Source: a bacterium (GTDB taxonomy: Bacteria; Eisenbacteria; RBG-16-71-46; CAIMUX01). From it: a stretch of 64,000 nt of DNA. Positions 1 to 64,000 of this stretch are shown here, piece after piece; positions within the stretch are counted from its first letter, which is position 1, and each line of letters starts with the position of its first letter. Where the stretch lies: positions 62,001 through 126,000 of the forward strand of contig JAUIHP010000011.1 in assembly GCA_030431975.1 (NCBI GenBank), given 5' to 3'. Position numbers and translations under genes: made by a program. The notes under the pieces were generated by a model. It ran no database searches. It had not been told where the DNA came from and saw only the letters and a program-made list of their open reading frames with translations.

Positions 1-1865
1 CCCTCCCCGATCTTGCGCACGACCCGGTATCGATCCATGAGACGCGAACCCGTCTGTAGATCGCAGTACTCCAGAAGAGAGCGCGGCTGCACGCCTGAAG
101 TCGGTGGTCTCATTTGACCGCTGGCCGGACCGATGATGGTGGCGTCTCCGCCCGCGCCGAAGTTGGCGCCGCTATCGTGACCGCTGATCGGACCTGCACC
201 GGAGCCATCCGCCCCGCCGGGGAAATCGGGAGTCGGGATAAACCCGCTCCTGCCATCGGTCGGCATCTGTGTCGGTGGAACGATCTGCGTCTTGTTGGAC
301 GGGTCGATCGAGCCTGAATCAGCCGGAGAGCCTCCCTGCTTCGCGACGGGAACCTGCGGCCCGGCGACGAAGTCGGGTCGTTGCTTGAGCATCGTCTGGT
401 CCGGAGCGGCGAAGGCAACCGAACCGTCGCGCTCTCCGGACATTGACGGATCGTCGAGAAGGGATCCTGCTTTGCGCTGTCCCCACTCGGTCTGATTTCC
501 ATCGTCGCTGAGCAGCCGCGCCGCCTCCTTGCGGACTTCGGCTTCCGACGCTTCCTGCGCGATCTCCTTCAGCGTGGTCTTCGCGATCTCACTGATCTTC
601 GCATCGCCGGACTGCAAGCACTGGGAGACCGCCAACAAAGCTGTCCGATCACCGATCTTGCCGAGCGCCGGCAGAACCAGGTTGGCCACGTCCGCATTGG
701 CCCGAAGTTGCATCATGAGGGGTTCTACAGCCCGCGCGTCCTGAGTCTTTCCGAGCGCGTCAATGGCCCGCTCGCGAACCCACCAATCCGTGTCGGACAA
801 TGCATCGATGAGTGCCGGAACCGACTTGTCACTTGGAATGGAGTTGAAGATTTCGATCGCGTATCGACGAACGAAGACGTCGTCACTCTTGACCAATTTC
901 AGGATCGCGTCGACGACACGGTCGCCACCCAGTGCGCCCAGGGCATCGGCGGCACGCACGCGGACCCACCAGTCTTCGTCCTGCAGCGCCTGAACCAAAT
1001 CCTGAATCGCCTCGGGAGTGGCAACCTGGTTCAGGACTTCGACCGCTCCGCGGCGGGCATACTCGGACTCGTCCTTGAGCACATCGATGAGGTGGGCCAC
1101 CGCTCCGGGATCGTTGATCGCGACCAGCGCCTCGATGGCCGCCGAGGACACTTTGAGATCCGAGTCCCGCAACGTATGACACAGCTGCACAAGGGGACGA
1201 TTGGATCCGATCGCACCCAGCGCCTTGACCGCCTCCCGACGAACGGCTGGCTCGGGAAACTCCAGGCACGGCAGGATCGGATCGACCGCACTCTCCTCAC
1301 CCTGGTCTGCCAGAAAGCGAAGAGCACGAACCCGAACCCAAGTGTCTTTCGAACGGAGCAACGGCGATACGATCGGAATAGACCGGCTGTCCTTCTTCTC
1401 GTCCAGGATGTCCAGAATCAGGCGAATGAGATCCCGCGGTGGCGTGTCCCCGAGAAGGGCCTTGAGTTCCTGCAGCCCCAGACTTGCGGCGCGGGCGCGG
1501 AGTACACGCTCGATGTTGGCCCGTCGGGGGCCGGCCGACTCCAGGGCCGGGAAGAGCGCCTTCGGATCGTAGGTCGTGGCCTCGGCCAGAATGTCTTCGA
1601 TCCAGGTGAGTGTCGCCCCCTTGGCCGAGCCAATCGCATCGACGAACTCGCTCAGCGTTTCGTCGCTCAACCAGGCCATCAGGAGTTCGCGGAGAATGGG
1701 GTGCGTCGTTCCCGCAACGACGATCTCCAGGACCGACGGCAGGAGGCTCGGCCCGGACTCCAGGAGCCGGTCCGCCGCTTCTCTGAGATCCGGTTCGCTC
1801 GCCGACTTTGCGTTCCGAAGCACCTTCAGGTGCTTACGCGCAGCGAGCCTTTGGACCAAGCCCAT
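1..1865 (-). CDS. HEAT-repeat / Ser-Thr protein kinase fusion (5' part, runs off window)
   Basis: The frame is open from an ATG at 1865 to the window edge, giving about 621 residues. Residues ~150-440 are HEAT-like repeats of about 31 residues with the pattern D-x-x-W-W-V-R-x-R-A-x-x-A-L-G. A Pro/Gly/Ser-rich linker of ~120 residues follows. The last visible residues, DRYRVVRKIGEG, match the start of a Hanks-type kinase domain (beta-1 and the glycine loop), so the catalytic domain lies outside the window. An AGGGGA motif 12 nt before the ATG supports the start. It lies downstream of an FHA gene on the same strand, although a terminator separates them. FHA domains bind phosphothreonine, so a shared signalling role is inferred. 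HEAT repeats N-terminal to a bacterial kinase are uncommon; the kinase call rests only on the glycine-loop start. Confidence 0.8.
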   Translation of the reverse strand, partial: MGLVQRLAARKHLKVLRNAKSASEPDLREAADRLLESGPSLLPSVLEIVVAGTTHPILRELLMAWLSDETLSEFVDAIGSAKGATLTWIEDILAEATTYDPKALFPALESAGPRRANIERVLRARAASLGLQELKALLGDTPPRDLIRLILDILDEKKDSRSIPIVSPLLRSKDTWVRVRALRFLADQGEESAVDPILPCLEFPEPAVRREAVKALGAIGSNRPLVQLCHTLRDSDLKVSSAAIEALVAINDPGAVAHLIDVLKDESEYARRGAVEVLNQVATPEAIQDLVQALQDEDWWVRVRAADALGALGGDRVVDAILKLVKSDDVFVRRYAIEIFNSIPSDKSVPALIDALSDTDWWVRERAIDALGKTQDARAVEPLMMQLRANADVANLVLPALGKIGDRTALLAVSQCLQSGDAKISEIAKTTLKEIAQEASEAEVRKEAARLLSDDGNQTEWGQRKAGSLLDDPSMSGERDGSVAFAAPDQTMLKQRPDFVAGPQVPVAKQGGSPADSGSIDPSNKTQIVPPTQMPTDGRSGFIPTPDFPGGADGSGAGPISGHDSGANFGAGGDATIIGPASGQMRPPTSGVQPRSLLEYCDLQTGSRLMDRYRVVRKIGE

Positions 1866-1990
1866 GAATTCATGATCCCCTGTCGAATTCCTGTAAACGG
1901 AGTCTGTTCATTATCGGCCGTTTCGATCAGGTGCTTGAAGCTGACGGAAGCATTTCGCCAAGCACGTCAAGGAGTTGGGAGTGGAGGGCC

Positions 1991-2028
1991 AAAAAATGGA
2001 CACGGCCCACCGGTAGGCAGGCCGTGTC
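1991..2028 (-). terminator. Rho-independent terminator after the FHA gene
   Basis: A perfect 9-bp stem (GACACGGCC at 1999-2007 with GGCCGTGTC at 2020-2028) is followed on the minus strand by CATTTTTT. It lies 82 nt after the FHA stop and 126 nt before the start of the HEAT/kinase gene. This suggests that the two genes are largely separate transcripts. Confidence 0.75.
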
Positions 2029-2109
2029 GTTCTTCAATACGGGATGTGCGGAGTGAGTCGGTACGAAGATTCAGCTTTAGATCATATCGGACCGAAGAGT
2101 CCGGATCTG

Positions 2110-2766
2110 TCAGACTCTCAGAACCCACGTCAGGATGGCGCCGAACGCCAGTCCCAATCCAAGGCCAATGGCCATGATCCACTGCGTCGTCTTGTACCAG
2201 GGGCGGTCGTCGGTCTGAGAGTTGAACTGGGCAACGACCTGCGGTGCAGGGGCCGGCTCCGGAATGGGCTTGGTCACCGTATTGCCGACGACGACCGGCT
2301 CCGGCTCGGGCTCCGGAACGTGACGCGGCTCGGTCTCTTTCGCTTTCTGTTCCGCTTCCTTGGTCTTGGCCATCACGCGCTCGATCTGATCGGTTTCGAG
2401 AACCATCGTGCCCTCGAAAGCGGCGCCTTGCGGGCGGGAGTCGTCCTCGGTCCCGCGGCGATCCTGAGAGAGACTCATCTCCAGGAGAAACTTGCCGATC
2501 CGAATCTCGTCCCCGTCGGAGACTGCCATCCGGCGGGTCACTTCCGCGTCGTTGAGGTAGGTGCCATTCGCGCTCTCGAGATCCTCGAGATAGGTGAAAT
2601 GGCCTTCCCGCTCGATGACGGCGTGCCGGCGTGAGATTCCCGGGTTGTCCAAAAAGATCTTGGATGCGGGATCCCGACCGATCGTGATTCGCGGCTCCGA
2701 GAACCGTAACTCTTTGACAGGGCGTCCCTTGAGCGACACTCGGATCTCAATGATGTCTTCAGACAT
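2110..2766 (-). CDS. FHA-domain protein with C-terminal membrane anchor
   Basis: This 218-residue protein has an FHA domain at residues ~5-100, with the core motifs GRD, SRRHA and the ESANGTYLN turn that form the phosphothreonine pocket. A Pro/Glu-rich linker with repeated PEP units follows. One hydrophobic helix near the C-terminus (WIMAIGLGLGLAFGAILTWV) should anchor it with the FHA head in the cytoplasm. A strong GGAGGGAG site lies 7 nt before the ATG. With a HEAT/kinase fusion downstream on the same strand, it is a plausible reader of Ser/Thr phosphorylation; that pairing is an inference. Confidence 0.88.
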   Translation of the reverse strand: MSEDIIEIRVSLKGRPVKELRFSEPRITIGRDPASKIFLDNPGISRRHAVIEREGHFTYLEDLESANGTYLNDAEVTRRMAVSDGDEIRIGKFLLEMSLSQDRRGTEDDSRPQGAAFEGTMVLETDQIERVMAKTKEAEQKAKETEPRHVPEPEPEPVVVGNTVTKPIPEPAPAPQVVAQFNSQTDDRPWYKTTQWIMAIGLGLGLAFGAILTWVLRV

Positions 2767-2920
2767 ACGATGCTCCCTCCACGTTTCCCTTGTGCAGATC
2801 GTCCGGTCGCAGCCATTTCTTTGCCTTCTAGCCTCGAATCGTCAATCTTTCTCGAGCTGAACGCGTTAGGGCGCGCGAAGCCGACTGGACGGAGCCGGTC
2901 CGACGTGGAATCCTCCCGCC

Positions 2921-4138
2921 ATGCGTCGGGAAGTCGAGACAGTCCGGGAGCTGGAAACACACCTGGCTCAGGGAGGCAGCCTCTCCGAGGTCATCCTGAA
3001 GGGGGTCGACCTGGTCGGGCACTCCGGGATCCTTTCGGGTCGCTCGGGTCGTGAGGCCATCCTGCTCGGCTGTCACATGGACCCCGAGCTTCACTTTCGG
3101 CTCTTTCACGAGGGAGCCCTTCTTTTCCCCCGGATCGAAGGACTGCCCTTCGAGCCCTACCGAACCCGCCTCTACTCCCCTTTGGAGTTACTCGGTGGAT
3201 CGGACTCCGGGGAAACGCCCTACGCAGAAACCGTCGATGGGCGGATCTACGCCCACTACCTCGCCCACGGGGGCGCCGACTGCGATGACCTGCTGCAGTC
3301 CCTGGCACAGCGCATTCACGATTACTCCATGACCGACGCCTACCGCGAACTCATCGAGGGGGAGCGGGTCGTCGCCATCATGGGCGGGCACAGCATTCCG
3401 CGAACCGACCCGGCCTACGAGAACGTTGCCCGAGTCTCCCGCGAGCTTTCCCGGCGGGGATGTCTCATGGCGAGCGGGGGCGGTCCCGGAGCCATGGAGG
3501 CGACCCACCTCGGGGCGCTTCTGGCCCAGGCTCCGGACTCCGCGCTCTCGGAGTCGTTGCGGATTCTCTCGGTCGCTCCCGGCTACGAGGCAACCGACGA
3601 GTGGCTGAACAGCGCATGGGAAGTCGTGCGGCACGTCGCGGTCGCTTCGGTTGAGAACCTGCCCACGTCTCGGACGACATTGCCGACCACGGAAGATGAC
3701 GACGAGCGCCATCCGCTCAGTGCATCCCCGAAGCGAAGTCACAACTTCGAAAGTCTCGGCATCCCGACCTGGCTCTACGGACACGAACCACCGACGGTTT
3801 TCGCGACGCACATCGCGAAGTTCTTTGCCAACAGCGTGCGCGAAGACGGACTCCTGACCGTTGCACAACAGGGGATCGTCTTCACACCCGGCAGTGCTGG
3901 AACGATTCAGGAGATCTTCCAGGACGCAACGCAGAACCACTATGAAACCCATGGATTCGCGAGCCCGATGGTTTTTCTCGGGCGCGAATTCTGGACTCGA
4001 ACCAAACCCGTCTACCCGCTCCTCCGCGAACTCTCCAAAGGACGTCCCTACCACGACCTCGTCCGAATCACCGACGACGTGGACGAAGTCGTGGAATGGA
4101 TCACGGCATTCACGCCCCCTGGAGCGACGACGAAGTGA
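2921..4138 (+). CDS. LOG-family-like Rossmann nucleotide-binding protein
   Basis: This 405-residue protein has a Rossmann core: VVAIMGGHSIPR around residue 148, then SGGGPGAMEA around 185, then GSAGTIQEIFQ near 325. These resemble the GGGxxGxME and PGGxGTxxE signatures of LOG (cytokinin-activating phosphoribohydrolase) and related SLOG proteins. It is about twice the usual LOG length, with an N-terminal ~140-residue extension and an acidic insertion (TTEDDDERH) mid-protein. The first Gly of the second signature is changed (GSAGT rather than GGxGT). A nucleotide or nucleoside-monophosphate ligand is likely, but the reaction cannot be told. It is divergent from the FHA gene and 16 nt upstream of a DUF1028 gene, probably co-transcribed. 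Confidence 0.75.
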   Translation: MRREVETVRELETHLAQGGSLSEVILKGVDLVGHSGILSGRSGREAILLGCHMDPELHFRLFHEGALLFPRIEGLPFEPYRTRLYSPLELLGGSDSGETPYAETVDGRIYAHYLAHGGADCDDLLQSLAQRIHDYSMTDAYRELIEGERVVAIMGGHSIPRTDPAYENVARVSRELSRRGCLMASGGGPGAMEATHLGALLAQAPDSALSESLRILSVAPGYEATDEWLNSAWEVVRHVAVASVENLPTSRTTLPTTEDDDERHPLSASPKRSHNFESLGIPTWLYGHEPPTVFATHIAKFFANSVREDGLLTVAQQGIVFTPGSAGTIQEIFQDATQNHYETHGFASPMVFLGREFWTRTKPVYPLLRELSKGRPYHDLVRITDDVDEVVEWITAFTPPGATTK

Positions 4139-4154
4139 ACAAGAAAGACCCCGC

Positions 4155-5183
4155 ATGAAAACCCTGTCCATCCTGGCTTTCACCCTCAGTCTCCAATTGC
4201 TGCTGGCGGTCACTTCGTCGGCCGGGCCGTGGCAAAACGAAGATCGCTTCCGGCCCCGACGTCCGGTCGCGACCTACTCCATCGTCGCGCGTTGTCCGGA
4301 AACGGGACAGATGGGCGTGGCCGTGCAGTCCCACTGGTTCTCCGTCGGGCCCATCGTTCCCTGGGCCGAAGCCGGGGTCGGCGCGATCGCGACCCAGTCT
4401 TTCGTCGATCCGGGATACGGTCCGTTGGGGCTGGAACTGATGCGCGGCGGTCGCACGGCCAGTCAGGCGCTGGAGGCGTTGATTTCCACCGACACCAACC
4501 GAGCCGTTCGCCAGGTCGCGATGGTCGATGCCCAGGGCGACGTCGGAGTTCACACCGGCAAGAGCTGCATCAAGGCAGCGGGGCACGTGCAGAGGAACCA
4601 GTACTCGGTCCAGGCCAACCTCATGGAAAACTCGACGGTGTGGGAGGCGATGGCCGAGGCGTTCGAGAAAGCGGACGGAGACCTGGCCGAGCGAATGCTC
4701 GCGGCCCTCGACGCCGCGGAACGGGAAGGCGGCGACATCCGCGGCAAGCAGTCCGCGGCCATTCTCATCGTTTCGCCCGTCAACACCGGCCGCCCGTGGG
4801 CCGATCGCCTCTTCGATCTTCGGGTCGAAGATCATACGGAGCCCGTGCAGGAACTCCGGCGTCTCGTCCAACTCCAGCGCGCCTATCTGAAAATGAACGA
4901 GGGAGACGAGTGGGTGACCAAAGGAGACCTCGACGCCGCGCTCGACGCCTACCAGGAAGCGTGTGAAATGGTCCCGGACGAGGCGACCAATGGCGAGGCG
5001 GCCTTCTGGGTCGGGGTGACCCTGGCCGACAACGGCAAGATCGGCGACGCCATCCCCTACCTGCAGCGAGCCTACCACCAGGACGTTCGATGGGCCGCGC
5101 TGGTGCGCCGACTTCCCGCATCGGGCCTGCTGCCAACCAACGACGACCTCGTAAAGAAGCTGGTGGCGGAAATGAGCCAATAG
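4155..5183 (+). CDS. Exported DUF1028 protein with TPR-like tail
   Basis: The start is set at the ATG at 4155, which follows an AAGAAAGA site and opens a signal peptide (MKTLSILAFTLSLQLLLAVTSSA). The longer open frame upstream lies inside the previous gene. After the signal comes a DUF1028 domain of about 200 residues (ATYSIVARCPETGQMGVAVQ, then VGAIATQS and DPGYGPLGLELM). That family has an Ntn-hydrolase-like fold and no established substrate. The last ~110 residues are helical with a TPR-like pattern (GDLDAALDAYQEACEMVPD). It should act in the periplasm. The gene is 16 nt after the LOG-like gene. Confidence 0.85.
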   Translation: MKTLSILAFTLSLQLLLAVTSSAGPWQNEDRFRPRRPVATYSIVARCPETGQMGVAVQSHWFSVGPIVPWAEAGVGAIATQSFVDPGYGPLGLELMRGGRTASQALEALISTDTNRAVRQVAMVDAQGDVGVHTGKSCIKAAGHVQRNQYSVQANLMENSTVWEAMAEAFEKADGDLAERMLAALDAAEREGGDIRGKQSAAILIVSPVNTGRPWADRLFDLRVEDHTEPVQELRRLVQLQRAYLKMNEGDEWVTKGDLDAALDAYQEACEMVPDEATNGEAAFWVGVTLADNGKIGDAIPYLQRAYHQDVRWAALVRRLPASGLLPTNDDLVKKLVAEMSQ

Positions 5184-5386
5184 CCCTTGTGTGAGGCTGT
5201 TCCAACCATTTGCGAACATCCTCACGGAATGGCCACATATACCTCACAGTCGACTCATTTGACTCCATGCCCTCACTTTGGGCAGCCTAGACAATGTCTG
5301 AGAAGCAACCGCCTTTGGTCGATATGAGGTTTACCGTCTTGGAATCAGTCACGAGCATGCAGTCTCCTATGCCCTCGGAAAGAGTG

Positions 5387-6073
5387 ATGGAAAAGCCGAT
5401 TGTTCTGGTCGTCGATGACGAGGAAGACCTGGTCGAACTCGTCCGCTACAACTTGGAGCAGACGGGCTACGAAGTGCGTACGGCGTTCTCCGGACTCGAG
5501 GCGGTGCAGGCCGTCGCCGAGAACCCGCCCAATCTGATCGTCCTCGATCTGATGATGCCGGGCGTGGACGGCCTTCAGGTCTGCAAGCAGATCCGGGCCT
5601 CGGAGAAGACCTCGCAGATTCCCATCCTGATGCTGACGGCCAAAGGCGAGGATCAGGACGTCGTTCACGGTCTGGAATCCGGCGCGGACGACTACGTAAC
5701 CAAGCCGTTCAGTGTGAACGTTCTTCTCGCCCGCGTTTCCGCGTTGTTACGACGGGCCGAACGGTCGATGCCCGAGCAGGACGAGGCACTCAAGATCGAT
5801 CGGATTACGCTGTTCCCCCGGAAGCACGAAGTGCGCATCGACAACAAACCGGTGCAGATGACGGCGGCCGAGTTCAAGGCGCTCCATTTCCTCGCTCGTC
5901 GTCGGGGCTGGGTCTTCACGCGTCAGCAGATCGTCGAAGCGGTTCACGGCTCCGACTACGTCGTCACGGACCGTTCCGTCGACGTCCTCATGGTCGGGTT
6001 GCGCAAACGACTCGGGAAGTGCTCTTCCTATGTCGAAACGGTGCGCGGCGTCGGTTACCGGATGAAGGGCTGA
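5387..6073 (+). CDS. phoB: PhoB-type winged-helix response regulator
   Basis: This is an OmpR/PhoB-family regulator. The receiver domain spans residues ~5-120, with acidic residues D10/D11, phospho-acceptor D54 (LIVLDLMMPG) and switch lysine in VTKPFS. A winged-helix DNA-binding domain follows (residues ~130-228), ending in TVRGVGYRMKG. The start at 5387 is preferred because GGAAAGAG precedes it and the resulting 228 residues match the usual PhoB length; the frame extends 31 codons further upstream. The phosphate role is inferred from the phoR-like kinase, porin and pst-phoU genes that follow. An opposite-strand dinB-like gene separates it from phoR, which is unusual because phoB and phoR are normally adjacent. 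Confidence 0.88.
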   Translation: MEKPIVLVVDDEEDLVELVRYNLEQTGYEVRTAFSGLEAVQAVAENPPNLIVLDLMMPGVDGLQVCKQIRASEKTSQIPILMLTAKGEDQDVVHGLESGADDYVTKPFSVNVLLARVSALLRRAERSMPEQDEALKIDRITLFPRKHEVRIDNKPVQMTAAEFKALHFLARRRGWVFTRQQIVEAVHGSDYVVTDRSVDVLMVGLRKRLGKCSSYVETVRGVGYRMKG

Positions 6074-6156
6074 TCGACGGCAACACGTAGAAGCCTGGGC
6101 GCCCAACCGATCGGGGTGGAACTCGGTCTACGAGTTGTGCGAATCCCCGTACCGGC

Positions 6157-6636
6157 TTACCACCGTTCGATCTGTCTTCGGTGACGAAGAATGTGGGCGA
6201 GTCCGCGTTCCAGAATCGTCTCCGGATCGAAGGTCGGTCCCCACGGAACCTGAAAGCTGAGTGCAAAGATTTCCGCCGGGGTGGCATCCCATAGTCCGGC
6301 CAGGCTCTCTTCCGTATGAGCGAAAGCCATTCTGAACTCCTGTCGCAACTCCGTCGGATCAACAAGCGCACTCGCACTCAGCGGCGCGGCCGTCGTCGTC
6401 GGTTCTCCCCTGACGTCCCGAATGTAGTTGGAGTAGGCAAAGGCCCAGTTGACGACGTGGATGCAGATCGAACGAATCGACGTGATCTGTGGATTCGGCG
6501 TGGTCCGTTCTTCGTTGTATCGCCCCGGATCAATCGCTTCGGCGACGCGGCAGAACTCGTCCGCGGCACGTGCCGTCTCGTCGAGGATGGCGCCAAAGGC
6601 GCCGGATCGCCCGGGAGAGGTTAGAAAGTCATTCAC
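6157..6636 (-). CDS. DinB-like four-helix protein
   Basis: This 159-residue protein fits the DinB/YfiT metal-binding helical-bundle superfamily. A central HVVNWAFAYS segment holds the first histidine, and the C-terminal HILRHRRQIERW supplies the H-x-x-x-H pair typical of the metal site. Members are often thiol-dependent transferases or stress proteins, but the substrate cannot be predicted. It sits on the opposite strand between phoB and phoR, converging on phoB and diverging from phoR. Confidence 0.7.
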   Translation of the reverse strand: MNDFLTSPGRSGAFGAILDETARAADEFCRVAEAIDPGRYNEERTTPNPQITSIRSICIHVVNWAFAYSNYIRDVRGEPTTTAAPLSASALVDPTELRQEFRMAFAHTEESLAGLWDATPAEIFALSFQVPWGPTFDPETILERGLAHILRHRRQIERW

Positions 6637-6815
6637 GTTTGCTTCATCCGTTCGTCATCGCCCCGGCAGGCAGAAACGATATTACACCTCGATTCGGGCT
6701 CGGATGGGTAGGACGCAACCATGACAAATCCGGACGCCGAAGCCCGGAGTGCCTCACGAAAAGCCGAAGTCGGTTTCATCCGCGAAAGAATGACGAATCG
6801 AGGTAGACTCGCCCG

Positions 6816-8642
6816 ATGCACAGGCTCCCCGTACGGTGGCTGCTCTTCCCCAGCTACGTCGCGATCTCGATCGTTACGCTGGCGCTAACCAGCATCTTCC
6901 TGCTCAATATTCTTCGACAGTTCCTGGTGCAGGAGTTCGAGGGTCGAATCGCTCTCAAGGCTCGGCTCATTCAGACGACTCTGGCTGCCCAGGGAAACCT
7001 CGCGGAGAGCTCGGCCCAGCTCGATTCCCTGGTCACGGAGTTGGCGACGCGCGGAGAGGTTCGCATCACGATCGTGAAGTCCGACGGGCGTGTACTCGCC
7101 GACTCGCACTTTGCAGCGGCGACTCTCGACGACTTCGGCAGTCGCCCCGAGGTCAAACGGGCTCTCATCGGCATCCCCGGAGCGGAAACACGCTTCAGTC
7201 ACTCGCGACAGGAGCGAACGCTGTTCTACGCAGTCCCGACCTACGAGGGAATCGATCTGGACTCACCCGTTGGGGTTCTCCGCGTCGCCACACCGTTGTC
7301 AGAGATCGATGCCGTCCTTCGGGAAGCACGCAACCGGGCACTTGCCGGGGCTTCGATTGCCGGGATCCTCGCCGCGGCTCTGGGTTGGCTGGTCGCACGA
7401 CGTTTTGCGCGACCCATGGAACAGATGCGCATCGCGGCCGAGCACTATTCGTCCGGTAATCTCGCCTACCGCATCGGTCCGCTCCTTTCCGCGGAAGGGC
7501 TTCGTCTCGGCGAAGCTCTCAACCAGATGGCCGGCGACCTCAACCAACGGATTCTGGACCTGGCCCGCCGAAACCAGGAACAGGACTCACTGTTTCGAAG
7601 CATGATCGAAGGTGTAATCGCGGTCGATCCGGACGGGCACATCCTGTCGATCAATCCGGCCGCGCGCCGGCTGTTCGACGTCGAGGACACTCCGTTCGAA
7701 GGTCGCCCCCTGCGTGAAGCCCTGCGACACTCGAGCGTCCTGCAGTTGCTCGACCAGACTCTGGATAGTGAGGTCGTCGTCGAAAAGGAGATCCTGCTCG
7801 AAGACCCGGAACGTTTCGTTCAGGCGCATGGCGCTCCGCTCATTCTGGACGGAGAGCAAATCGGCGCCATCGCCGTCTTCAACGACATCACCCGGCAGAA
7901 GAACATGGACCGGGAAAGACGCGAACTGGTCGCCAACGTCTCCCACGAACTGCGCACTCCCGTAACGGCGATTCGTGGCTACCTCGAGACCTTGGAACGC
8001 GGTGCGATCGACAATCCCAAAGAGGCGCGAAGGTTCATCAGCATCGCGTCGCGCCAGACCGGAAGGTTGAGTTCGCTCATCGAGGACCTCTTGCATCTGG
8101 CAAAGATCGAGCGGGCGGTGGAAGCCAGAGAGGTGCAACTCGTACGACAGGTGATTGCGCCGGTGCTGTCCATCGTTGCCCAAACGTTCTCGCCTTTGAC
8201 CAACGAAGGCACCTCCATCAAGGTCGACTGTGACCCTGATCTTGAAGCCGAGATCAATCCCGAGCTTCTCGAACAAGCAGTGGGGAACCTTATCTCGAAT
8301 GCGCTGCGGTATGGCGCCGCCGAGCAGACGGTTCGGGTGCGTGGCGCGCGCATCGGTGACTGGGTCGAGATCTCCGTTCAAGACCGGGGAGACGGAATCC
8401 CCCCCGCCCACCTCGACCGCCTTTTCGAGCGCTTCTACACCGTGGACAAAGCCCGAAGCCGCCAGAAGGGCGGCACCGGACTGGGGCTTTCGATCGTCAA
8501 GCACGTGGCCCGGGCCCACCGTGGTGACGTCACCGTCGAGAGCGAGGTCAGGTACGGAAGCCGCTTTACGATGCGAATCCCCTACGTCGGCCCGCCCGAT
8601 CCAACGCCCGAAGCAGGATCCGGCGTCTCCCGAGCCCGTTGA
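6816..8642 (+). CDS. phoR: PhoR-type membrane sensor histidine kinase
   Basis: This 608-residue protein has TM1 at residues ~6-32 and an extracytoplasmic sensor of ~150 residues. TM2 lies in NRALAGASIAGILAAALGWL, followed by HAMP, PAS (RSMIEGVIAVDPDG), HisKA with catalytic H377 (NVSHELRTP) and HATPase_c with N box (NLISNALRYG), DRGDGIP and GTGLGLSIVKH. The order is that of large PhoR proteins. It should phosphorylate the PhoB-like regulator encoded just upstream and control the porin and pst genes that follow. The extracytoplasmic domain is larger than in E. coli PhoR, which has almost none. Confidence 0.87.
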   Translation: MHRLPVRWLLFPSYVAISIVTLALTSIFLLNILRQFLVQEFEGRIALKARLIQTTLAAQGNLAESSAQLDSLVTELATRGEVRITIVKSDGRVLADSHFAAATLDDFGSRPEVKRALIGIPGAETRFSHSRQERTLFYAVPTYEGIDLDSPVGVLRVATPLSEIDAVLREARNRALAGASIAGILAAALGWLVARRFARPMEQMRIAAEHYSSGNLAYRIGPLLSAEGLRLGEALNQMAGDLNQRILDLARRNQEQDSLFRSMIEGVIAVDPDGHILSINPAARRLFDVEDTPFEGRPLREALRHSSVLQLLDQTLDSEVVVEKEILLEDPERFVQAHGAPLILDGEQIGAIAVFNDITRQKNMDRERRELVANVSHELRTPVTAIRGYLETLERGAIDNPKEARRFISIASRQTGRLSSLIEDLLHLAKIERAVEAREVQLVRQVIAPVLSIVAQTFSPLTNEGTSIKVDCDPDLEAEINPELLEQAVGNLISNALRYGAAEQTVRVRGARIGDWVEISVQDRGDGIPPAHLDRLFERFYTVDKARSRQKGGTGLGLSIVKHVARAHRGDVTVESEVRYGSRFTMRIPYVGPPDPTPEAGSGVSRAR

Positions 8643-8738
8643 CTTCGGCTCGACCTTCTTTCCCGGACGAGATCGAGTCGAGGCTATTTCCGTACGAACC
8701 GGCCACGTTTCCGACCACCCAGCACGCCCACTCACGGC

Positions 8739-8815
8739 GTTAAGCATTTGTTAGTTATGTGATTTGGCACCGCTAACCCAGTCCTAACACACGCTCAGCG
8801 CGAAGAGACTAGGAT
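8739..8815 (+). promoter_or_regulatory. Candidate PhoB boxes and promoter before the porin gene
   Basis: Two sets of half-sites, each with an 11-nt step, lie here: GTTAA at 8739 with GTTAG at 8750 (CTAAC/TTAAC on the other strand), and CTAAC at 8773 with CTAAC at 8784. A TAGGAT -10 candidate follows at 8810-8815. An 11-nt periodicity is the known spacing of PhoB/PhoP direct repeats. The location between phoR and the phosphate porin gene and the similar site before pstS support the call; binding is inferred. Confidence 0.6.
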
Positions 8816-8907
8816 GCGCCGGTGCTAACGATCGCTTCATGTACGACTAACAGGTCGGGCTCGGGGATGGCTCTCGAGTACAGGCCCGACGGAGGCTCGA
8901 GAAAGAA

Positions 8908-10155
8908 ATGAGTTTGAAGCAAACAGGATGGGCAGTGGGTGTCGCGGCCATGGCCGGGGCCTTCGCACTGGTCAATCCGGCTGTTGCCGACACGACGACA
9001 GTGAACGGGGCGCTCAAGTTCAAGAGCGACGACGGACAGTTCACCGCACAGGTCGGTGGCCGAATCATGCAGGACTGGGCCTTCATCAAGGCCGACAACG
9101 ATGCCAAGGCCGTCTTCGGCGCACAATCCATTGACGGCACAGAGTTGCGCCGGGCCCGTCTTTTCGTTTCCGGCACGATGTACGGAAACGTCGGCTACAA
9201 GGCGCAGTACGACTTTGCCGGTGGAGTCGTCGTCCCCAAGGATGTCTACATCGAGCTCAAGAAGACTCCGGTCGGTGCGATTCGCGTCGGAAACTTCTTC
9301 GAGCCGTTCTCTCTCGAAGAGGTCACCAGCAGCAAGTACATCACGTTCATGGAGCGGTCTCTGGTCACGACCTTTGCACCCAGCCGCAACATGGGGCTCA
9401 TGGTTCACGGTTCGATGGCGGACGGCCGCGGAACCTACGCAGCCGGAATCTTCCGTGACGACTCCGGATTCGATGCCATCGAATCGGTCGAGAACGCAGC
9501 GTACTCCGAGACCGCACGTCTGACGTTCACTCCGCAGAACGAGGACGGAGGTCGACGACTCATCCACGTGGGAGCCGGCGCTACGCTTCGGCGTCCGAAC
9601 AGCAAAGCTGTCCGCTACCGGGTGCGCCCAGAAACCCACCTGTCCGGGCGACTTTTGGATACCACGGCGATTCCGGCTGACCGAGTCCTCGGACTCGACT
9701 TCGAGGGCGCAATGGTCGCCGGCCCGCTCTCCGTGCAGGGAGAATTCGCCATGGTCAGTCTGACCGCGCCGGACAGCGACGGAAGTGGACGCGGCGGAGC
9801 GGCCGAAAGTCCGGAACCGACCTTCAACGCGTTCGCCGCGTCGGTCTCCTACTGGGTGACGGGCGAGCACCGTGCGTACAAGAACGGATCCTTTTCGAGG
9901 ACCAAGCCTCTCAAGAACTACGGCGACGGCGACGGATGGGGTGCGCTGCAGCTCGCCGCCCGTTTCTCGAGCATCAACCTCGACCACGATGACGTTCCGG
10001 TCGGCACCATGAACGACATCACGCTCGGGGCGAACTGGCACCTCAATCCGCAGGCCCGGGTCATGGTGAACTACGTGCTGGCGTCTCCGGAAACCTCGGA
10101 CGGTGACAGCGGGACGGTCAACGTCCTGCAAACCCGTTTCCAGATCGACTTCTAG
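8908..10155 (+). CDS. Phosphate-selective porin, OprP/OprO family
   Basis: This 415-residue protein has a signal peptide ending near AVA-DTT. The body is typical of OprO/P porins: GGRIMQDWAF near the N-terminus, then GTELRRARLFVSGTMYGNVGYKAQYDF, VYIELKKTPVGAIRVGNFFEPFSLEE, and a terminal strand ending in aromatic F (LQTRFQIDF). It should form an outer-membrane channel for phosphate or other anions. It lies between phoR and pstS and carries candidate PhoB boxes upstream, so induction on phosphate starvation is likely. Confidence 0.87.
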   Translation: MSLKQTGWAVGVAAMAGAFALVNPAVADTTTVNGALKFKSDDGQFTAQVGGRIMQDWAFIKADNDAKAVFGAQSIDGTELRRARLFVSGTMYGNVGYKAQYDFAGGVVVPKDVYIELKKTPVGAIRVGNFFEPFSLEEVTSSKYITFMERSLVTTFAPSRNMGLMVHGSMADGRGTYAAGIFRDDSGFDAIESVENAAYSETARLTFTPQNEDGGRRLIHVGAGATLRRPNSKAVRYRVRPETHLSGRLLDTTAIPADRVLGLDFEGAMVAGPLSVQGEFAMVSLTAPDSDGSGRGGAAESPEPTFNAFAASVSYWVTGEHRAYKNGSFSRTKPLKNYGDGDGWGALQLAARFSSINLDHDDVPVGTMNDITLGANWHLNPQARVMVNYVLASPETSDGDSGTVNVLQTRFQIDF

Positions 10156-10263
10156 CCCAAGCCCAAGGTCGATGATGTGACAAACAGCCCTCAACCAGGT
10201 TCTAAGCTTATGGAAAGTAACGGGTTGTCGGTGGAGCCAAACTCGCCACCTCCACATCATCTA

Positions 10264-10285
10264 CTAACAAATCACTAACAGCCCA
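10264..10285 (+). promoter_or_regulatory. Candidate PhoB box before pstS
   Basis: CTAAC occurs at 10264 and again 11 nt later at 10275 (CTAACAAATCACTAACAGCC). The minus-strand reading of the upstream porin site is CTAACAAATGCTTAACGCC, so the two sites agree closely. The box lies 47 nt before the pstS start. A 9-bp inverted repeat (GATGATGTG at 10171, CACATCATC at 10253) precedes it; its role is unknown. Confidence 0.6.
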
Positions 10286-10331
10286 AATGTACTGTTCTCG
10301 TGGTTAGGAACTTTCGGGAAAGGAAACGAAC

Positions 10332-11294
10332 TTGAAGAACTTGATGGGATTCGCAACCGCAGCCTTGATCCTGGCCAGCGGTGCTCACGCAGGTGACCTC
10401 CACCACTACTCCAAGACGGACGGGGTCAGCGGCAATCTCAATTTCATTGGCTCCGACACCTGTCTCAACCTGATGACGCTGTGGGGAGAGGCCTTCCAGG
10501 AGCAGTATCCCAACGTGCGGATTCAGGGCGAGGGCAAGGGTTCGAGCACGGCCCCGCCGGCGCTGATCGAAGGAACGGCCCAGCTGGGTCCCATGTCCCG
10601 GGCCATGAAGGCGTCCGAAATCGATGCCTTCGAAGAGAAGTTCGGGTACAAGCCGACAGAGTTCCGCGTAGCCCTCGACGCTCTCGCCGTCTACGTCAAC
10701 AAGGACAACCCCATCGCCGACACGGGACTGACCCTTCCCCAGGTCGACGCCATCTTCAGCCAGACCCGGAAGGGCGGCGAGAGTTCTGACGTCAAGACCT
10801 GGGGCGACGTAGGAGTGAAGGGCGAGTTCGCGGACAAGCCGCTCAGCCTCTACGGACGAAACTCCGCCTCGGGCACCTACGGCTTCTTCAAGAAGAAGGC
10901 TCTCTTCGAGGGCGACTACAAGGACTCCGTGAAGGAGCAGCCCGGATCGGCGTCCGTCGTTCAGGGCGTGGAAAACGATCGGTATGCCGTCGGTTACAGC
11001 GGAATGGGATATTCCACGAGCGGTGTCCGCAAGGTCCCTCTGGCGAAGAAGCCCGGAGACTCGTATCATCCCGCCGATGTCGAGATGGTTCTGAGCGGTG
11101 ACTACCCGCTCGGTCGCTTCCTCTACATCTACTTGAACAAAGCCCCGAATGAGGAGCTCGATCCCCTCGTTCGAGAGTTTCTGTCCTTCGTCTTCAGCCA
11201 TGAGGGACAGGCCCAGGTCGAGAAAGCCGGATTCATCCAGGTCCCGGCCCAGGTCGCGGAGCAGGAGATCAAGAAGACTGCGAAGAGTTCCTAA
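10332..11294 (+). CDS. pstS: Phosphate ABC transporter substrate-binding protein
   Basis: This 320-residue periplasmic protein starts at TTG after an AGGAAACG site; MKNLMGFATAALILASGAHA is the signal peptide. It has PstS features: GSDTCLNLM early, GKGSSTAPPALIEGTAQLGPMSR, and the phosphate-site segment GRNSASGTYGFFKKKAL. It feeds the PstC/PstA/PstB importer encoded next. The order porin, pstS, pstC, pstA, pstB, phoU and the shared box suggest a PhoB-controlled operon. Confidence 0.9.
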   Translation: MKNLMGFATAALILASGAHAGDLHHYSKTDGVSGNLNFIGSDTCLNLMTLWGEAFQEQYPNVRIQGEGKGSSTAPPALIEGTAQLGPMSRAMKASEIDAFEEKFGYKPTEFRVALDALAVYVNKDNPIADTGLTLPQVDAIFSQTRKGGESSDVKTWGDVGVKGEFADKPLSLYGRNSASGTYGFFKKKALFEGDYKDSVKEQPGSASVVQGVENDRYAVGYSGMGYSTSGVRKVPLAKKPGDSYHPADVEMVLSGDYPLGRFLYIYLNKAPNEELDPLVREFLSFVFSHEGQAQVEKAGFIQVPAQVAEQEIKKTAKSS

Positions 11295-11418
11295 GCGGAC
11301 ATTCGCAGGCTGAGTCGATCCGGCTCGCCAAACCGGTACGCCGGGCCACCGTGCAGACGGGGGTCCGGCATTTGATCGGGTTCGCGTTTTCGCGTTGGGC
11401 CCGCGATGAAGGTCGGCT

Positions 11419-13578
11419 TTGAACCGTTACTCTCGACGCCGTGCGACGGACACCGCACTCCGACGTGTGATCACGGCCGGTGGGCTCCTCATCATCGCCA
11501 GTATTCTCACCATGCTGGCTTTCCTGATCTTCGAAACGATCCCCCTGTGGCAGGGAGCGGAGACGCACTCGCAAACGATCGAGAGTGGCTCCGAAGGAAC
11601 CCTCGTGCTCGTGAACGCGAACGAGTACCAGGAGGTCTTCTTCGGACTCGACCGGACAGGTACGGCGATCGCGTTCTCTTCCGACGGGACCCGCGCCGCC
11701 CGGAACGAGGTCACGCCCGAAGTCGCCAGCGTCGTCGAGTCGCACGGTACGTGGATCGTGGCTTCAGCCGACGGCGTCATCACTCCGGTCACTCCGGAAG
11801 ACGGCGCCTACTTCGAAGGCTCGACGCGGAAGTACCGCCCCTCGTTTGACGTGGGTCAGTCTGCCCAAGTCGACACCTCCGCATCCATTGCTCTGGTCGC
11901 AGGTTCATTCCAGGAGGGTGCACTCCGCGCCGCCGCCCTGCTCTCGGATGCCCGAATGGTCATCCTCGATCGCAGTGTGGAAGAGAGCCTCTTCGGCGAC
12001 GCGGAAGTCACCGACACGGTCCACGGCCTCCCGCTACCTGCAAACACTCAGGTCAAGTCGATGGTGCTCACCGGGGATCGGAGATTCCTCTACGTCGGAA
12101 CCGGGGCCGGCACGTTGCTGGAGTTCGACCTGGTTCGGGAACGTCGCCTCATCGGCACCTACCAGGTCGGCCCTTCGGCGGTCACCTCGCTTGGCCTTCT
12201 GTTGGGTGGCAACTCCGTCGTCGTCGGAACCGCAGACGGCAGCGTTTCCGTTTGGTTCCGGGCTCCGGACGAGAACGATGAACTCCACCTCGTCCACGCC
12301 CACCACTTCGATCCCCACGCGGGGGAGGTTCAGGGCTCCGCAGCCTCGTTGCGAAACCGAAGCTTCGTTACCTGGGACGCGTCCGGAGAACTCAATCTCC
12401 ACTACGGGACGACCTCACAGACCCGCGCGCGGATCCGTGCGAACTCCCCGTTGCTGCAGGCTTCGATCGCACCCAAGTCCGACGGAATCGTCGGTGTCCT
12501 TCAGGACGGCTCGGTCGAGCACTGGGACCTGGAAGATCCGCATCCAGAGATCTCCGCACGAACTCTGTTCGGCCGGGTTCACTACGAACGCTTCCAGGAG
12601 CCAGAGTTCAAGTGGCAGTCCACCGGGGGAACCGACGCTTCGGAAACCAAGCTGAGCCTCGTCCCTCTCATCTTTGGAAGTCTGAAGGGAACGCTCTACG
12701 CGATGCTCTTCTCCGCTCCCATCGCTATTCTCGCCGCGCTCTACACGTCGGTGTTCATGCACGCCCGACTCCGCTCCATCGTCAAGCCGACGATGGAGCT
12801 GATGGCGACGATTCCAAGTGTCGTTCTCGGACTGTTGGCCGGGCTTTGGCTGGCTCCGCGTCTCGAAACGGGAATGCCCATCCTCCTGTTGTCCGGCCTG
12901 CTCTTACCGGCCCTGACGCTGTTGGCCGGTGCACTCAGCGTCTACGTCCCCGCCGGCTGGAAGCGCGGCGCCAAACCCGGCGTCGAGAGCATCGTGTTGA
13001 TCCCCATCCTCGCGGCCGGACTCGGAATCATGTTGGCTTCCAACGGCTGGTTGAACGGCCTCTTCGACGGCGGCTTTCTCCACTGGATGTTCACCGAACA
13101 CGAGATTCGTTACGACCAACGCAACGCGCTGGTCGTCGGAATCGCCATGGGCCTGGCCGTCATCCCAATCATCTTTAGTGTCAGCGAGGACGCACTCTCC
13201 TCGGTTCCACGTCATCTGACCGCCGGGTCTCTCGCGCTCGGCGCCACTCCATGGCAAACGGCCTGGCGCGTCGTTCTACCTGCCGCGTCTCCCGGGATCT
13301 TTTCCGCTCTCATGATCGGTTTCGGACGTGCGGTCGGGGAAACGATGATCATCCTCATGGCCACGGGGAACACACCGATCATGGATTGGTCGCTCTTCAA
13401 CGGGTTTCGCACTCTGTCGGCGAACATCGCGGTGGAGATCCCCGAAGCACCGCACGGCGGGTCGCTCTATCGGGTTCTGTTCGTGAGCGCACTGCTCCTG
13501 TTCCTGTTCACTCTCGTCGTCAACACCACGGCCGAAGTCGTCAGCACACGACTGCGAAAACGGTACAGCCGTTTCTAG
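11419..13578 (+). CDS. pstC: Phosphate ABC transporter permease PstC with large periplasmic insertion
   Basis: This 719-residue protein starts at TTG after GAAGG. TM1 is at residues ~15-42, followed by ~350 residues of beta-rich sequence with WD40-like blades (for example RFLYVGTGAGTLLEFDL and VVVGTADGSVSVWFRAPD). The MetI-type permease domain then occupies residues ~415-719, with the EAA loop around [25 protein letters not shown]. Typical PstC has ~320 residues; longer forms of this kind are known in some proteobacteria. The insertion should face the periplasm, near the PstS docking side. Confidence 0.88.
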   Translation: MNRYSRRRATDTALRRVITAGGLLIIASILTMLAFLIFETIPLWQGAETHSQTIESGSEGTLVLVNANEYQEVFFGLDRTGTAIAFSSDGTRAARNEVTPEVASVVESHGTWIVASADGVITPVTPEDGAYFEGSTRKYRPSFDVGQSAQVDTSASIALVAGSFQEGALRAAALLSDARMVILDRSVEESLFGDAEVTDTVHGLPLPANTQVKSMVLTGDRRFLYVGTGAGTLLEFDLVRERRLIGTYQVGPSAVTSLGLLLGGNSVVVGTADGSVSVWFRAPDENDELHLVHAHHFDPHAGEVQGSAASLRNRSFVTWDASGELNLHYGTTSQTRARIRANSPLLQASIAPKSDGIVGVLQDGSVEHWDLEDPHPEISARTLFGRVHYERFQEPEFKWQSTGGTDASETKLSLVPLIFGSLKGTLYAMLFSAPIAILAALYTSVFMHARLRSIVKPTMELMATIPSVVLGLLAGLWLAPRLETGMPILLLSGLLLPALTLLAGALSVYVPAGWKRGAKPGVESIVLIPILAAGLGIMLASNGWLNGLFDGGFLHWMFTEHEIRYDQRNALVVGIAMGLAVIPIIFSVSEDALSSVPRHLTAGSLALGATPWQTAWRVVLPAASPGIFSALMIGFGRAVGETMIILMATGNTPIMDWSLFNGFRTLSANIAVEIPEAPHGGSLYRVLFVSALLLFLFTLVVNTTAEVVSTRLRKRYSRF

Positions 13579-13589
13579 GAATCAGATTC

Positions 13590-15239
13590 ATGAGCCCGTG
13601 GAGAACAAGAGAACAGGGAGCCGCACGGTTCTGGCGTCGAGGCGACGCTTTCGTATGGTTGAGCGCGGGCGCAACCGCGTTCGCCCTGTTCCTGATTCTG
13701 GGTGTTCTGTTTCTGATCGCGCAGGGTGGGCTCGGCTTCTTCTGGCCTTCGCCAATCGAGCAGATCGAAACCGCAGACGGACGCACCTATCTCGGAGAGA
13801 TCTGGGGACGGGAGAAGATTCCCAACACTTCCGTGGAATCCGAGCCCAGCTACCGCGTCCGAATCCGTGCAGCAAATCGCCGGCTGAACGGGGACGCCGA
13901 GTTCGTGTGGATTCCCGAAGCGGATATCGTGAGCCGCTCGGAACCCAAAGACGCCGTCCTCCTGGAAAGAGAGGAGTACGGGAACTTCATCGGCTACGTA
14001 ACGCAGTACGAAGACCAAGGTGAAGTCGTGGCCGAGGGCCCAGCCGCGTTGCAGCGACTTCGGGAACGCGGTCCGGAACTCGCCGATCTGCGTTCTCGCA
14101 TTCTGGATCTGAGCCGGGGTGACGTCGGTAAAGTCGCCGCCGAGACCGCCGCTCTCCGCATCGAGCTTCGCAACCTGGGGGATGACGACTCCGCCCAGGC
14201 GTCGCAACGACGGACGAAAATCGAGAGTCGACTTCAGGCGCTGGACGCCGAGTACAAGGCGTTGACGCAGAAGATCGACGGGCTTCGGGCTGACCTCAAC
14301 CGCGAGGTCGTCGGTCTGCGCACAGCCGACGGTCGGGAAACTTCGGTGGCTGCGGGAGAGGTCTACCGCGTCGTCCAGCCCAACCAGCTCGGCTTCTTCG
14401 GAAGCGCCGGAGTTTACCTCGGCCGGTTCTGGACTTTCGTCAGCAGCGCTCCCCGGGAAGCCAACCTGGAAGGAGGCATCCTTCCAGCCATCTTCGGTAC
14501 GGTCATGATGACGCTTCTGATGACCATCGCCGTCGTACCTTTGGGGGTTGTCGCAGGACTCTATCTTCGCGAGTACGCCAAGCAGGGACGAATGGTTCGG
14601 CTGGTTCGAATCGCCGTCAACAACCTGGCCGGAGTTCCCAGTATCGTCTTTGGAATTTTCGGACTCGGCTTCTTCGTCTACTTCGTCGGGGCCGCCATCG
14701 ACACGACCTTCTTCGGGCATCGACTTCCGACGCCCACGCTCGGGACCGGCGGTATTCTTTGGTCGGCCATGACCCTCGCCCTCCTGACCATTCCCGTCGT
14801 CATCGTTGCCACGGAGGAGGGCCTCGCTGCGGTGCCTCGCGCCGTCCGCGAAGGCTCCCTTGCTCTCGGCGCCACGAAGTGGGAGACGATTTGGAAGGTT
14901 GTTCTTCCGGCCGCGTCTCCGGGAATCCTGACGGGAGTCATTCTTGCCATTTCGAGAGCGGCGGGAGAGGTGGCCCCTCTCATGCTCACGGGCGCCGTGA
15001 AGACTGCGACACAGCTACCGGTGGACGGTACCGCTCCCTTTCTTCACCTGGAGCGGAAATTCATGCACCTAGGATTCCATATCTATGACCTCGGATTCCA
15101 AAGCCCCAATGTCGAGGCCGCGAAGCCGATGGTTTACATGACGACCTTTCTGCTCGTTCTGATTGTCGTTCTACTCAACCTGTCGGCCATGTGGATCCGC
15201 AATCGACTGTGGAGCCGCTACCGCTCTTCCTCGTTCTAG
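13590..15239 (+). CDS. pstA: Phosphate ABC transporter permease PstA with coiled-coil insertion
   Basis: The ATG at 13590, 11 nt after the pstC stop, opens a 549-residue protein; the longer frame upstream lies inside pstC. TM1 is in [22 protein letters not shown]. About 240 periplasmic residues follow, including a predicted coiled coil at ~160-240 (repeated Leu/Glu/Arg heptads such as [18 protein letters not shown]). The MetI domain spans the C-terminal half, with the EAA loop [25 protein letters not shown]. It is roughly twice normal PstA length, as PstC is, so both permeases carry enlarged external parts. Confidence 0.88.
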
Positions 15240-15283
15240 CCCGAACGATTCATGAAGGTCTACTGCTCGGACGAGGAACCGAC

Positions 15284-16192
15284 ATGAACGGAGATTCGAT
15301 GACTGAAGCCTCGACACCTACCTCACGGCCGAAGGAACCGGCGATCGGACTCAACCGAACGCCAGCCAGACCGAAGACCCAACTCGACCCCGACGAGGTC
15401 TTGCGGACTCTCGTTCCTCACGTGACCGAGATCGAGGAAGAGAAGTCCATATCCGTGCAGAATCTGAACCTCTGGTACGGGGAGTCCCAGGCGCTGTGGA
15501 ACGTCAGCCTGGACATTCCCAAGAATCACGTCACCGCGTTCATCGGGCCCAGCGGCTGCGGCAAGAGCACACTTTTGCGGACACTGAACCGGATGAACGA
15601 CCTGATCGATGACATTCGGATCGAAGGCAACGTTCAACTCAACGACAAGAACATTTACGACTCCGACGTGGACGTCAATCTCCTGCGTCGGCGCGTCGGA
15701 ATGGTCTTTCAAAAATCCAACCCGTTTCCGAAATCCATCTTCGAGAACGTGGCGTACGGGCAACGCATCGATGGCGGTCTCAGCAACGACGAGATTCGAG
15801 GCGTCGTCGAGGACAGCCTTCAACGGGTCGGATTGTGGAGCGAGGTCAAGAACCGGCTCGACTCGAGTGCGCTGGACCTTTCCGGCGGTCAGCAGCAGAG
15901 ACTCTGCATCGCCCGGGCGATTGCGATTTCCCCGGAAATCATTCTGATGGACGAGCCCTGCTCGGCCCTCGACCCCATCGCCACCGCTCGCGTCGAGGAG
16001 CTGATCGAGACCCTGAAGAAGGACTACACGATCGTCATCGTCACCCACAACATGCAGCAGGCCGGGCGCGTCAGTGACTACACCGCTTTCATGTGGCTGG
16101 GCCGCGTCGTCGAGTACTCGCGAACGGAACAGCTGTTCACGAATCCGTCCCGAGAGCTCACCGAGGACTACATCACAGGACGATTCGGCTGA
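15284..16192 (+). CDS. pstB: Phosphate ABC transporter ATPase
   Basis: This 302-residue protein has Walker [10 protein letters not shown], signature LSGGQQQR, Walker [14 protein letters not shown] and the H-loop in VIVTHNMQQ, all characteristic of PstB. The ATG at 15284 follows GAGGAA; an in-frame ATG at 15299 is also possible. About 55 polar residues precede the ATPase core, more than is usual. It powers the PstC/PstA channel. Confidence 0.92.
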
Positions 16193-16206
16193 GAAACCGC
16201 GCAGCG

Positions 16207-16271
16207 CAAGGTATGGGTGCAAGGTATGGGCGTAAGGTATGGGCGTAAGGTATGGGCGCAAGGTATGCGGG
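16207..16271. repeat. 13-nt tandem repeat between pstB and phoU
   Basis: There are five consecutive copies of a 13-nt unit close to CAAGGTATGGGCG. They differ at one or two positions and the last copy is degraded. The array starts 15 nt after the pstB stop. No function is evident; it may arise by replication slippage and could vary between strains. Confidence 0.9.
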
Positions 16272-16558
16272 ATGTTTTCTACCTGAGGTCGCCTTGGATC
16301 CATCGCCGGTTTCGACAAGTTTGGTGTTGGAACCGTCCGCGGGCGGCGGTAGTTTGACCGAGCTTCAAAGACACTCATCTGCGCCGCAGGGCGTGAATCC
16401 ACAATCCCGGACGGATTCCAGTTCCAATGGAATGGAAACTTGGCGCCGACCGGACTGATCTCACAGATTCCATGGAGGGAGCAGCGCGTATCGCCGATAC
16501 ACTGGGGGTGGGGCAAATGGCGACGTACGTTCACCCAATGGGCTGGGGAAGAACGAAC

Positions 16559-17203
16559 ATGGAAACTCATCTGCATAGAGAAGTCGATCAGCTGAAGAGC
16601 CGAGTCCTGGAACTCGGCGGGATGATCGAACAGTCCGTTCAGAAGGCCGTCAAGGCCGTGACCAACCGTGACCAGGCGTTGGCTCAATCCGTCATCGATG
16701 GGGATGAACTCATCGACAGCATGGAAGTCGATGTCGAAGAGGATTGTCTGCAGATCCTCGCGTTGTATCAGCCGGTCGCGGGAGACCTTCGCTTCATCGT
16801 CGCCGTTCTGAAACTGAACAACGACCTGGAGCGCATTGGTGACTTGGCGGTCAACATTGCTCAACGTGTCAAGAACGTGGGCATCGGCGAGATGCCGTTC
16901 GATTTCCGACGGATGGCCGATCGGGTTCAGCAGATGCTGAAGGGGGCGCTCGACGCTCTCGTCAATCTCGACTCGCAGCTGGCCAGAGAAGTGTGCGCGT
17001 CCGATCAGGTCGTCGACAACATTCACCGCGGGGTCTATGCGGCCGTCTATGACGGCATTCGCGAGAATCCGGACAACATGGAATCGCTGATCGCCACCCT
17101 GACCATCGCGCGGCACCTGGAACGAATTGCCGATCACGCAACCAACATTGCGGAAGACGTGATCTACACGGTCGAGGGGCAGATCCAGCGCCATCAGCTC
17201 TAG
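16559..17203 (+). CDS. phoU: Phosphate signalling protein PhoU
   Basis: The ATG at 16559 after GGGGAAGA gives 214 residues, close to normal PhoU; a frame 44 codons longer upstream has no comparable support. Two PhoU repeats are visible, each with the metal-binding E/D-x-x-x-D pattern (DGDELIDSMEVDVEEDC and ASDQVVDNIHRGVY) and the partner segments NNDLERIGDLAVNIA and ARHLERIADHATNIAEDVI. It links Pst transport to PhoR and represses the regulon when phosphate is ample. A gap of 366 nt, holding a tandem array, separates it from pstB. Confidence 0.93.
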   Translation: METHLHREVDQLKSRVLELGGMIEQSVQKAVKAVTNRDQALAQSVIDGDELIDSMEVDVEEDCLQILALYQPVAGDLRFIVAVLKLNNDLERIGDLAVNIAQRVKNVGIGEMPFDFRRMADRVQQMLKGALDALVNLDSQLAREVCASDQVVDNIHRGVYAAVYDGIRENPDNMESLIATLTIARHLERIADHATNIAEDVIYTVEGQIQRHQL

Positions 17204-17300
17204 CTGCGGTCGATTCATGGAGGTCTGTCGCGGTGGCGAGCAACGAGAGGTCCTCGACCTGTCCGGCTCGATTCTGATCGGTCAGTCTCCAAAATCGGGC

Positions 17301-17329
17301 TTGTTGACGGTTCGGTTTGCATCTACAGT
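17301..17329 (+). promoter_or_regulatory. Candidate sigma-70-type promoter
   Basis: TTGTTG (17301-17306) and TACAGT (17324-17329) are separated by 17 nt. Transcription would begin near 17336, about 30 nt before a 17-codon frame with an excellent ribosome site. A single CTAAC lies at 17349, but no second half-site is at the 11-nt step. Confidence 0.35.
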
Positions 17330-17366
17330 TTTGAAGTCAACTAGGGCTCTAACAAAGGAGGTGCGG

Positions 17367-17420
17367 ATGATAGGATTACCCAGTTTCGAGATGAGGGCGG
17401 TGGAGATCGTCCGCACGTGA
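17367..17420 (+). CDS. 17-residue small ORF with near-perfect ribosome site
   Basis: An AAAGGAGGTG ribosome site sits 5 nt before the ATG, the strongest in this window. The frame encodes MIGLPSFEMRAVEIVRT and a stop. A possible promoter lies upstream and a clear intrinsic terminator 40 nt downstream, so the unit could be a short transcript of about 170 nt. It could be a small protein, a leader ahead of the thioredoxin lipoprotein gene, or a chance ORF at the end of the phoU transcript. The rest of the 385-nt phoU-thioredoxin gap holds nothing else recognisable. Confidence 0.4.
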   Translation: MIGLPSFEMRAVEIVRT

Positions 17421-17460
17421 TGATCTGAGCCTGCCGAACTCGTCTCACACGGGTTCGGGG

Positions 17461-17506
17461 ATGCCCGGAGGTCCGAAGGTCGGACGCCGGGCATTTCTCG
17501 TTTTTG
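17461..17506 (+). terminator. Rho-independent terminator
   Basis: ATGCCCGG (17461-17468) pairs with CCGGGCAT (17487-17494), with an inner TCCG/CGGA pairing, followed by TTTCTCGTTTTT. It ends the phoU and/or small-ORF transcript 82 nt before the thioredoxin lipoprotein gene. Confidence 0.85.
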
Positions 17507-17588
17507 TCTGCTATTCTGCCCCCTGCCGGGGGTAGCTCCCCCCGCCTAAGTCGCCTCGCGATCGAAGTTCACGAAGACGGAGAGAACG

Positions 17589-18644
17589 ATGAAAACCATG
17601 TGTGCCGGCGTCCTGAAGTTGACCTCCATCGTTGGCCTGGCGGCCCTGCTCACCATTCAGCTGGCGGCCTGCCAGGGATCCGATTCCGAGCAGGATGCGG
17701 CCGAGAGCGCCGCCGCCCGGGAAATGGAAGAAACCGCCGAGGCCGCGCGCCAGGCGCTCTTCGGTGAAACCGCCGGGGTCGACTGGCTCAACATGTCGTT
17801 CGAAGATGCGCTGGCCGAAGCAAAGAAGCAGAACAAGCTGCTGCTCGTCGACGTCTGGTCGGACCACTGCGCCCAGTGCGGCATCATGGACGAAGAGGTG
17901 TGGGCGACACCGGACGGCGTGACCCTGGTCGGGGACGCCCTAGCCATCAAGGTGCCGTCGGACGCACCTGAGAGCTACGACTTCCGTCACCAGTATCCGA
18001 TCACCGGCCTCCCCGCAGTCCTTCTTCTCGATGGAGACGGCAACGAGATCAACCGCGTCGTCGGTTATCAAAGCAAGACCAGCTGGATGGCCGAAGCCCG
18101 ACAAGTCATGACCGGAGTCGATCCCCTTCCGGACATGGAAGCCCGGGTCGAACAGTATCCGGACGACCTGACGCTCTACATGCCTCTGATGGAGACCTAC
18201 CTCTACCGCGCCCGCGAAGATGACGCCCGGCGTATCATGGATCGGGTTCTCGTCCTCGATCCCAACAACAACTCACGCATCGCAGAAAAGGCCATCCGCG
18301 AGATGGCCCGTTTCTATGCATTCTTCCGGATGGACTCCGGCGGCGCCGCCGACATCTGGAAGACGCTAGTCGAACGCTTCCCCAGCTCGTCGTCGATCAA
18401 CGCAGCACTCAAGGGCACCCTCGATCACGCCAAGAGCAACAACAGCGTCGGAGAGTGGCGGACCTGGGTCTGCGAGATGGCCGAGACCCACAAGGACGAC
18501 GGACGATTCAACAACGCGGTTGCCATGTACGCGTTCCGGAATCAGGTCAAAGGCAAGTGTCTGGCGGATGCCGGGCGCCGTGCCCAAAGCCTGGGCGCAG
18601 CCGCGGCCAACATGGACTCCGTCGTCACCGTTCTTGGAAGCTGA
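17589..18644 (+). CDS. Thioredoxin-fold lipoprotein with helical repeat tail
   Basis: This 351-residue protein has a signal peptide ending in the lipobox LAAC, so it should be a lipoprotein. Residues ~60-175 form a thioredoxin-like domain with the redox pair C-A-Q-C (WSDHCAQC) and the cis-Pro segment ITGLPAVLLLD. The rest is helical with TPR-like spacing. The architecture suggests a periplasmic thiol-disulfide protein of the DsbD-gamma/thioredoxin-7 kind. A paralogue of similar layout lies at 56101-57321. Partner and substrate are unknown. Confidence 0.8.
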   Translation: MKTMCAGVLKLTSIVGLAALLTIQLAACQGSDSEQDAAESAAAREMEETAEAARQALFGETAGVDWLNMSFEDALAEAKKQNKLLLVDVWSDHCAQCGIMDEEVWATPDGVTLVGDALAIKVPSDAPESYDFRHQYPITGLPAVLLLDGDGNEINRVVGYQSKTSWMAEARQVMTGVDPLPDMEARVEQYPDDLTLYMPLMETYLYRAREDDARRIMDRVLVLDPNNNSRIAEKAIREMARFYAFFRMDSGGAADIWKTLVERFPSSSSINAALKGTLDHAKSNNSVGEWRTWVCEMAETHKDDGRFNNAVAMYAFRNQVKGKCLADAGRRAQSLGAAAANMDSVVTVLGS

Positions 18645-18663
18645 GGACGGTGGCCGAGCGGGA

Positions 18664-19761
18664 TTGAACCGCACTCGCTACGTGGATTGGCTGGTCGCTT
18701 CGACCAGCCCCGAAGTACTCCGCCATGAACCCGCAGACCGCTTGCGTGATTGGGTCGAAGGCGATTTCGACGAAACCGTGGCCCGTCGCCTCGAGTCGGA
18801 CGCACGCGCCGAAAGCTACCGAGACTCGTGCCCGGTTGAAGGCGCAACGGCGGACGACTACCGACTTCGGGAAATCGTTCTCGACGGAAAGACTGACAGT
18901 GAAATCGCCAGCGAACCCGGCATGGAGCTGGGGCGCGAACTGAGTGTCCTCGCCGGTATCCACTTTCTCGGCCTGGACGTCGACCGCCCTTTTGTCGGGG
19001 TCTATGCGCAAAGCCGCGCGCTCCGAGAGGAAGAATTCGACGTCGCTTCAAGGCGGTTACTGCAAGAGTTCGCGGCGTTTTCTCCGCCTTCGGTTTGGTG
19101 GTGGAGACTGAACGATCCGCAACCGAGCAACGCATGGTCGTCCGATCAACGCATCTGGATGGGACGAATCGAATCGCTGCTCCGCGGTCCCGACTCGGCC
19201 GAGTGGGCTACGTCCGATCCGAGCGTCGAGTCTTCGTCTAAGCACATTACCGGACAACGATCTCGTTCCGGTCCCGTAACCGTCACGCTTGCGTCAAAGG
19301 ACGACCTCGAGCGGATTTATCCGGCGTACGCAGAAGCCTATGAAGCACTCTGGCAATCGGACCCCAGGTGGCGGGGCCGGCTGCAACGGTCGGAGCTTTC
19401 CGATCTGGCCGCGTGCACCGATGCCGGAGGCCTGGGGATTGCGCGCATCGACGGGGGCGGGCCCGGACGGGTCGACGGATGGGCCGAAGGACGCGAGGCC
19501 GGAGTCGTCGCCGCTCTGCCCGGCCGTATCCGCGGCATCCCCGGATGGGAAATGATCGAGGAGATTCTCTTTCCCGAGTTTCGGGGAAAGGGACATGCAC
19601 GGGATATGCAACGCGCCTTCCTCGGACTGCTGGATCGGGCGGCGCTGCCGTGGGTCATCGGAACCATCGACACGGACAACCTCGCCTCCCAACGCACCGC
19701 CCAATCCGTCGGACGCAAAGACGCCGGCGGGTGGAGCTTCCACACACCGGCGTCTGCGTAA
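18664..19761 (+). CDS. GNAT-like acetyltransferase
   Basis: The frame is about 365 residues if it starts at the TTG at 18664, 19 nt after the previous stop. That start is weak (GAGCGGGA), but a longer frame overlaps the previous gene. The C-terminal ~165 residues fit a GNAT fold: an acyl-CoA-type loop in ILFPEFRGKGHARDMQRAFL (R-G-K-G-H-A) and a final IGTIDTDNLASQRTAQSVGR, typical of the beta6-alpha5 end. The N-terminal ~200 residues are not recognised. The substrate is unknown. Confidence 0.65.
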   Translation: MNRTRYVDWLVASTSPEVLRHEPADRLRDWVEGDFDETVARRLESDARAESYRDSCPVEGATADDYRLREIVLDGKTDSEIASEPGMELGRELSVLAGIHFLGLDVDRPFVGVYAQSRALREEEFDVASRRLLQEFAAFSPPSVWWWRLNDPQPSNAWSSDQRIWMGRIESLLRGPDSAEWATSDPSVESSSKHITGQRSRSGPVTVTLASKDDLERIYPAYAEAYEALWQSDPRWRGRLQRSELSDLAACTDAGGLGIARIDGGGPGRVDGWAEGREAGVVAALPGRIRGIPGWEMIEEILFPEFRGKGHARDMQRAFLGLLDRAALPWVIGTIDTDNLASQRTAQSVGRKDAGGWSFHTPASA

Positions 19762-19843
19762 TCCGTAGGTCGAAAGGTCGAGAGGCCAAGAGGACCGAGA
19801 GGGCCGATCACCGAACGTCTGATTGCCCCTCGGACCGCTGGGT

Positions 19844-20425
19844 TTAGGACCCGGCGACGGCTCCGTTCGTTTCCTTGGAGAACGAGCGCTCGAAGAGATC
19901 CTCGATCGCCTTCTTGCCGTTGTCCTGGATGAAACGGGTACCGGTTCCCGTGAACTGCGGATGCGTGATGACCGGGTCTTTGTCACAACGAACCCAATCC
20001 GTTTGATTCCACTCGAACCACGCGTCCTCGTCCTGATCGAAAACGTAGAGCGGCTTGTTGCAGAGCTTGGCCAACTCCGCGCCCCAGCCGGTTCCGCCCT
20101 TGACGGTTTTGTCGTCGAGGATCTTTCCGACGACGTAGACTTCCTGACCGTTGTTGACCAGGTGCCAGATCGTCTGGAGGACCTTCTTGAAGAGGGGCGT
20201 GTCCCGGTAGTGCCGGTGCATCAGGCTGCTGACGTAGGCGAGGCTGACGTCTCCCTGGAGCAGCTGGCCGTCGGTCAGCTTGCGCACCCCGCGGGTCCGG
20301 GCGTCTTTGTGTCCCTCGAAGCTGAAGTTCACTTCCTTGATGTCGTGACGCTCGGCGGCGGCGCCGAACTCGGCCTCCGCGCCGGAGGCAGCACCGCTGA
20401 ACAATATGCAGTCTGCGGGATCCAT
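19844..20425 (-). CDS. SLOG-like Rossmann-fold protein
   Basis: This 193-residue protein has FSGAASGAEAEFGAAAE near the N-terminus, then VYVVGKILDDKTVKGGTGWGAELAKLC and the strand KPLYVFDQ. The pattern of strand, Gly-rich turn and helix resembles SLOG (nucleotide-sensing Rossmann) domains, but no catalytic assignment is possible. GGAGGAA lies 6 nt before the ATG. The 142-nt gap between this gene and the barrel gene contains an AT-rich TTTGATTAAGGTTAACTT stretch. Confidence 0.5.
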   Translation of the reverse strand: MDPADCILFSGAASGAEAEFGAAAERHDIKEVNFSFEGHKDARTRGVRKLTDGQLLQGDVSLAYVSSLMHRHYRDTPLFKKVLQTIWHLVNNGQEVYVVGKILDDKTVKGGTGWGAELAKLCNKPLYVFDQDEDAWFEWNQTDWVRCDKDPVITHPQFTGTGTRFIQDNGKKAIEDLFERSFSKETNGAVAGS

Positions 20426-20567
20426 GTTCGATTCCTCCGTTCCTAGTTCGATTTCTGTCCAGCCCGAGATTGTAGCGTACTCAGCCTAATCTTTCGACAA
20501 GATTTGATTAAGGTTAACTTCATTCGACAAAAGGAAGCCAACCGCCCGCGGACTGGGCGCCCACCGT

Positions 20568-21683
20568 TTAGGAGCCGATCCGGCTCCGCAGAGAAAGACT
20601 TACGGCGTACCCGCTCAGGTCGCGGTCCTTCATCAGCTCCGCATCCTCCTGCCCCCAAAGGCGGAGGGCTTCCAGACGCAGGTGAGCTCCGGCAATCGTC
20701 GTCGAGAGCGTCGGGCCGACTCCGAAGCCCGACCCGTCCCGGGTCGACTCCTCGCTGCCGGAGAACCGGCTCCACTCGGAGCTGAAGCCCAACCACCACG
20801 GGCCCCCCACCCGGTACTCCGAACCCACCCGGGCTCTCAGGCTGTTCCCGGCATCGATCTCGGTGGGAACGGAATTGATGAAGATCTCGTGGGTGTCTTC
20901 CCGTCCGAAGTAAACGTCGGCGCGACCGGCCACGGAGCTCGATGAGAACCAGAAGCCTCCGTCGGCGAGGACGTAGTTTCCTTCGCGGAAGACTTTCTCG
21001 CCGCCGACTTCGTCATCGCCGAGCACGCGATAGGAGACAGTGGCATCGAGTCCGTGACGAACGGAACCATCTCCGAATGGGGACTTGGCCTTCACTCCGA
21101 GAGAGAAGCGGACTTCGTCGGAAGGATCGTAGGAATCGTCTTCTCGGAAGACATTGTATTCACCGCGATAGTTGTATCCCGCGCTCGCCCCGAGACTCCA
21201 CGTGCGGGAAAGCGCCGACTGAACGGCCACGGCGGCGGAAAGATCGAAACCGCTTCCGTGTTCCGGAACGGCGAATCCAAGTACCGGCGAGGCCATGCGG
21301 GCGGATGTCGCACGGTCGGCCTCTTCGAGCCCGTCCCCGCCGGAAGGAAGTCCCGCTCCCAACACGAAAAGGACGCGCTTGTCGGCGAACGAGCGAAACA
21401 GGTCAAAGCGAGCGTCGGCCATCCCACCGAGTTCGAGGTCCGCTCCCGAATTGGCGGCCTTGCCCGAAACGACGATGCGTGTGGCCTCGTCGAGGTGAAC
21501 GGTGCTGACGAAAGGCACGACAAATTGCGAGTAGGTGACCGAAGTTCCGTCCTTCGCTTCGGAAGTCCAGGAGCGGAACTGCGCGGGGACGCGAACGCCT
21601 CCGCTCAGGGCGGCGTGGGCCGATCCGGTCGACAAGGACAGGGCAAAGGCAAACGCGAACGCTGTACACCAGGAGGGTCGCAT
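20568..21683 (-). CDS. Outer-membrane beta-barrel protein
   Basis: The ATG at 21683 overlaps the upstream stop as TGATG, indicating translational coupling, and gives 371 residues; an ATG 6 codons upstream is less likely. A signal peptide (ending SAHA-ALS) is followed by alternating hydrophobic strands rich in Tyr, Trp and Gly, such as WSLGASAGYNYRGEYNVF and WWLGFSSEWSRFSG. The C-terminus, AVSLSLRSRIGS, lacks the usual final aromatic residue. Size and pattern fit a 12-16-strand barrel. It is encoded with a CsgG-like lipoprotein, so an export or envelope assembly role is an inference. Confidence 0.7.
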   Translation of the reverse strand: MRPSWCTAFAFAFALSLSTGSAHAALSGGVRVPAQFRSWTSEAKDGTSVTYSQFVVPFVSTVHLDEATRIVVSGKAANSGADLELGGMADARFDLFRSFADKRVLFVLGAGLPSGGDGLEEADRATSARMASPVLGFAVPEHGSGFDLSAAVAVQSALSRTWSLGASAGYNYRGEYNVFREDDSYDPSDEVRFSLGVKAKSPFGDGSVRHGLDATVSYRVLGDDEVGGEKVFREGNYVLADGGFWFSSSSVAGRADVYFGREDTHEIFINSVPTEIDAGNSLRARVGSEYRVGGPWWLGFSSEWSRFSGSEESTRDGSGFGVGPTLSTTIAGAHLRLEALRLWGQEDAELMKDRDLSGYAVSLSLRSRIGS

Positions 21684-23200
21684 CACGGGCGGCCTCCCCA
21701 TGGAGTGTCCGGGAAGCCCGGAAGTCCAGGCTCTCCTCCGGAGGACGGAACCTCCGGGCCGCGCACGTCGGGAGTTGCGACAGGATCGGTTCCACCCGGC
21801 TCGCCCGCGTCGACGGTGTCGCCGTCATCCGGGTCGGGGCTCTCGGAAACGCGAATGACGAGATCATCGAGCACATCCGGAGACTCAGCCGGCTCGGTCA
21901 GAACTTCGATCTGCGCCTTGTCGATGTTCTCCGGATCCTCGCCGCCAGCTTCGACGACTTCGAGACGTTCGAGCGGCTCCTGAAACGCTTCATCGATGGT
22001 GGCCGCCTCCTGATAAGCCGCGATGGCTCCCGGAAGGTCGCCCTCATCTTCCAGACGCAGTCCCCGGCCGTAGGCAAGAAGCGCGGCCAGGCTGCCGGTG
22101 GCCAGACGGTCGATGCGTTCCCGCTCTTCCTCTGTCGGCTCGATGCCGAAGTGGCGCAGGATCTGATAGACCAGCGTCTTTTCCAGCCGCATGACGTTGG
22201 CCAGTCGTCCCTGAACCGGGTCTCCCGCCACGGAGGACACACCGTCGAGGGTCTGCATGATGTCCGCGCTCAGTTCGATGCTCTGGTTTCCGACACCCAG
22301 GAATGCGCCCTGGATCAGATGGCGGGCGCCCAGGACCCAACCGGCCTCGGACGCACGTTCGGACGGCACCGAAGTCATGGAGCGGACAGTGGCGGTGTCA
22401 GGGTCGGAGTCGGAACCGGAACCAGGGTCAGGGTCCGAGCCCGAATCGGAGCCGGGGCCGGAGTCAGGGTCCGAGCCCGAGTCGGAGTCGGTAGCGAGGT
22501 CAGGGGCAACCCGATCGCTCTCCTGCAGGGCCAGCTCGTCCAGCAGCGTCTGAAACTGAATGCGCTCGAGGACGCGGAACTCTTCGACCTGCGATAAGTC
22601 AGTGGTAAGGATGGCAGCCAATCCGCGCGAAAGGCTTTCCAGCCGCTCGTTCTCTCCCAGGTTGGCGAACGGGCTGACGGCGACCGTCCCCTGTTGGGGC
22701 AGGTTGGCGTTCAGACTGTCGGCCGTGGCAGCTTCGAAGGCTCGCGCCACCCGCAGGCGATGACGAGTGATCTCGCGCCGCTGCTCTTCCATCTCCCGAA
22801 CGACCCGGGAGTTCTTCTTTCCGCCGGCAGCCAGGTAATCGGAATAGGCCTGTAGAGACTCTTCGGCGCGGCCGGATCGGGCTTCGGTCCGCCCCAACAG
22901 CAGGAACGCTTCCGCATCGGCGGGATCAATCGCAACGGACCTGCGAAGCGACGCCCGAGCCTCGTCCAAGCGTCCCAACTGCAGAAGGGCGGCGCCGATG
23001 TTTCGCGCGATGATGGAATCCTGCGGGTTGCGGGTCCGCTCGGCTTCGTAGGCAACGACGGCGGCAGAGTAGTCTCCCTGACGAAGGAGAGCATCCGCGG
23101 GGCTGAGAGCCCGGGGTGCGCAGGCGGCGAGGGTGCCGGTGAGCGCCACGAGCTGCAAAGCTTGGGAGGTCCGTCGTGAAAGCAACAGAGCGGGCGGCAT
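21683..23200 (-). CDS. TPR lipoprotein with CsgG-like domain
   Basis: The start at 23200 opens a lipoprotein signal (LTGTLAACAP), giving 505 residues; a longer frame exists but would bury the signal. TPR repeats occupy residues ~30-130 (GDYSAAVVAYEAERTRNPQD, LGRLDEARASLRRSVAIDPAD). A CsgG-like domain follows: VAVSPFANLGENERLESLSRGLAAILTTDLSQ, then RVLERIQFQTLLDELALQES. A low-complexity Ser/Asp/Gly/Pro linker interrupts it before GARHLIQGAFLGVG and AYGRGLRLEDEGDLPGAIAAYQEA. CsgG proteins form outer-membrane secretion channels; LpoB-like relatives do not. It is translationally coupled to the downstream barrel. Confidence 0.75.
   Translation of the reverse strand: MPPALLLSRRTSQALQLVALTGTLAACAPRALSPADALLRQGDYSAAVVAYEAERTRNPQDSIIARNIGAALLQLGRLDEARASLRRSVAIDPADAEAFLLLGRTEARSGRAEESLQAYSDYLAAGGKKNSRVVREMEEQRREITRHRLRVARAFEAATADSLNANLPQQGTVAVSPFANLGENERLESLSRGLAAILTTDLSQVEEFRVLERIQFQTLLDELALQESDRVAPDLATDSDSGSDPDSGPGSDSGSDPDPGSGSDSDPDTATVRSMTSVPSERASEAGWVLGARHLIQGAFLGVGNQSIELSADIMQTLDGVSSVAGDPVQGRLANVMRLEKTLVYQILRHFGIEPTEEERERIDRLATGSLAALLAYGRGLRLEDEGDLPGAIAAYQEAATIDEAFQEPLERLEVVEAGGEDPENIDKAQIEVLTEPAESPDVLDDLVIRVSESPDPDDGDTVDAGEPGGTDPVATPDVRGPEVPSSGGEPGLPGFPDTPWGGRP
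22380..22497. repeat. In-frame low-complexity repeat in the CsgG-like gene
   Basis: About 118 nt consists of 6-nt units encoding alternating Ser/Asp/Gly/Pro dipeptides (SD, SG, PD). It interrupts the CsgG-like domain in a loop. The repeat keeps frame, so copy number changes would alter loop length only. Confidence 0.85.
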
Positions 23201-23407
23201 CGATACGCCCGCCGACACCTTGCGGAGACAGAAACGGAGTGGACTTGAATTCAAACTCTTCGACCTCCATTGCCCGGTAGGCTCCCGGGTCAGGCGCGAG
23301 AGGGAGATTAGCCGACTCCGATGGGACCAAACAACACCACTGGACCTAGGCTCGGCGCGGTAGACTCCCGGAACCAAGTGGCCAAAGAACCCGGCGAGGA
23401 GGGCAAG

Positions 23408-24031
23408 TTGGCGGAAGACAGCGGCAGCGAAAAGGGACTGCATTGCCTGGGCGGCCAGGCTCCACCCGAAGCGTTGGAACACGGCTGGCAGGCTTTGGAA
23501 GGTTTGCCCAAGGGCGACGCCTCCGCGGCGTTCTGGGATCTGTTGGGTGCGTTTCTTTCAGAGCCTGGGCACCCGTCCCACGACCAGCTGCTCCAGAGTT
23601 ACGTGGACACCCACAAGGTTGACGTCCAGGAAGTCCTGACCGCCATGGACGCGTGCAACCAACTACTGAACCAATCTGTCGCCTTGGACATCTCGGACGC
23701 GCACTTTCAGGAGGACGTGGAGACTCTTGCGGGTGGGAAGACGGCCCAGGGGGTGGAACTCATTCGCCGCTACGCCGGCGCTCGCCCCGTTCTTCGTCGG
23801 CGTGTCATCGAAGAGTCGCTTTCGGATCACGGCAACGTGTTGGTGGGGCTCGACTGGAGGCTCGACCGGGTCGAAGCCTCGGATCGCGGCAACCAGCTCA
23901 ACGCTTCGGTCGTTTTCCTCACACTCAACTATCGCGACCGGGATGACGTCAAACGGATCACGCTGCAACTCGTGCCTGAGTCCCTGCAGCTGCTCAAGTC
24001 GTTCACCGACCGGTTCGGCGGCCAGGGCTAA
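23408..24031 (+). CDS. COMM-domain-like protein
   Basis: The TTG at 23408 after GAGGAGG gives 207 residues; a longer frame from 23321 lacks a good ribosome site. Residues ~1-125 look wholly helical (LEGLPKGDASAAFWDLLGAFL, VDVQEVLTAMDACNQLL). Residues ~145-203 read GLDWRLDRVEASDRGNQL, ASVVFLTLNY, DVKRITLQLVPESLQLLKSF. This matches the order of the COMM domain: a DWR(V/L)D strand, two more strands, and a C-terminal helix rich in Leu. COMMD proteins have the same two-domain layout and length of ~190-200 residues, and in eukaryotes they act in endosomal sorting. The gene is divergent from the CsgG-like operon and converges on the T6SS-type island. The function here is unknown. Confidence 0.6.
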   Translation: MAEDSGSEKGLHCLGGQAPPEALEHGWQALEGLPKGDASAAFWDLLGAFLSEPGHPSHDQLLQSYVDTHKVDVQEVLTAMDACNQLLNQSVALDISDAHFQEDVETLAGGKTAQGVELIRRYAGARPVLRRRVIEESLSDHGNVLVGLDWRLDRVEASDRGNQLNASVVFLTLNYRDRDDVKRITLQLVPESLQLLKSFTDRFGGQG

Positions 24032-24052
24032 GCCCTTCGACAAGTCACGAAG

Positions 24053-24078
24053 GCCGTAGCATTCGAAGCGGCTACGGC
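24053..24078. terminator. Hairpin between convergent genes
   Basis: GCCGTAGC (24053-24060) pairs with GCTACGGC (24071-24078) over a 10-nt loop, between the convergent COMM-like and DUF4150 genes and over the DUF4150 stop. There is no T tract on either side, so a shared terminator role is only possible. Confidence 0.4.
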
Positions 24079-24491
24079 GAGACGATCACCTTGGTTTGGC
24101 TGGGCGCAACCTGAACCCCTGCCGGCATGTTAGGGCTGGATCCGTTGTGCGCGGTCGGCGCCGTCAGATGCGTGACGGCCTTACCCTGCACTTTGACCTT
24201 CGAACTGCCCTTGGTCCACTTGACCTTGCTCATGTTCATCCCGGAAGCGACGCCTTTGTTCACTCCCGGTTCGTCGCCCATCGAGCGGCTCATCTCCGAA
24301 CCGTCGCTGCAGGCTTCCTTTTTCTTGAACTTGACCTTGGTCGACGTCTTCTTCGTTTGGTTGACCATTCCGGTGTTGGGATAGGGAATGGGCACGGGCG
24401 ACGGAGCCGGCGGCGCCGGAGTCAGACAGACGTCGGGAAAGGCGAAACAGGTTCCGCCGCCTTTGCTCGATGCTGGAAAGATAGCAACCAT
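24072..24491 (-). CDS. DUF4150 PAAR-like spike protein
   Basis: The ATG at 24491 gives about 139 residues. It starts MVAIFPASSKGGG, has the family pattern of C-x-x-PDVCLTP...P.PIPYPN, and ends APTAHNGSSPNMPAGVQVAPSQTKVIVSP. DUF4150 proteins are PAAR-like tips that sharpen a VgrG spike in type VI secretion; PAAR-like proteins are also found in other contractile systems. It follows the DUF3540 gene with a 4-nt gap-free overlap and closes the minus-strand island led by vgrG. No toxin domain is attached. Confidence 0.85.
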   Translation of the reverse strand: MVAIFPASSKGGGTCFAFPDVCLTPAPPAPSPVPIPYPNTGMVNQTKKTSTKVKFKKKEACSDGSEMSRSMGDEPGVNKGVASGMNMSKVKWTKGSSKVKVQGKAVTHLTAPTAHNGSSPNMPAGVQVAPSQTKVIVSP

Positions 24492-24493
24492 GA

Positions 24494-25282
24494 TCAACCC
24501 AACTCGATCTGTTCGCCGTCGATCTTGAAATCGCGCTTGGAACGCAGGTTGGCCTTCTCGGACCGCAACTCGTAGGTCGAGTCGACAAGGACACGGCGGC
24601 GTCCGGTGCGGAGTTGACTGAGTTCAGTGACCTGCGCGTAGACGCCGTTCGCTTTGGAGATGACCGTCTTGGCGACCGTCTCCAGCCTGCCGGCGACCGT
24701 CCGAACCAATCCGACGGCAAACTCGATGCGCGTCCCCTCGAACTTCGTCTCCTCCAACTTGACCCGGGCTCGCTCCGACTCGATTTCGAGTTCGCGACTC
24801 TCCAGACGAATTCCGGCTCGGCTCTTCAGTGTCATCCCGCGATCGGCATCGATCTCGAGATGACCCGCCGGGTGGACCGTGGATCGGTCGCAAGTTCCGT
24901 CGTATTCGAAGACGATCGCGCCCCTCGCATTGCGAACTCGGATGTGTCCGTCTTCATCGAGATCTGCCGAGCTTCCATCGTGGGCCACGAGTCTCGGGGA
25001 TTCCGGATCACGGTTCGATTTCTCCAGAACCGAAAGCACGTAGACCGTTTCGTCGGGAGACCCGGCCACGAGCACGCGGTCCCCGGGCTGCAATTCCATG
25101 GTCGGAGTGCACGGCACGGAGACCCGGGTGTCGCCGCTCCCGTCGCCGGAATGGCCTGCGGCCTCGAGCATGACTTCACTCGTGGAGGAGTCGGGGTCCA
25201 CACTCAGCACGACGGCAGGACCGAAGATGGGCGCAACCCGTGTCCCCAATGGATCCATATTCATCTTCGACTTCGTAATCAT
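24494..25282 (-). CDS. DUF3540 T6SS-associated protein
   Basis: The ATG at 25282 follows GGAG and gives 262 residues. The N-terminal beta-rich half (PIFGPAVVLSVD, VSVPCTPTMELQPGDRVLVAGSPDETVYVLSVLE) resembles the OB-fold style of DUF3540, and the C-terminal half is an extended repeat of charged beta strands (SRAGIRLESRELEIESERARVKLEE). DUF3540 genes occur with vgrG, DUF2169 and DUF4150 and may help assemble or load the spike; that role is from genomic association. Confidence 0.8.
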   Translation of the reverse strand: MITKSKMNMDPLGTRVAPIFGPAVVLSVDPDSSTSEVMLEAAGHSGDGSGDTRVSVPCTPTMELQPGDRVLVAGSPDETVYVLSVLEKSNRDPESPRLVAHDGSSADLDEDGHIRVRNARGAIVFEYDGTCDRSTVHPAGHLEIDADRGMTLKSRAGIRLESRELEIESERARVKLEETKFEGTRIEFAVGLVRTVAGRLETVAKTVISKANGVYAQVTELSQLRTGRRRVLVDSTYELRSEKANLRSKRDFKIDGEQIELG

Positions 25283-25394
25283 ATGGTCATCTCCGCGCAA
25301 CATGGCTTCGTGGGACTATGGGACTCCGTAACCGAGAAGTACCGTCCGTAGAGTTCAGATCCGTGTCTTTGACTTCTTTGTCGGGTCAGGAACT

Positions 25395-27311
25395 TCATGG
25401 CCTTGGGGGTCTCCAGTTCTCCGCTTCCATCAGGTACGGGTCCGTGCCTTCGGCGCCGCTGCGATCCGCACCTGACCAGTTCGCCCCCGCGTCGACGATA
25501 CGGTGAAGCACAGCCTGGCGGAGATCGGCCTTGGTGAAGTCCGCCCGTGAAACGTCGGCCCGGGAGAGGTCGCAATACCGAAGACCCGTCCCGAGAAACT
25601 TGGCCCCGGCACACTTGGACTGGACAAACTCTGCGCGTTCAGCCCGCGCGGCGGTTAGATCCGCTCGCTCGAGCGACGCCTTGACGAACGAACAACCTCG
25701 TAGGTCAGCCTGGCGAAGGTCCACTTCATCCAGGGTCGCCCCAGTGAAGTCCGCGCTTCGACAGTCCGCGCCCGAAAGAGACGCTCTCCGCAACGACGCA
25801 CCGTGGCAGGTGATCTGCTTCAGCGTGGAACCTCCGAATCGCGACTCATCGAGTTTGGCTTTCTTGAACTCGCAGTCGGTCAGATCCAAGCCGGAGAAGT
25901 TCATCCCGGACAAGTCGGACTCGGTGAAGTTGCAGAGGTTGAAAGAGGTACCCTCCAACCGAATGGAGCGAAGGTCTACGCCGACAAACGCGGTCGTTCC
26001 CACTTTGGCCGACTGGAGATCGATGCCTTCGAGGTTGGCTCCCTCGACATCGCACTGCTCGAGTTCCGCTTCCGTGAATCGAGCCCGAGCGAGATTGGAC
26101 TTCGCGAAATCGACGCCTTCGAGTTTGCTCCCCCGGAAGCTCACGCCTTCGAGATTGCACTCACTCATGTTGACATCGACAAGAGTGGCCGCATCGAAGG
26201 TCGCCTCGACCAGTATCGAACCGAGGAAGTTCGCTCCGGTAAGGTCCATTCGCGAAAAGTCGACGGCCCGCAGCGAGCATCGGGAAAGGATCACGTCCCG
26301 AAGGTCGGTTCCCTGAAAACGTGCCCGATCGAGTCGACAGTCCTCGAATGCAGTCTGCTCGAAACCGGACTGCGTAAAGTTGCCCGACGTCAGTTCGCAA
26401 CTCTGGAACCGAGTCCGCGCCAATTGGGCGCCGGACAGGTTTCCATTCGAAATCTCGCATTCCTTGAAGAGAGTTTCAGAAAGATCTCCGGACGAGAGGT
26501 CCGTGTCCCGAAGGTCCGCACGGAGGACACGGGACTTCGGCAGTCGGTTTCCGATCTTGGCACTGCTGAGGTCGACACCCTCGATCAGGCACTCGCTGAG
26601 TGCGGGCGCCTGAATGGCGAGTTGATCCGCCGTCCCTCCCCGCAACCGATTCTCCTCGAAAGCCGAGGTCCGAATCTGACTACGGTCGAGAGTGTTCCGA
26701 TCGAAATCGATCCGACGAATCACCTCGGACGCCAGAACTCCGTCGGTCATCTCGCAGGTTTCGAAGCGGGTATCCAGAATCTCGCAGTCCTGGATTCGAA
26801 ACCCGGGAAGCTGCGTTCCGACGATCTCCGTATCGTGAGCTTCCCCACCCGTCACCGAAAGCCCGGAAAGGCGGGAAGTACCGTTAGGAAACACCGCGGA
26901 GTCCAACTTCGAAAGGACCGACATTTCCTCCGGCTCCAGAAGAAGCGGATGCCGCTCGTCGGACCGGATCTTCATGTAGCTGAGGTTGGAGGCTTCGAAG
27001 TGGATCCCGTCGGCCTCGCAATTGGTGAGGATCGCGCCGCTCAAGTCCGTCTTTACGAAACGCGCGCCGCTGAGCCCGACTTCGTTGAGGTCGACCCCCG
27101 AAAGCGCGCAGTGTTCGAACAGAGTTGACGTCAGGTTGACCCCCAGGAAGGTCGTCCCCAGGAACTTGCCATTGCGAATCGTCAACCCGGACAAGTCGAG
27201 TCCGGCGATTCGTAGCCCGGTGAAGTCCTTTCCCGAGTTGAGGGCCGCAACGAACTCGTCCTTGGACTTGAACGCACTGATCGGGAGCAGCCGCGAAGCG
27301 ATGTCTACCAC
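25395..27311 (-). CDS. Pentapeptide-repeat protein
   Basis: This 638-residue protein is almost wholly pentapeptide repeats of the A(D/N)LXX type (for example LSGVDL, NLSGAQLARTRF, LEGVSFRGSKLEGVDF), which fold as a right-handed quadrilateral beta-helix. The number of units is large, over a hundred. No catalytic domain is visible. It is 83 nt downstream of the DUF2169-pentapeptide gene and upstream of DUF3540, in the same operon. Stand-alone pentapeptide proteins in T6SS islands have been linked to effector or adaptor roles; a cargo or scaffold function here is speculative. Confidence 0.85.
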   Translation of the reverse strand: MVDIASRLLPISAFKSKDEFVAALNSGKDFTGLRIAGLDLSGLTIRNGKFLGTTFLGVNLTSTLFEHCALSGVDLNEVGLSGARFVKTDLSGAILTNCEADGIHFEASNLSYMKIRSDERHPLLLEPEEMSVLSKLDSAVFPNGTSRLSGLSVTGGEAHDTEIVGTQLPGFRIQDCEILDTRFETCEMTDGVLASEVIRRIDFDRNTLDRSQIRTSAFEENRLRGGTADQLAIQAPALSECLIEGVDLSSAKIGNRLPKSRVLRADLRDTDLSSGDLSETLFKECEISNGNLSGAQLARTRFQSCELTSGNFTQSGFEQTAFEDCRLDRARFQGTDLRDVILSRCSLRAVDFSRMDLTGANFLGSILVEATFDAATLVDVNMSECNLEGVSFRGSKLEGVDFAKSNLARARFTEAELEQCDVEGANLEGIDLQSAKVGTTAFVGVDLRSIRLEGTSFNLCNFTESDLSGMNFSGLDLTDCEFKKAKLDESRFGGSTLKQITCHGASLRRASLSGADCRSADFTGATLDEVDLRQADLRGCSFVKASLERADLTAARAERAEFVQSKCAGAKFLGTGLRYCDLSRADVSRADFTKADLRQAVLHRIVDAGANWSGADRSGAEGTDPYLMEAENWRPPRP

Positions 27312-27374
27312 GGACGGCCTCCCTGATCTGCGACGCGATCGCGTCGATGTGCGCTCCTGTTTCCTCGCATCATC

Positions 27375-29630
27375 CTACCGTTTGGACGGATCCTGCACCG
27401 TCATCCGAAGGTTGGTCCCTTCCCCCACCGTGGAAGAAAAGACAGCATCCAGAAAGTTGACCCCGTACATGTTCGATCCGCTGAGGTTCGCTTCCGTAAG
27501 GTTGGACTTCTGCATACTTCCCTGGAAGAGATTCATCGTGCGTAGTTCCGCCCGGGTCAGATCGGCCTTCGAGAAGTTTGACTCCGGCATGTTGGCACAG
27601 TTGAGCTTCGCGCCGACGAGCGATGACTTCTTGAGGTCGGCATCTTCGAGGTCTGCGTAGGAAAAGTCAGCGCCGTCCAGCCGAGTCTCCACCCAAATGG
27701 ATCCGACACCCTTGGCCTGCCGAATCGAGGCTCCCGTCAGGTCGCCGGAGTTGGCCCGGAACAAGGTCAGGCCAGCGGCATCGAGCACGACGCGGTGGGC
27801 GCGAACCTTCGACCAGTTACACGACTCGAGCAACGCTCCCTGGCAATTCGCTTCCGTAAGAAGAGCCTCGACAAAGAACGCGGACTTGAGATTTGCCTTT
27901 TGCAGGGAAGCGCCCCTCAGGTTGGCCATCTCGAATCCGGCACTCTCCGCCTGGATCTCGTCCAGTCGGGCGCCCTGAAGATTGGCCATCTCGAACGAAG
28001 CCTCAGTGGCCTCGGCCCCCGTGAAGGTCGCTTCGATCAGCTTCGCGCCGCGGAAGTCCGCTCCAACCAGCTTCGCCGTCGCAAACACCGTCCGGACCGC
28101 GGATATCCCGGACAGATTGGCCTGCTCGAGGCTGGCGCCGGAGAGCGTTGCCCCGTCCAGATCGGCCTGAACCAACAGAGCGCCGTCGAGCTTCGCGTTG
28201 GAGAGATCGGTGTTTCGGAGGTCGGCGCCCCGAAGGTCCGCCTCCGGCGCAACGAGGCCGGCGAGATTCAGCCCACGAAGATCCTTGAACGCAGCCGACT
28301 CACCGGCGGCCAGTCTCTTCTCGAGTTCTTCGCGGGTTTCGATCCTCTCGCGACCGGCCGGGTCTTCCTCCGGTTCGGGTGGCGTGCCGTCATCGCTCGG
28401 GGCGAACGTTGCCGGCGGAGCGGATGTACCGGATGGACTTGGTGGACCGGTCGGACTTGGTGGACCGGTCGGAGCGCGCGACCCGGTCGGCTCGGACGGC
28501 CGGGCGGAGTTCGCCAACTTGGGGACGTCTTCCCACAGTGGAGGCGGCGGCTCTTCTTCGTCGTCGCCGTAGACCTCCCGCAGCATCTCGGGGATCAACG
28601 CCTGCAACTCTTGTGGCGCGGCCGGCGCGTCGCCAACTCGGTGCGAAGTCACGAGGATCTCCCCGATCTCCGCAAACTCCTCGTCCCGGACTTCCGTCAG
28701 TCCGCGCCACACCAAAGTGACGGTTTCCGCATCCATGTCGACAAAAAGCGTATCCAGATTCATCGGCACTTCCCGAAACGGAGGTGGACCCGAAGCCGGC
28801 TTTTCCTGGATGAAGGCTCGGACGGAAAGAGCCGGCAACTGCGAACGGTACTCGCCGTGTTCCGGATGAACGTTCTCGAGAAAGAGTTCTTCATCACCCT
28901 TCAGGTACGGAGCCTGTTGGTCCAAAGGAGCGCAGTTGAAGAACCCCCAGTCGAAGTCCTGAGGAAACGCCGGAAACCTCGTCTTCAGCCAATCGCCTTT
29001 GTACGAGCCGACCTTACGGAAGCGGTCCTCCCACATTCTCCCCAAGGGTCCGAAACCTACGGGATCCGGTTTGTCCCGGTTCGACTTGATCAGCTGAGCG
29101 GGATTCTCGAGATTGGGAAGCAGCTGCGCTTTGCTGCCGTCGTCACCTTCGGTTTTGCCGGCGCCCTTGCCAGACGGGTTTTTCTTGAATCCCGGTCCAC
29201 CGAAAGAGTTCTCATACCGTAGCGGCATCTGAGAAAACGGTTCGGGGTCCGTCTGTCCCCCGAAGAGACCGCCTTTCCAACGACGGTCACCGATGACGCC
29301 CAGCGTCTTGCGGTAGGGCCCCACGCAAAAAGTTACGCGGGAAACGGTCGCGCGCCCGCCGGGTGGATGGCACGACCCGGAAAGCAGCAGGTCGGTCCTT
29401 GGCTTGAAAGGAGCAAAGTCGTTCTCGTACCGCGGAGCGCCTTCTCCCTCTTCATCATCTTCGAACGGTTCGTCCCCGGTCGGACCCGGCTGTTCTTCCA
29501 AAACTTCGGCGACACCGCCCGGAATGAGTCGAAAGGTCCCCTTCACGATCAGACTGAGAGTATGGCCCGGATGATTCTTCTGATGGGCCACGTAGGCAAA
29601 CTTGAAGGGTGTTCGGTTGAGGATGTCCAA
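27375..29630 (-). CDS. DUF2169 domain fused to pentapeptide repeats
   Basis: This 751-residue protein starts with a DUF2169 domain (residues ~1-320): NRTPFKFAYVAHQKNHPGHTL, KGTFRLIPGG, RYENSFGGPGF, and DWGFFNCAPLDQQ. A Pro/Thr/Ser linker with an 18-nt repeat follows (residues ~380-420). Pentapeptide repeats (LRGADLRNTDLSNAKLDGA) fill the remaining ~300 residues. DUF2169 proteins are associated with T6SS VgrG modules and may act as loading chaperones. The fusion suggests the pentapeptide region is carried on the spike or used to present cargo. It lies 30 nt downstream of vgrG. Confidence 0.85.
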   Translation of the reverse strand: MDILNRTPFKFAYVAHQKNHPGHTLSLIVKGTFRLIPGGVAEVLEEQPGPTGDEPFEDDEEGEGAPRYENDFAPFKPRTDLLLSGSCHPPGGRATVSRVTFCVGPYRKTLGVIGDRRWKGGLFGGQTDPEPFSQMPLRYENSFGGPGFKKNPSGKGAGKTEGDDGSKAQLLPNLENPAQLIKSNRDKPDPVGFGPLGRMWEDRFRKVGSYKGDWLKTRFPAFPQDFDWGFFNCAPLDQQAPYLKGDEELFLENVHPEHGEYRSQLPALSVRAFIQEKPASGPPPFREVPMNLDTLFVDMDAETVTLVWRGLTEVRDEEFAEIGEILVTSHRVGDAPAAPQELQALIPEMLREVYGDDEEEPPPPLWEDVPKLANSARPSEPTGSRAPTGPPSPTGPPSPSGTSAPPATFAPSDDGTPPEPEEDPAGRERIETREELEKRLAAGESAAFKDLRGLNLAGLVAPEADLRGADLRNTDLSNAKLDGALLVQADLDGATLSGASLEQANLSGISAVRTVFATAKLVGADFRGAKLIEATFTGAEATEASFEMANLQGARLDEIQAESAGFEMANLRGASLQKANLKSAFFVEALLTEANCQGALLESCNWSKVRAHRVVLDAAGLTLFRANSGDLTGASIRQAKGVGSIWVETRLDGADFSYADLEDADLKKSSLVGAKLNCANMPESNFSKADLTRAELRTMNLFQGSMQKSNLTEANLSGSNMYGVNFLDAVFSSTVGEGTNLRMTVQDPSKR
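28435..28470. repeat. 18-nt tandem repeat in the DUF2169 linker
   Basis: There are two exact copies of an 18-nt unit starting GGACTTGGTGG. It encodes P-T-G-P-P-S in the linker between DUF2169 and the pentapeptide region. Confidence 0.85.
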
Positions 29631-29660
29631 GTGCGGCTTCCGATGGGTTCTTTCGTCGAT

Positions 29661-32192
29661 CTACTTGTTGGCTTCCAGGCTGGGATTCGACCAGCTGCCC
29701 TTCCACTGTCCGTCCTTGTCGCACACCATCTTCTGCCCGAAATGAATCACGTCCTTGGACATCACGTAGACCTCGCCCTCGGCGCTGATCACGATCTTGC
29801 CGTCGTCCTGAACGTTGATGTAGCACTTGTTCTGCGCGTTCAAGGTGACGCCCTTCGTCGACTTCTGGGCGTTCTTCTTGTCCCCGGTGACCACAAAAAC
29901 GCCATCATCGTCCAGGATGACCTTTGACTTCTCGGTCGTATGCTTCGGATCCGCGATGTCGGCACCACTAACTCCGACGATACCTCCCGCGATCGAAGCT
30001 GCCATGCCGGCGCCTTCCAAGACCCAACCCGTCACGCTCGGTTCAAGGTCGGCCATATTGATCGAGCCGGTCGTCGTCTTGGTTTCGGGATCGTAGTTGA
30101 AGTCCTGGAACGTACTTTGGATCGCATTCGCCTGATTCTCGAACATACTGCCGGCCTGTCCCGCAGTATTGATGAGTGTGCCCGCAGTTGCGATCGCGGC
30201 GCCGATGGGCCCGTAATCGCGACCGCTCGTTCGACTGGCGCCCGTACCGAATGCGAGGGTGATGTCGTCAGGCCCGGCCTTGACCAGGCTCGTATCGGTC
30301 GGTCCTCCACACAGCCAGACCTCCGCGTCCGAGTCGTGCTTGATGTCCTTGGAACTGACCCGCGCGTACTCCGCCTTGTTGTAATTGAGCGTCCGGGCCC
30401 AACCCCACGTTACGTTGATCGCCGCGTTGATGGAGAGGCTCGCTCCGATACTGATGCCCAACTTGCCCCCGAGGAAGGCGCTGACCGAGGTTCCGGTTTC
30501 GAATGTTGCGCTGGACGCAAACTTCAGCGCCGCGGAGACACCTTTCGTGTACGCGAACGATGCTCCTCTCGTGAACGAAACGCTGTTCCCGTAGGAGGAA
30601 CTCCACTTGTCGCCGATAGAAATCGACTTGCTGTCGCTCATGGTGTACTTGACCGAACTTTGGCCAAGAATGATCCCCGAGTCGTGCGAAGGACTGTAGA
30701 GACTCAAAGACTCCGAACCCGGTGTCGAGTTGAACTGAATCTCGTTTCCGAACTTGTCGCGAATAATGGAGACGTCCTTGTGCGTCGCCAACGTCTTCGG
30801 CGGCATGTTGTCCGCGTTGTAGACGCGACCGGTGCAGATAGGCTGGTCCGGATCCCCTTCGAGGAAGTCGACGATGACTTCCTGGCCGGGATGGGGAACG
30901 AACATACCTCCCCAGTTCTTTCCCGCAGACAGCTGCGAGACTCGAACCCAGCACGAACTCTCCTCGGTCGTCGGACCAGTTCGGTCCCAGTGGAAGTGAA
31001 CCTTGATCCGTCCGAACTCGTCGGTCCAGGGATCCTCTCCCGATCCCGTGACCGTCGCTGTCTGCGGCCCTTCCACCGTCGGCTTCGGAGTGACCCGCGG
31101 CGGCCGGAAAGGAATCCGTTCTTCAATGGCCGTGAGGTCGCACTCGAATTGGGCAAGTTCCCCCGCGGTGTGTCCATGGACCGTTTCAAACTCGGTGTTG
31201 GCAAGCCGGTACCGCGCAGCTGTGACCAGATAGCTGAGATTCAGGGAATCTCTGGGATGATCGGTCAACGCGAAGAGAGATCCCGCTCCCAATCCACGAA
31301 TCGTTCCGCCACCGTTCATGACGGTGTGGCCGGCCTGCAGCTCTTCGATGCGCTTTCCCGCGATCGTCTCTCCCGGTGTCGTTTCTTTGTAGAGACCGGG
31401 ATAGTCGAAGACCTCGATCTCCGCCTGTGTGTGGCTCTGCGGAATGTTGGCGCGAGTCTCCAGCGGCGCCCGCGGCTTGGTGAAGTCGTAGTCGGTGTGG
31501 ACATAGACACCGCTCTGCAACTCCATCGTGTCGCACCACCGCGTGATGTGGTCCGTGTCCGTGGACTGGTCGGACCCCTCCGGGAAGTAGGTGATGGAGT
31601 CGTAGTCGGTGACCGTCGCGTGACAATTCACGCCATCGGAGAGGATGAGCTTGTGCTTCTTCTCCTCATGCGTGAAGTAGTAGGAGATCCCGTCCTCTTC
31701 GAGAAGACGGCTCACGAAATTGAAGTCGGACTCGCGGTACTGAACGCAGTACTCGCGCGGTCCGGGGTCGGCGACCTGGGAAAGGTCGTGGTCCGAACAG
31801 CTGTGCTTCTCAAACAGCTGACGGAGGATGTCGATCGTGCTGTCACCCTGAAAGACGCGACAATCGGCGGCCCGGGTCAGGAACCAAAGCCACGGGCGAA
31901 GGACCGCGTGATAGCGTGCGTACTGACCGTAGGAGCCAGCGTAGGAGAACTGGCTGATGATGCCGTCGAAGTAGCGTTGCGCTCCGCCCCGTACGTCGAC
32001 ACGGACACTCATGTGCTCGCCGATCAACTCCGCAGGATCCAACGTGTGGCTCTCGCTGAGCAGGTCGAGTTCATAACGGAACAGACGTCCCAGCCCCTCC
32101 GTTCCCGTCATTCGACGGAGCAAAAGGACGTCCGGATCGAGCGGCGAAACGACGGCGAACCGGCGGTGTTCCTGAAGGGGAGCAAGAACCAT
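29661..32192 (-). CDS. vgrG: VgrG spike protein of type VI secretion
   Basis: This 843-residue protein begins with the gp27-like domain (LLLRRMTGTEGLGRLFRYEL, then ESDFNFVSRLLEEDGISYYF). It continues with the gp5/OB region (DEFGRIKVHFHWDR, SCWVRVSQLSAGKNWGGMFVPHPGQEVIVDFLEGDPDQPICTGRVYN) and a triplex beta-helix. Beyond the beta-helix, residues ~590-760 include Ala/Gly-rich hydrophobic stretches (PIGAAIATAGTLINTAGQAG, AGMAASIAGGIVGVSGA), not normal for a plain spike. No peptidoglycan hydrolase or other known toxin is seen. It is the first gene of an island with DUF2169, pentapeptide, DUF3540 and DUF4150 genes. Core T6SS genes are absent from the window. Confidence 0.92.
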   Translation of the reverse strand: MVLAPLQEHRRFAVVSPLDPDVLLLRRMTGTEGLGRLFRYELDLLSESHTLDPAELIGEHMSVRVDVRGGAQRYFDGIISQFSYAGSYGQYARYHAVLRPWLWFLTRAADCRVFQGDSTIDILRQLFEKHSCSDHDLSQVADPGPREYCVQYRESDFNFVSRLLEEDGISYYFTHEEKKHKLILSDGVNCHATVTDYDSITYFPEGSDQSTDTDHITRWCDTMELQSGVYVHTDYDFTKPRAPLETRANIPQSHTQAEIEVFDYPGLYKETTPGETIAGKRIEELQAGHTVMNGGGTIRGLGAGSLFALTDHPRDSLNLSYLVTAARYRLANTEFETVHGHTAGELAQFECDLTAIEERIPFRPPRVTPKPTVEGPQTATVTGSGEDPWTDEFGRIKVHFHWDRTGPTTEESSCWVRVSQLSAGKNWGGMFVPHPGQEVIVDFLEGDPDQPICTGRVYNADNMPPKTLATHKDVSIIRDKFGNEIQFNSTPGSESLSLYSPSHDSGIILGQSSVKYTMSDSKSISIGDKWSSSYGNSVSFTRGASFAYTKGVSAALKFASSATFETGTSVSAFLGGKLGISIGASLSINAAINVTWGWARTLNYNKAEYARVSSKDIKHDSDAEVWLCGGPTDTSLVKAGPDDITLAFGTGASRTSGRDYGPIGAAIATAGTLINTAGQAGSMFENQANAIQSTFQDFNYDPETKTTTGSINMADLEPSVTGWVLEGAGMAASIAGGIVGVSGADIADPKHTTEKSKVILDDDGVFVVTGDKKNAQKSTKGVTLNAQNKCYINVQDDGKIVISAEGEVYVMSKDVIHFGQKMVCDKDGQWKGSWSNPSLEANK

Positions 32193-32303
32193 AGAAAGAG
32201 CGTCTCCTTTGCACGCGCCAAGTTCTTGCGCGCACTCCGAGTCTAGGAAATCCTCTGGACCTGGGATAGCTGGATTTCAGAACCGAAGTATGGGAGTCGG
32301 CAA

Positions 32304-32798
32304 ATGATGAAGCTTGTTTTCCTCCTCGGTGGAGTCGCACTGCTTCTGGCCATCATCGTGGCTTGGCTCGGAATCTCCAAGGCCAACCAGAATCTGGAGG
32401 AAGCCGTCCATCGGGCAGACACCGAAGCGGCGGCTCCCCGAACGGTGGAAGACGTTTCCGGAGAGATTATCGAGAGATTCGGTCCGGAGTTGCGTGCGAA
32501 GTCACCGGATCACCCCATTCGGAGATATCGCGTGGCGGCTCCCCAATGCCCTTTCGAGGAGGTGGCCGAGGTTCGGGCGTCGGTCTTCGACAACGGAGCC
32601 GAGGGCGAGATTCGCCAGCTTCTCGGTACCAAGATCGATGAGTTGGCGCGGGCCGCGGGGGGAGACGCCGTCACCGGTTTCTACGAGTTCGCCAAGACGC
32701 GGGTCATCGGAGGGATGGGGAATCCGGCCGTAGGCGAAACTCATCGCTACCGGACCGCCATCGTGCTTCGTTTCACCGATCCCGACTGCCGGGAGTAG
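32304..32798 (+). CDS. Small membrane-anchored protein of unknown function
   Basis: This 164-residue protein has an N-terminal hydrophobic helix (LVFLLGGVALLLAIIVAWLG), so it is likely anchored with the rest outside the cytoplasm. The C-terminal part (LARAAGGDAVTGFYEFAKTRVIGG...RTAIVLRF) has the pattern of YbjQ/RcsF-like small domains, but this is only a resemblance. It is divergent from vgrG, 111 nt away. Function unknown. Confidence 0.6.
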   Translation: MMKLVFLLGGVALLLAIIVAWLGISKANQNLEEAVHRADTEAAAPRTVEDVSGEIIERFGPELRAKSPDHPIRRYRVAAPQCPFEEVAEVRASVFDNGAEGEIRQLLGTKIDELARAAGGDAVTGFYEFAKTRVIGGMGNPAVGETHRYRTAIVLRFTDPDCRE

Positions 32799-32847
32799 AG
32801 AGGGCGCCGCAGACCGCCGCAGACCGCCGAAAAACCACGAGAAGCCG

Positions 32848-33240
32848 ATGAGCGAAGGTAACTACAAGAAGTTCTACGCGGTGGTCCGTCGGATCCCGGA
32901 GGGGCGGGTCGCCACCTACGGTCAGGTGGCGGAACTGGCTGGGCTACCCGGTCATGCCCGACAGGTCGGCTACGCGCTTCATGCTCTCCCTGAAGGATCG
33001 AACGTTCCGTGGCAGAGGGTCATCAATGCAAAGGGCGAGGTCAGTGAGCGACAGGTCCCCGGCGCGAACAACCTTCAACGGGCGCTGCTGGAACAGGAAG
33101 GCGTTCGATTCGACTCCCGGGACCGGATCGACCTGAAGGCGTTCCGGTGGTCACCCCGCAAGTCCTCCAGCCGGTCCTCCAACCGGTCCTCCGGCCGGTC
33201 CTCCCTCCCGTCCCACCGTCGGTCACCCGGCGGAAGCTGA
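32848..33240 (+). CDS. Alkyltransferase-like protein (MGMT family, Trp for Cys)
   Basis: This 130-residue protein matches the DNA-binding domain of O6-alkylguanine alkyltransferases (VATYGQVAELAG, RQVGYALHAL, PWQRVINAKGE). At the catalytic P-C-H-R-V position it has P-W-Q-R-V (W55), which marks non-catalytic alkyltransferase-like proteins. These flag O6-alkylguanine lesions for nucleotide excision repair. The final ~30 residues are a Ser/Arg repeat (S-S-N-R, S-S-G-R) encoded by a 12-nt tandem repeat, not a normal part of the family. It may ride on the preceding gene's transcript. Confidence 0.88.
   Translation: MSEGNYKKFYAVVRRIPEGRVATYGQVAELAGLPGHARQVGYALHALPEGSNVPWQRVINAKGEVSERQVPGANNLQRALLEQEGVRFDSRDRIDLKAFRWSPRKSSSRSSNRSSGRSSLPSHRRSPGGS
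33161..33208. repeat. 12-nt tandem repeat in the alkyltransferase-like gene tail
   Basis: There are four consecutive 12-nt units near GGTCCTCCAACC. They encode Ser-Ser-x-Arg repeats in the C-terminal tail and keep frame. Confidence 0.9.
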
Positions 33241-33245
33241 GCCGA

Positions 33246-33977
33246 TCAGCGAAACAACGCTTTGATCTGCCCCCAACTGATGTCTTCGATGAGCGGGTCG
33301 GCCCCTCCCACCCGTACGTCCCTCCACTCGACGATGCGCCAGTACTCTGGTTTGGAACCTTCGTCCGGCCGCACGAAGACCACGGCACGGTCTCCGGACA
33401 CCTTGTAGATGATTGGGTCCCCGCCCTGAGGGTCTTCCACGGTCACGGCGAGATCGGAGTCGGTGACATCGACACGCCAGCTTCCGGGAGGGGCATCATC
33501 TCCCTCGTCAGCCTCGACCGGGGCCGTCGTCTGGAAGGCCACCTGGATATCAAGCACCTGGGGCGCCTCAAACATGTTCCGACTGGCGGTTCGTTCGTCC
33601 GAGTATCCCCACGAGGAAGGCAGGTCGGGGTGTTCCTCAACATCGATCGGATCAAAACGGAACGAGAAGATCTCGGCGTTGAAGAGCCGATCCCACAAAT
33701 CCATGTTCCTTGATTCGTAAGCCTTCTCGATCGACGCAACCGCGCCCAGCGGTCCCAAGGCCGGCTCGAGAGATGGGAAGTCGACACCTTCTGTTTCGTT
33801 CCCGAACCCGCCTGGATCCCCATCCGTGTCAGTCGCAGTCTCTTCAGCGGCGGAGGTCAGGAGGCTTGAGCCATCGTTGCCGCACCCCGACATCCCAACG
33901 ACCAGTGCTGCGACGCACGCGAAAATGCCAATTACATTCACAAACATCAATACATTGAGTCGGGTCATTCGTATCAT
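33246..33977 (-). CDS. Lipoprotein of unknown function
   Basis: This 243-residue protein has a lipobox at GMSGC-GND after an N-terminal hydrophobic stretch. A Thr/Asp/Gly-rich linker follows, then a mixed domain (GAVASIEKAYESRNMDLWDRLFNAEIFSFRF and EYWRIVEWRDVRVGG) that resembles NTF2/SnoaL-like cone folds. No catalytic residues are evident. It is convergent with the alkyltransferase-like gene. The 147 nt between it and the DegT gene hold two 13-nt GTGGATCGC-type repeats. Confidence 0.6.
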   Translation of the reverse strand: MIRMTRLNVLMFVNVIGIFACVAALVVGMSGCGNDGSSLLTSAAEETATDTDGDPGGFGNETEGVDFPSLEPALGPLGAVASIEKAYESRNMDLWDRLFNAEIFSFRFDPIDVEEHPDLPSSWGYSDERTASRNMFEAPQVLDIQVAFQTTAPVEADEGDDAPPGSWRVDVTDSDLAVTVEDPQGGDPIIYKVSGDRAVVFVRPDEGSKPEYWRIVEWRDVRVGGADPLIEDISWGQIKALFR

Positions 33978-34124
33978 CTTCGACCTCCAAGCTGGTGTTG
34001 CATTCGGGCATTGAACCTGGGTGCCCTTTTGGTCGGCACTTCTTCTGGGTCATGGGTGTGGATCGCGGTCGTGGATCGCCGACGCGGGCGCGGGCGCGTC
34101 CGAAGCGCTTTGTCGCCCAGCGAG

Positions 34125-35390
34125 CTACGGGTTCTTAGATAAGCCGCGAATCAAGTCCATGATACGGCTCCGATCCCCAGCCGTGAGGCTGCTACCCGAC
34201 GGGATACAGAGGCCGGTCTCAAAGAGCTGGTCGGCAACAGCCCCACCATACATCAATGAATTTTCATACAATGGCTGTAAATGCATCGGCTTCCACAGGG
34301 GTCGGCACTCGATGTTCTCCGCTTCGAGGGCGACTCGGATTTCATCCCTGGAGGCCCCGAACGAGTTCCCATCAACCAAGAGACATGTCAGCCAACGGGT
34401 GTGCCGTCCCCAGGTCGCCTCGGGTTGGAATTCCAACCCGGGCAGACTGCCCAAGCCTTCCCGGTATGCCTCGAAGTTCTTCCGGCGGGCGGCCACCCGG
34501 TCGTCGATGACCTGAAGCTGCCCTCGTCCGACCCCGGCGATGATGTTGCTCATCCGGTAGTTGTAGCCGACTTCCGTGTGTTGGTAGTGCGGCGCCGGAT
34601 CCCGGGCCTGGGTGGCCAACTTTCGGGCGTGCTCGACCAGGGAAACATCGTCGGATACAAGCATCCCTCCGCCGGAGGTCGTAATGATCTTGTTCCCGTT
34701 GAAGCTGAAGATCCCAATCCTACCGAACGTTCCGGGCGCCTTTCCCTGGTCCGAGACCTGGTCCGAGACCTGGCCCGAGACCTGGTCCGACACCTGGCCC
34801 GAGACCGGTTCCGGAAGCTGACCCGATCCCGTCCCTGCCCCGGACTCGGCCGTACCCCCGGAGCCGTTCGCCCCCCAATAGGTGGCCCCCAGCACCTCCG
34901 CCGCATCCTCGATCAGAACCACGTCGTAGCGCCGGCAGACATCCACGATCCGATCGAGATCGGCGCTTTGCCCATACAGATGAACGGCCAGGACTGCCTT
35001 GGGTGGACGGCCCCGCTTCTCGATCCGGTCCCGGATCGCCTCTTCCAACAAGTCCGGGTCCATGTTCCAGGACTCGGTCTCGGAATCGACCAGCACCGGT
35101 CGGGCGCCCACGTAGGTGATTGGGTTGACGCTGGCCACGAAGGTCAACGAAGACACGACGACCTCGTCGTCGGCCCCGACCCCGCACAGGACCAGGGCCA
35201 GATGGAGCGCGGCGGTGCCCGAACTGAGAGCCGCGGCGTGCGGCGATCCTACGTAGGCCCCGAACTCGGCCTCGAACTGGTCGACGTTGGGCCCCAATGG
35301 AGCCACCCAGTTGGTGTCGAAGGCCTCGTTTACGTACTTCTGCTCATGACCGCTCATGTGAGGAGGGGACAAGTAGATGCGTTCGCTCAT
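34125..35390 (-). CDS. DegT/DnrJ/EryC1-family PLP aminotransferase
   Basis: The ATG at 35390 after AGGAACG gives 421 residues; the 31-codon upstream extension is low-complexity. Features are SSGTAALHLAL, SLTFVASVNPITYVGARPVLVD, VLIEDAAEVLGA, and the PLP lysine in GIFSFNGNKIITTSGGGM. The family transaminates nucleotide-linked keto-sugars for surface glycans. Between EDAAEVLGATYWG and GTFGRIGIFSFNGNK, where relatives have a short loop, lies a ~40-residue insertion of Gly/Ser plus five V-S-(D/G)-Q repeats. No other glycan gene is nearby. Confidence 0.85.
   Translation of the reverse strand: MSERIYLSPPHMSGHEQKYVNEAFDTNWVAPLGPNVDQFEAEFGAYVGSPHAAALSSGTAALHLALVLCGVGADDEVVVSSLTFVASVNPITYVGARPVLVDSETESWNMDPDLLEEAIRDRIEKRGRPPKAVLAVHLYGQSADLDRIVDVCRRYDVVLIEDAAEVLGATYWGANGSGGTAESGAGTGSGQLPEPVSGQVSDQVSGQVSDQVSDQGKAPGTFGRIGIFSFNGNKIITTSGGGMLVSDDVSLVEHARKLATQARDPAPHYQHTEVGYNYRMSNIIAGVGRGQLQVIDDRVAARRKNFEAYREGLGSLPGLEFQPEATWGRHTRWLTCLLVDGNSFGASRDEIRVALEAENIECRPLWKPMHLQPLYENSLMYGGAVADQLFETGLCIPSGSSLTAGDRSRIMDLIRGLSKNP
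34746..34805. repeat. 12-nt tandem repeat inside the DegT aminotransferase gene
   Basis: There are five copies of CTGGTCCGAGAC with single-base changes. They encode V-S-D-Q / V-S-G-Q in a loop close to the PLP lysine region. Frame is kept. Confidence 0.92.
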
Positions 35391-35450
35391 GATCGTTCCT
35401 GGATTCCTGCCGTCCGTTTGGGGCTGGGATTGGCCTGTGGGTTGTGGGTT

Positions 35451-35607
35451 GTGGTCGGAAGATTGCGGACGGTATCGGTCCAAGTCCTACAGAGGCAACC
35501 CGAAGGAAGTAGCGATCGCCCGTCGGCGATGGACCTCTGCGCTCGGATTCTGAAAGGCGCTGCTTCGTCACCAGTTAGGAAATGAGCGTCCGCAATCTTC
35601 CGACCAC
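35451..35607. repeat. 21-bp perfect inverted repeat flanking 115 nt, upstream of argG
   Basis: A 21-bp sequence beginning GTGGTCGGAA (35451-35471) recurs as its exact reverse complement (35587-35607). It extends to 26 bp with one mismatch. The 115-nt interior holds further pairs: CAGAGG/CCTCTG and ATCGCC/GGCGAT around a 4-nt loop. It lies in the 376-nt gap between the divergent DegT (minus) and argG (plus) genes. It could be an invertible promoter segment, a MITE-like remnant, or a long structured leader RNA. No other gene is seen in this gap. Confidence 0.9.
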
Positions 35608-35766
35608 ATCCCTTATCATAGATCGGGCTCTGCTCTTTCGCCCTACGGCTTTTTGCCTCATCTTCCCCCGATGCCTCGCGAAGGGCGCCACCCCCGCGCG
35701 ACCGAAGGTGAGGCCCTACCCCCGCGGCCGACGGGGGACGAAATCGGCCGGGAAGGAGACCGGACC

Positions 35767-37032
35767 ATGAAAGACGACACCATCGTTCTGGCCTACAGCG
35801 GCGGACTCGACACCAGCATCATCCTGAAGTGGCTGGAGCTCGAGGGATTCCGCGTCATCGCCTACGTCGCCGACGTCGGCCAGGAAGAGGACTTCGAGAA
35901 GGTCGCCCGCCGCGCACGCGCGACCGGCGCAGCCGAAGTCGAGGTGTGCGACCTGAAAGAGGAGTTCGTCACCGACTACATCTTCCCCGCCATCCGCGGC
36001 CGCGCGGTCTACGAGGGCCGCTACCTGCTGGGCACGGCTCTGGCGCGTCCCATCATCGCCAAGAAACAGATCGAGATCGCCCGCAAGTACGACGCGGGCT
36101 GGGTCTCCCATGGCGCGACCGGAAAGGGAAACGACCAGGTCCGTTTCGAACTCGCCTTTGCGGCTTTGGCCGCCCGGATCAAGGTCCTGGCTCCCTGGAA
36201 GGAAAGCCGGTTTCTCGAACGCTTCCAAGGCCGACGGGATCTTATCCGGTTCGCAGAGGAAAACGGTATCGACATTCCGGTAACGCTCGAGAAGTCGTTC
36301 TCAACGGATGAGAACCTGATGCACAAGAGCTACGAGTCCGGCGTCCTCGAGGACCCGATGCAGCAGCCGGATCCCGGCATCTTTACTGTTTGCAGTAACC
36401 TGGAAGATGCACCGGATCGGAAGTCGACCATCGAAATCGATTTCGTCGACGGCTTTCCAGTCGCTGTCCGGGACCTGACCGGGGACACGCCGAAAGAGGT
36501 CACCTCTCCCCTTCCGCTGTTCCAGTTTCTGAACGAGTTGGGGCGAATCCACGGTATCGGAAGGGTCGATCTGGTCGAGAACCGCTACATCGGGATCAAG
36601 TCCCGGGGGATCTACGAAACTCCGGGCGGCACCATCCTCCACGAAGCGCTACGGGACCTCGAAGGCATCGCTATGGACAAGCAGGTCCAGCGTCTACGGG
36701 ATATGCTCGCGCCGGAGCTGGCTGCGGTCATCTACAACGGCTACTGGTTCAGCCCGGAGATGGAGTTCCTGATGGCGGCGGTCGAAAAGAGTCAGGAGCT
36801 TATTACCGGAACGGTTCGGCTCGAACTCTATAAGGGAACGGCTCGTCCGGTCGGTCGCACGTCACCCAGTTCGCTCTACAACCCGGAGCTGGCGAGCATG
36901 GATATCGCCGGCGGTTTCGACCAGTCGGACTCCGCAGGATTCATTCGCGTCAACGCGCTTCGCCTCAAGGCCCACCGGGTCATCACGAGGGAGGCCGAGA
37001 AAGGCGAATCCGATGCGACTTTGGGACAGTAG
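35767..37032 (+). CDS. argG: Argininosuccinate synthase
   Basis: The ATG at 35767 after GGAAGGAG opens 421 residues; the longer frame upstream is not supported. The ATP-pyrophosphatase motif [18 protein letters not shown] and the region around [14 protein letters not shown] identify ArgG. It condenses citrulline and aspartate using ATP in arginine synthesis. It overlaps argH by 20 nt, so the two are co-translated. Confidence 0.96.
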
Positions 37033-38389
37033 CAAAGTCACCGTCGACGAGGCCGTCCTCGAGTTCACGGTCGGGAACGACCCCACCCTCGACCTGCAAC
37101 TTCTTCCTTTCGACTGCCTGGCATCCGCGGCTCACGCCATGGCCTTGTGGGAGATCGGGATCCTGGCCGAACCCGACATGGATGCGCTTCGAGCCGCCCT
37201 GCGGGAAGCCTATGAGCTTTCCTCGCAGGGCCAACTCCCCATCCACCAGGACCAGGAAGACTCCCATACCGCCCTCGAGGCGTTCCTCGTCGAACGTACG
37301 GGCGGCCCGGGGCGCAAGATCCACACGGGTCGGTCACGGAACGATCAGGTGATCCAGGCCCTGAGGCTCCTGCTGCGGGAGCGCCTGCTCGAGGTCGCAG
37401 AGGTCGGCTTGGAGATGGCTGAGGCCGCTATCAACCTTCACGACCGTTACCACAACGCCCTGATGCCGGGTTACACCCACACGCGGCAGGCCATGCCGTC
37501 GACGGTGGGTCAGCTGTTCGGGGCTTTCGCCGAGGGCTGTCTGCGGGACATCGAGCTACTCATCGTCCCTCTGCAGTCCTGTCAGCGTTCTGCGCTCGGC
37601 TCGGCCTCCGGCTATGGCGTCCCCCTGCCGCTGGCGCGGGAAACGGTGCGGCGGCTGCTCGGTCTGGATGCCCTCGACGAAAACACGATTCACGCACAGA
37701 ACATGAGAGGACGCCTCGAGGCGGAGGTGATCTTCGCCCTGCACCAGGCGAGCCTGTCCCATTCGCGGCTGGCCGCCGATCTGATCCATTTTTCCTCGGA
37801 GGCCTACGGCTTTTTCCGACTTCCCGTGGCGATGACCACCGGGTCGAGCATCATGCCGCAGAAGAGAAACCCGGACGTGCTGGAGCTCATTCGAGCGGTG
37901 CCCTCGTCCATGTCCGCCCGTTACATCGAGGTCACCGGGCTGCTCCACGGCCTGCAGAGCGGCTATCACCGAGATCTACAGCGTACGAAATCGCCCGTTC
38001 TGGAAGCCGTGGCGGAGTCGCGGCGCGTCCAAACCCTGATGGCGGCGACACTGAAGGAAGTCGAAGTCGACGAAGTCCGCTGCCGCGCCGCCCTGGAAGA
38101 TTCGACCTTCGCCACCGATCGGGTGTATCGAAGAGTACGGCACGGGGTCGCCTTTCGGGACGCCTACCGGGAAGAGAAGGATTCGGCGAGTGATGGGGAG
38201 CAATTGGACGACGCCGAAGTGCTGGGCGCGCGAACCCATCCGGGGGCTCCGGGAACGAATCAGTCCAAGAGCCTGGAGCGCCTGGCCTCAGGGGTCCGAG
38301 CGAAGCTACAGCCGTTCCGCGATGGCGCACTAATGGCGACATACCTTCTAAGAGAGCCCGCGTCCCCTGAAAGGGCGAGGGGACAATAG
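37013..38389 (+). CDS. argH: Argininosuccinate lyase
   Basis: This 458-residue protein has the signature [11 protein letters not shown] (residues ~284-294) and [11 protein letters not shown] and [13 protein letters not shown] of the argininosuccinate lyase/fumarase superfamily. It splits argininosuccinate to arginine and fumarate. It begins inside argG, giving tight coupling. Confidence 0.95.
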
Positions 38390-38528
38390 TGTGGAGCCTC
38401 TACGGGGCAATCCAGACTAGGACGTTTCCGCCGACACTGGCATACTGCGCCTTTGGCTGAGGAAAAAAGGAATCGGACCGGGTTGTCGCTGCTGGCCCCT
38501 TCCGCGATCGTAGCAAGAGGAACTTCCC

Positions 38529-39890
38529 ATGGACGCTCAGAACAACCTTCCTGTCGAAGCCTACGCCGATTGGCCGAAGATCGTCGCCAAGTACTGTAAG
38601 CCGGATACGGCAAAGAGCGTGTGGATGGTCATCAACTCCTTCGGAGGATATTTCCTCTGCTGGTGGTTGATGTATCTGAGTCTGGACATCCACTACGGTT
38701 TGACGCTTCTCCTCGCTTTGCCCACCGTCGGTTTCCTCGTTCGCATCTTCATCATCCAACACGACTGCGGCCATGGTTCCTACTTCAAGTCGAAGCGGGC
38801 CGCGGAGATCATCGGCTTCCTCTGCGGCGTCATGACCCTCACGCCCTACCGGCATTGGCGCTGGGCTCACGCCATTCATCACGCACACCACGCAGAGTTG
38901 GAAGAGCGCGGAATCGGTGATGTCTGGACGCTGACCGTCGAGGAGTACAAGGCCGCATCCTGGAAGAAACGCGCGATCTACCGGGTTTTCCGCAATCCGT
39001 TCTTCCTCTTTTTCCTGGCCGCGCCGTTCAACTTCGTCGTTCTCAATCGCATCTATCTCGGGGACGGACCGGATCGTCCGCGCCGCGAAACGAAGTCGGT
39101 CTGGGCCACGAACATCGGCATCGCCGCTCTCATCGCGATCGGCTGCCTGCTCTTCGGGGTCGGCAACTTCTTCATGATGTATCTGCCGATCGTCATCATC
39201 TCGGCCGCCACGGGAACCTGGCTCTTCTATGTTCAGCATCAGTTCGAGAGGACCTACTGGGAACACACGCCGGAGTGGAGCTATATCGCTGCCGCCATGC
39301 ATGGCAGCTCGTACTACAAGCTCCCGCGGATCCTTCAGTTCTTCACGGGCAACATCGGCTTTCACCACATCCACCATCTGAGCCCACGCATTCCCAACTA
39401 CAAGCTCGAGCAGTGTCACAACGAGAATCCTCTTTTTCAGGAGGCGCCGACGCTGACCATCCGGAGCAGCCTTCGCTCTGCCTCCCTCACTCTTTGGGAT
39501 GAAGAGCAGCGTCGTCTCATGACGTTCCGTGAGGCGCTCTCGCCGACGACCAATCGTGTTCGGGCCGCCGCTCAGGCCGCGTCCGCCGCAAAGGCAAAAG
39601 CCGCAGCCAAGGCCGCCGCAGCTGCTCGCGCCGCCGCCGCAGCCCGCGCCGAGGCGACCGCCCGGGCCGCCGAAGCCAAGTCCGCAGCCGCAGCACGCGC
39701 CGCAGCCACAGCCTCAGAAGTCCGGGCTGCAGCCACAGCGAAAGCGGCAGCCGCCAAAGCCGCAGCCGAGCTCAAGGCCGCCGAAGCCAGGGCCTCCGCC
39801 GCCGCACAAGCTGCCATGGCCCGCGAGGTCATGGAGTCCAAAGCCGGGGAAGCCGCCAAGAAGTTGGGCCCGTCCAGCCAGACGACCTGA
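38529..39890 (+). CDS. Membrane fatty-acid desaturase with long Ala-rich tail
   Basis: This 453-residue protein has three His clusters: HDCGH, HAIHHAHH and HHIHHL, the di-iron ligands of membrane acyl desaturases, plus four or more membrane helices. The enzyme core ends near residue 340. The final ~110 residues are dominated by Ala with Lys, Arg and Glu (AAAKAAAAARAAAAARAEAT), resembling histone-H1-like or TolA-like helices. Such a tail is not part of known desaturases and could form a long helix in the cytoplasm. Confidence 0.87.
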   Translation: MDAQNNLPVEAYADWPKIVAKYCKPDTAKSVWMVINSFGGYFLCWWLMYLSLDIHYGLTLLLALPTVGFLVRIFIIQHDCGHGSYFKSKRAAEIIGFLCGVMTLTPYRHWRWAHAIHHAHHAELEERGIGDVWTLTVEEYKAASWKKRAIYRVFRNPFFLFFLAAPFNFVVLNRIYLGDGPDRPRRETKSVWATNIGIAALIAIGCLLFGVGNFFMMYLPIVIISAATGTWLFYVQHQFERTYWEHTPEWSYIAAAMHGSSYYKLPRILQFFTGNIGFHHIHHLSPRIPNYKLEQCHNENPLFQEAPTLTIRSSLRSASLTLWDEEQRRLMTFREALSPTTNRVRAAAQAASAAKAKAAAKAAAAARAAAAARAEATARAAEAKSAAAARAAATASEVRAAATAKAAAAKAAAELKAAEARASAAAQAAMAREVMESKAGEAAKKLGPSSQTT

Positions 39891-39995
39891 TCGGTCCGGA
39901 GGCGACGGCCTCACCCCACAGCCTGATAACTCTCGCTCCGCCCCAACTTGCAGCTAAAGGAGGGGCTTCGGAGAGACGACCCACCTAAAGAGTGA

Positions 39996-40026
39996 GGGAC
40001 GCCCCTATTCCAATGAGGGGCGACCC
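39996..40026 (+). other. Hairpin in the cheX leader region
   Basis: GGGACGCCCC (39996-40005) pairs with GGGGCGACCC (40017-40026), nine pairs with one A-A mismatch. It lies 86 nt before the cheX start. It could be an RNA structure or terminator; no T tract follows. Confidence 0.5.
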
Positions 40027-40111
40027 GAGCGCGTACGACGGGTGCATGGCCGGTCCCGCTGGGCCTCCACGCTCCCGCCCATCGAGCCAAACTCCTTCAC
40101 GGAGGGTCGTT

Positions 40112-40582
40112 TTGGAACCTGCCTGGATTGAATCGCTCGTCAAGTCGGTGTCAAACGTCTGCGAAATGATGCTCGGAATGAGCGTCGATGCCAAAGGCGA
40201 CCCAAAACCGCTGCATCACGGCGGCGACACCCCGATGCATGAGATTTCTGCGCTCATCAGCTTTTCCGGAGCGATCGAGGGCAGCGTCACGCTTTGTCTA
40301 GCCAGCAATGTCGCCGGTGACCTGGTCAATCGAATGATGGGTTCCCCCATCGACCAGTCGTCCGAAGAGTTTGCGGACGCCGTCGGCGAGATCGCCAACA
40401 TGGTCGCGGGTGGAGCCAAGAGCAACATCAACGAACCTGGAGTCTCGATCAGCGTCCCGACCGTCGTCACCGGCAAGGGACATCTGGTTCACACTCCGAA
40501 GGACCTTCCCGCAACCGAAGTCGGTTTCGACTCGGAAGCCGGAGAGTTCGTAGCCCATCTCGCCCTACGCAAAGCCGCGTAG
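40112..40582 (+). CDS. CheX-like phosphatase-family protein
   Basis: The TTG at 40112 follows GGAGG and gives 156 residues, the usual CheX length; a longer frame begins at 39992. The motif EFADAVGEIANMVAGGAKSNI contains the E-x-x-N of the CheC/CheX/FliY CheY-P phosphatase family. A CheY-like gene follows 138 nt later. No other chemotaxis gene is in the window. Confidence 0.85.
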   Translation: MEPAWIESLVKSVSNVCEMMLGMSVDAKGDPKPLHHGGDTPMHEISALISFSGAIEGSVTLCLASNVAGDLVNRMMGSPIDQSSEEFADAVGEIANMVAGGAKSNINEPGVSISVPTVVTGKGHLVHTPKDLPATEVGFDSEAGEFVAHLALRKAA

Positions 40583-40720
40583 TCGGGATCCTTTGGACAT
40601 CGATCTTCCCGCCGAAACGGCCGGGAATCTTCCGCACTTCGGCGCGGAGCTTTAACAGCAGAAGTTAGGCACAGGACATTTGGCACGGTCACAACGGCCG
40701 GCCCGTCGCGGAGGACAAAG

Positions 40721-41089
40721 ATGAAGATTCTCGTCGTGGACGACTCGGGAGCCATGCGGCGCATCCTCAAGAACGTGTTGAGCAAGATCGGCTACACGGA
40801 CGTCGACGAGGCCGCGGACGGCTTCGAGGGCCTGAGCGCGGTCAAAGCCAATCCGCCGGAGCTCATCCTCTTGGATTGGAACATGCCTCAGCTCGACGGC
40901 ATGGGTTTCATCAAGATGTTCCGTCAGAGCGACAAGGACACTCCGGTCATCATGGTTACGACCGAGGCGGAAAAGGCCCGGGTCGTCGAGGCCATCAAGG
41001 CCGGCGTCAACAACTACGTCGTCAAGCCGTTCGAGCCGGACGTCCTGCTGCAGAAGATCAAGGAGACTTTGGACGCAAGGGCCGCCTAG
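40721..41089 (+). CDS. CheY-like single-domain response regulator
   Basis: This 122-residue protein is a lone receiver domain: D7/D8, phospho-acceptor D52 (LILLDWNMPQLDG), T-T-E-A-E, and switch lysine in VVKPFEP. A CheX-like phosphatase is encoded just upstream, which suggests a paired output. No CheA, flagellar or receptor gene is in the window. Confidence 0.88.
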   Translation: MKILVVDDSGAMRRILKNVLSKIGYTDVDEAADGFEGLSAVKANPPELILLDWNMPQLDGMGFIKMFRQSDKDTPVIMVTTEAEKARVVEAIKAGVNNYVVKPFEPDVLLQKIKETLDARAA

Positions 41090-41270
41090 AGCCGGGTGCA
41101 AAGCTGCCCTTCTTCCAGGGGCTGCGTCATTCCGTTGATCCCCAACTCGGGTCGCCGGTGACGGCGGACGTCCGACCCCGAAAGGGCCGCGACCGACACG
41201 CTTGTCGGGGAAAAGGCTCGCCAGAAACTGCCGGGCAGCAAACGCTTTCGACTGCACCCAATCGACGCAC

Positions 41271-41297
41271 CGTCCTCGGATACCGAGGACGCCTTTT
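41271..41297 (+). terminator. Rho-independent terminator after cheY
   Basis: CGTCCTCGG (41271-41279) pairs perfectly with CCGAGGACG (41283-41291) over a 3-nt loop, followed by CCTTTT. It lies 182 nt after the cheY-like stop and close to the convergent NHL gene. Confidence 0.75.
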
Positions 41298-41298
41298 A

Positions 41299-42627
41299 CT
41301 AGCGCTTCAGTTCGATGGAGCGCTCACCGTCGATGTCGACTTTCGTGACACGAAGCTTGTGAGTGATTCGGCCGTGAATCTCCGCGACGAAGAGGGCGTC
41401 GTCGGTCTTGACCACTCCGACCGGAGACCAACCGGTGCGGTCCGGAGAATAATAGGTGGCACTGCGTCCACTCGGCCTTACGGAAAGGACTTGGCTGTCG
41501 CCGTAGTAGGCGACCCAGGACCGTCCATCCTCGTCCACGGTGATTCCGTAGATCCGGTTGTCCTTCTGCGCGTCTTCCAGTTCGACCGGCGGACGGTCGC
41601 CATCCCGAACGATGAGCCGGCTCGCCACCGTCGAGACAGCGGGTTCGTCCATGTCGATTCGGCGAATGTTGGCGATGTCGACGAGGTAGAGGTCGCCATC
41701 CGGAGCCCAGGTCATGGCGCGAACGCTGTTGAACCTCGCTTCTTCGAATCCGCCGTCCCGGGCCCCGCGAAAGCTCGATCCCAGAAGAGTTCGAACGGTA
41801 CCGTCCGTGTCACGCTGGAAGAGGTGTCCCAGCCAGTAGGAATAGATCCGGCCCTCTTCGTCGACCCGAAACGGTGCACCTGAGAAGATCCGCGGATCCC
41901 GAGTGTCCTCGATCACGGTTTCGAACTCGCCGTTGGGTAGACGGCGTTTCAATCCGTGGGCAACAACGGTGACTTCGGTGCCTGCCGGAAGATCGACGGC
42001 CTGCCCGGCGTTGTCGTCGGCACCGTTGTCATCGCCGGTGAACTCTGACCCGTCGGGAGTGGTGTACCCGAAGGTTCCCACGGAATAGTAGAGCGTTCCG
42101 TCCTTTGTGAAGTGCAGATCCCGAATGCCTTGACCGTGAATCACGACCTTGGGCTCAACGTCTTCCTCGAGCGTCCACCCTTCGACGCTGGCTCCGTCGG
42201 GCAGTTCATCGAACGCCTCCCCCGGGATCCTCCAGATGAGATCCAGCGGGGTGTCGGTCGCGTCCGCGACGTAGATCGATCCGTCCGGCGCGACGTCGAT
42301 TCCCCAGGCGTGCAGAGACTCGATCCCAGTGCGGTTGCTCCGCGGCAGCTCTTCGACCGGGATTTGCTTCTTCTTCGCCTGCGGCTGGTCCGGCTCCGAA
42401 TTCTGTCGCAACTGAGCGGCGGACACTGTGGATATGCAGGAAAGAATCATGAGTACTACCAGGCCCCCGACGACGTTGGCAGCCCAGCCGTCACCAACAC
42501 CGGACCCGAACAAGAATCGGAATCCTCGCGGACCGAGACTCGTTTTACGGCGGCGCTCCACACGGACAGCTGTTACGACGCTCCCTACCGTTTCCCGGTC
42601 CGAGCCGCCTTGCCGTGATCCCTTCAT
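41299..42627 (-). CDS. NHL/SMP-30-like beta-propeller protein, exported
   Basis: This 442-residue protein has an N-terminal hydrophobic segment (ANVVGGLVVLMILSCISTVSA) that acts as signal or anchor. Repeats such as GIDVAPDGSIYVADA, GIRDLHFTKDGTLYYS, MTWAPDGDLYLVDIANIRRID and GITVDEDGRSWVAYYG have the NHL/SMP-30 beta-propeller form. No substrate is evident. It is 13 nt upstream of the opp ATPase gene's end; the genes are not clearly one operon. Confidence 0.75.
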   Translation of the reverse strand: MKGSRQGGSDRETVGSVVTAVRVERRRKTSLGPRGFRFLFGSGVGDGWAANVVGGLVVLMILSCISTVSAAQLRQNSEPDQPQAKKKQIPVEELPRSNRTGIESLHAWGIDVAPDGSIYVADATDTPLDLIWRIPGEAFDELPDGASVEGWTLEEDVEPKVVIHGQGIRDLHFTKDGTLYYSVGTFGYTTPDGSEFTGDDNGADDNAGQAVDLPAGTEVTVVAHGLKRRLPNGEFETVIEDTRDPRIFSGAPFRVDEEGRIYSYWLGHLFQRDTDGTVRTLLGSSFRGARDGGFEEARFNSVRAMTWAPDGDLYLVDIANIRRIDMDEPAVSTVASRLIVRDGDRPPVELEDAQKDNRIYGITVDEDGRSWVAYYGDSQVLSVRPSGRSATYYSPDRTGWSPVGVVKTDDALFVAEIHGRITHKLRVTKVDIDGERSIELKR

Positions 42628-42639
42628 CCCCTGCTCCGT

Positions 42640-43632
42640 CTATTCATCCAGGTGGCAGGTGTAGGAATGACCGTCATCAGCCGTCCGCGTCGGCGGCACT
42701 TCAGACTTACAGACATCCATCACCCGCGGGCATCTTGTGTGGAACGGACATCCCGAAGGCGGATTCATCGGCGACGGAACGTCTCCCTGCAAGACGATCC
42801 GTTCTTTCTTCGCGGTGGGGTTGGCCACCGGGACCGCCGAAAGAAGCGCCTGCGTATACGGATGCTTGGGGTTGGAGAAGAGGTCCTTCGTCTTCGCGAT
42901 CTCTACGATCTTGCCCAGGTACATCACGGCCACCCGGTGGCTGATGTGTCGAACCACCGAAAGATCGTGGGCCACGAACAGGTACGAGAGTCCGAACTCG
43001 TCGCGGAGATCCATGAGTAGGTTGATGACCTGCGCCTGGATGGATACGTCGAGCGCCGAAACCGCCTCGTCACAAACGATGAACTTGGGTTTGAGGCTGA
43101 GGGCACGCGCGATCCCGATGCGCTGCCGTTGACCGCCGGAGAACTCGTGCGGGTAGCGATTGATGTATGCGGGATCGAGCTTGACGCGTTCGAGTAGGTC
43201 CCGGACCTGCGACTCGGCGTCCTTGCGATTGTCGGCCAGTCCGTGAACGCGGATACCTTCGCTGATGATGTCGTTGACCGACATCCGTGGATTCAGGGAG
43301 GCGTACGGATCCTGAAAGATGATTTGCATGTTCCGGCGGAACTTGCGCATCTCCGACCCGGAGGCGCCCAACACATCCTTCCCCTCGAACTCGACATGGC
43401 CGCTGGTCGGCTTGATCAATCGAAGCAGGGAACGGCCGGCCGTCGTCTTTCCGCAACCGGACTCGCCGACCAGTCCGAGCGTCTCTCCGGGCGCGATGTC
43501 GAAGCTGATGTCATCGACCGCCTTGACGTTGGCGACGACACGACGCAACAAACCCTTCCGCACCGGGAAGTACTTCTTGAGATTCGAGACCGAAAGAAGA
43601 GGACGGCCTTCACCGTAGTAGTGCTCAGACAC
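42640..43632 (-). CDS. oppF: Peptide ABC transporter ATPase (OppF/DppF type)
   Basis: The start is the GTG at 43632 after GGAGGAAG, overlapping the previous stop by 8 nt; an upstream ATG at 43662 is weaker. The 330 residues contain Walker [10 protein letters not shown], signature FSGGQRQR, Walker [12 protein letters not shown] and the oligopeptide C-terminal motif ([11 protein letters not shown]). It is the second ATPase of the opp system. Confidence 0.92.
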
Positions 43633-44635
43633 GGAAGCTTCCTCCCCCTTCCAGCTCTTCATCGGTCATCGGAAAGTGGCAGGCCACGGTGTGCCCGTCG
43701 GCCATCTCTTCCAGCTCCGGCTCGACCTCGGCACACTTGGGCTGCGCCTTGAAGCACCGGGGTCGGAACTTGCAACCGCTCGGAAACCGCAACGGATTGG
43801 GAACCGCTCCCGGAATCTCCATGAGCCGCGGGTCGCCTTCGATGTGCATCTCGGGCAGCGACTGGAAGAGCCCGAAGGTGTACGGATGCCGCGGCTTGGA
43901 AAAGAGCGTGACCGTGTCGCTGTACTCCACGATCTTGCTCGCGTACATGACCGCAACGTGTTTGCTCATCTCCGCGACGACACCGAGGTCGTGCGTGATG
44001 AGCAGGATCGACATACCGAGTTCATCCTGCATCGAACGAAGTAGATCGAGAATCTGCGCCTGGATCGTCACGTCGAGGGCCGTCGTCGGCTCGTCCGCGA
44101 TCAGCACCTTGGGGTCGCAGGCCAAAGCCATCGCGATCATGACGCGCTGCTTCATTCCACCGGAGAGCTGGTGCGGATACTCGTTGACCCGCTGCTCCGG
44201 AGACGGGATCCCGACCTTTCGGAACATGTCGATGGCGTACTCGTGGGCCGCCTTCTTGTCCATGCCGCGGTGCAGCATGACCGTCTCCTCGATCTGATCC
44301 CCAACCGTGTAGACGGGATTGAGCGAGGTCATCGGCTCCTGAAAGATCATCGCGATGTCGTTGCCGCGAATCTTCTGCATCTGCTCCAAAGAGAGATCGA
44401 GGAGATTCCGTCCGCCGAACTCGATCCGTCCCCCGGCGTAGATGACCGGCGGTTTCGGATGGAGCTGCAGAATGCTCATCGCGGTCACGCTCTTTCCGCA
44501 ACCCGACTCGCCGACGATCCCGAGTGTCTCCCCCGGATAGAGGTCATAGCTGACCTTGTTCACGGCTTTGACCACGCCCTCTTCAGTGTCGAAGAAGGTC
44601 TGTAGTTCCTGAATGCTGAGTAGAGGCTCTGCCAT
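43625..44635 (-). CDS. oppD: Peptide ABC transporter ATPase (OppD/DppD type)
   Basis: This 336-residue protein has Walker [10 protein letters not shown], signature LSGGMKQR, Walker [12 protein letters not shown] and the Cys-rich tail ([11 protein letters not shown]) found in OppD, which may bind a metal centre. It overlaps oppC as TGATG and oppF by 8 nt. Confidence 0.93.
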
Positions 44636-46422
44636 CAGTGCGTCACCTTCATTCGCGGATCGAGAGCGTCACGCACTCCCTCGCCGAAGAGGTTGTAGAG
44701 CATCACGGTGAGGAAGATGAGGAAACCAGGGAAAATCTGGATCCACCAGTGCTCGGCCAGACGACTTTCGATGAGCAACGATCCCCACGACGGGATGGGC
44801 AACTGGATTCCAAGTCCAAGGAAGGAAAGTGCCGACTCCGTCAGAATTCCCGACGCCACCCCGAAGGTCGCGGCGACCAGGACCGGCCCCAGCGCGTTCG
44901 GAAGGACGTGACGGAAGATCGTTCTGGAAGCACTGACTCCCAAGGCCTCACTCGCAATGACGAACTCCTGGCCACGGAGCCGGATGAATTCGCCGCGAAC
45001 GAGACGAGCCACTCCGGTCCATCCAACCAGTCCGATGATGACCATGATGTTGAGGATGCTCGGCCCGACGAATGCCACGATGATGAGGATGAGGAAGAAC
45101 GCTGGAAACGTCTGGACGATCTCGATGATGCGGCTGATCACCGTATCGACCCAGCCGCCGTAGAACCCGGCCAGGGCGCCCATGACGATTCCGATGAGGA
45201 CAAGGATGCTCGTACCGACCAACCCCACCGCCAAGCTGACGCGGCCTCCCCAAAGAATCCGGGCCAGGATGTCGCGGCCCAGGCTGTCCGTACCCAGAAA
45301 GTGTCGGAACGCGGTGTTCGCTTCCGGCTCACCGAACTCGACGACGACCGGATTGGCCACACGAGGCATCCGCGTGTCCGGATCGATGCGCCCGGCGCGC
45401 GGACCGTTGACGTAGTAGCCATCCTGAATGACCGAGTTGGGGTGCCACGTCGGCGGCCGGAAACGTTCGCTGCTCGACTCGGCCAGCCCGAAGGGGATGA
45501 CCGGGAAGACGACCTGCTTGGCCAGCACCTGTCCGTTCGTCAGCCCTTCTTTGAAGCCGCTGGCAAAGAACGCCGCAGGAGAACTCTGCCAGAGCACTGC
45601 GGCCAGAATCGGAATGGCGAGGAATGCGATCGCTTTCGGCCGGCGCGCCCTGCGGATCCGGAATTTGTCTCCGCCGAGTCGCGCGTTGACGATTCGGTTC
45701 CAGATGGGAAACAGCAAGGTCATCGCCATCAGCACCATGAAGAAGATTTCCCCACGCGCAAGATTCGCGAAGACCGGGAAGCTTTGATACGGCTGCAGCA
45801 CGACCGTGCCCGGGCGTTTCTCCGATGCTTTGACGACGGGAGACATCTGCGACTGGATCTGCGAGGCCAGACGCTTCATCTCGTCGGCTTCACTGGGCGT
45901 CAGAGTGATGTCGCGTCGACCTTTGTCGGCCGCTGCACGAACGGCTTCCCGCAACTCCTGGAGCGGCGCCCGATCCTCCGCACTCAATTGCTTGGACATG
46001 GTTCTCAGACGAACCTCGGCCGCGCGTGCCTCCCGACCGACGACCTTCTCCCACTCTTCCGGCTTCGCGCCCTTGGGCAGCCCGGCGCGATACCCCTCGG
46101 ACCCCTTCTGAATCCGATCGATAAGGGACGATGTCACCAAGGTCATCTCGGACTGAGCCTGCTTGTACGTCGCCAGGTCCACGCCGTGGAAGTAGAGCGG
46201 CCGGTCATTGGCCAGAAGAGGTGCGTAGATGGCAAGAGCGTAAAGCGCGAGCAGCAGGTAGAGCGCAAACATCGAGAGTTTGCGCCGCTGGATCTGGGAG
46301 AGGACGTTGTCCGTGTAGTCGCGGCTGTAGACTTCCTCGCCGAACACGGATCCGGCGGCAGCACCGGCAACCGACGAGGACTGGGTTTCTGTCTTCGCTT
46401 CAGGATTCTTCGGCTCAGTCAT
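44635..46422 (-). CDS. oppC: Peptide ABC transporter permease OppC with large insertion
   Basis: The ATG at 46422 overlaps the oppB stop and gives 595 residues, about twice the usual 300. The N-terminus has an Ala/Ser-rich soluble segment and TM1. A ~120-residue charged helical region follows (AEVRLRTMSKQLSAEDRAPLQELREAV). Two extra TMs and another external region lie before the permease core (LGTDSLGRDILARILWGGRVSLAVG; EALGVSASRTIFRHVLPNA). The insertion resembles those in PstC and PstA of this window. Confidence 0.87.
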   Translation of the reverse strand: MTEPKNPEAKTETQSSSVAGAAAGSVFGEEVYSRDYTDNVLSQIQRRKLSMFALYLLLALYALAIYAPLLANDRPLYFHGVDLATYKQAQSEMTLVTSSLIDRIQKGSEGYRAGLPKGAKPEEWEKVVGREARAAEVRLRTMSKQLSAEDRAPLQELREAVRAAADKGRRDITLTPSEADEMKRLASQIQSQMSPVVKASEKRPGTVVLQPYQSFPVFANLARGEIFFMVLMAMTLLFPIWNRIVNARLGGDKFRIRRARRPKAIAFLAIPILAAVLWQSSPAAFFASGFKEGLTNGQVLAKQVVFPVIPFGLAESSSERFRPPTWHPNSVIQDGYYVNGPRAGRIDPDTRMPRVANPVVVEFGEPEANTAFRHFLGTDSLGRDILARILWGGRVSLAVGLVGTSILVLIGIVMGALAGFYGGWVDTVISRIIEIVQTFPAFFLILIIVAFVGPSILNIMVIIGLVGWTGVARLVRGEFIRLRGQEFVIASEALGVSASRTIFRHVLPNALGPVLVAATFGVASGILTESALSFLGLGIQLPIPSWGSLLIESRLAEHWWIQIFPGFLIFLTVMLYNLFGEGVRDALDPRMKVTH

Positions 46423-47422
46423 ATGCAATCCGTGGGTCGACGAGCGCGTAGGTCACGTCTGAGATGAGAAATCCGATCAGGGTCATGAAGGCCGAGAACG
46501 TGGTTGTTGCCATGACCACGTTGTAGTCACGCTGGACGATCCCTTCGAAAGCGTAGAGCCCCATCCCCGGGATCGTGAAGATCGTTTCGACGATGACCGA
46601 GCCGCCGATGAGGATCGGCAGGACGCTGGCGAAGAGCGTGACGACCGGGATCAGCGAGTTACGGAGCGCATGCTTGAAGATGACGACCTTCTCGGCCAGA
46701 CCTTTCGCGCGTGCCGTACGAATGAAGTCCTGACTGATGACATCCAGCATCCCGACCCGCATCTGGCGCGAGAGGTAGGCAAAGCTCGTATAGGTCAGAC
46801 AGATCACCGGAAGGACACAGTGAAGGACCAGGTCCCAGATGTACCGGCCTTGGGAAAACGTCTCCGCGTCCTTGTCGTGAAGCCCGATCACCGGTAACCA
46901 GTCCAGACCGGTGGCCCCGAACGCCAGAATCAGTAGGAGCCCCGCCCAAAATGTCGGTAGCGAATAGAGCAGGAAGAGGATGAGCGTCGTCACCTTGTCC
47001 GCGATCGAACCCTGTTTCACGGCCGAGAGGATCCCGAGAGGCACGGCGATGAGATAGGAGAGCACGACCGAAACGAGAGCCAAGGGAACCGTCACCTTGA
47101 GACGGCGTCCAATCTCGTCCCGAACGGCCACGTTCGGTCGGAAGAACTCGTTCCCAAAATCCAACCGGACGACCGACGCCATCCAGTAGGCGTACTGGAC
47201 GAGGATTGGTTCGTCGAGCTTGTAGCGTTTGCGGAACTTGGCGGCCGCGTCCTCGACATTGGTGTCACCGGAAATGGATCCGGCCTCCCCACCGCCGATG
47301 GCGCCGGTTGCGATCGTTGCCGGATCCCCCGGCGCCAATCGCATGACGACGAAGAGAAGCAGAGTGATTCCGATCAGGGTCGGAAACATCCACAGGATCC
47401 TACGGATGATGTAACTCGCCAT
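46415..47422 (-). CDS. oppB: Peptide ABC transporter permease OppB
   Basis: This 335-residue protein starts MASYIIRRILWMFPTLIGITLLLFVVMRLAPGDP, the typical OppB start, and has the EAA loop ARAKGLAEKVVIFKHALRNSLIP. A small insertion follows PGDP. AGGAGGG lies 4 nt before the ATG. Gene order oppA, oppB, oppC, oppD, oppF on the minus strand is the standard one. Confidence 0.93.
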   Translation of the reverse strand: MASYIIRRILWMFPTLIGITLLLFVVMRLAPGDPATIATGAIGGGEAGSISGDTNVEDAAAKFRKRYKLDEPILVQYAYWMASVVRLDFGNEFFRPNVAVRDEIGRRLKVTVPLALVSVVLSYLIAVPLGILSAVKQGSIADKVTTLILFLLYSLPTFWAGLLLILAFGATGLDWLPVIGLHDKDAETFSQGRYIWDLVLHCVLPVICLTYTSFAYLSRQMRVGMLDVISQDFIRTARAKGLAEKVVIFKHALRNSLIPVVTLFASVLPILIGGSVIVETIFTIPGMGLYAFEGIVQRDYNVVMATTTFSAFMTLIGFLISDVTYALVDPRIAYD

Positions 47423-47591
47423 CCGTCCCTCCTAGCCTGGTGCGCCGTTGCAAGTCTTCGGGTTCCTTGGGGAGAGGCCCCGAGTCATCGCCTTCGGACG
47501 CGGATTGTTTCGAATCTGGAAAGGTCGACGGAACATGCCCCGGTGAGCGTTCCAGCGGACATCGCGGTCCGCCGGAACTCTTCACCCATTC

Positions 47592-49682
47592 CTACGCGCC
47601 GGGAAGCGGACGAGTACCCGGAGTCCCTTCTCCGTAGTACATATCCCGGAGACGGTAGCCCGGAGAGAACTTGTAGAGGCGAACGCCGCGCAGCTTCTTG
47701 GAGAAGGCGATCTTTCGCGGAACGTTCCAGCCGAAGAGGAAGGGTTGCTCTTCGTAGATCCGGGAGTGGAGTTGGTGCCAGATCTCGTAGCGCTTTTGCG
47801 GATCGAGCTCGCGACGCCCACGATCGATCAGATCATTGATGTCGGCTTCGTTGAGACCGGCCATGTTGCTCGTGCGCCGATCGAACGTGGCTTCGTCGCC
47901 GTGCCAGGATCCGTACGGATCGCCCTCGACGTCGTTCAGCGTCCAGGCCAGGTTGGCGGCATCGAAGTCACGATCGAGGATCTTCTCGAGGAAGGTCGCC
48001 CACTCCAGCGGCTGGATATTGACCTTCACTCCGATCTTTTCGTAGGACTCCTGCAACCTCTGCAGGAAGGTCTCGGAGGCCTTGTTGCCACTCGGCATGA
48101 GCGCTTCGATGACCAGGTTCGTGCCGTCCTTGTCGACGACGCCGTCTCCGTCCCGATCGAACCAACCCGCGTCGGTCAACAGCTGCTTGGCCTTGGCGAC
48201 GTCGTACGGATAGTGCTTCACATCCTGGTTGTAGGCCGGACCGAAACGGAACTGGGAAAAGGTCGCGGGCAGGGCCAGTCCCTGATAGTTCGTGCGCACC
48301 CAGTCCTCGGTATCAAAGGCATGGGCCAAAGCCTGACGTACGCGGCGATCGGAGAACTGCGGACGGAAGTTGTTCCAGACGGTGTAGCCGATACTGCCGA
48401 CGTAGGTGTAGGCCTTGTAGAAATTGTTGCGGAAGATGTCGGACTGCGTGGCCTCTCCCATGAAGTCTTCCGACTTCACGCGGTCGAAGATGTCGACCTC
48501 GCCGTTGAGCAGCGCCTGGAAGGCGGAGTTGTCGTCGTCGATGTGGCGCCAGCGAATCTCGTCGACATAACCAGCGGCTTCCGGAGCCGGATTCCAATAC
48601 TTGTCGAACTTCTTTGCTTCGATGTACTGACCGCGCTCCCACTTCGTGACCTTGTAGGGCCCAAGGCCGACCCAGTCGATGTTGTGGGGGTTGTCGTTGA
48701 CGTAGGTCCCCATCTCGTCGTCGGAGGCGTTCGGGTTGTAGTCCTTGTTCGTCTCGTCCTTCAGATTGTAGAGGTGGCTCGGAAGCTGACACATGTTGTC
48801 GGAGAACGCTTCGCGCGCCTTGAAGAACTGCTTGTCGTAGAAGAAACGGATGGCGTAGTCGTTGAGCTTTTCCGCGTGGATGACCGGATCGAAGACCCAG
48901 CGCTTTTCGTCGCAGTCGACGTGCGGATTCTTGAAGACCGACCAGGAGAAGTAGGCGTCATCGGCGTCGTACTTTTCGCCGTCGTGCCAGAAAACGTCTT
49001 CGCGCAGCTTGAAGGTGAAGACCGATCCGCCGATGCGCTCTTCGACCTCTGCCTTGGGAATGCGGCGCTCCTGAAGATCGTTGAACGCGCTGCCCGAAGT
49101 CACCACGTAGTCGTCTCCGTCTTCTGTGACCTTGCCGTAGACGATGTTCTTGTTGTCGTCCCCGCGTCCGCCCTTGAGAACCAGCGTGTCCTCGATGTCG
49201 AGGTTGGTGGCGAGGCTCAGCTCGTATTCCCAAGTCGCCGGGTTGAAGCGAAGGAGGGACTCGTGAACGTCGTAGTGAATCCAGTGGATGACGGCCGAGT
49301 TTTCGATCGAGAAGTTGAGGTTCGGCGGTTCGCTCGCAATGTGCTGGATGATGCGTCCACCCAGGGCCGGCTTCGTGCCGTCATCCTTCTCTGGATTGAA
49401 GAAGTCTTTGGGGGGAAGCCCCGGACCCGCCAGGTCCGCCGCCGTCACTCCCGCCGCCGCCATGTCCGCCGGCACTCCCGCATACGGGTCGTCGCTGGAC
49501 GAGGATTCGTTCGAACTCGAGGAGGAGGATTCGCCCCGACCGCCGGAGGACTCGTCGTCCGGGTAGTTGCTGCCGCCGCTACACCCTGCGGCCAAAACGA
49601 AAAGACCCGCGGAGACAAGCGCGGGAAAGGTCCATCCACCCACCCATCGGTAGGCGTTCATTTGAGGTAGCCGGTTCTTCAT
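47592..49682 (-). CDS. oppA: Peptide-binding lipoprotein OppA-like
   Basis: The ATG at 49682 after AAAGGAA gives 696 residues; the upstream frame is not needed. The signal has lipobox LAAGC-SGG. A Ser/Asp/Glu-rich linker follows, then an SBP_bac_5 fold (PALGGRIIQHIASEPPNLNF and WVGLGPYKVTKWERGQYIEAKKFDKYW). It would bind oligopeptides in the periplasm. The intergenic gap before oppB is 169 nt. Confidence 0.9.
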   Translation of the reverse strand: MKNRLPQMNAYRWVGGWTFPALVSAGLFVLAAGCSGGSNYPDDESSGGRGESSSSSSNESSSSDDPYAGVPADMAAAGVTAADLAGPGLPPKDFFNPEKDDGTKPALGGRIIQHIASEPPNLNFSIENSAVIHWIHYDVHESLLRFNPATWEYELSLATNLDIEDTLVLKGGRGDDNKNIVYGKVTEDGDDYVVTSGSAFNDLQERRIPKAEVEERIGGSVFTFKLREDVFWHDGEKYDADDAYFSWSVFKNPHVDCDEKRWVFDPVIHAEKLNDYAIRFFYDKQFFKAREAFSDNMCQLPSHLYNLKDETNKDYNPNASDDEMGTYVNDNPHNIDWVGLGPYKVTKWERGQYIEAKKFDKYWNPAPEAAGYVDEIRWRHIDDDNSAFQALLNGEVDIFDRVKSEDFMGEATQSDIFRNNFYKAYTYVGSIGYTVWNNFRPQFSDRRVRQALAHAFDTEDWVRTNYQGLALPATFSQFRFGPAYNQDVKHYPYDVAKAKQLLTDAGWFDRDGDGVVDKDGTNLVIEALMPSGNKASETFLQRLQESYEKIGVKVNIQPLEWATFLEKILDRDFDAANLAWTLNDVEGDPYGSWHGDEATFDRRTSNMAGLNEADINDLIDRGRRELDPQKRYEIWHQLHSRIYEEQPFLFGWNVPRKIAFSKKLRGVRLYKFSPGYRLRDMYYGEGTPGTRPLPGA

Positions 49683-50216
49683 CGGGATTCCTTTTGGGAT
49701 TGCCGTGGGGAGGCAACGCTCCCCGCTTCCTTTGTGGCGTGTGCCCAACGCCGTTCCTACGCGGGTTCCACCGGTCCCGTTCACGCGGGAGCTGCCAGGC
49801 CGACCGCGGGACTCTATCTATATATATGTGCGACGACCGCGGATCCGTTGCACCCGCGATCCCCCAATGTCCTCCGGGGGGACCGTCGCAAACGGTAGAA
49901 CTTCGGGAGGATAGCGGATTGGACCCATGGGGGTCGAGGGGGCGGGAAGGAGAAGTCGAGTGAAGCCGGGGGCTGATTTGACAGACTGAGGTTTCTCTCG
50001 CTCTCGATACTTTCGCCCAGACTTCGCTATCCCTTGGTGGGACGGACGGGAGGACTCTATACCGATCGTTCCGACTGAATTCGGATCCTCTGTTCCGTAA
50101 TCTGGGGCCTCCACACCCATCCGCTGCGGAATAGAGATGGACCCGGACGCGGACCGAAGTGTGTCAGTCGGTAGCAGGACCGGCAGTTCCCTCCAAGCCC
50201 GGGGAGGGAATTCACG
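49683..50216. other. 534-nt gap between divergent oppA and lipoprotein genes
   Basis: An AT-rich island (49815-49828, TATCTATATATATG) stands out in otherwise GC-rich DNA; on the minus strand it reads CATATATATAGATA and could form the -10 region of oppA. A TCCCCC/GGGGGGA inverted pair lies near 49865. Longer open frames here on either strand lack ribosome sites and recognisable proteins. No RNA gene was seen. Confidence 0.5.
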
Positions 50217-50891
50217 ATGTTTTCGAACGCGACGTTTTCGAACGCGATGTTGACGCCCGCGGTCGTATTCGTAGCAGGCTGTGCAGTCACGATCAGCCTC
50301 GTCAGTGGCTGCAGCCTGGCGGCCGCACGGGGCGACATTTTCGATCCGGTAGCCTCCGCTGCGGAAAGGGCCGAAACCGCCTTGGTGCTCGCGGATGCGG
50401 CCCTCGCCCTCTCTTCCCAGGTCGCGGATTCCGAAATCGCCACATCTGCCGACCCTCGGCACCTGTATCAGTCTGATGTCCGAAGCTACGATGACAACCT
50501 TCTCGAGCTCGCGGACGGATCGGTCGTCGAACTCATGGGCGAATTGGCCGGGTTCGGCACCCCAAGTCTGGACGAGACCTTCCTACTCATCCTTGGTTCC
50601 GTCGGTGAGATCTGGATCGAGGACCATGGGACCTACGCCTGCCGTGTCCTGACGGCGCCGAAGCGGTTCATCGAGAAACTTCCGTTCCGGGAGTGCCGGC
50701 TGGAGAAGCTGATCGCGGGCGGCCGGGTCATCCTGACCGAGGATCGGGGCGTCTATGAGATCCAGTTGTCGAGCCAGTCCATCCTACTGGAGATGGAGGC
50801 CGGAACTCCCCTTTGGATTGCGGCAGATCGGTGGGTCTTGGATTTGGGATCCGTGTACGTGGAAGCGTTGGAGGTGGAACGGCATTGGTAG
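50217..50891 (+). CDS. Lipoprotein of unknown function
   Basis: This 224-residue protein starts after GGGAGGG and has a lipobox at LVSGC-SLA. The N-terminus carries a duplicated TTTTCGAACGCGA sequence, giving repeated F-S-N-A. The rest alternates beta strands (LELADGSVVELMGELAGFG; EDRGVYEIQLSSQSILLEME). No family is recognised. A GPP34 gene follows 152 nt later. Confidence 0.65.
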   Translation: MFSNATFSNAMLTPAVVFVAGCAVTISLVSGCSLAAARGDIFDPVASAAERAETALVLADAALALSSQVADSEIATSADPRHLYQSDVRSYDDNLLELADGSVVELMGELAGFGTPSLDETFLLILGSVGEIWIEDHGTYACRVLTAPKRFIEKLPFRECRLEKLIAGGRVILTEDRGVYEIQLSSQSILLEMEAGTPLWIAADRWVLDLGSVYVEALEVERHW

Positions 50892-51043
50892 GTAGAGTCG
50901 TGTTGAATAGCGGCGACTCTTGTCGGTAAGGAGCCCCAGAGACAGCAATCCAAAAAGTACTCAAACAAGTGGGCTGCGGCCGGGAATCGATCGTGATGAA
51001 GCCAAGGGTTCCCCGACGACAGTCCAGATAAAGGAGCCGTCAG

Positions 51044-51730
51044 ATGCCTCCCCGAGCCGTCTCCCTTCAGCTTTACGAAGAGATCCTCTTGCTCGCCCTC
51101 AAGGAGGAACAGGGAACCTTCCACTGGAAGACCTACCGCCCCGCCCTGGGCGCCGGCCTCATCGCAGAACTTCTTCTCCGCAAGCGTATCGAAATCGAAG
51201 ACTCGAAACGAAAGCTGGTCACCGTCATCGACTCCAGCGCAACCGGGGATGCGGTCCTCGACCGGTTTCTGGGTGAGATCCAAAACTCGAGCCGACGCAG
51301 AAAGCTGGGTCACTGGGTCAGCCTCGTCCAGCGAAAGACCGAGTGGTCCCACGACATCGCAAAGGGCCTCTGCCGGAAGGGCATCCTGCGGGAGGAAGAA
51401 GACCGTGTGCTCGCGCTCTTTCGCCGGCGGACCTATCCGGAAGTCGATCCCCGCCCGGAGCGGGAACTCATCGCCCGAATGCGTAAGGCGATCTTCGGGA
51501 GTTCGAGAACGGTGGATCCGCGAACCGTGATTCTGATTTCACTGGCGAAGAGTGCCGACCTTCTGGCGGTGGCGTTCGAGAAGCGGGATCTCAAGGAGCG
51601 AAAGGCGCGAATCAAGCAGCTGGTCGACGGGGAGCTGCTGGGGCGTGCGAGTCAGGAGGCGGTGGATGCGGCCAACGCGGCGGTGATGGTCGCTACCATC
51701 ATTCCGGCTGTGGTCGTGACGACTTCCTAG
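51044..51730 (+). CDS. GPP34/VPS74-family protein
   Basis: This 228-residue protein starts after AAAGGAG. It fits the GPP34 fold: SLQLYEEILLLALKEEQGTF, then LGAGLIAELLLRKRIEI, and a second half ending in ISLAKSADLLAVAF and helical IKQLVDGELLG. In eukaryotes GOLPH3/Vps74 binds PI4P and retains Golgi enzymes; bacterial relatives have no known role. The last ~20 residues are hydrophobic (AAVMVATIIPAVVVTT), which could bind a membrane. Confidence 0.85.
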   Translation: MPPRAVSLQLYEEILLLALKEEQGTFHWKTYRPALGAGLIAELLLRKRIEIEDSKRKLVTVIDSSATGDAVLDRFLGEIQNSSRRRKLGHWVSLVQRKTEWSHDIAKGLCRKGILREEEDRVLALFRRRTYPEVDPRPERELIARMRKAIFGSSRTVDPRTVILISLAKSADLLAVAFEKRDLKERKARIKQLVDGELLGRASQEAVDAANAAVMVATIIPAVVVTTS

Positions 51731-51740
51731 GCAGAACCAG

Positions 51741-51776
51741 TTCACGAAGGCCTACTGCGATGACGGCCTTCATGAA
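51741..51776 (+). other. Inverted repeat after the GPP34 gene
   Basis: GAAGGCC (51746-51752) pairs with GGCCTTC (51765-51771), with partial outer pairing. It begins 10 nt after the GPP34 stop. No T tract follows, so terminator function is uncertain. Confidence 0.4.
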
Positions 51777-51949
51777 TCGTTCGGGATAGACTTTCGGCGA
51801 TTCGCTGCGGCCCAAGTTTCGGTCATGGGAACGAGATCGACGGTCAAAGTCACCGAGGACACCGCTGCCGCCCTGCTCTATGCTGACACCCAGAGTCACG
51901 TCGGCAGCAAGTGGCCTTTGGCCACGGTCTCTAGTTCCAGGACGATCCC

Positions 51950-52759
51950 ATGTCATTCTTCCTCCCCCGCGGCGCCGCCTGGCGCGAAGCGCTCGAAACG
52001 AATCCGCCCGGCCCGGGCAAACCCGGCTGGGAAGAGGAACTCTTCGACGCCGTCTCTCGCGAGATGGACCGCTTCCACAGCATGGGCCTCTTCGAACGGC
52101 GCGAACCCGCGTTTCGGATCCTCAACCTCCTCGCCGACTGGGCGGGACGTTGGCAGGACGCGGGGAGTCCCTACCTACAACCGTTGCTCTCCGTTTGGAA
52201 CCCGGTGCAGGGCTGGTTGGTCGGTAACTTCGTCGACCTCTTCGCCGGCGAGGCGGCCGTCGTCTCGGAACTGCCGCGGCATCGTTTCGTCACGATGCAG
52301 AGTCTTGACACGAACGTCGGGGTCTTTCTCTTCCACCGCGAATCCTGGCTTTTAGGCGCAGGCCACCTAACGCCGCGTCTGAATCCGGAAGAGGCCGTCT
52401 GGTCGATCATTCACTCCACCGGCACGGCAATGCGGGGCGGCTGGGACGGACCGAAGATGACCGCATGGATCATGGGTGGGCGTGCACGGGAAGCGGGAAC
52501 CCTGGTCGCGAGCATCGAGTCCGTTCTACAACAGGCGGACGTTCCGGAGTCTTCCGTGCGAAAGGACATGTCGTTGCGCTCGGAAGACGCGGGCCCATTA
52601 CATGCCGTCTTCGATCGTACGGAAGGCGCCGCCCGGCCTTTTCATCCTTCGTTCGATCCCGTCCACTTCAATCTGCGCACGTTGGGACACCGCAACCGCT
52701 GTCTCGTCGAGCGGGACAGCGCGTCTCCTTCGCTACTTTGGTTGTGGAACACACCATGA
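51950..52759 (+). CDS. Protein of unknown function coupled to cinA
   Basis: This 269-residue protein starts after AGGACG. It has a Trp-rich N-terminal half (FRILNLLADWAGRWQDAG and LLSVWNPVQGWLVGNFVDLF) and no signal peptide. The segment VWSIIHSTGTAMRGGWDGPKMTAWIMGG and the following helix vaguely recall CheD. Not recognised. The stop overlaps the cinA start as ATGA, which suggests co-translation. Confidence 0.65.
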   Translation: MSFFLPRGAAWREALETNPPGPGKPGWEEELFDAVSREMDRFHSMGLFERREPAFRILNLLADWAGRWQDAGSPYLQPLLSVWNPVQGWLVGNFVDLFAGEAAVVSELPRHRFVTMQSLDTNVGVFLFHRESWLLGAGHLTPRLNPEEAVWSIIHSTGTAMRGGWDGPKMTAWIMGGRAREAGTLVASIESVLQQADVPESSVRKDMSLRSEDAGPLHAVFDRTEGAARPFHPSFDPVHFNLRTLGHRNRCLVERDSASPSLLWLWNTP

Positions 52760-54063
52760 CGTCATCGCAGATGCAACCTCATGCAAAGGACGTCGTCGGG
52801 CGTCGCGCAGAGATTGTCGTGATCGGAGACGAACTGCTTTCGGGCGAAACGGTCGACACCAACTCCAACTTTCTCGATCGCCGATTGGAGTCGTGGGGCT
52901 GGACGGTCACTCGTCACACCACCGTCGTGGACGACGTGGAAGCGATTGCCTCTGCGCTACGGGAAGCGAGCGCGCGGGCTGATCTCATTCTCACCTCAGG
53001 TGGATTGGGTCCGACCGAAGATGACCTGACGCTGGAAGCCTGCGCGGTTGTTCAGGGGGTCGGGCTACGGCTGGATGAACCGACGTTGGCCCGCATCGAA
53101 GAGCGTTTTCGGAAGTACGGCCGCGAGATGACCCCGAACAATCGGCGACAGGCCATGGTTCCGGAAGAGGGCGAGGTTCTCGAGAACGAAGTCGGAACGG
53201 CGCCGGGGTTCACCTTCCAACTGGGGCAGGCGCGAGTCTTCGTCCTTCCCGGTGTGCCGCGCGAAGTCTTCTGGCTCACCGACAACACGCTCGCTCCGCG
53301 ACTGAACAGCGGGACTCCCGCGATCGTTCGGCGAACGGTCAAGATCATCGGCTTTGGCGAGAGCCGTCTCGAACACACCATTCGAGAGATCGTGGAAAGC
53401 CATCGGAGTCGGGTGCGATTCGGCTACCGGGCCCTGGGGTTCGAGAACCACATCAAGCTTGCGGTCGACATGGACAAGGCTCGTAATGCTGCCCAATCAG
53501 GCGCTGTTGACCTGGCCACGACCTGGCTCGACGACGTCGAGCGCGCTTTGCGGGAACAACTCGGGGACCGAATCGTCGGCTGTGACGACGAAGACTACAT
53601 CTCTGTGTTGGCCACGCGTCTCCTGGCCACGGGATCCACTCTCGCGACAGCCGAATCCTGCACGGGTGGACTGATGGGGAAACTCCTCACGGACCGCGCT
53701 GGGTCGTCGAGCTACTACCTCGGCGGAGTCGTCACCTATTCCAACGAGTCGAAAGTCGAGCTTCTGGGTGTCGACCCGGAGACGCTGGAAGAAGAAGGAG
53801 CGGTCAGCGAACCCGTTGCCGGACAAATGGCCGACGGCGTGCGCGAAAGATTGGGCGCGGACTACGGGCTCTCCGCGACGGGGGTCGCAGGACCCACCGG
53901 TGGAACGGAAGAGAAGCCGGTCGGACTCGTTTACGTCGGACTGTCCGGTCCCGAGGGGACGGAAGTGAAGGAGCTGCACAGCGTGGGAGATCGGGAAATG
54001 AACCGGCTCAACACCGCGAAGTTCGCGCTCGATTGGTTACGACGTCACCTGCAGGTTCCGTAG
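52756..54063 (+). CDS. cinA: CinA-family nicotinamide-nucleotide amidohydrolase
   Basis: The ATG at 52756 overlaps the upstream gene; 435 residues result and a longer frame is not supported. The N-terminal MoCF-type domain (EIVVIGDELLSGETVDTNS; LTSGGLGPTEDD) is joined to a C-terminal CinA domain (ATAESCTGGLMGKLL; GLSATGVAGPTGG). In other bacteria it deamidates NMN in pyridine-nucleotide salvage, with an ADP-ribose pyrophosphatase activity in the N-terminal part. Confidence 0.92.
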   Translation: MTSSQMQPHAKDVVGRRAEIVVIGDELLSGETVDTNSNFLDRRLESWGWTVTRHTTVVDDVEAIASALREASARADLILTSGGLGPTEDDLTLEACAVVQGVGLRLDEPTLARIEERFRKYGREMTPNNRRQAMVPEEGEVLENEVGTAPGFTFQLGQARVFVLPGVPREVFWLTDNTLAPRLNSGTPAIVRRTVKIIGFGESRLEHTIREIVESHRSRVRFGYRALGFENHIKLAVDMDKARNAAQSGAVDLATTWLDDVERALREQLGDRIVGCDDEDYISVLATRLLATGSTLATAESCTGGLMGKLLTDRAGSSSYYLGGVVTYSNESKVELLGVDPETLEEEGAVSEPVAGQMADGVRERLGADYGLSATGVAGPTGGTEEKPVGLVYVGLSGPEGTEVKELHSVGDREMNRLNTAKFALDWLRRHLQVP

Positions 54064-54080
54064 TCTGTGCTCTGACGGTA

Positions 54081-55100
54081 TCACTTTCCCTTTTTGCCGT
54101 CGCGAAACACGGCAAACGCCAGGCCGACAAGAACGACAGCCCCTCCCACCATTTCGAGCGGGAGCACCCGAAAGGCGAACGTCGCCGGAAAGAGCGCCGA
54201 CAGAATCAACTTCGACGTCGTGGTCAGCGGCGGATTGAGAAAGATCGTCAAACCTACGGTTGACGCCGGCAGGTACTGCAGCAACCAGGTCCAGATCGCG
54301 AAGCCGAGGACAGTGGCGAACACGGAGAGATAGCCGACACAAAGCCACCCGGTGAGGTCCGATCGCAACAGTTCCGGGCCACCACTCCACGGCATCATGA
54401 GGACGCTCGGGATCGCCCCGGCAATGATCGAAAGGTAGGTCCAGAGGATGGGATCGATCGTCTTCGTCTTCGGCTTGGTCAGGACCGAAAAGATCGACCA
54501 GGCGAGCGGGGCCAGCGAGGTGATCGCGATGAGGGCAGGGTAGCGAAGGCTTTGCCCGTCCCACCGCGCGCTCGCGATGACCGTCATCCCGAGGACACAC
54601 AACAGCAGCCCGGCAATCTTGCGTCCAGTCAGCTTCTCGCCCAAAGCAACGACGGAAAGGACGAGGATGAAGATCGGGGCAAGAGTAGTCGTAAGAGACG
54701 CGACCGGAGCGGGAACGCCGTGTTCCTGTCCGTAGTAGATCGCGAAGTTGTATCCCGGAACGGCCAAGGCGCCGCAAACGAGCAATCGCTTCCAGTTCTC
54801 TCGCCAGATCCGAATCGAGTCGTCCTTCCTCGAAGGCGCGAAGCAGTAAAGGACGCACAGGACGAAGACCGGGACGAATCGAGCGTTGGTCAACGAAAGC
54901 CAGTTGAAGCGCGCCGGACTTCCATCGGCCCCAAGGATGTACTCGAAGGCGATGAAGGTGTTCGACCAGATGAGGAAGAGCATCAGAGTGATGCCGGTGA
55001 GGACCCATCCGGGTTTTGTCGTGTCTCGTTCCAAGCCAGGAACGATACAACAACGGCAACCAAAAGCATGGCCGTTAACGGACACCGCGTTTTTCTCCAC
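54081..55100 (-). CDS. EamA/DMT-family transporter
   Basis: This 339-residue protein has ten predicted membrane helices in two EamA repeats (GVPAPVASLTTTLAPIFILVLSVVALGEKLTG and the C-terminal LPASTVGLTIFLNPPLTTTSKL). It exports metabolites or drugs; substrate unknown. It converges with cinA and is 75 nt downstream of the sigma factor gene on the same strand. The first ~30 residues are polar and Cys-containing, so the true start may be later. Confidence 0.85.
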   Translation of the reverse strand: MEKNAVSVNGHAFGCRCCIVPGLERDTTKPGWVLTGITLMLFLIWSNTFIAFEYILGADGSPARFNWLSLTNARFVPVFVLCVLYCFAPSRKDDSIRIWRENWKRLLVCGALAVPGYNFAIYYGQEHGVPAPVASLTTTLAPIFILVLSVVALGEKLTGRKIAGLLLCVLGMTVIASARWDGQSLRYPALIAITSLAPLAWSIFSVLTKPKTKTIDPILWTYLSIIAGAIPSVLMMPWSGGPELLRSDLTGWLCVGYLSVFATVLGFAIWTWLLQYLPASTVGLTIFLNPPLTTTSKLILSALFPATFAFRVLPLEMVGGAVVLVGLAFAVFRDGKKGK

Positions 55101-55175
55101 GGGCCATCATCGAGGCGACGGAGCCAATCCTGCGCTGTTTGGCGGGAAGCATGAAACGGAAACGGACGGCTCCGG

Positions 55176-55787
55176 CTAGCCTTCCTCGTCCCGATGCAGC
55201 AACCTGCGCATCGCCGACCGGGCACGGCTGAGCTGGCTCTTGGAAGTGCCGACTTCAACCCCGAGCCGACCCGCGATGTCCACGTGGGTGTAGCCCTCGA
55301 TGTCGTGAAGGATCAGGACCTCGCGGTATCCGTCCGGCAACTGAGCGATGGCCCGCTCCAAGTCGACGCGATGAATCTGTCGATGGATCTTCGGAGCTTC
55401 GGACAAATCGAGTGAGTCCACATCGGTGTGCTGTCGGCGGGTCCGCGCCCGAATCAGTTCGCGGGAACAGTTGAGCGCAATCCCGGTGAGCCAACTGCGC
55501 AAGCTGGACTCCCAGCGGAATCCGTCCAAGCGGTCGACGGCGCGGATCCACGCGGTTTGCAGAACCTCTTCGGCATCAGCTTGATTGCCACCAACGAAGC
55601 GGAGGATGGTTCGACCGAGAATCGGACTGTGGCGGGAATAGAGCGCGCGGAAGTCGGCCTCGCTTCGTGACGCCAGAAAGCGTTCTACGAGATCTCGATC
55701 GGCGGAACCGGCGTGATCCGTCTGATCGGTGTAGCCGGTGTGATCGGTGCGATCGGTCTGATCGGTGTGAGGATCGTCCTGCGGCAT
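55176..55787 (-). CDS. ECF-type RNA polymerase sigma factor
   Basis: The ATG at 55787 gives 203 residues; the 53-codon upstream extension is low complexity. Region 2 is DFRALYSRHSPILGRTILRFVGGNQADAEEVLQTAWIRA and region 4 is AIAQLPDGYREVLILHDIEGYTHVDIAGRLG. The N-terminus carries a 9-nt repeat coding T-D-x. No anti-sigma gene is adjacent; the next gene on this strand is the EamA transporter. Its target promoters are unknown. Confidence 0.9.
   Translation of the reverse strand: MPQDDPHTDQTDRTDHTGYTDQTDHAGSADRDLVERFLASRSEADFRALYSRHSPILGRTILRFVGGNQADAEEVLQTAWIRAVDRLDGFRWESSLRSWLTGIALNCSRELIRARTRRQHTDVDSLDLSEAPKIHRQIHRVDLERAIAQLPDGYREVLILHDIEGYTHVDIAGRLGVEVGTSKSQLSRARSAMRRLLHRDEEG
55713..55766. 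repeat. 9-nt tandem repeat in the sigma factor N-terminus
   Basis: There are six imperfect 9-nt units (GTGATCGGT type) coding T-D-(H/Q/R) or T-G-Y. The repeat keeps frame and lies before sigma region 2. Confidence 0.85.
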
Positions 55788-55954
55788 CGTTGTCGAAGAC
55801 CATACCGCCGGGAAGGCGTCGGATCGAGCGGGGATGGTTCGAAGGGAATCGGATGCCGTGTCCGCACCCAGCGGACGGTGGTCGCGATCCGCGCGCACGG
55901 TCCCGCGCGAATCCACGGCCGAATCCGTGCCGGGCTTATCCCGCACGCACCCTC

Positions 55955-56006
55955 AAGAAAAGAACGAACCCCCTGGGAGGCCGGCGGCCGGGCGCCGGCT
56001 CTCCCA
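55955..56006 (-). terminator. Rho-independent terminator after the thioredoxin-TPR gene
   Basis: TGGGAGGCCGGCG (55974-55986) pairs with CGCCGGCTCTCCCA (55993-56006). On the minus strand it is followed by the T-rich GGTTCGTTCTTTTCTTG. It lies ~95 nt after the thioredoxin-TPR stop, within the 313-nt gap before the sigma factor gene. The rest of that gap holds no gene I can support. Confidence 0.8.
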
Positions 56007-56100
56007 TGGGAGAGAAGGGGGTCCGTACTGTCATCGAACGGCCGGGGAGGAGGGCCTGGCCGACCGTTCGATTTGACCTCTTCAATCTCGGCTCGCCGTC

Positions 56101-57321
56101 TTAGCGCTGCTGAGCCACGAGCTCCTGGAAGCGCACATGCTGCTTCTTGAAGTACTCGTTCTCCGGCGCCTCGGCCATGGCCATCTCGATCAGGTTGACC
56201 GCGTCACCGCAGTCACCCTTTGCGTTGCAGATCTCTGCCAGCGTATCGAGAATGTTGGCCTTCTCCGTACCGGCGGCCGCCAGCTCCACACCCTGGCGTG
56301 CGATCTTCTCGGCCTCGTCGAGATTGATGTTGTTCTGGAAGCACCACCACGCGAAGTTGTTCAGCTCGTTCGCGTTTTCCTTCCAACCTTCGTACATCGC
56401 GGCCTTCTTCAGCTCGACGGCGCGATCCGCATTCTTCTCGACATGAAGGGCATAGTCCGGCAGGAGCACCGCGCGGTACTTCTGCACCGTCTCGTCCTTG
56501 CTGTCGGCGGTCCGCTCGACGGCAGCGGTCAGGTACGGAAGGTGAGCATCACCCTCACCGGAAACCGCAGCGACCTTGGCCATCGTCTTGGCGCACTTGA
56601 GAAGATCCGTTTCAACGGCGTGATTGGAAGCAAAGACGACATCCGCGTGCTGCTTGACGTCGCTCATGGTGTACGTGCCCTTCCACGATCCCATGGCGAC
56701 GTTGTGGAAAGCCTGAACGTCGTACTTGGCGCCGGCACTCTTGTCGAGCTGTCCCGCCCGCTTGTAGAGGGCAGTGGCTTCGGCGTAGAGACCTTCCGCA
56801 CTCCGGAACTCGGCCAACTTCGCCGCGTCCGTCGCATTCGGGTCCTGCGTGAAGCGCTGCATCCGTGCCTGCATCGTGACCGGATCTTTCGTCGCTTTGG
56901 TCAGGGACGTCGTGAAGTGATCGGCCGACTTGAAACCGGCCCAGCGATCCATGACCTCGCCTTCGGCGTTGAGCAAAAGGAAGGAAGGATAGTTGTGCAC
57001 GTTGTACGTCTTCGCGAACTCGGCACCGTTGCCCTTCTCGGCATCGACCCGGTAGTAGACGACGTTCTTGTGCAGTGCCTTCTTCATATCCGCGTCCGAC
57101 GTCGAAGCACTGTCGAAGCTGTTGCATGCGGTGCACCACTCCGTTCCGACCTTGACCAGGATCGGCAGGTCGGCCTGAGCGGCCTGCGTCTGTGCGGCTT
57201 CGAAGTTGGCGTGGGTGTAGTTGGTGGCTGAGGCGGAACAATGGTCGCCGGCCTGAGCCGTGGCAGCTGTCATCAAACAAGCGGCTCCCGCGAGGAGAGA
57301 CCAAGTCTTCACATTCTTCAT
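56101..57321 (-). CDS. Periplasmic thioredoxin-fold protein with TPR-like tail
   Basis: The ATG at 57321, after GGAGACAG, opens a signal peptide (ends ATAQA-GDH) and 406 residues; the longer upstream frame is not needed. The thioredoxin domain at residues ~30-150 has W-C-T-A-C (TEWCTACNSF) and cis-Pro NYPSFLLL. The C-terminal ~240 residues are helical (AEGLYAEATALYKRAGQL; EKIARQGVELAAAG). It has the same layout as the lipoprotein at 17589. The role is probably thiol redox in the envelope; partner unknown. Confidence 0.85.
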   Translation of the reverse strand: MKNVKTWSLLAGAACLMTAATAQAGDHCSASATNYTHANFEAAQTQAAQADLPILVKVGTEWCTACNSFDSASTSDADMKKALHKNVVYYRVDAEKGNGAEFAKTYNVHNYPSFLLLNAEGEVMDRWAGFKSADHFTTSLTKATKDPVTMQARMQRFTQDPNATDAAKLAEFRSAEGLYAEATALYKRAGQLDKSAGAKYDVQAFHNVAMGSWKGTYTMSDVKQHADVVFASNHAVETDLLKCAKTMAKVAAVSGEGDAHLPYLTAAVERTADSKDETVQKYRAVLLPDYALHVEKNADRAVELKKAAMYEGWKENANELNNFAWWCFQNNINLDEAEKIARQGVELAAAGTEKANILDTLAEICNAKGDCGDAVNLIEMAMAEAPENEYFKKQHVRFQELVAQQR

Positions 57322-58091
57322 TTCGAATCTGTCTCCAAATGGAATCGAAAGGACTTCGAGTCGCGGGTGACCCGGCTTTGCGCCCGCGTGTCGGGAATTT
57401 CCCGACGTGGAGCGGAGTTGGTTGGTCGCGAAAGGATCGCGAGACGCCCCCAACTTCGTTCCCCCCAGACTCGGACCGGCGCTGCTCTCCCGTTCCGATT
57501 GCCGAGTCGCTGGTGGGTGGCTTTCCGAACGGGGAGGGTTGCAGGGACTACGAGAAAAGACCGGCAACGGCTGTTTCCCTGGACAGACCCATGCCGCACC
57601 TTCCCGCACCAACCTGCACCGCTGCAGCCACTTACCTCGACTCAGGACTTTTCTCGGGGGCGAACGCAATCGCGTCGGTGAAAAGGTTCGAAATCGAGAT
57701 TCGTCGAAGGGACTGTCCGGCTGAGGAAGGCGGGACCGGAATCAAGCCCTAACCACATTAGCGGTGATCAAACTGGGTAGTCGGGACCCGCTTCGATAGG
57801 TTCCCACCACGGTCACGGAAGAGACGGCATATGCAGATGTTTGCCCGCCGTCGTGGCGACCCGTCGAAATCCCGGGGTGCGTCGCCTCAACGCATCGCCC
57901 AAATCAGCTCCACCCGAAGCAACGTACCCTGGGATTCTCGCCTCTTCTCTCCACGCATCAGAGCTGTCCGCGCTGTAGCCCGGGGTCGACACGATGCGTT
58001 AACCTCGTAGTACACGTCGGCAAGCACCGACCGGGTAGACCGATCTGCATAAGGATCGGATTCGTATACTTGCGCGTTGGGGGTACTCACG
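57322..58091. other. 770-nt gap between divergent thioredoxin-TPR and secreted-protein genes
   Basis: No gene is confidently seen. A 59-codon frame at 57831-58010 has a GGAAGAG site nearby but no recognisable product. A TATACT motif at 58066-58071 could be a -10 for the secreted-protein gene that starts 20 nt later. Antisense frames here are shadows. No RNA gene was found. Confidence 0.5.
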
Positions 58092-60899
58092 ATGGGCTTC
58101 CTCTCTTCTGAACGGCTCAGCCTTCGTTTTCTGAGTCGTCGCCGGTCACGGTACAATCTTCGACGCTCCGCTTTCGTCCTGCTGATGTTGTTCGGTCTTG
58201 GGGACCCATCCCGCGCCGCCATCGTTTCGGACGAGATTCAGATCGACCCGGGCTACCGGTTCTTTGACTACACCGAACCGTCCTTCCCTCAGATCGCGAT
58301 CAAGGGAGACACCCTCGGGGTCGTGGCGTCCGATATCAATGGCTATGGTGCACGCATCTATCCGCGAGATCTCATGGGCGGAGAACTCGCGATGTCCCCC
58401 AAGTATCACAACGGCGACGTCCACGACGCCGTTTGGGAGGACGAAGGACTCTGGGTCCTGGAGGGTATTCGCAACAGTGGTCTTCAACTTTCCCGGTATA
58501 CGAGCTGGGGGGCGGGAGCGCCGACGTACACGCTGCCGTTGGTTGACGGCCGCCGGGACGAATATTGGGATCACGAGGTCCACCCGCGCCTTCATCTGTT
58601 TGGAGACGAAATCTGGGTTAGCTGGATCGACGTCGACGTCGAGCTTCGAAGACTCACGCGCGATGGGCAGGTCATCGCCGAGTACGGGTGGCCTGCACTT
58701 GGGGGCGTGTACGGACTCAGCACGACCGATGACGAGGCGCTCCTCGTTTGGCCGGATATCGGTTCCCGACTTGCCTGTGTTCGGTTCGGCGCCGACGGCG
58801 AGCCGCTGAATGACGGGGAACCCGAGTTCTACACGGCCTCTCAGGATCTCCAACGGACGGCGGTCGCACATGTGGACGGCAACTGGCTGGTGGTCATGGC
58901 CACAGAGTATGAGATCCAAGTCGCCGTTCTCGACGCGACAGAGCTATCGATACGCAGCACGTTTGAAGGATTTTCCAACAAGGGCCTTCAGATCGAGGCC
59001 GGTGACGGGAACGCGATGCTGGCCTGGAGGGGGTGGTCAACTTCGTCTGTAGTGACTTTGGATTCCAATGGGCGCCCGAACTCGGCGCCCATCGAACTCG
59101 CAACCAAGCAATGGTGGAGGAACGCCTTCCGCCCCAGCCACCAAGTCGATATCGAGTGGACGGGCGAGCACTTCATCGCCCTCATGCCGAGCCTCATAGA
59201 AGAACACACCGGTCCACCCTGCGAGACTGGAAACGGGTCGGAGGAGGTGCGCGGTTTTTGGTTCGATGGCGAGGGGCAACCGCTGAGTGAGGAAGGTGTC
59301 GTCTTCAACCAGACCTACGTCCCCGCCCACGGATGGAGCCACTTCACGGAAGGGCAGTTTCTCCAACTCATGAACGACCGAAATTCTCGTGGCTACCAGC
59401 TCGCACGCATGACACCGGGCTCCAACGGCTTCGAGGTGGTAAACCATCGCACGATCGCCGGTAGCCGTTGTTCGGAGAGCATGTACCCCCGATCGGCAGT
59501 GGCGGCCGGAAGGGATCTGCTCGTTTCGTACGTTTACAGTTACGACAACTGGTACTGGAACTCGGGATACTCAGCAGTAGACGTCTACAGACTGTCTCCG
59601 ACCGGCAGTTGGTCCCGCCTCTTCAGAATTCAGGACAAGAGCGTCCACAGCGAGTCCGTGGACGGAGACGATCAGACCGCGTGGCTCGCATCGATCACTT
59701 CCACTCCGAGCGAACTACCATCGGCGACCGTGATGGTCGACCACAAGGGTACCCAGAGAGAGTGGGCGGTTCCTGCGCTGCGCCCGCAATCCGTGCGCAT
59801 CGCCGGCACTTCCGAAGACGCGCTGGTCGTCTGGGCAAACACGGACCACGGCAGACCGGACGACGTCACTCATCTCTACTACGCCAGGCTGTTCCCGGAT
59901 CGAGGCGACGACCCGATCAACGGAACGCGAGTCTTCGACAACAACGGTTGGCTGCCCGCGTCGTACCGGATCGAGCGATCGCCGGACTCCGAAGTCCTGT
60001 TTTGCATGCGGAACGACGGAGAAGGGAACAAGGACCTCTACACGGTTCACTTCGGCCCGCACGGTCCTGGATACGAGACATTCGTCCATTCGCTCGGCAA
60101 CTACCGTCACTTCGATGTGATCTGGAGCGGTAGCCGCTACTTTGTGTGCTGGACGTCACAGGACGGTGATGTTTCCGCGATCTGGTTGCGGGAGGACGGG
60201 ACGCTGAGCAGTGCGGATCCTGTCCATCTGTTCGAACACCAAGGCCCAATCGACCTCTCTTCGGACGGACAGGGCACGATTGGAATGGCCTACGCCGGCA
60301 ACCGTTTTCGGACTGTCGTCGAAGATCCGTCTCCGGTTCTTGTCTCCGGCCTGACCGCCGAGTGGAGAGATGGCGTGGAGGTTTCCTGGATGGCTCACGG
60401 CCGGGAGCCCGCAGCCTTCGAAGTTCTTCGGAAAGACAGTTCTGAGGCTCAGGGCATCTCTGTGGCTGTCGTTGCCTCGAGAGAAGGGCACATGTCCGTT
60501 TGGGATCCGGACGGACAAGGTTTGGAGGCACCGGTGTACCAGCTCTTAGGCCACTTTTCCGACGGCCACTCCGCGGTTCTGGGAAACGTGATTCCCGAAC
60601 TCCCTGGCGAGGAGCAGAGTCCGAACATCCTGACCCTTGAGGTGAAGCCGAACCCGGTAATAGACGGAACGATCGTCGCTCACCTGGCAGTTCCTCCGTC
60701 CTTGTCGACGGAACGTATTGAACTTGCCGTCTACGATGTCGCGGGTCGCCTTCTGCATCGGGAGGATCACGAGGGGCTGGGGAACGCAACGATCTCTATT
60801 GCACCGGCACAGACCGGTGTCACAACCGGACTGTACTTCGTTCGATTGTCATCGAAGAGTGGAGTCGTGACTCGCCCCGTGACGATCCTGGCAAGATGA
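58092..60899 (+). CDS. Large secreted protein with FCB-type C-terminal sorting domain
   Basis: The ATG at 58092 opens 935 residues; a TTG 5 codons upstream is an alternative. A basic N-region (RFLSRRRSRYNLRR) precedes a hydrophobic signal core (SAFVLLMLFGL). The body is beta-rich, with propeller-like D-G-x-x-W repeats (LWVLEGIRNSGLQ; WVSWIDVDVEL). The last ~80 residues (LEVKPNPVIDGTIVAHLAVP; IELAVYDVAGRLLHRE; GLYFVRLSSKSGVVTRPVTI) have the TIGR04183-like pattern of type IX sorting domains. No type IX machinery is in the window. Enzymatic activity is not recognisable. Confidence 0.75.
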   Translation: MGFLSSERLSLRFLSRRRSRYNLRRSAFVLLMLFGLGDPSRAAIVSDEIQIDPGYRFFDYTEPSFPQIAIKGDTLGVVASDINGYGARIYPRDLMGGELAMSPKYHNGDVHDAVWEDEGLWVLEGIRNSGLQLSRYTSWGAGAPTYTLPLVDGRRDEYWDHEVHPRLHLFGDEIWVSWIDVDVELRRLTRDGQVIAEYGWPALGGVYGLSTTDDEALLVWPDIGSRLACVRFGADGEPLNDGEPEFYTASQDLQRTAVAHVDGNWLVVMATEYEIQVAVLDATELSIRSTFEGFSNKGLQIEAGDGNAMLAWRGWSTSSVVTLDSNGRPNSAPIELATKQWWRNAFRPSHQVDIEWTGEHFIALMPSLIEEHTGPPCETGNGSEEVRGFWFDGEGQPLSEEGVVFNQTYVPAHGWSHFTEGQFLQLMNDRNSRGYQLARMTPGSNGFEVVNHRTIAGSRCSESMYPRSAVAAGRDLLVSYVYSYDNWYWNSGYSAVDVYRLSPTGSWSRLFRIQDKSVHSESVDGDDQTAWLASITSTPSELPSATVMVDHKGTQREWAVPALRPQSVRIAGTSEDALVVWANTDHGRPDDVTHLYYARLFPDRGDDPINGTRVFDNNGWLPASYRIERSPDSEVLFCMRNDGEGNKDLYTVHFGPHGPGYETFVHSLGNYRHFDVIWSGSRYFVCWTSQDGDVSAIWLREDGTLSSADPVHLFEHQGPIDLSSDGQGTIGMAYAGNRFRTVVEDPSPVLVSGLTAEWRDGVEVSWMAHGREPAAFEVLRKDSSEAQGISVAVVASREGHMSVWDPDGQGLEAPVYQLLGHFSDGHSAVLGNVIPELPGEEQSPNILTLEVKPNPVIDGTIVAHLAVPPSLSTERIELAVYDVAGRLLHREDHEGLGNATISIAPAQTGVTTGLYFVRLSSKSGVVTRPVTILAR

Positions 60900-60901
60900 G
60901 A

Positions 60902-60944
60902 AGAGCCAGCCGATGCGCCGCCTCGGCTGCATCACACTGGCTCT
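60902..60944. terminator. Hairpin between convergent genes
   Basis: AGAGCCAG (60902-60909) pairs with CTGGCTCT (60937-60944), with inner GATGC/GCATC pairing. It sits between the convergent secreted-protein and msrA genes. No T tract follows in either direction. Confidence 0.5.
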
Positions 60945-60956
60945 CGCAATGATGCA

Positions 60957-61607
60957 CTACTGCTTCGGAAAGTTCCCGATCGGGCAGCCCACTCCCGTAC
61001 CACCCAGCCCGCAGTAGCCCTGCGGATTCTTGTGTAGATACTGTTGGTGGTAGGACTCGGCATAGTAGAAGTCGCCGGCGGGAGCGACCTCCGTCGAGAT
61101 TCGGCCGTAGCCGGAATCGGTGAGAACACTTTGGTAGGCATCGCGGGTGGCGATGGCGAGCTGACGTTGCGGCTCGGTCGCAAAGTAGACGGCGGATCGG
61201 TACTGCGTTCCCAGATCGTTGCCTTGGCGCATTCCCTGGGTCGGGTCGTGGTTCTCCCAGAACCTGCGAAGAACGGTCGCGAGGTCGACCTGCCGTGGAT
61301 CGAAGACGACCCGCACGACTTCGGAGTGTCCGGTCTTCCCCGTGCAAACCTCTTCGTAGAGCGGATTGACGGTGTAGCCGCCGGAATAGCCAACTTGCGT
61401 AGAGTAGACGCCGTCCAGCGTCCAGAACTGCTTCTCGGCTCCCCAGAAGCAACCCATCCCGACCAGGAGTGACTCCAGACCTTCTGGAAACGGAGGCCTC
61501 ATCAAACTTCCCAGAACGGCGTGCTTCTCATCGACGGGCATAGCGGTTTGGCGTCCGCGGAGAGCGGTATCCTTGCTCACCATCTCGGACTTGTCATCGA
61601 GATACAT
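60957..61607 (-). CDS. msrA: Peptide-methionine (S)-S-oxide reductase
   Basis: The ATG at 61607 follows GGAGGGG and gives 216 residues, close to E. coli MsrA. The active-site motif is [12 protein letters not shown] with C53. [31 protein letters not shown] and [20 protein letters not shown] complete the family, including the C-terminal recycling cysteine region. It repairs oxidised methionine. It is divergent from proS. Confidence 0.95.
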
Positions 61608-61849
61608 GGGCCCCTCCATGTGGCAAGACGGTGCGGCGACACGGCGTGGCAACACGGCGTGGCCAGACGCAGCACCGTTCGATGGCGAAGAGTCTAGCAA
61701 GGATCGCGCCTGGCGGCGATCCTCCTTTGCCCCGGACGGCGCCCTCGTGCTACAAACGCTGCTTCCCCACGGAGCCGGCCGGGAAGTGCCCGGGGCCCGG
61801 ATCCACGGGAGTGATGGGCGGCGAACGCCTGCCCGGGAGGACCTCGGCC

Positions 61850-63568
61850 ATGCGCCTCACGACGATTCCCCTGCAAACCCTTCGCGAAAACCCGGCGGAT
61901 GCGGAGATACCGAGCCACCGACTGCTCGTCCGCGCCGGTTACATCCAGAAGCTCGCCTCCGGCATTTACATTTACTCGCCGCTGATGTGGCGCGTCCTGC
62001 GCAAGATTTCCGAAATCGTGCGCGAAGAGATGGACCGCGCCGGTGCAGCCGAGTTCCTCATGCCGATCGCGCAGCCCAAGGACATCTGGGAAGAGTCCGG
62101 TCGTTGGAATCGGTACATCGCCGACGGAATCCTCTTTCATCTCGAAGACTCGAAGGGCGCAGAAATGTGCCTCGGACCGACGCACGAAGAGGTCATCACC
62201 ACGTTCGTGAAGCGAATCTGCAACTCCTACAAGCAGCTTCCGTTCAACCTCTATCAGATTCAGGACAAGTTCCGCGACGAGATCCGGCCGCGCTTCGGGT
62301 TGATGCGCGGACGCGAGTTCATCATGAAGGACGCCTATTCCTTCGACGCCGATGAAGCAGGCTTGGACAAGAGCTATGACGCCATGGACCAGGCCTATCA
62401 CCGCATCTTCGAACGCTGTGGGCTCGAGTTCACCGGAGTCCAGGCGGATCCCGGCGCCATCGGTGGAAGCGCCTCACAGGAGTTCATGGTTCTGGCCGAT
62501 CAGGGCGAGGACGCCATCCTCATTTCGGAAGACGGCAAGTACGCGGCCAACGTGGAGAAGGCCGACTCCATCGTGAGCCCGTCCCCGGATCAGGGCGAGC
62601 CGAAGCCGCTTCGGAAGGAGCACACGCCCAACATCCGCACCGTCGATGAACTCTGCGAGTTCTTTTCCATGAGCGCGAACCAGATGGCCAAAACGGTTCT
62701 CTACACCGCGGTCCTGGAAGACAAGGAAGAAACGGTTGCCGTCATGATGCGCGGTGACCTCGAGATCAACGAGGTCAAGCTCACGAACAAACTCGACGCG
62801 CTGGCGCTGAACCTGGCCGACGAGGAAACCATCAAGAAGGTCACCGGCGCCGAGGTCGGTTTCGCCGGCCCGATCGGACTCGCGGAAGACATCCGGGTCT
62901 TTGCGGACGTGACACTCAAAGGCATGACCAACCTTCTCGTCGGTTGTTGCGAGACGGACTATCACTGTCTGGACGTCAACATCGGACGCGATTTCAAAGA
63001 GCCGGAGTTCGTCGACCTGCGGGAAGCCCGTGCCGGTGACGGTGCTCCCCACGATGCGTCGGTCAAGCTGATCGGCAAGCGCGGCATCGAGGTCGGACAC
63101 ATCTTCAAGCTTGGTACGAAGTACTCCGAAGCGATGGACGCGACGTTCCTGGATCAGAACGGAAAGCGGCAACCGTTCGTCATGGGTTGCTACGGTTTGG
63201 GTATCTCCCGCACCGCGCAGTCCGCGGTTGAACAGAACTTCGACGACGACGGCATCATCTGGCCCAGGCCGATCGCTCCGTTCGAGGTCGTGGTCGCCAT
63301 TCTCGATTCGAAGAAGTCCGAGCAGGTCGAAGCTGCGGAGAAGATCTACGGAGATCTGAAGTCCGCAGGCGTCGACGTCTGTCTCGACGATCGGCAGATG
63401 GCGCCGGGGGTGAAGTTCAAGGATCTCGACCTTCTGGGCTTCCCGATTCGGGTCGTCGTCGGCCGGAAGGTCAAGGAAGGCATGGTTGAGATCTCGGAGC
63501 GGCGGCAGCCGGATACGAAGCACGACGTTGCCATCGACGGGGTGGGAGAGAAGATCGCCTCGCTGTAG
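61850..63568 (+). CDS. proS: Prolyl-tRNA synthetase, bacterial type
   Basis: The ATG at 61850 after GGGAGGACC gives 572 residues, the usual bacterial ProS length. Class II motifs are present: motif 1 around [19 protein letters not shown], motif 2 [25 protein letters not shown], motif 3 in [10 protein letters not shown]. An INS editing domain lies between motifs 2 and 3 ([28 protein letters not shown]). A longer upstream frame is unsupported. Confidence 0.96.
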
Positions 63569-63619
63569 GTAAGTCGCTGGTTTCCTGTAATGTAGGCCGC
63601 CAGCTATCCGAATGGCCGG

Positions 63620-63647
63620 TCCGCCACCTCACCAGGCTGGTGGCGGA
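63620..63647. terminator. Hairpin between convergent genes
   Basis: TCCGCCACC (63620-63628) pairs with GGTGGCGGA (63639-63647) between proS and the partial minus-strand gene. There is no T tract. It is a possible shared terminator. Confidence 0.45.
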
Positions 63648-63652
63648 TCGGG

Positions 63653-64000
63653 CTACGGGGCCGATCCCTCTGCCAACCAGACCGTCCCCTCCAGATTCTC
63701 GAAGAGCGTTTTCGCCTGGGCAAATCCGGGATCAATCTCCAGCGCGCTGGAAACGCGGCGAAATGCATCCGCTTCGGAGCCGGACCGGAGGCTGTCCAAG
63801 GCCCGACCGTACTGAACCCAGGCCTCATACTCGTTCGCACCCAGCGCCGCCTCGTCCAGTTCCGTCTTGAGCAGCTTCGCCAGGTCTGAGGCCAACTCCT
63901 CGATCGCCGGCAGGGACTTCGCGGGGCCGCCCCGAAAGACGACCTCGCGGGTACCGAGAATCTCACTCGTCTCCGTCTGCACGATTCGTGACATCACCAC
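63653..64000 (-). CDS. C-terminal end of a TPR/CsgG-like protein (partial)
   Basis: The last 115 or so codons are visible; the gene starts beyond the window. The sequence (IVQTETSEILGTREVVFRGG, ELASDLAKLLKTEL, YGRALDSLRSGSEADAFRRV, EIDPGFAQAKTLFENLEG) follows the same order as residues ~340-450 of the TPR/CsgG-like protein at 21683-23200. It is probably a paralogue. The C-terminal TPR-like helices are clear. Confidence 0.6.
   Translation of the reverse strand: MVMSRIVQTETSEILGTREVVFRGGPAKSLPAIEELASDLAKLLKTELDEAALGANEYEAWVQYGRALDSLRSGSEADAFRRVSSALEIDPGFAQAKTLFENLEGTVWLAEGSAP

What the first reader, a model, noticed from the sequence alone, without database searches (positions are those of the whole stretch)
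23408..24031. A bacterial protein with the layout of eukaryotic COMMD proteins
Seen: a 207-residue protein with an all-helical N-terminal half and a C-terminal segment containing D-W-R-L-D (from residue 149), two strands and a Leu-rich final helix. Known: COMMD proteins (Pfam COMM domain) have this two-domain layout and length, and are discussed mainly as eukaryotic trafficking factors. Inference: this is a bacterial COMM-domain homologue. Its position between a CsgG-like envelope operon and a VgrG island hints at an envelope or contractile-system role. The match is by eye.
Basis: partly seen in the sequence, partly recalled or inferred. Interest (0 to 1): 0.75.

Follow-up and report, generated by a model that had tools for sequence, protein, structure and literature searches.

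The report
Bacterial COMMD protein in T6SS island
This bacterial gene encodes a true relative of the human COMMD proteins that recycle cargo in our cells, and its bacterial relatives sit again and again beside the genes for the tip of a bacterial poison-injecting needle, which suggests what this family does outside eukaryotes.

Summary
Window 23408-24031(+) encodes a 207-aa protein (perfect AGGAGG 5 nt before the TTG start). It passes Pfam's COMM-domain cut-off. A profile of bacterial relatives retrieves nine of ten human COMMDs and no non-COMMD chain at E<=0.1. AlphaFold gives an HN helical domain plus a beta-beta-beta-alpha COMM domain (pLDDT 92.5), best matching human COMMD7. It is a bona fide COMMD homologue. 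Bacterial COMMDs as such are not new: PDB holds two Sorangium cellulosum proteins (9za1, 9za2) and an octameric Flavobacteriaceae COMMD-like protein (9q6a, 9q6c), although a 2023 Cell paper reported none in Bacteria. What appears new is the context. Of 39 bacterial COMMD genes fetched by COMMD sequence alone, 33 lie within 10 kb, often within 100 bp, of VgrG, DUF2169-pentapeptide, DUF3540 or PAAR-like (PIPY) genes: the Class III 'Tvp' spike-assembly locus of type VI secretion. All 26 COMMD-positive genomes checked carry the T6SS sheath gene; 8 of 36 COMMD-negative ones do. Best explanation: a cytosolic, oligomeric accessory (chaperone or scaffold) for loading the VgrG-PIPY spike. Family and linkage are well supported; the biochemical step is inferred. 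Rivals: effector mimic, immunity protein. The CsgG neighbour is incidental.

The parts
23408..24031 (+). COMMD homologue: HN-type helical domain (residues ~11-141) plus COMM domain (residues ~143-204)
23397..23402 (+). Shine-Dalgarno AGGAGG, 5 nt before the TTG start
   Evidence: direct reading
24072..24497 (-). PAAR-like / PIPY spike-tip protein (Tox-PAAR-like, 141 aa, no effector extension), convergent with the COMMD gene, 40 bp apart
24494..25303 (-). DUF3540 protein (TvpC-type)
25395..27311 (-). pentapeptide-repeat protein (TvpB-type)
27375..29630 (-). DUF2169 + pentapeptide repeats (TvpAB-type); the only DUF2169 gene of this genome
29661..32192 (-). VgrG (Phage_GPD + Phage_base_V), 843 aa

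Best explanation
The gene encodes a bacterial COMMD protein that is an accessory component of a Class III Tvp-type type VI secretion spike locus (VgrG, DUF2169-pentapeptide, pentapeptide, DUF3540, PIPY/PAAR). Shown here: membership of the COMMD family; conserved linkage to this spike locus; co-occurrence with T6SS sheath genes; no hydrophobic segment that would suggest a signal peptide or membrane anchor. Inferred: the protein oligomerises through its COMM domain, as solved bacterial relatives do, stays in the cytosol, and acts with the DUF2169/DUF3540/pentapeptide proteins as a chaperone or scaffold that holds VgrG or the PIPY tip (and any cargo) while the spike is put together, without being secreted itself.
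For: Family: Pfam hit above cut-off; bacterial profile hits nine human COMMDs (7: 4e-10; 4; 1; 2; 5; 8; 3; 10; 9) and no non-COMMD chain at E<=0.1; Foldseek best hit human COMMD7, E=8.9e-11. Context: loci fetched by COMMD sequence alone; 33/39 genes, 28/34 loci, have a VgrG-island gene within 10 kb, at 36 bp from VgrG on the same strand in four genomes, 15-19 bp from the PIPY gene in Gemmatimonadota, 47 bp (domain to domain) in the window. Expected from DUF2169 gene density 1.5 of 33 loci, observed 25 (nominal P 4e-29); in seven genomes with 1-3 DUF2169 genes 6 of 7 against 0.07 expected (P 2e-12). T6SS sheath PF05943 in 26/26 COMMD-positive genomes against 8/36. COMMD-linked DUF2169s cluster in their tree (15 changes against 26 shuffled, 0/500). 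Accessory proteins of exactly this locus type are reported to be spike-assembly chaperones not detected as secreted (PMC13373197, PMC11883445).
Against: No experiment links any COMMD to a T6SS. The gene is not in the same transcription unit here (convergent). Six of 39 genes are detached (four Sorangium, one of them on a 4.1-kb contig, and two in one Polyangiaceae genome). Many DUF2169 islands lack COMMD, including the nearest relative of the window's DUF2169 in genome G003, and the Serratia Class III system is described without one (PMC13373197), so it is not a core part. The COMMD survey scored only the top candidates per genome. P values ignore shared ancestry.
Confidence: 0.6

Rival explanations
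1. The COMMD is a secreted T6SS cargo that mimics eukaryotic COMMDs and disturbs the Commander complex of eukaryotic prey or predators.
For: Encoded beside VgrG/PIPY genes, as T6SS cargo often is; homologous to eukaryotic COMMDs over both domains; many carriers are Myxococcota.
Against: Conservation of a whole intact family across several phyla (41% mean column identity over 35 sequences) and conserved tandem paralogue pairs suit a structural part better than a fast-evolving effector. No recognisable T6SS recruitment domain is fused to it. It resembles several human COMMDs about equally rather than one, which does not suggest recent capture from a eukaryote.
Confidence: 0.15
2. The COMMD is the immunity protein for a toxin carried by the neighbouring VgrG or PAAR protein.
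For: It often lies directly downstream of vgrG, the place where Vai1 immunity lies in Serratia (PMC13373197).
Against: Cytosolic by hydropathy, whereas Vai1 has an inner-membrane helix and periplasmic body. Partner architecture differs (PAAR with S41 peptidase in Myxococcota, bare PAAR in the window) while the COMMD is conserved. In the window it is convergent, not co-transcribed, with the island.
Confidence: 0.1
3. The COMMD is a general cytosolic protein (for instance lipid- or metal-related) whose linkage to VgrG islands is hitch-hiking on mobile islands.
For: Six of 39 copies are detached from islands; four Sorangium copies lie just after an unknown gene, three of them with a histidine-kinase-type gene on the other side.
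Against: Linkage recurs in several phyla with varied gene order but mostly at the same two places (after vgrG or at the PIPY end), sometimes 15-60 bp apart. All COMMD-positive genomes checked have T6SS sheath genes.
Confidence: 0.12

Closest known systems
Eukaryotic COMMD1-10 of the Commander/CCC complex (PF07258)
   Same: HN + COMM layout, length, fold; profile matches to nine of ten human paralogues
   Different: Bacterial, one to four copies per genome rather than ten; no CCDC22/CCDC93 partner named in the loci annotated; 10-25% identity in structure alignments; linked to T6SS spike genes
Sorangium cellulosum COMM-domain proteins, PDB 9za1 and 9za2
   Same: Same family; sequences agree with L011 and L010 over the printed alignments; the 9za2 protein's gene lies 61 bp from VgrG
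   Different: About 34-36% identical; the 9za1 gene copy is detached from any VgrG island
Octameric COMMD-like protein MBK5214510, Flavobacteriaceae, PDB 9q6a/9q6c
   Same: COMMD-like fold in a bacterium, found by fold comparison
   Different: Not found by sequence, so a distant branch; context not examined
Class III Tvp accessory system (VgrG, TvpAB, TvpB, TvpC, DUF4150 PAAR), PMC13373197; synteny type C, PMC11883445
   Same: All five gene types in the window and in most COMMD loci
   Different: No COMMD is mentioned; here it is an extra component found in several phyla
Chlamydial CT584 / Cpn0803 (PMC6089597)
   Same: Reported structural likeness to COMMD9 and, for Cpn0803, interaction with type III secretion parts and lipids
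   Different: Not among the matches listed by our sequence or fold searches; reported as chlamydia-only

Membership tests
COMMD (PF07258 COMM_domain) | COMM-domain sequence profile at or above the curated cut-off | tested here: met
   24.7 bits vs 22.4, E=2.6e-5; 27 bits in the genome search
COMMD (PF07258 COMM_domain) | C-terminal beta-beta-beta-alpha COMM fold with W-containing first strand | tested here: met
   Strands 144-158, 161-177, 180-188, helix 190-204; COMM-only chains align at 1.2-2.5 A rmsd
COMMD (PF07258 COMM_domain) | N-terminal helical HN domain | tested here: met
   Six helices 21-141; near full-length profile alignment to COMMD7 and, with poor E-value but probability 0.94, a match to the COMMD9 N-terminal domain 4oe9
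COMMD (PF07258 COMM_domain) | Obligate dimer/oligomer through the COMM domain | not testable with these tools
   Only single chains can be predicted; relatives are titled octameric (9q6a/9q6c) or have eight chains per entry (9za1, 9za2)
Commander/CCC complex | CCDC22/CCDC93 and Retriever partners | not tested
   No such gene was named in the loci annotated, but partners were not searched for across the genome
Class III Tvp T6SS accessory locus | DUF2169 protein with C-terminal pentapeptide repeats | tested here: met
   PF09937 E=6.2e-89 plus pentapeptides
Class III Tvp T6SS accessory locus | DUF3540 TvpC and stand-alone pentapeptide TvpB | tested here: met
   PF12059 E=4.9e-29; pentapeptide protein 25395-27311
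Class III Tvp T6SS accessory locus | DUF4150/PIPY PAAR-like tip and VgrG | tested here: met
   Tox-PAAR-like PF13665 E=1.2e-35; Phage_GPD and Phage_base_V
Class III Tvp T6SS accessory locus | T6SS sheath in the same genome | tested here: met
   Two PF05943 genes on contig C52
Class III Tvp T6SS accessory locus | COMMD takes part in spike assembly | not testable with these tools
   Needs interaction and deletion experiments

The most novel reading that the evidence does not exclude
COMMD proteins arose, or at least have their main prokaryotic role, as oligomeric chaperones of type VI secretion spike assembly, and the eukaryotic Commander ring was built from a bacterial spike-assembly protein acquired before the last eukaryotic common ancestor.
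Probability: 0.25. Interest if true: 0.92.

Novelty: new variant of a known kind. Interest (0 to 1): 0.74.

Why it matters
A 2023 survey concluded that COMMDs have no bacterial or archaeal homologues and arose on the eukaryotic stem (PMC10187114). Clear full-length homologues in several bacterial phyla, tied to one molecular machine, contradict that and give a testable function for the family outside eukaryotes. They also add a candidate component to a newly defined class of T6SS spike-assembly systems.

Tried and rejected
Single-sequence scan of genome contigs found nothing; an alignment with the two PDB relatives was needed. Viral contigs: none. Own phylum: no second COMMD in 47 genomes with either the single protein or the 35-row profile. 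CsgG-like envelope operon as functional context: rejected, it recurs in no other COMMD locus. KNOX1 Pfam hit is below cut-off, noise. Two weak partial hits (L074, L075) were left out of the counts. An origin tree of bacterial against eukaryotic COMMDs was not attempted: too short and divergent, and eukaryotic sequences are not held beyond PDB chains. Paper searches for COMMD with VgrG or type VI secretion found nothing relevant; bioRxiv and closed journals are not held, so prior description cannot be excluded.

Full report
Observation. The ORF at 23408-24031(+) is 207 codons from a TTG. DWRLD begins at residue 149. The opposite strand of the same stretch, read in the facing frame, has stop codons.

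Family. Pfam's COMM_domain matches residues 143-196 above its cut-off. phmmer against PDB sequences gives 9za1 (E 1.7e-32) and 9za2 (1.3e-31), both 'COMM domain-containing protein' with eight chains. Their sequences, as far as printed, equal two genes of Sorangium cellulosum So0157-2, loci L011 and L010. With these as seeds, 15 bacterial loci were found in Myxococcota, Gemmatimonadota, Planctomycetota (Phycisphaeraceae) and Acidobacteria Mor1, and more by whole-genome search. A 35-row profile then matched human COMMD7, 4, 1, 2, 5, 8, 3, 10 and 9 and no other kind of PDB chain at E<=0.1. COMMD7 aligns over both domains. AlphaFold with the 35-row alignment gives pLDDT 92.5 and pTM 0.75, six helices then beta-beta-beta-alpha. 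Foldseek's best match is human COMMD7 (E 8.9e-11), followed by other human COMMDs and the Flavobacteriaceae octamer 9q6a/9q6c. The moderate TM-scores over the whole chain (0.65 at best) with 1.2-2.5 A rmsd for COMM-only chains suggest a different angle between the two domains.

Prior knowledge. A 2018 eLife paper noted structural likeness of COMMD9 to chlamydial CT584/Cpn0803 (PMC6089597). A 2023 Cell paper stated that no homologues exist in Bacteria or Archaea (PMC10187114). PDB entries since October 2025 show that others have found bacterial COMMDs. No open paper on them was found, and none links COMMD to type VI secretion.

Distribution. The family is sparse in the samples scored: 15 of 379 genomes of the Sorangium phylum (three of these with weak or partial hits), 4 of 298 of the Gemmatimonadales phylum, 1 of 392 and 1 of 297 of the Phycisphaeraceae and Acidobacteria phyla, and 1 of 47 in the window's own phylum. 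In the large samples only the best candidates of a first look were scored, so these are lower bounds.

Context. Neighbours were examined in loci chosen only by their COMMD. All-against-all clustering first showed that the recurring neighbours are one island. Pfam names them VgrG, DUF2169 with pentapeptide repeats, pentapeptide protein, DUF3540 and Tox-PAAR-like. Domain maps and distances show 33 of 39 COMMD genes, in 28 of 34 loci, within 10 kb of at least one such gene. Two placements dominate: directly after vgrG on the same strand (36 bp in L062, L064, L065, L067; 61-95 bp in L009, L010, L012) and at the PIPY end, convergent (15-19 bp in L004, L007, L008; 47 bp between domain hits in the window). 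Five loci carry two COMMD genes. In L063 and L076 the pairs correspond subunit for subunit in the tree, as do those of L070 and L071, which suggests hetero-oligomers there. L007 and L008 are identical proteins and L062, L064, L065, L067 are close kin, so the count of independent cases is somewhat lower.

Control. Using the DUF2169 count of each genome as background, 1.5 of 33 COMMD loci should lie near a DUF2169 gene by chance; 25 do. In the seven genomes with one to three DUF2169 genes, where background is negligible, it is 6 of 7 against 0.07. These P values are nominal because relatives are not independent, but the linkage recurs in several phyla. The window's genome has one DUF2169 gene, and it is this one. 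The T6SS sheath family PF05943 is present in all 26 genomes with a full-length COMMD (one, G211, with a weak match only) and in 8 of 36 without. Among 80 DUF2169 domains, those linked to COMMD cluster (15 changes, 26 expected, 0 of 500 shuffles as low), though islands without COMMD are interspersed. COMMD is therefore an optional component of particular sublineages.

Comparison with the known system. The island matches, part for part, the Class III Tvp system defined in 2026 in Serratia (PMC13373197) and synteny type C of PMC11883445. There DUF2169 chaperones the PIPY tip, DUF3540 (TvpC) forms a pre-complex in which VgrG later replaces it, and pentapeptide proteins complete the accessory complex; TvpAB and TvpB have not been detected as secreted. 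COMMD is not mentioned.

Mechanism. Shown: COMMD membership, linkage, co-occurrence, no hydrophobic segment. Inferred: an oligomeric cytosolic scaffold that works with the Tvp proteins on VgrG or PIPY during spike assembly. In human Commander, unstructured stretches of CCDC22/93 make extensive contacts around the COMMD ring (PMC10187114), so gripping extended segments of VgrG, PIPY or cargo proteins is a plausible mode. The effector-mimic and immunity rivals are less likely for the reasons listed, but not excluded.

Verdict. The protein is a new member of an already crystallised bacterial branch of COMMDs. The association with T6SS spike loci is the new and testable part.

Noticed in passing
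L013, L015, L064, L066, L069, L070, L071, L073, L076: In Myxococcota the PIPY/PAAR-like protein of COMMD-linked islands carries a C-terminal Peptidase_S41 domain in every one of nine cases scanned; in the window the tip protein is bare.
   Followed up: partly
L060, L062, L063, L065, L068, L070-L073, L076 and others (cluster c5, about 500 aa): A family, whose one scanned member has no Pfam match, lies mostly between vgrG/COMMD and the DUF2169 gene in 12 loci; possibly another spike accessory or cargo.
   Followed up: no
G000:C52 154029-164979 and similar places in many T6SS genomes: Two PF05943 sheath genes lie near each other, often on opposite strands, the second strongly divergent; may mark an unusual two-sheath T6SS type.
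   Followed up: no
L006, L011, L014, L016: A detached Sorangium COMMD copy sits just after a protein without Pfam match (590 aa in L011); in three of these loci a histidine-kinase-type gene follows on the other strand. Sorangium genomes also hold COMMD-clade DUF2169 islands without COMMD (L105, L116), so the detached copy may serve them in trans.
   Followed up: partly
PDB 9za1 and 9za2: Both deposited chains end with an extra copy of the last strand-helix segment of the L010 protein, which the natural genes lack; probably a construct feature.
   Followed up: no
L002:10136-11008: A transglutaminase-like gene sits between COMMD and the PIPY gene.
   Followed up: no
window 21683-23230: TPR + CsgG-like lipoprotein gene, divergent from COMMD, followed by two genes with no Pfam match; not a recurrent COMMD neighbour.
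   Followed up: partly
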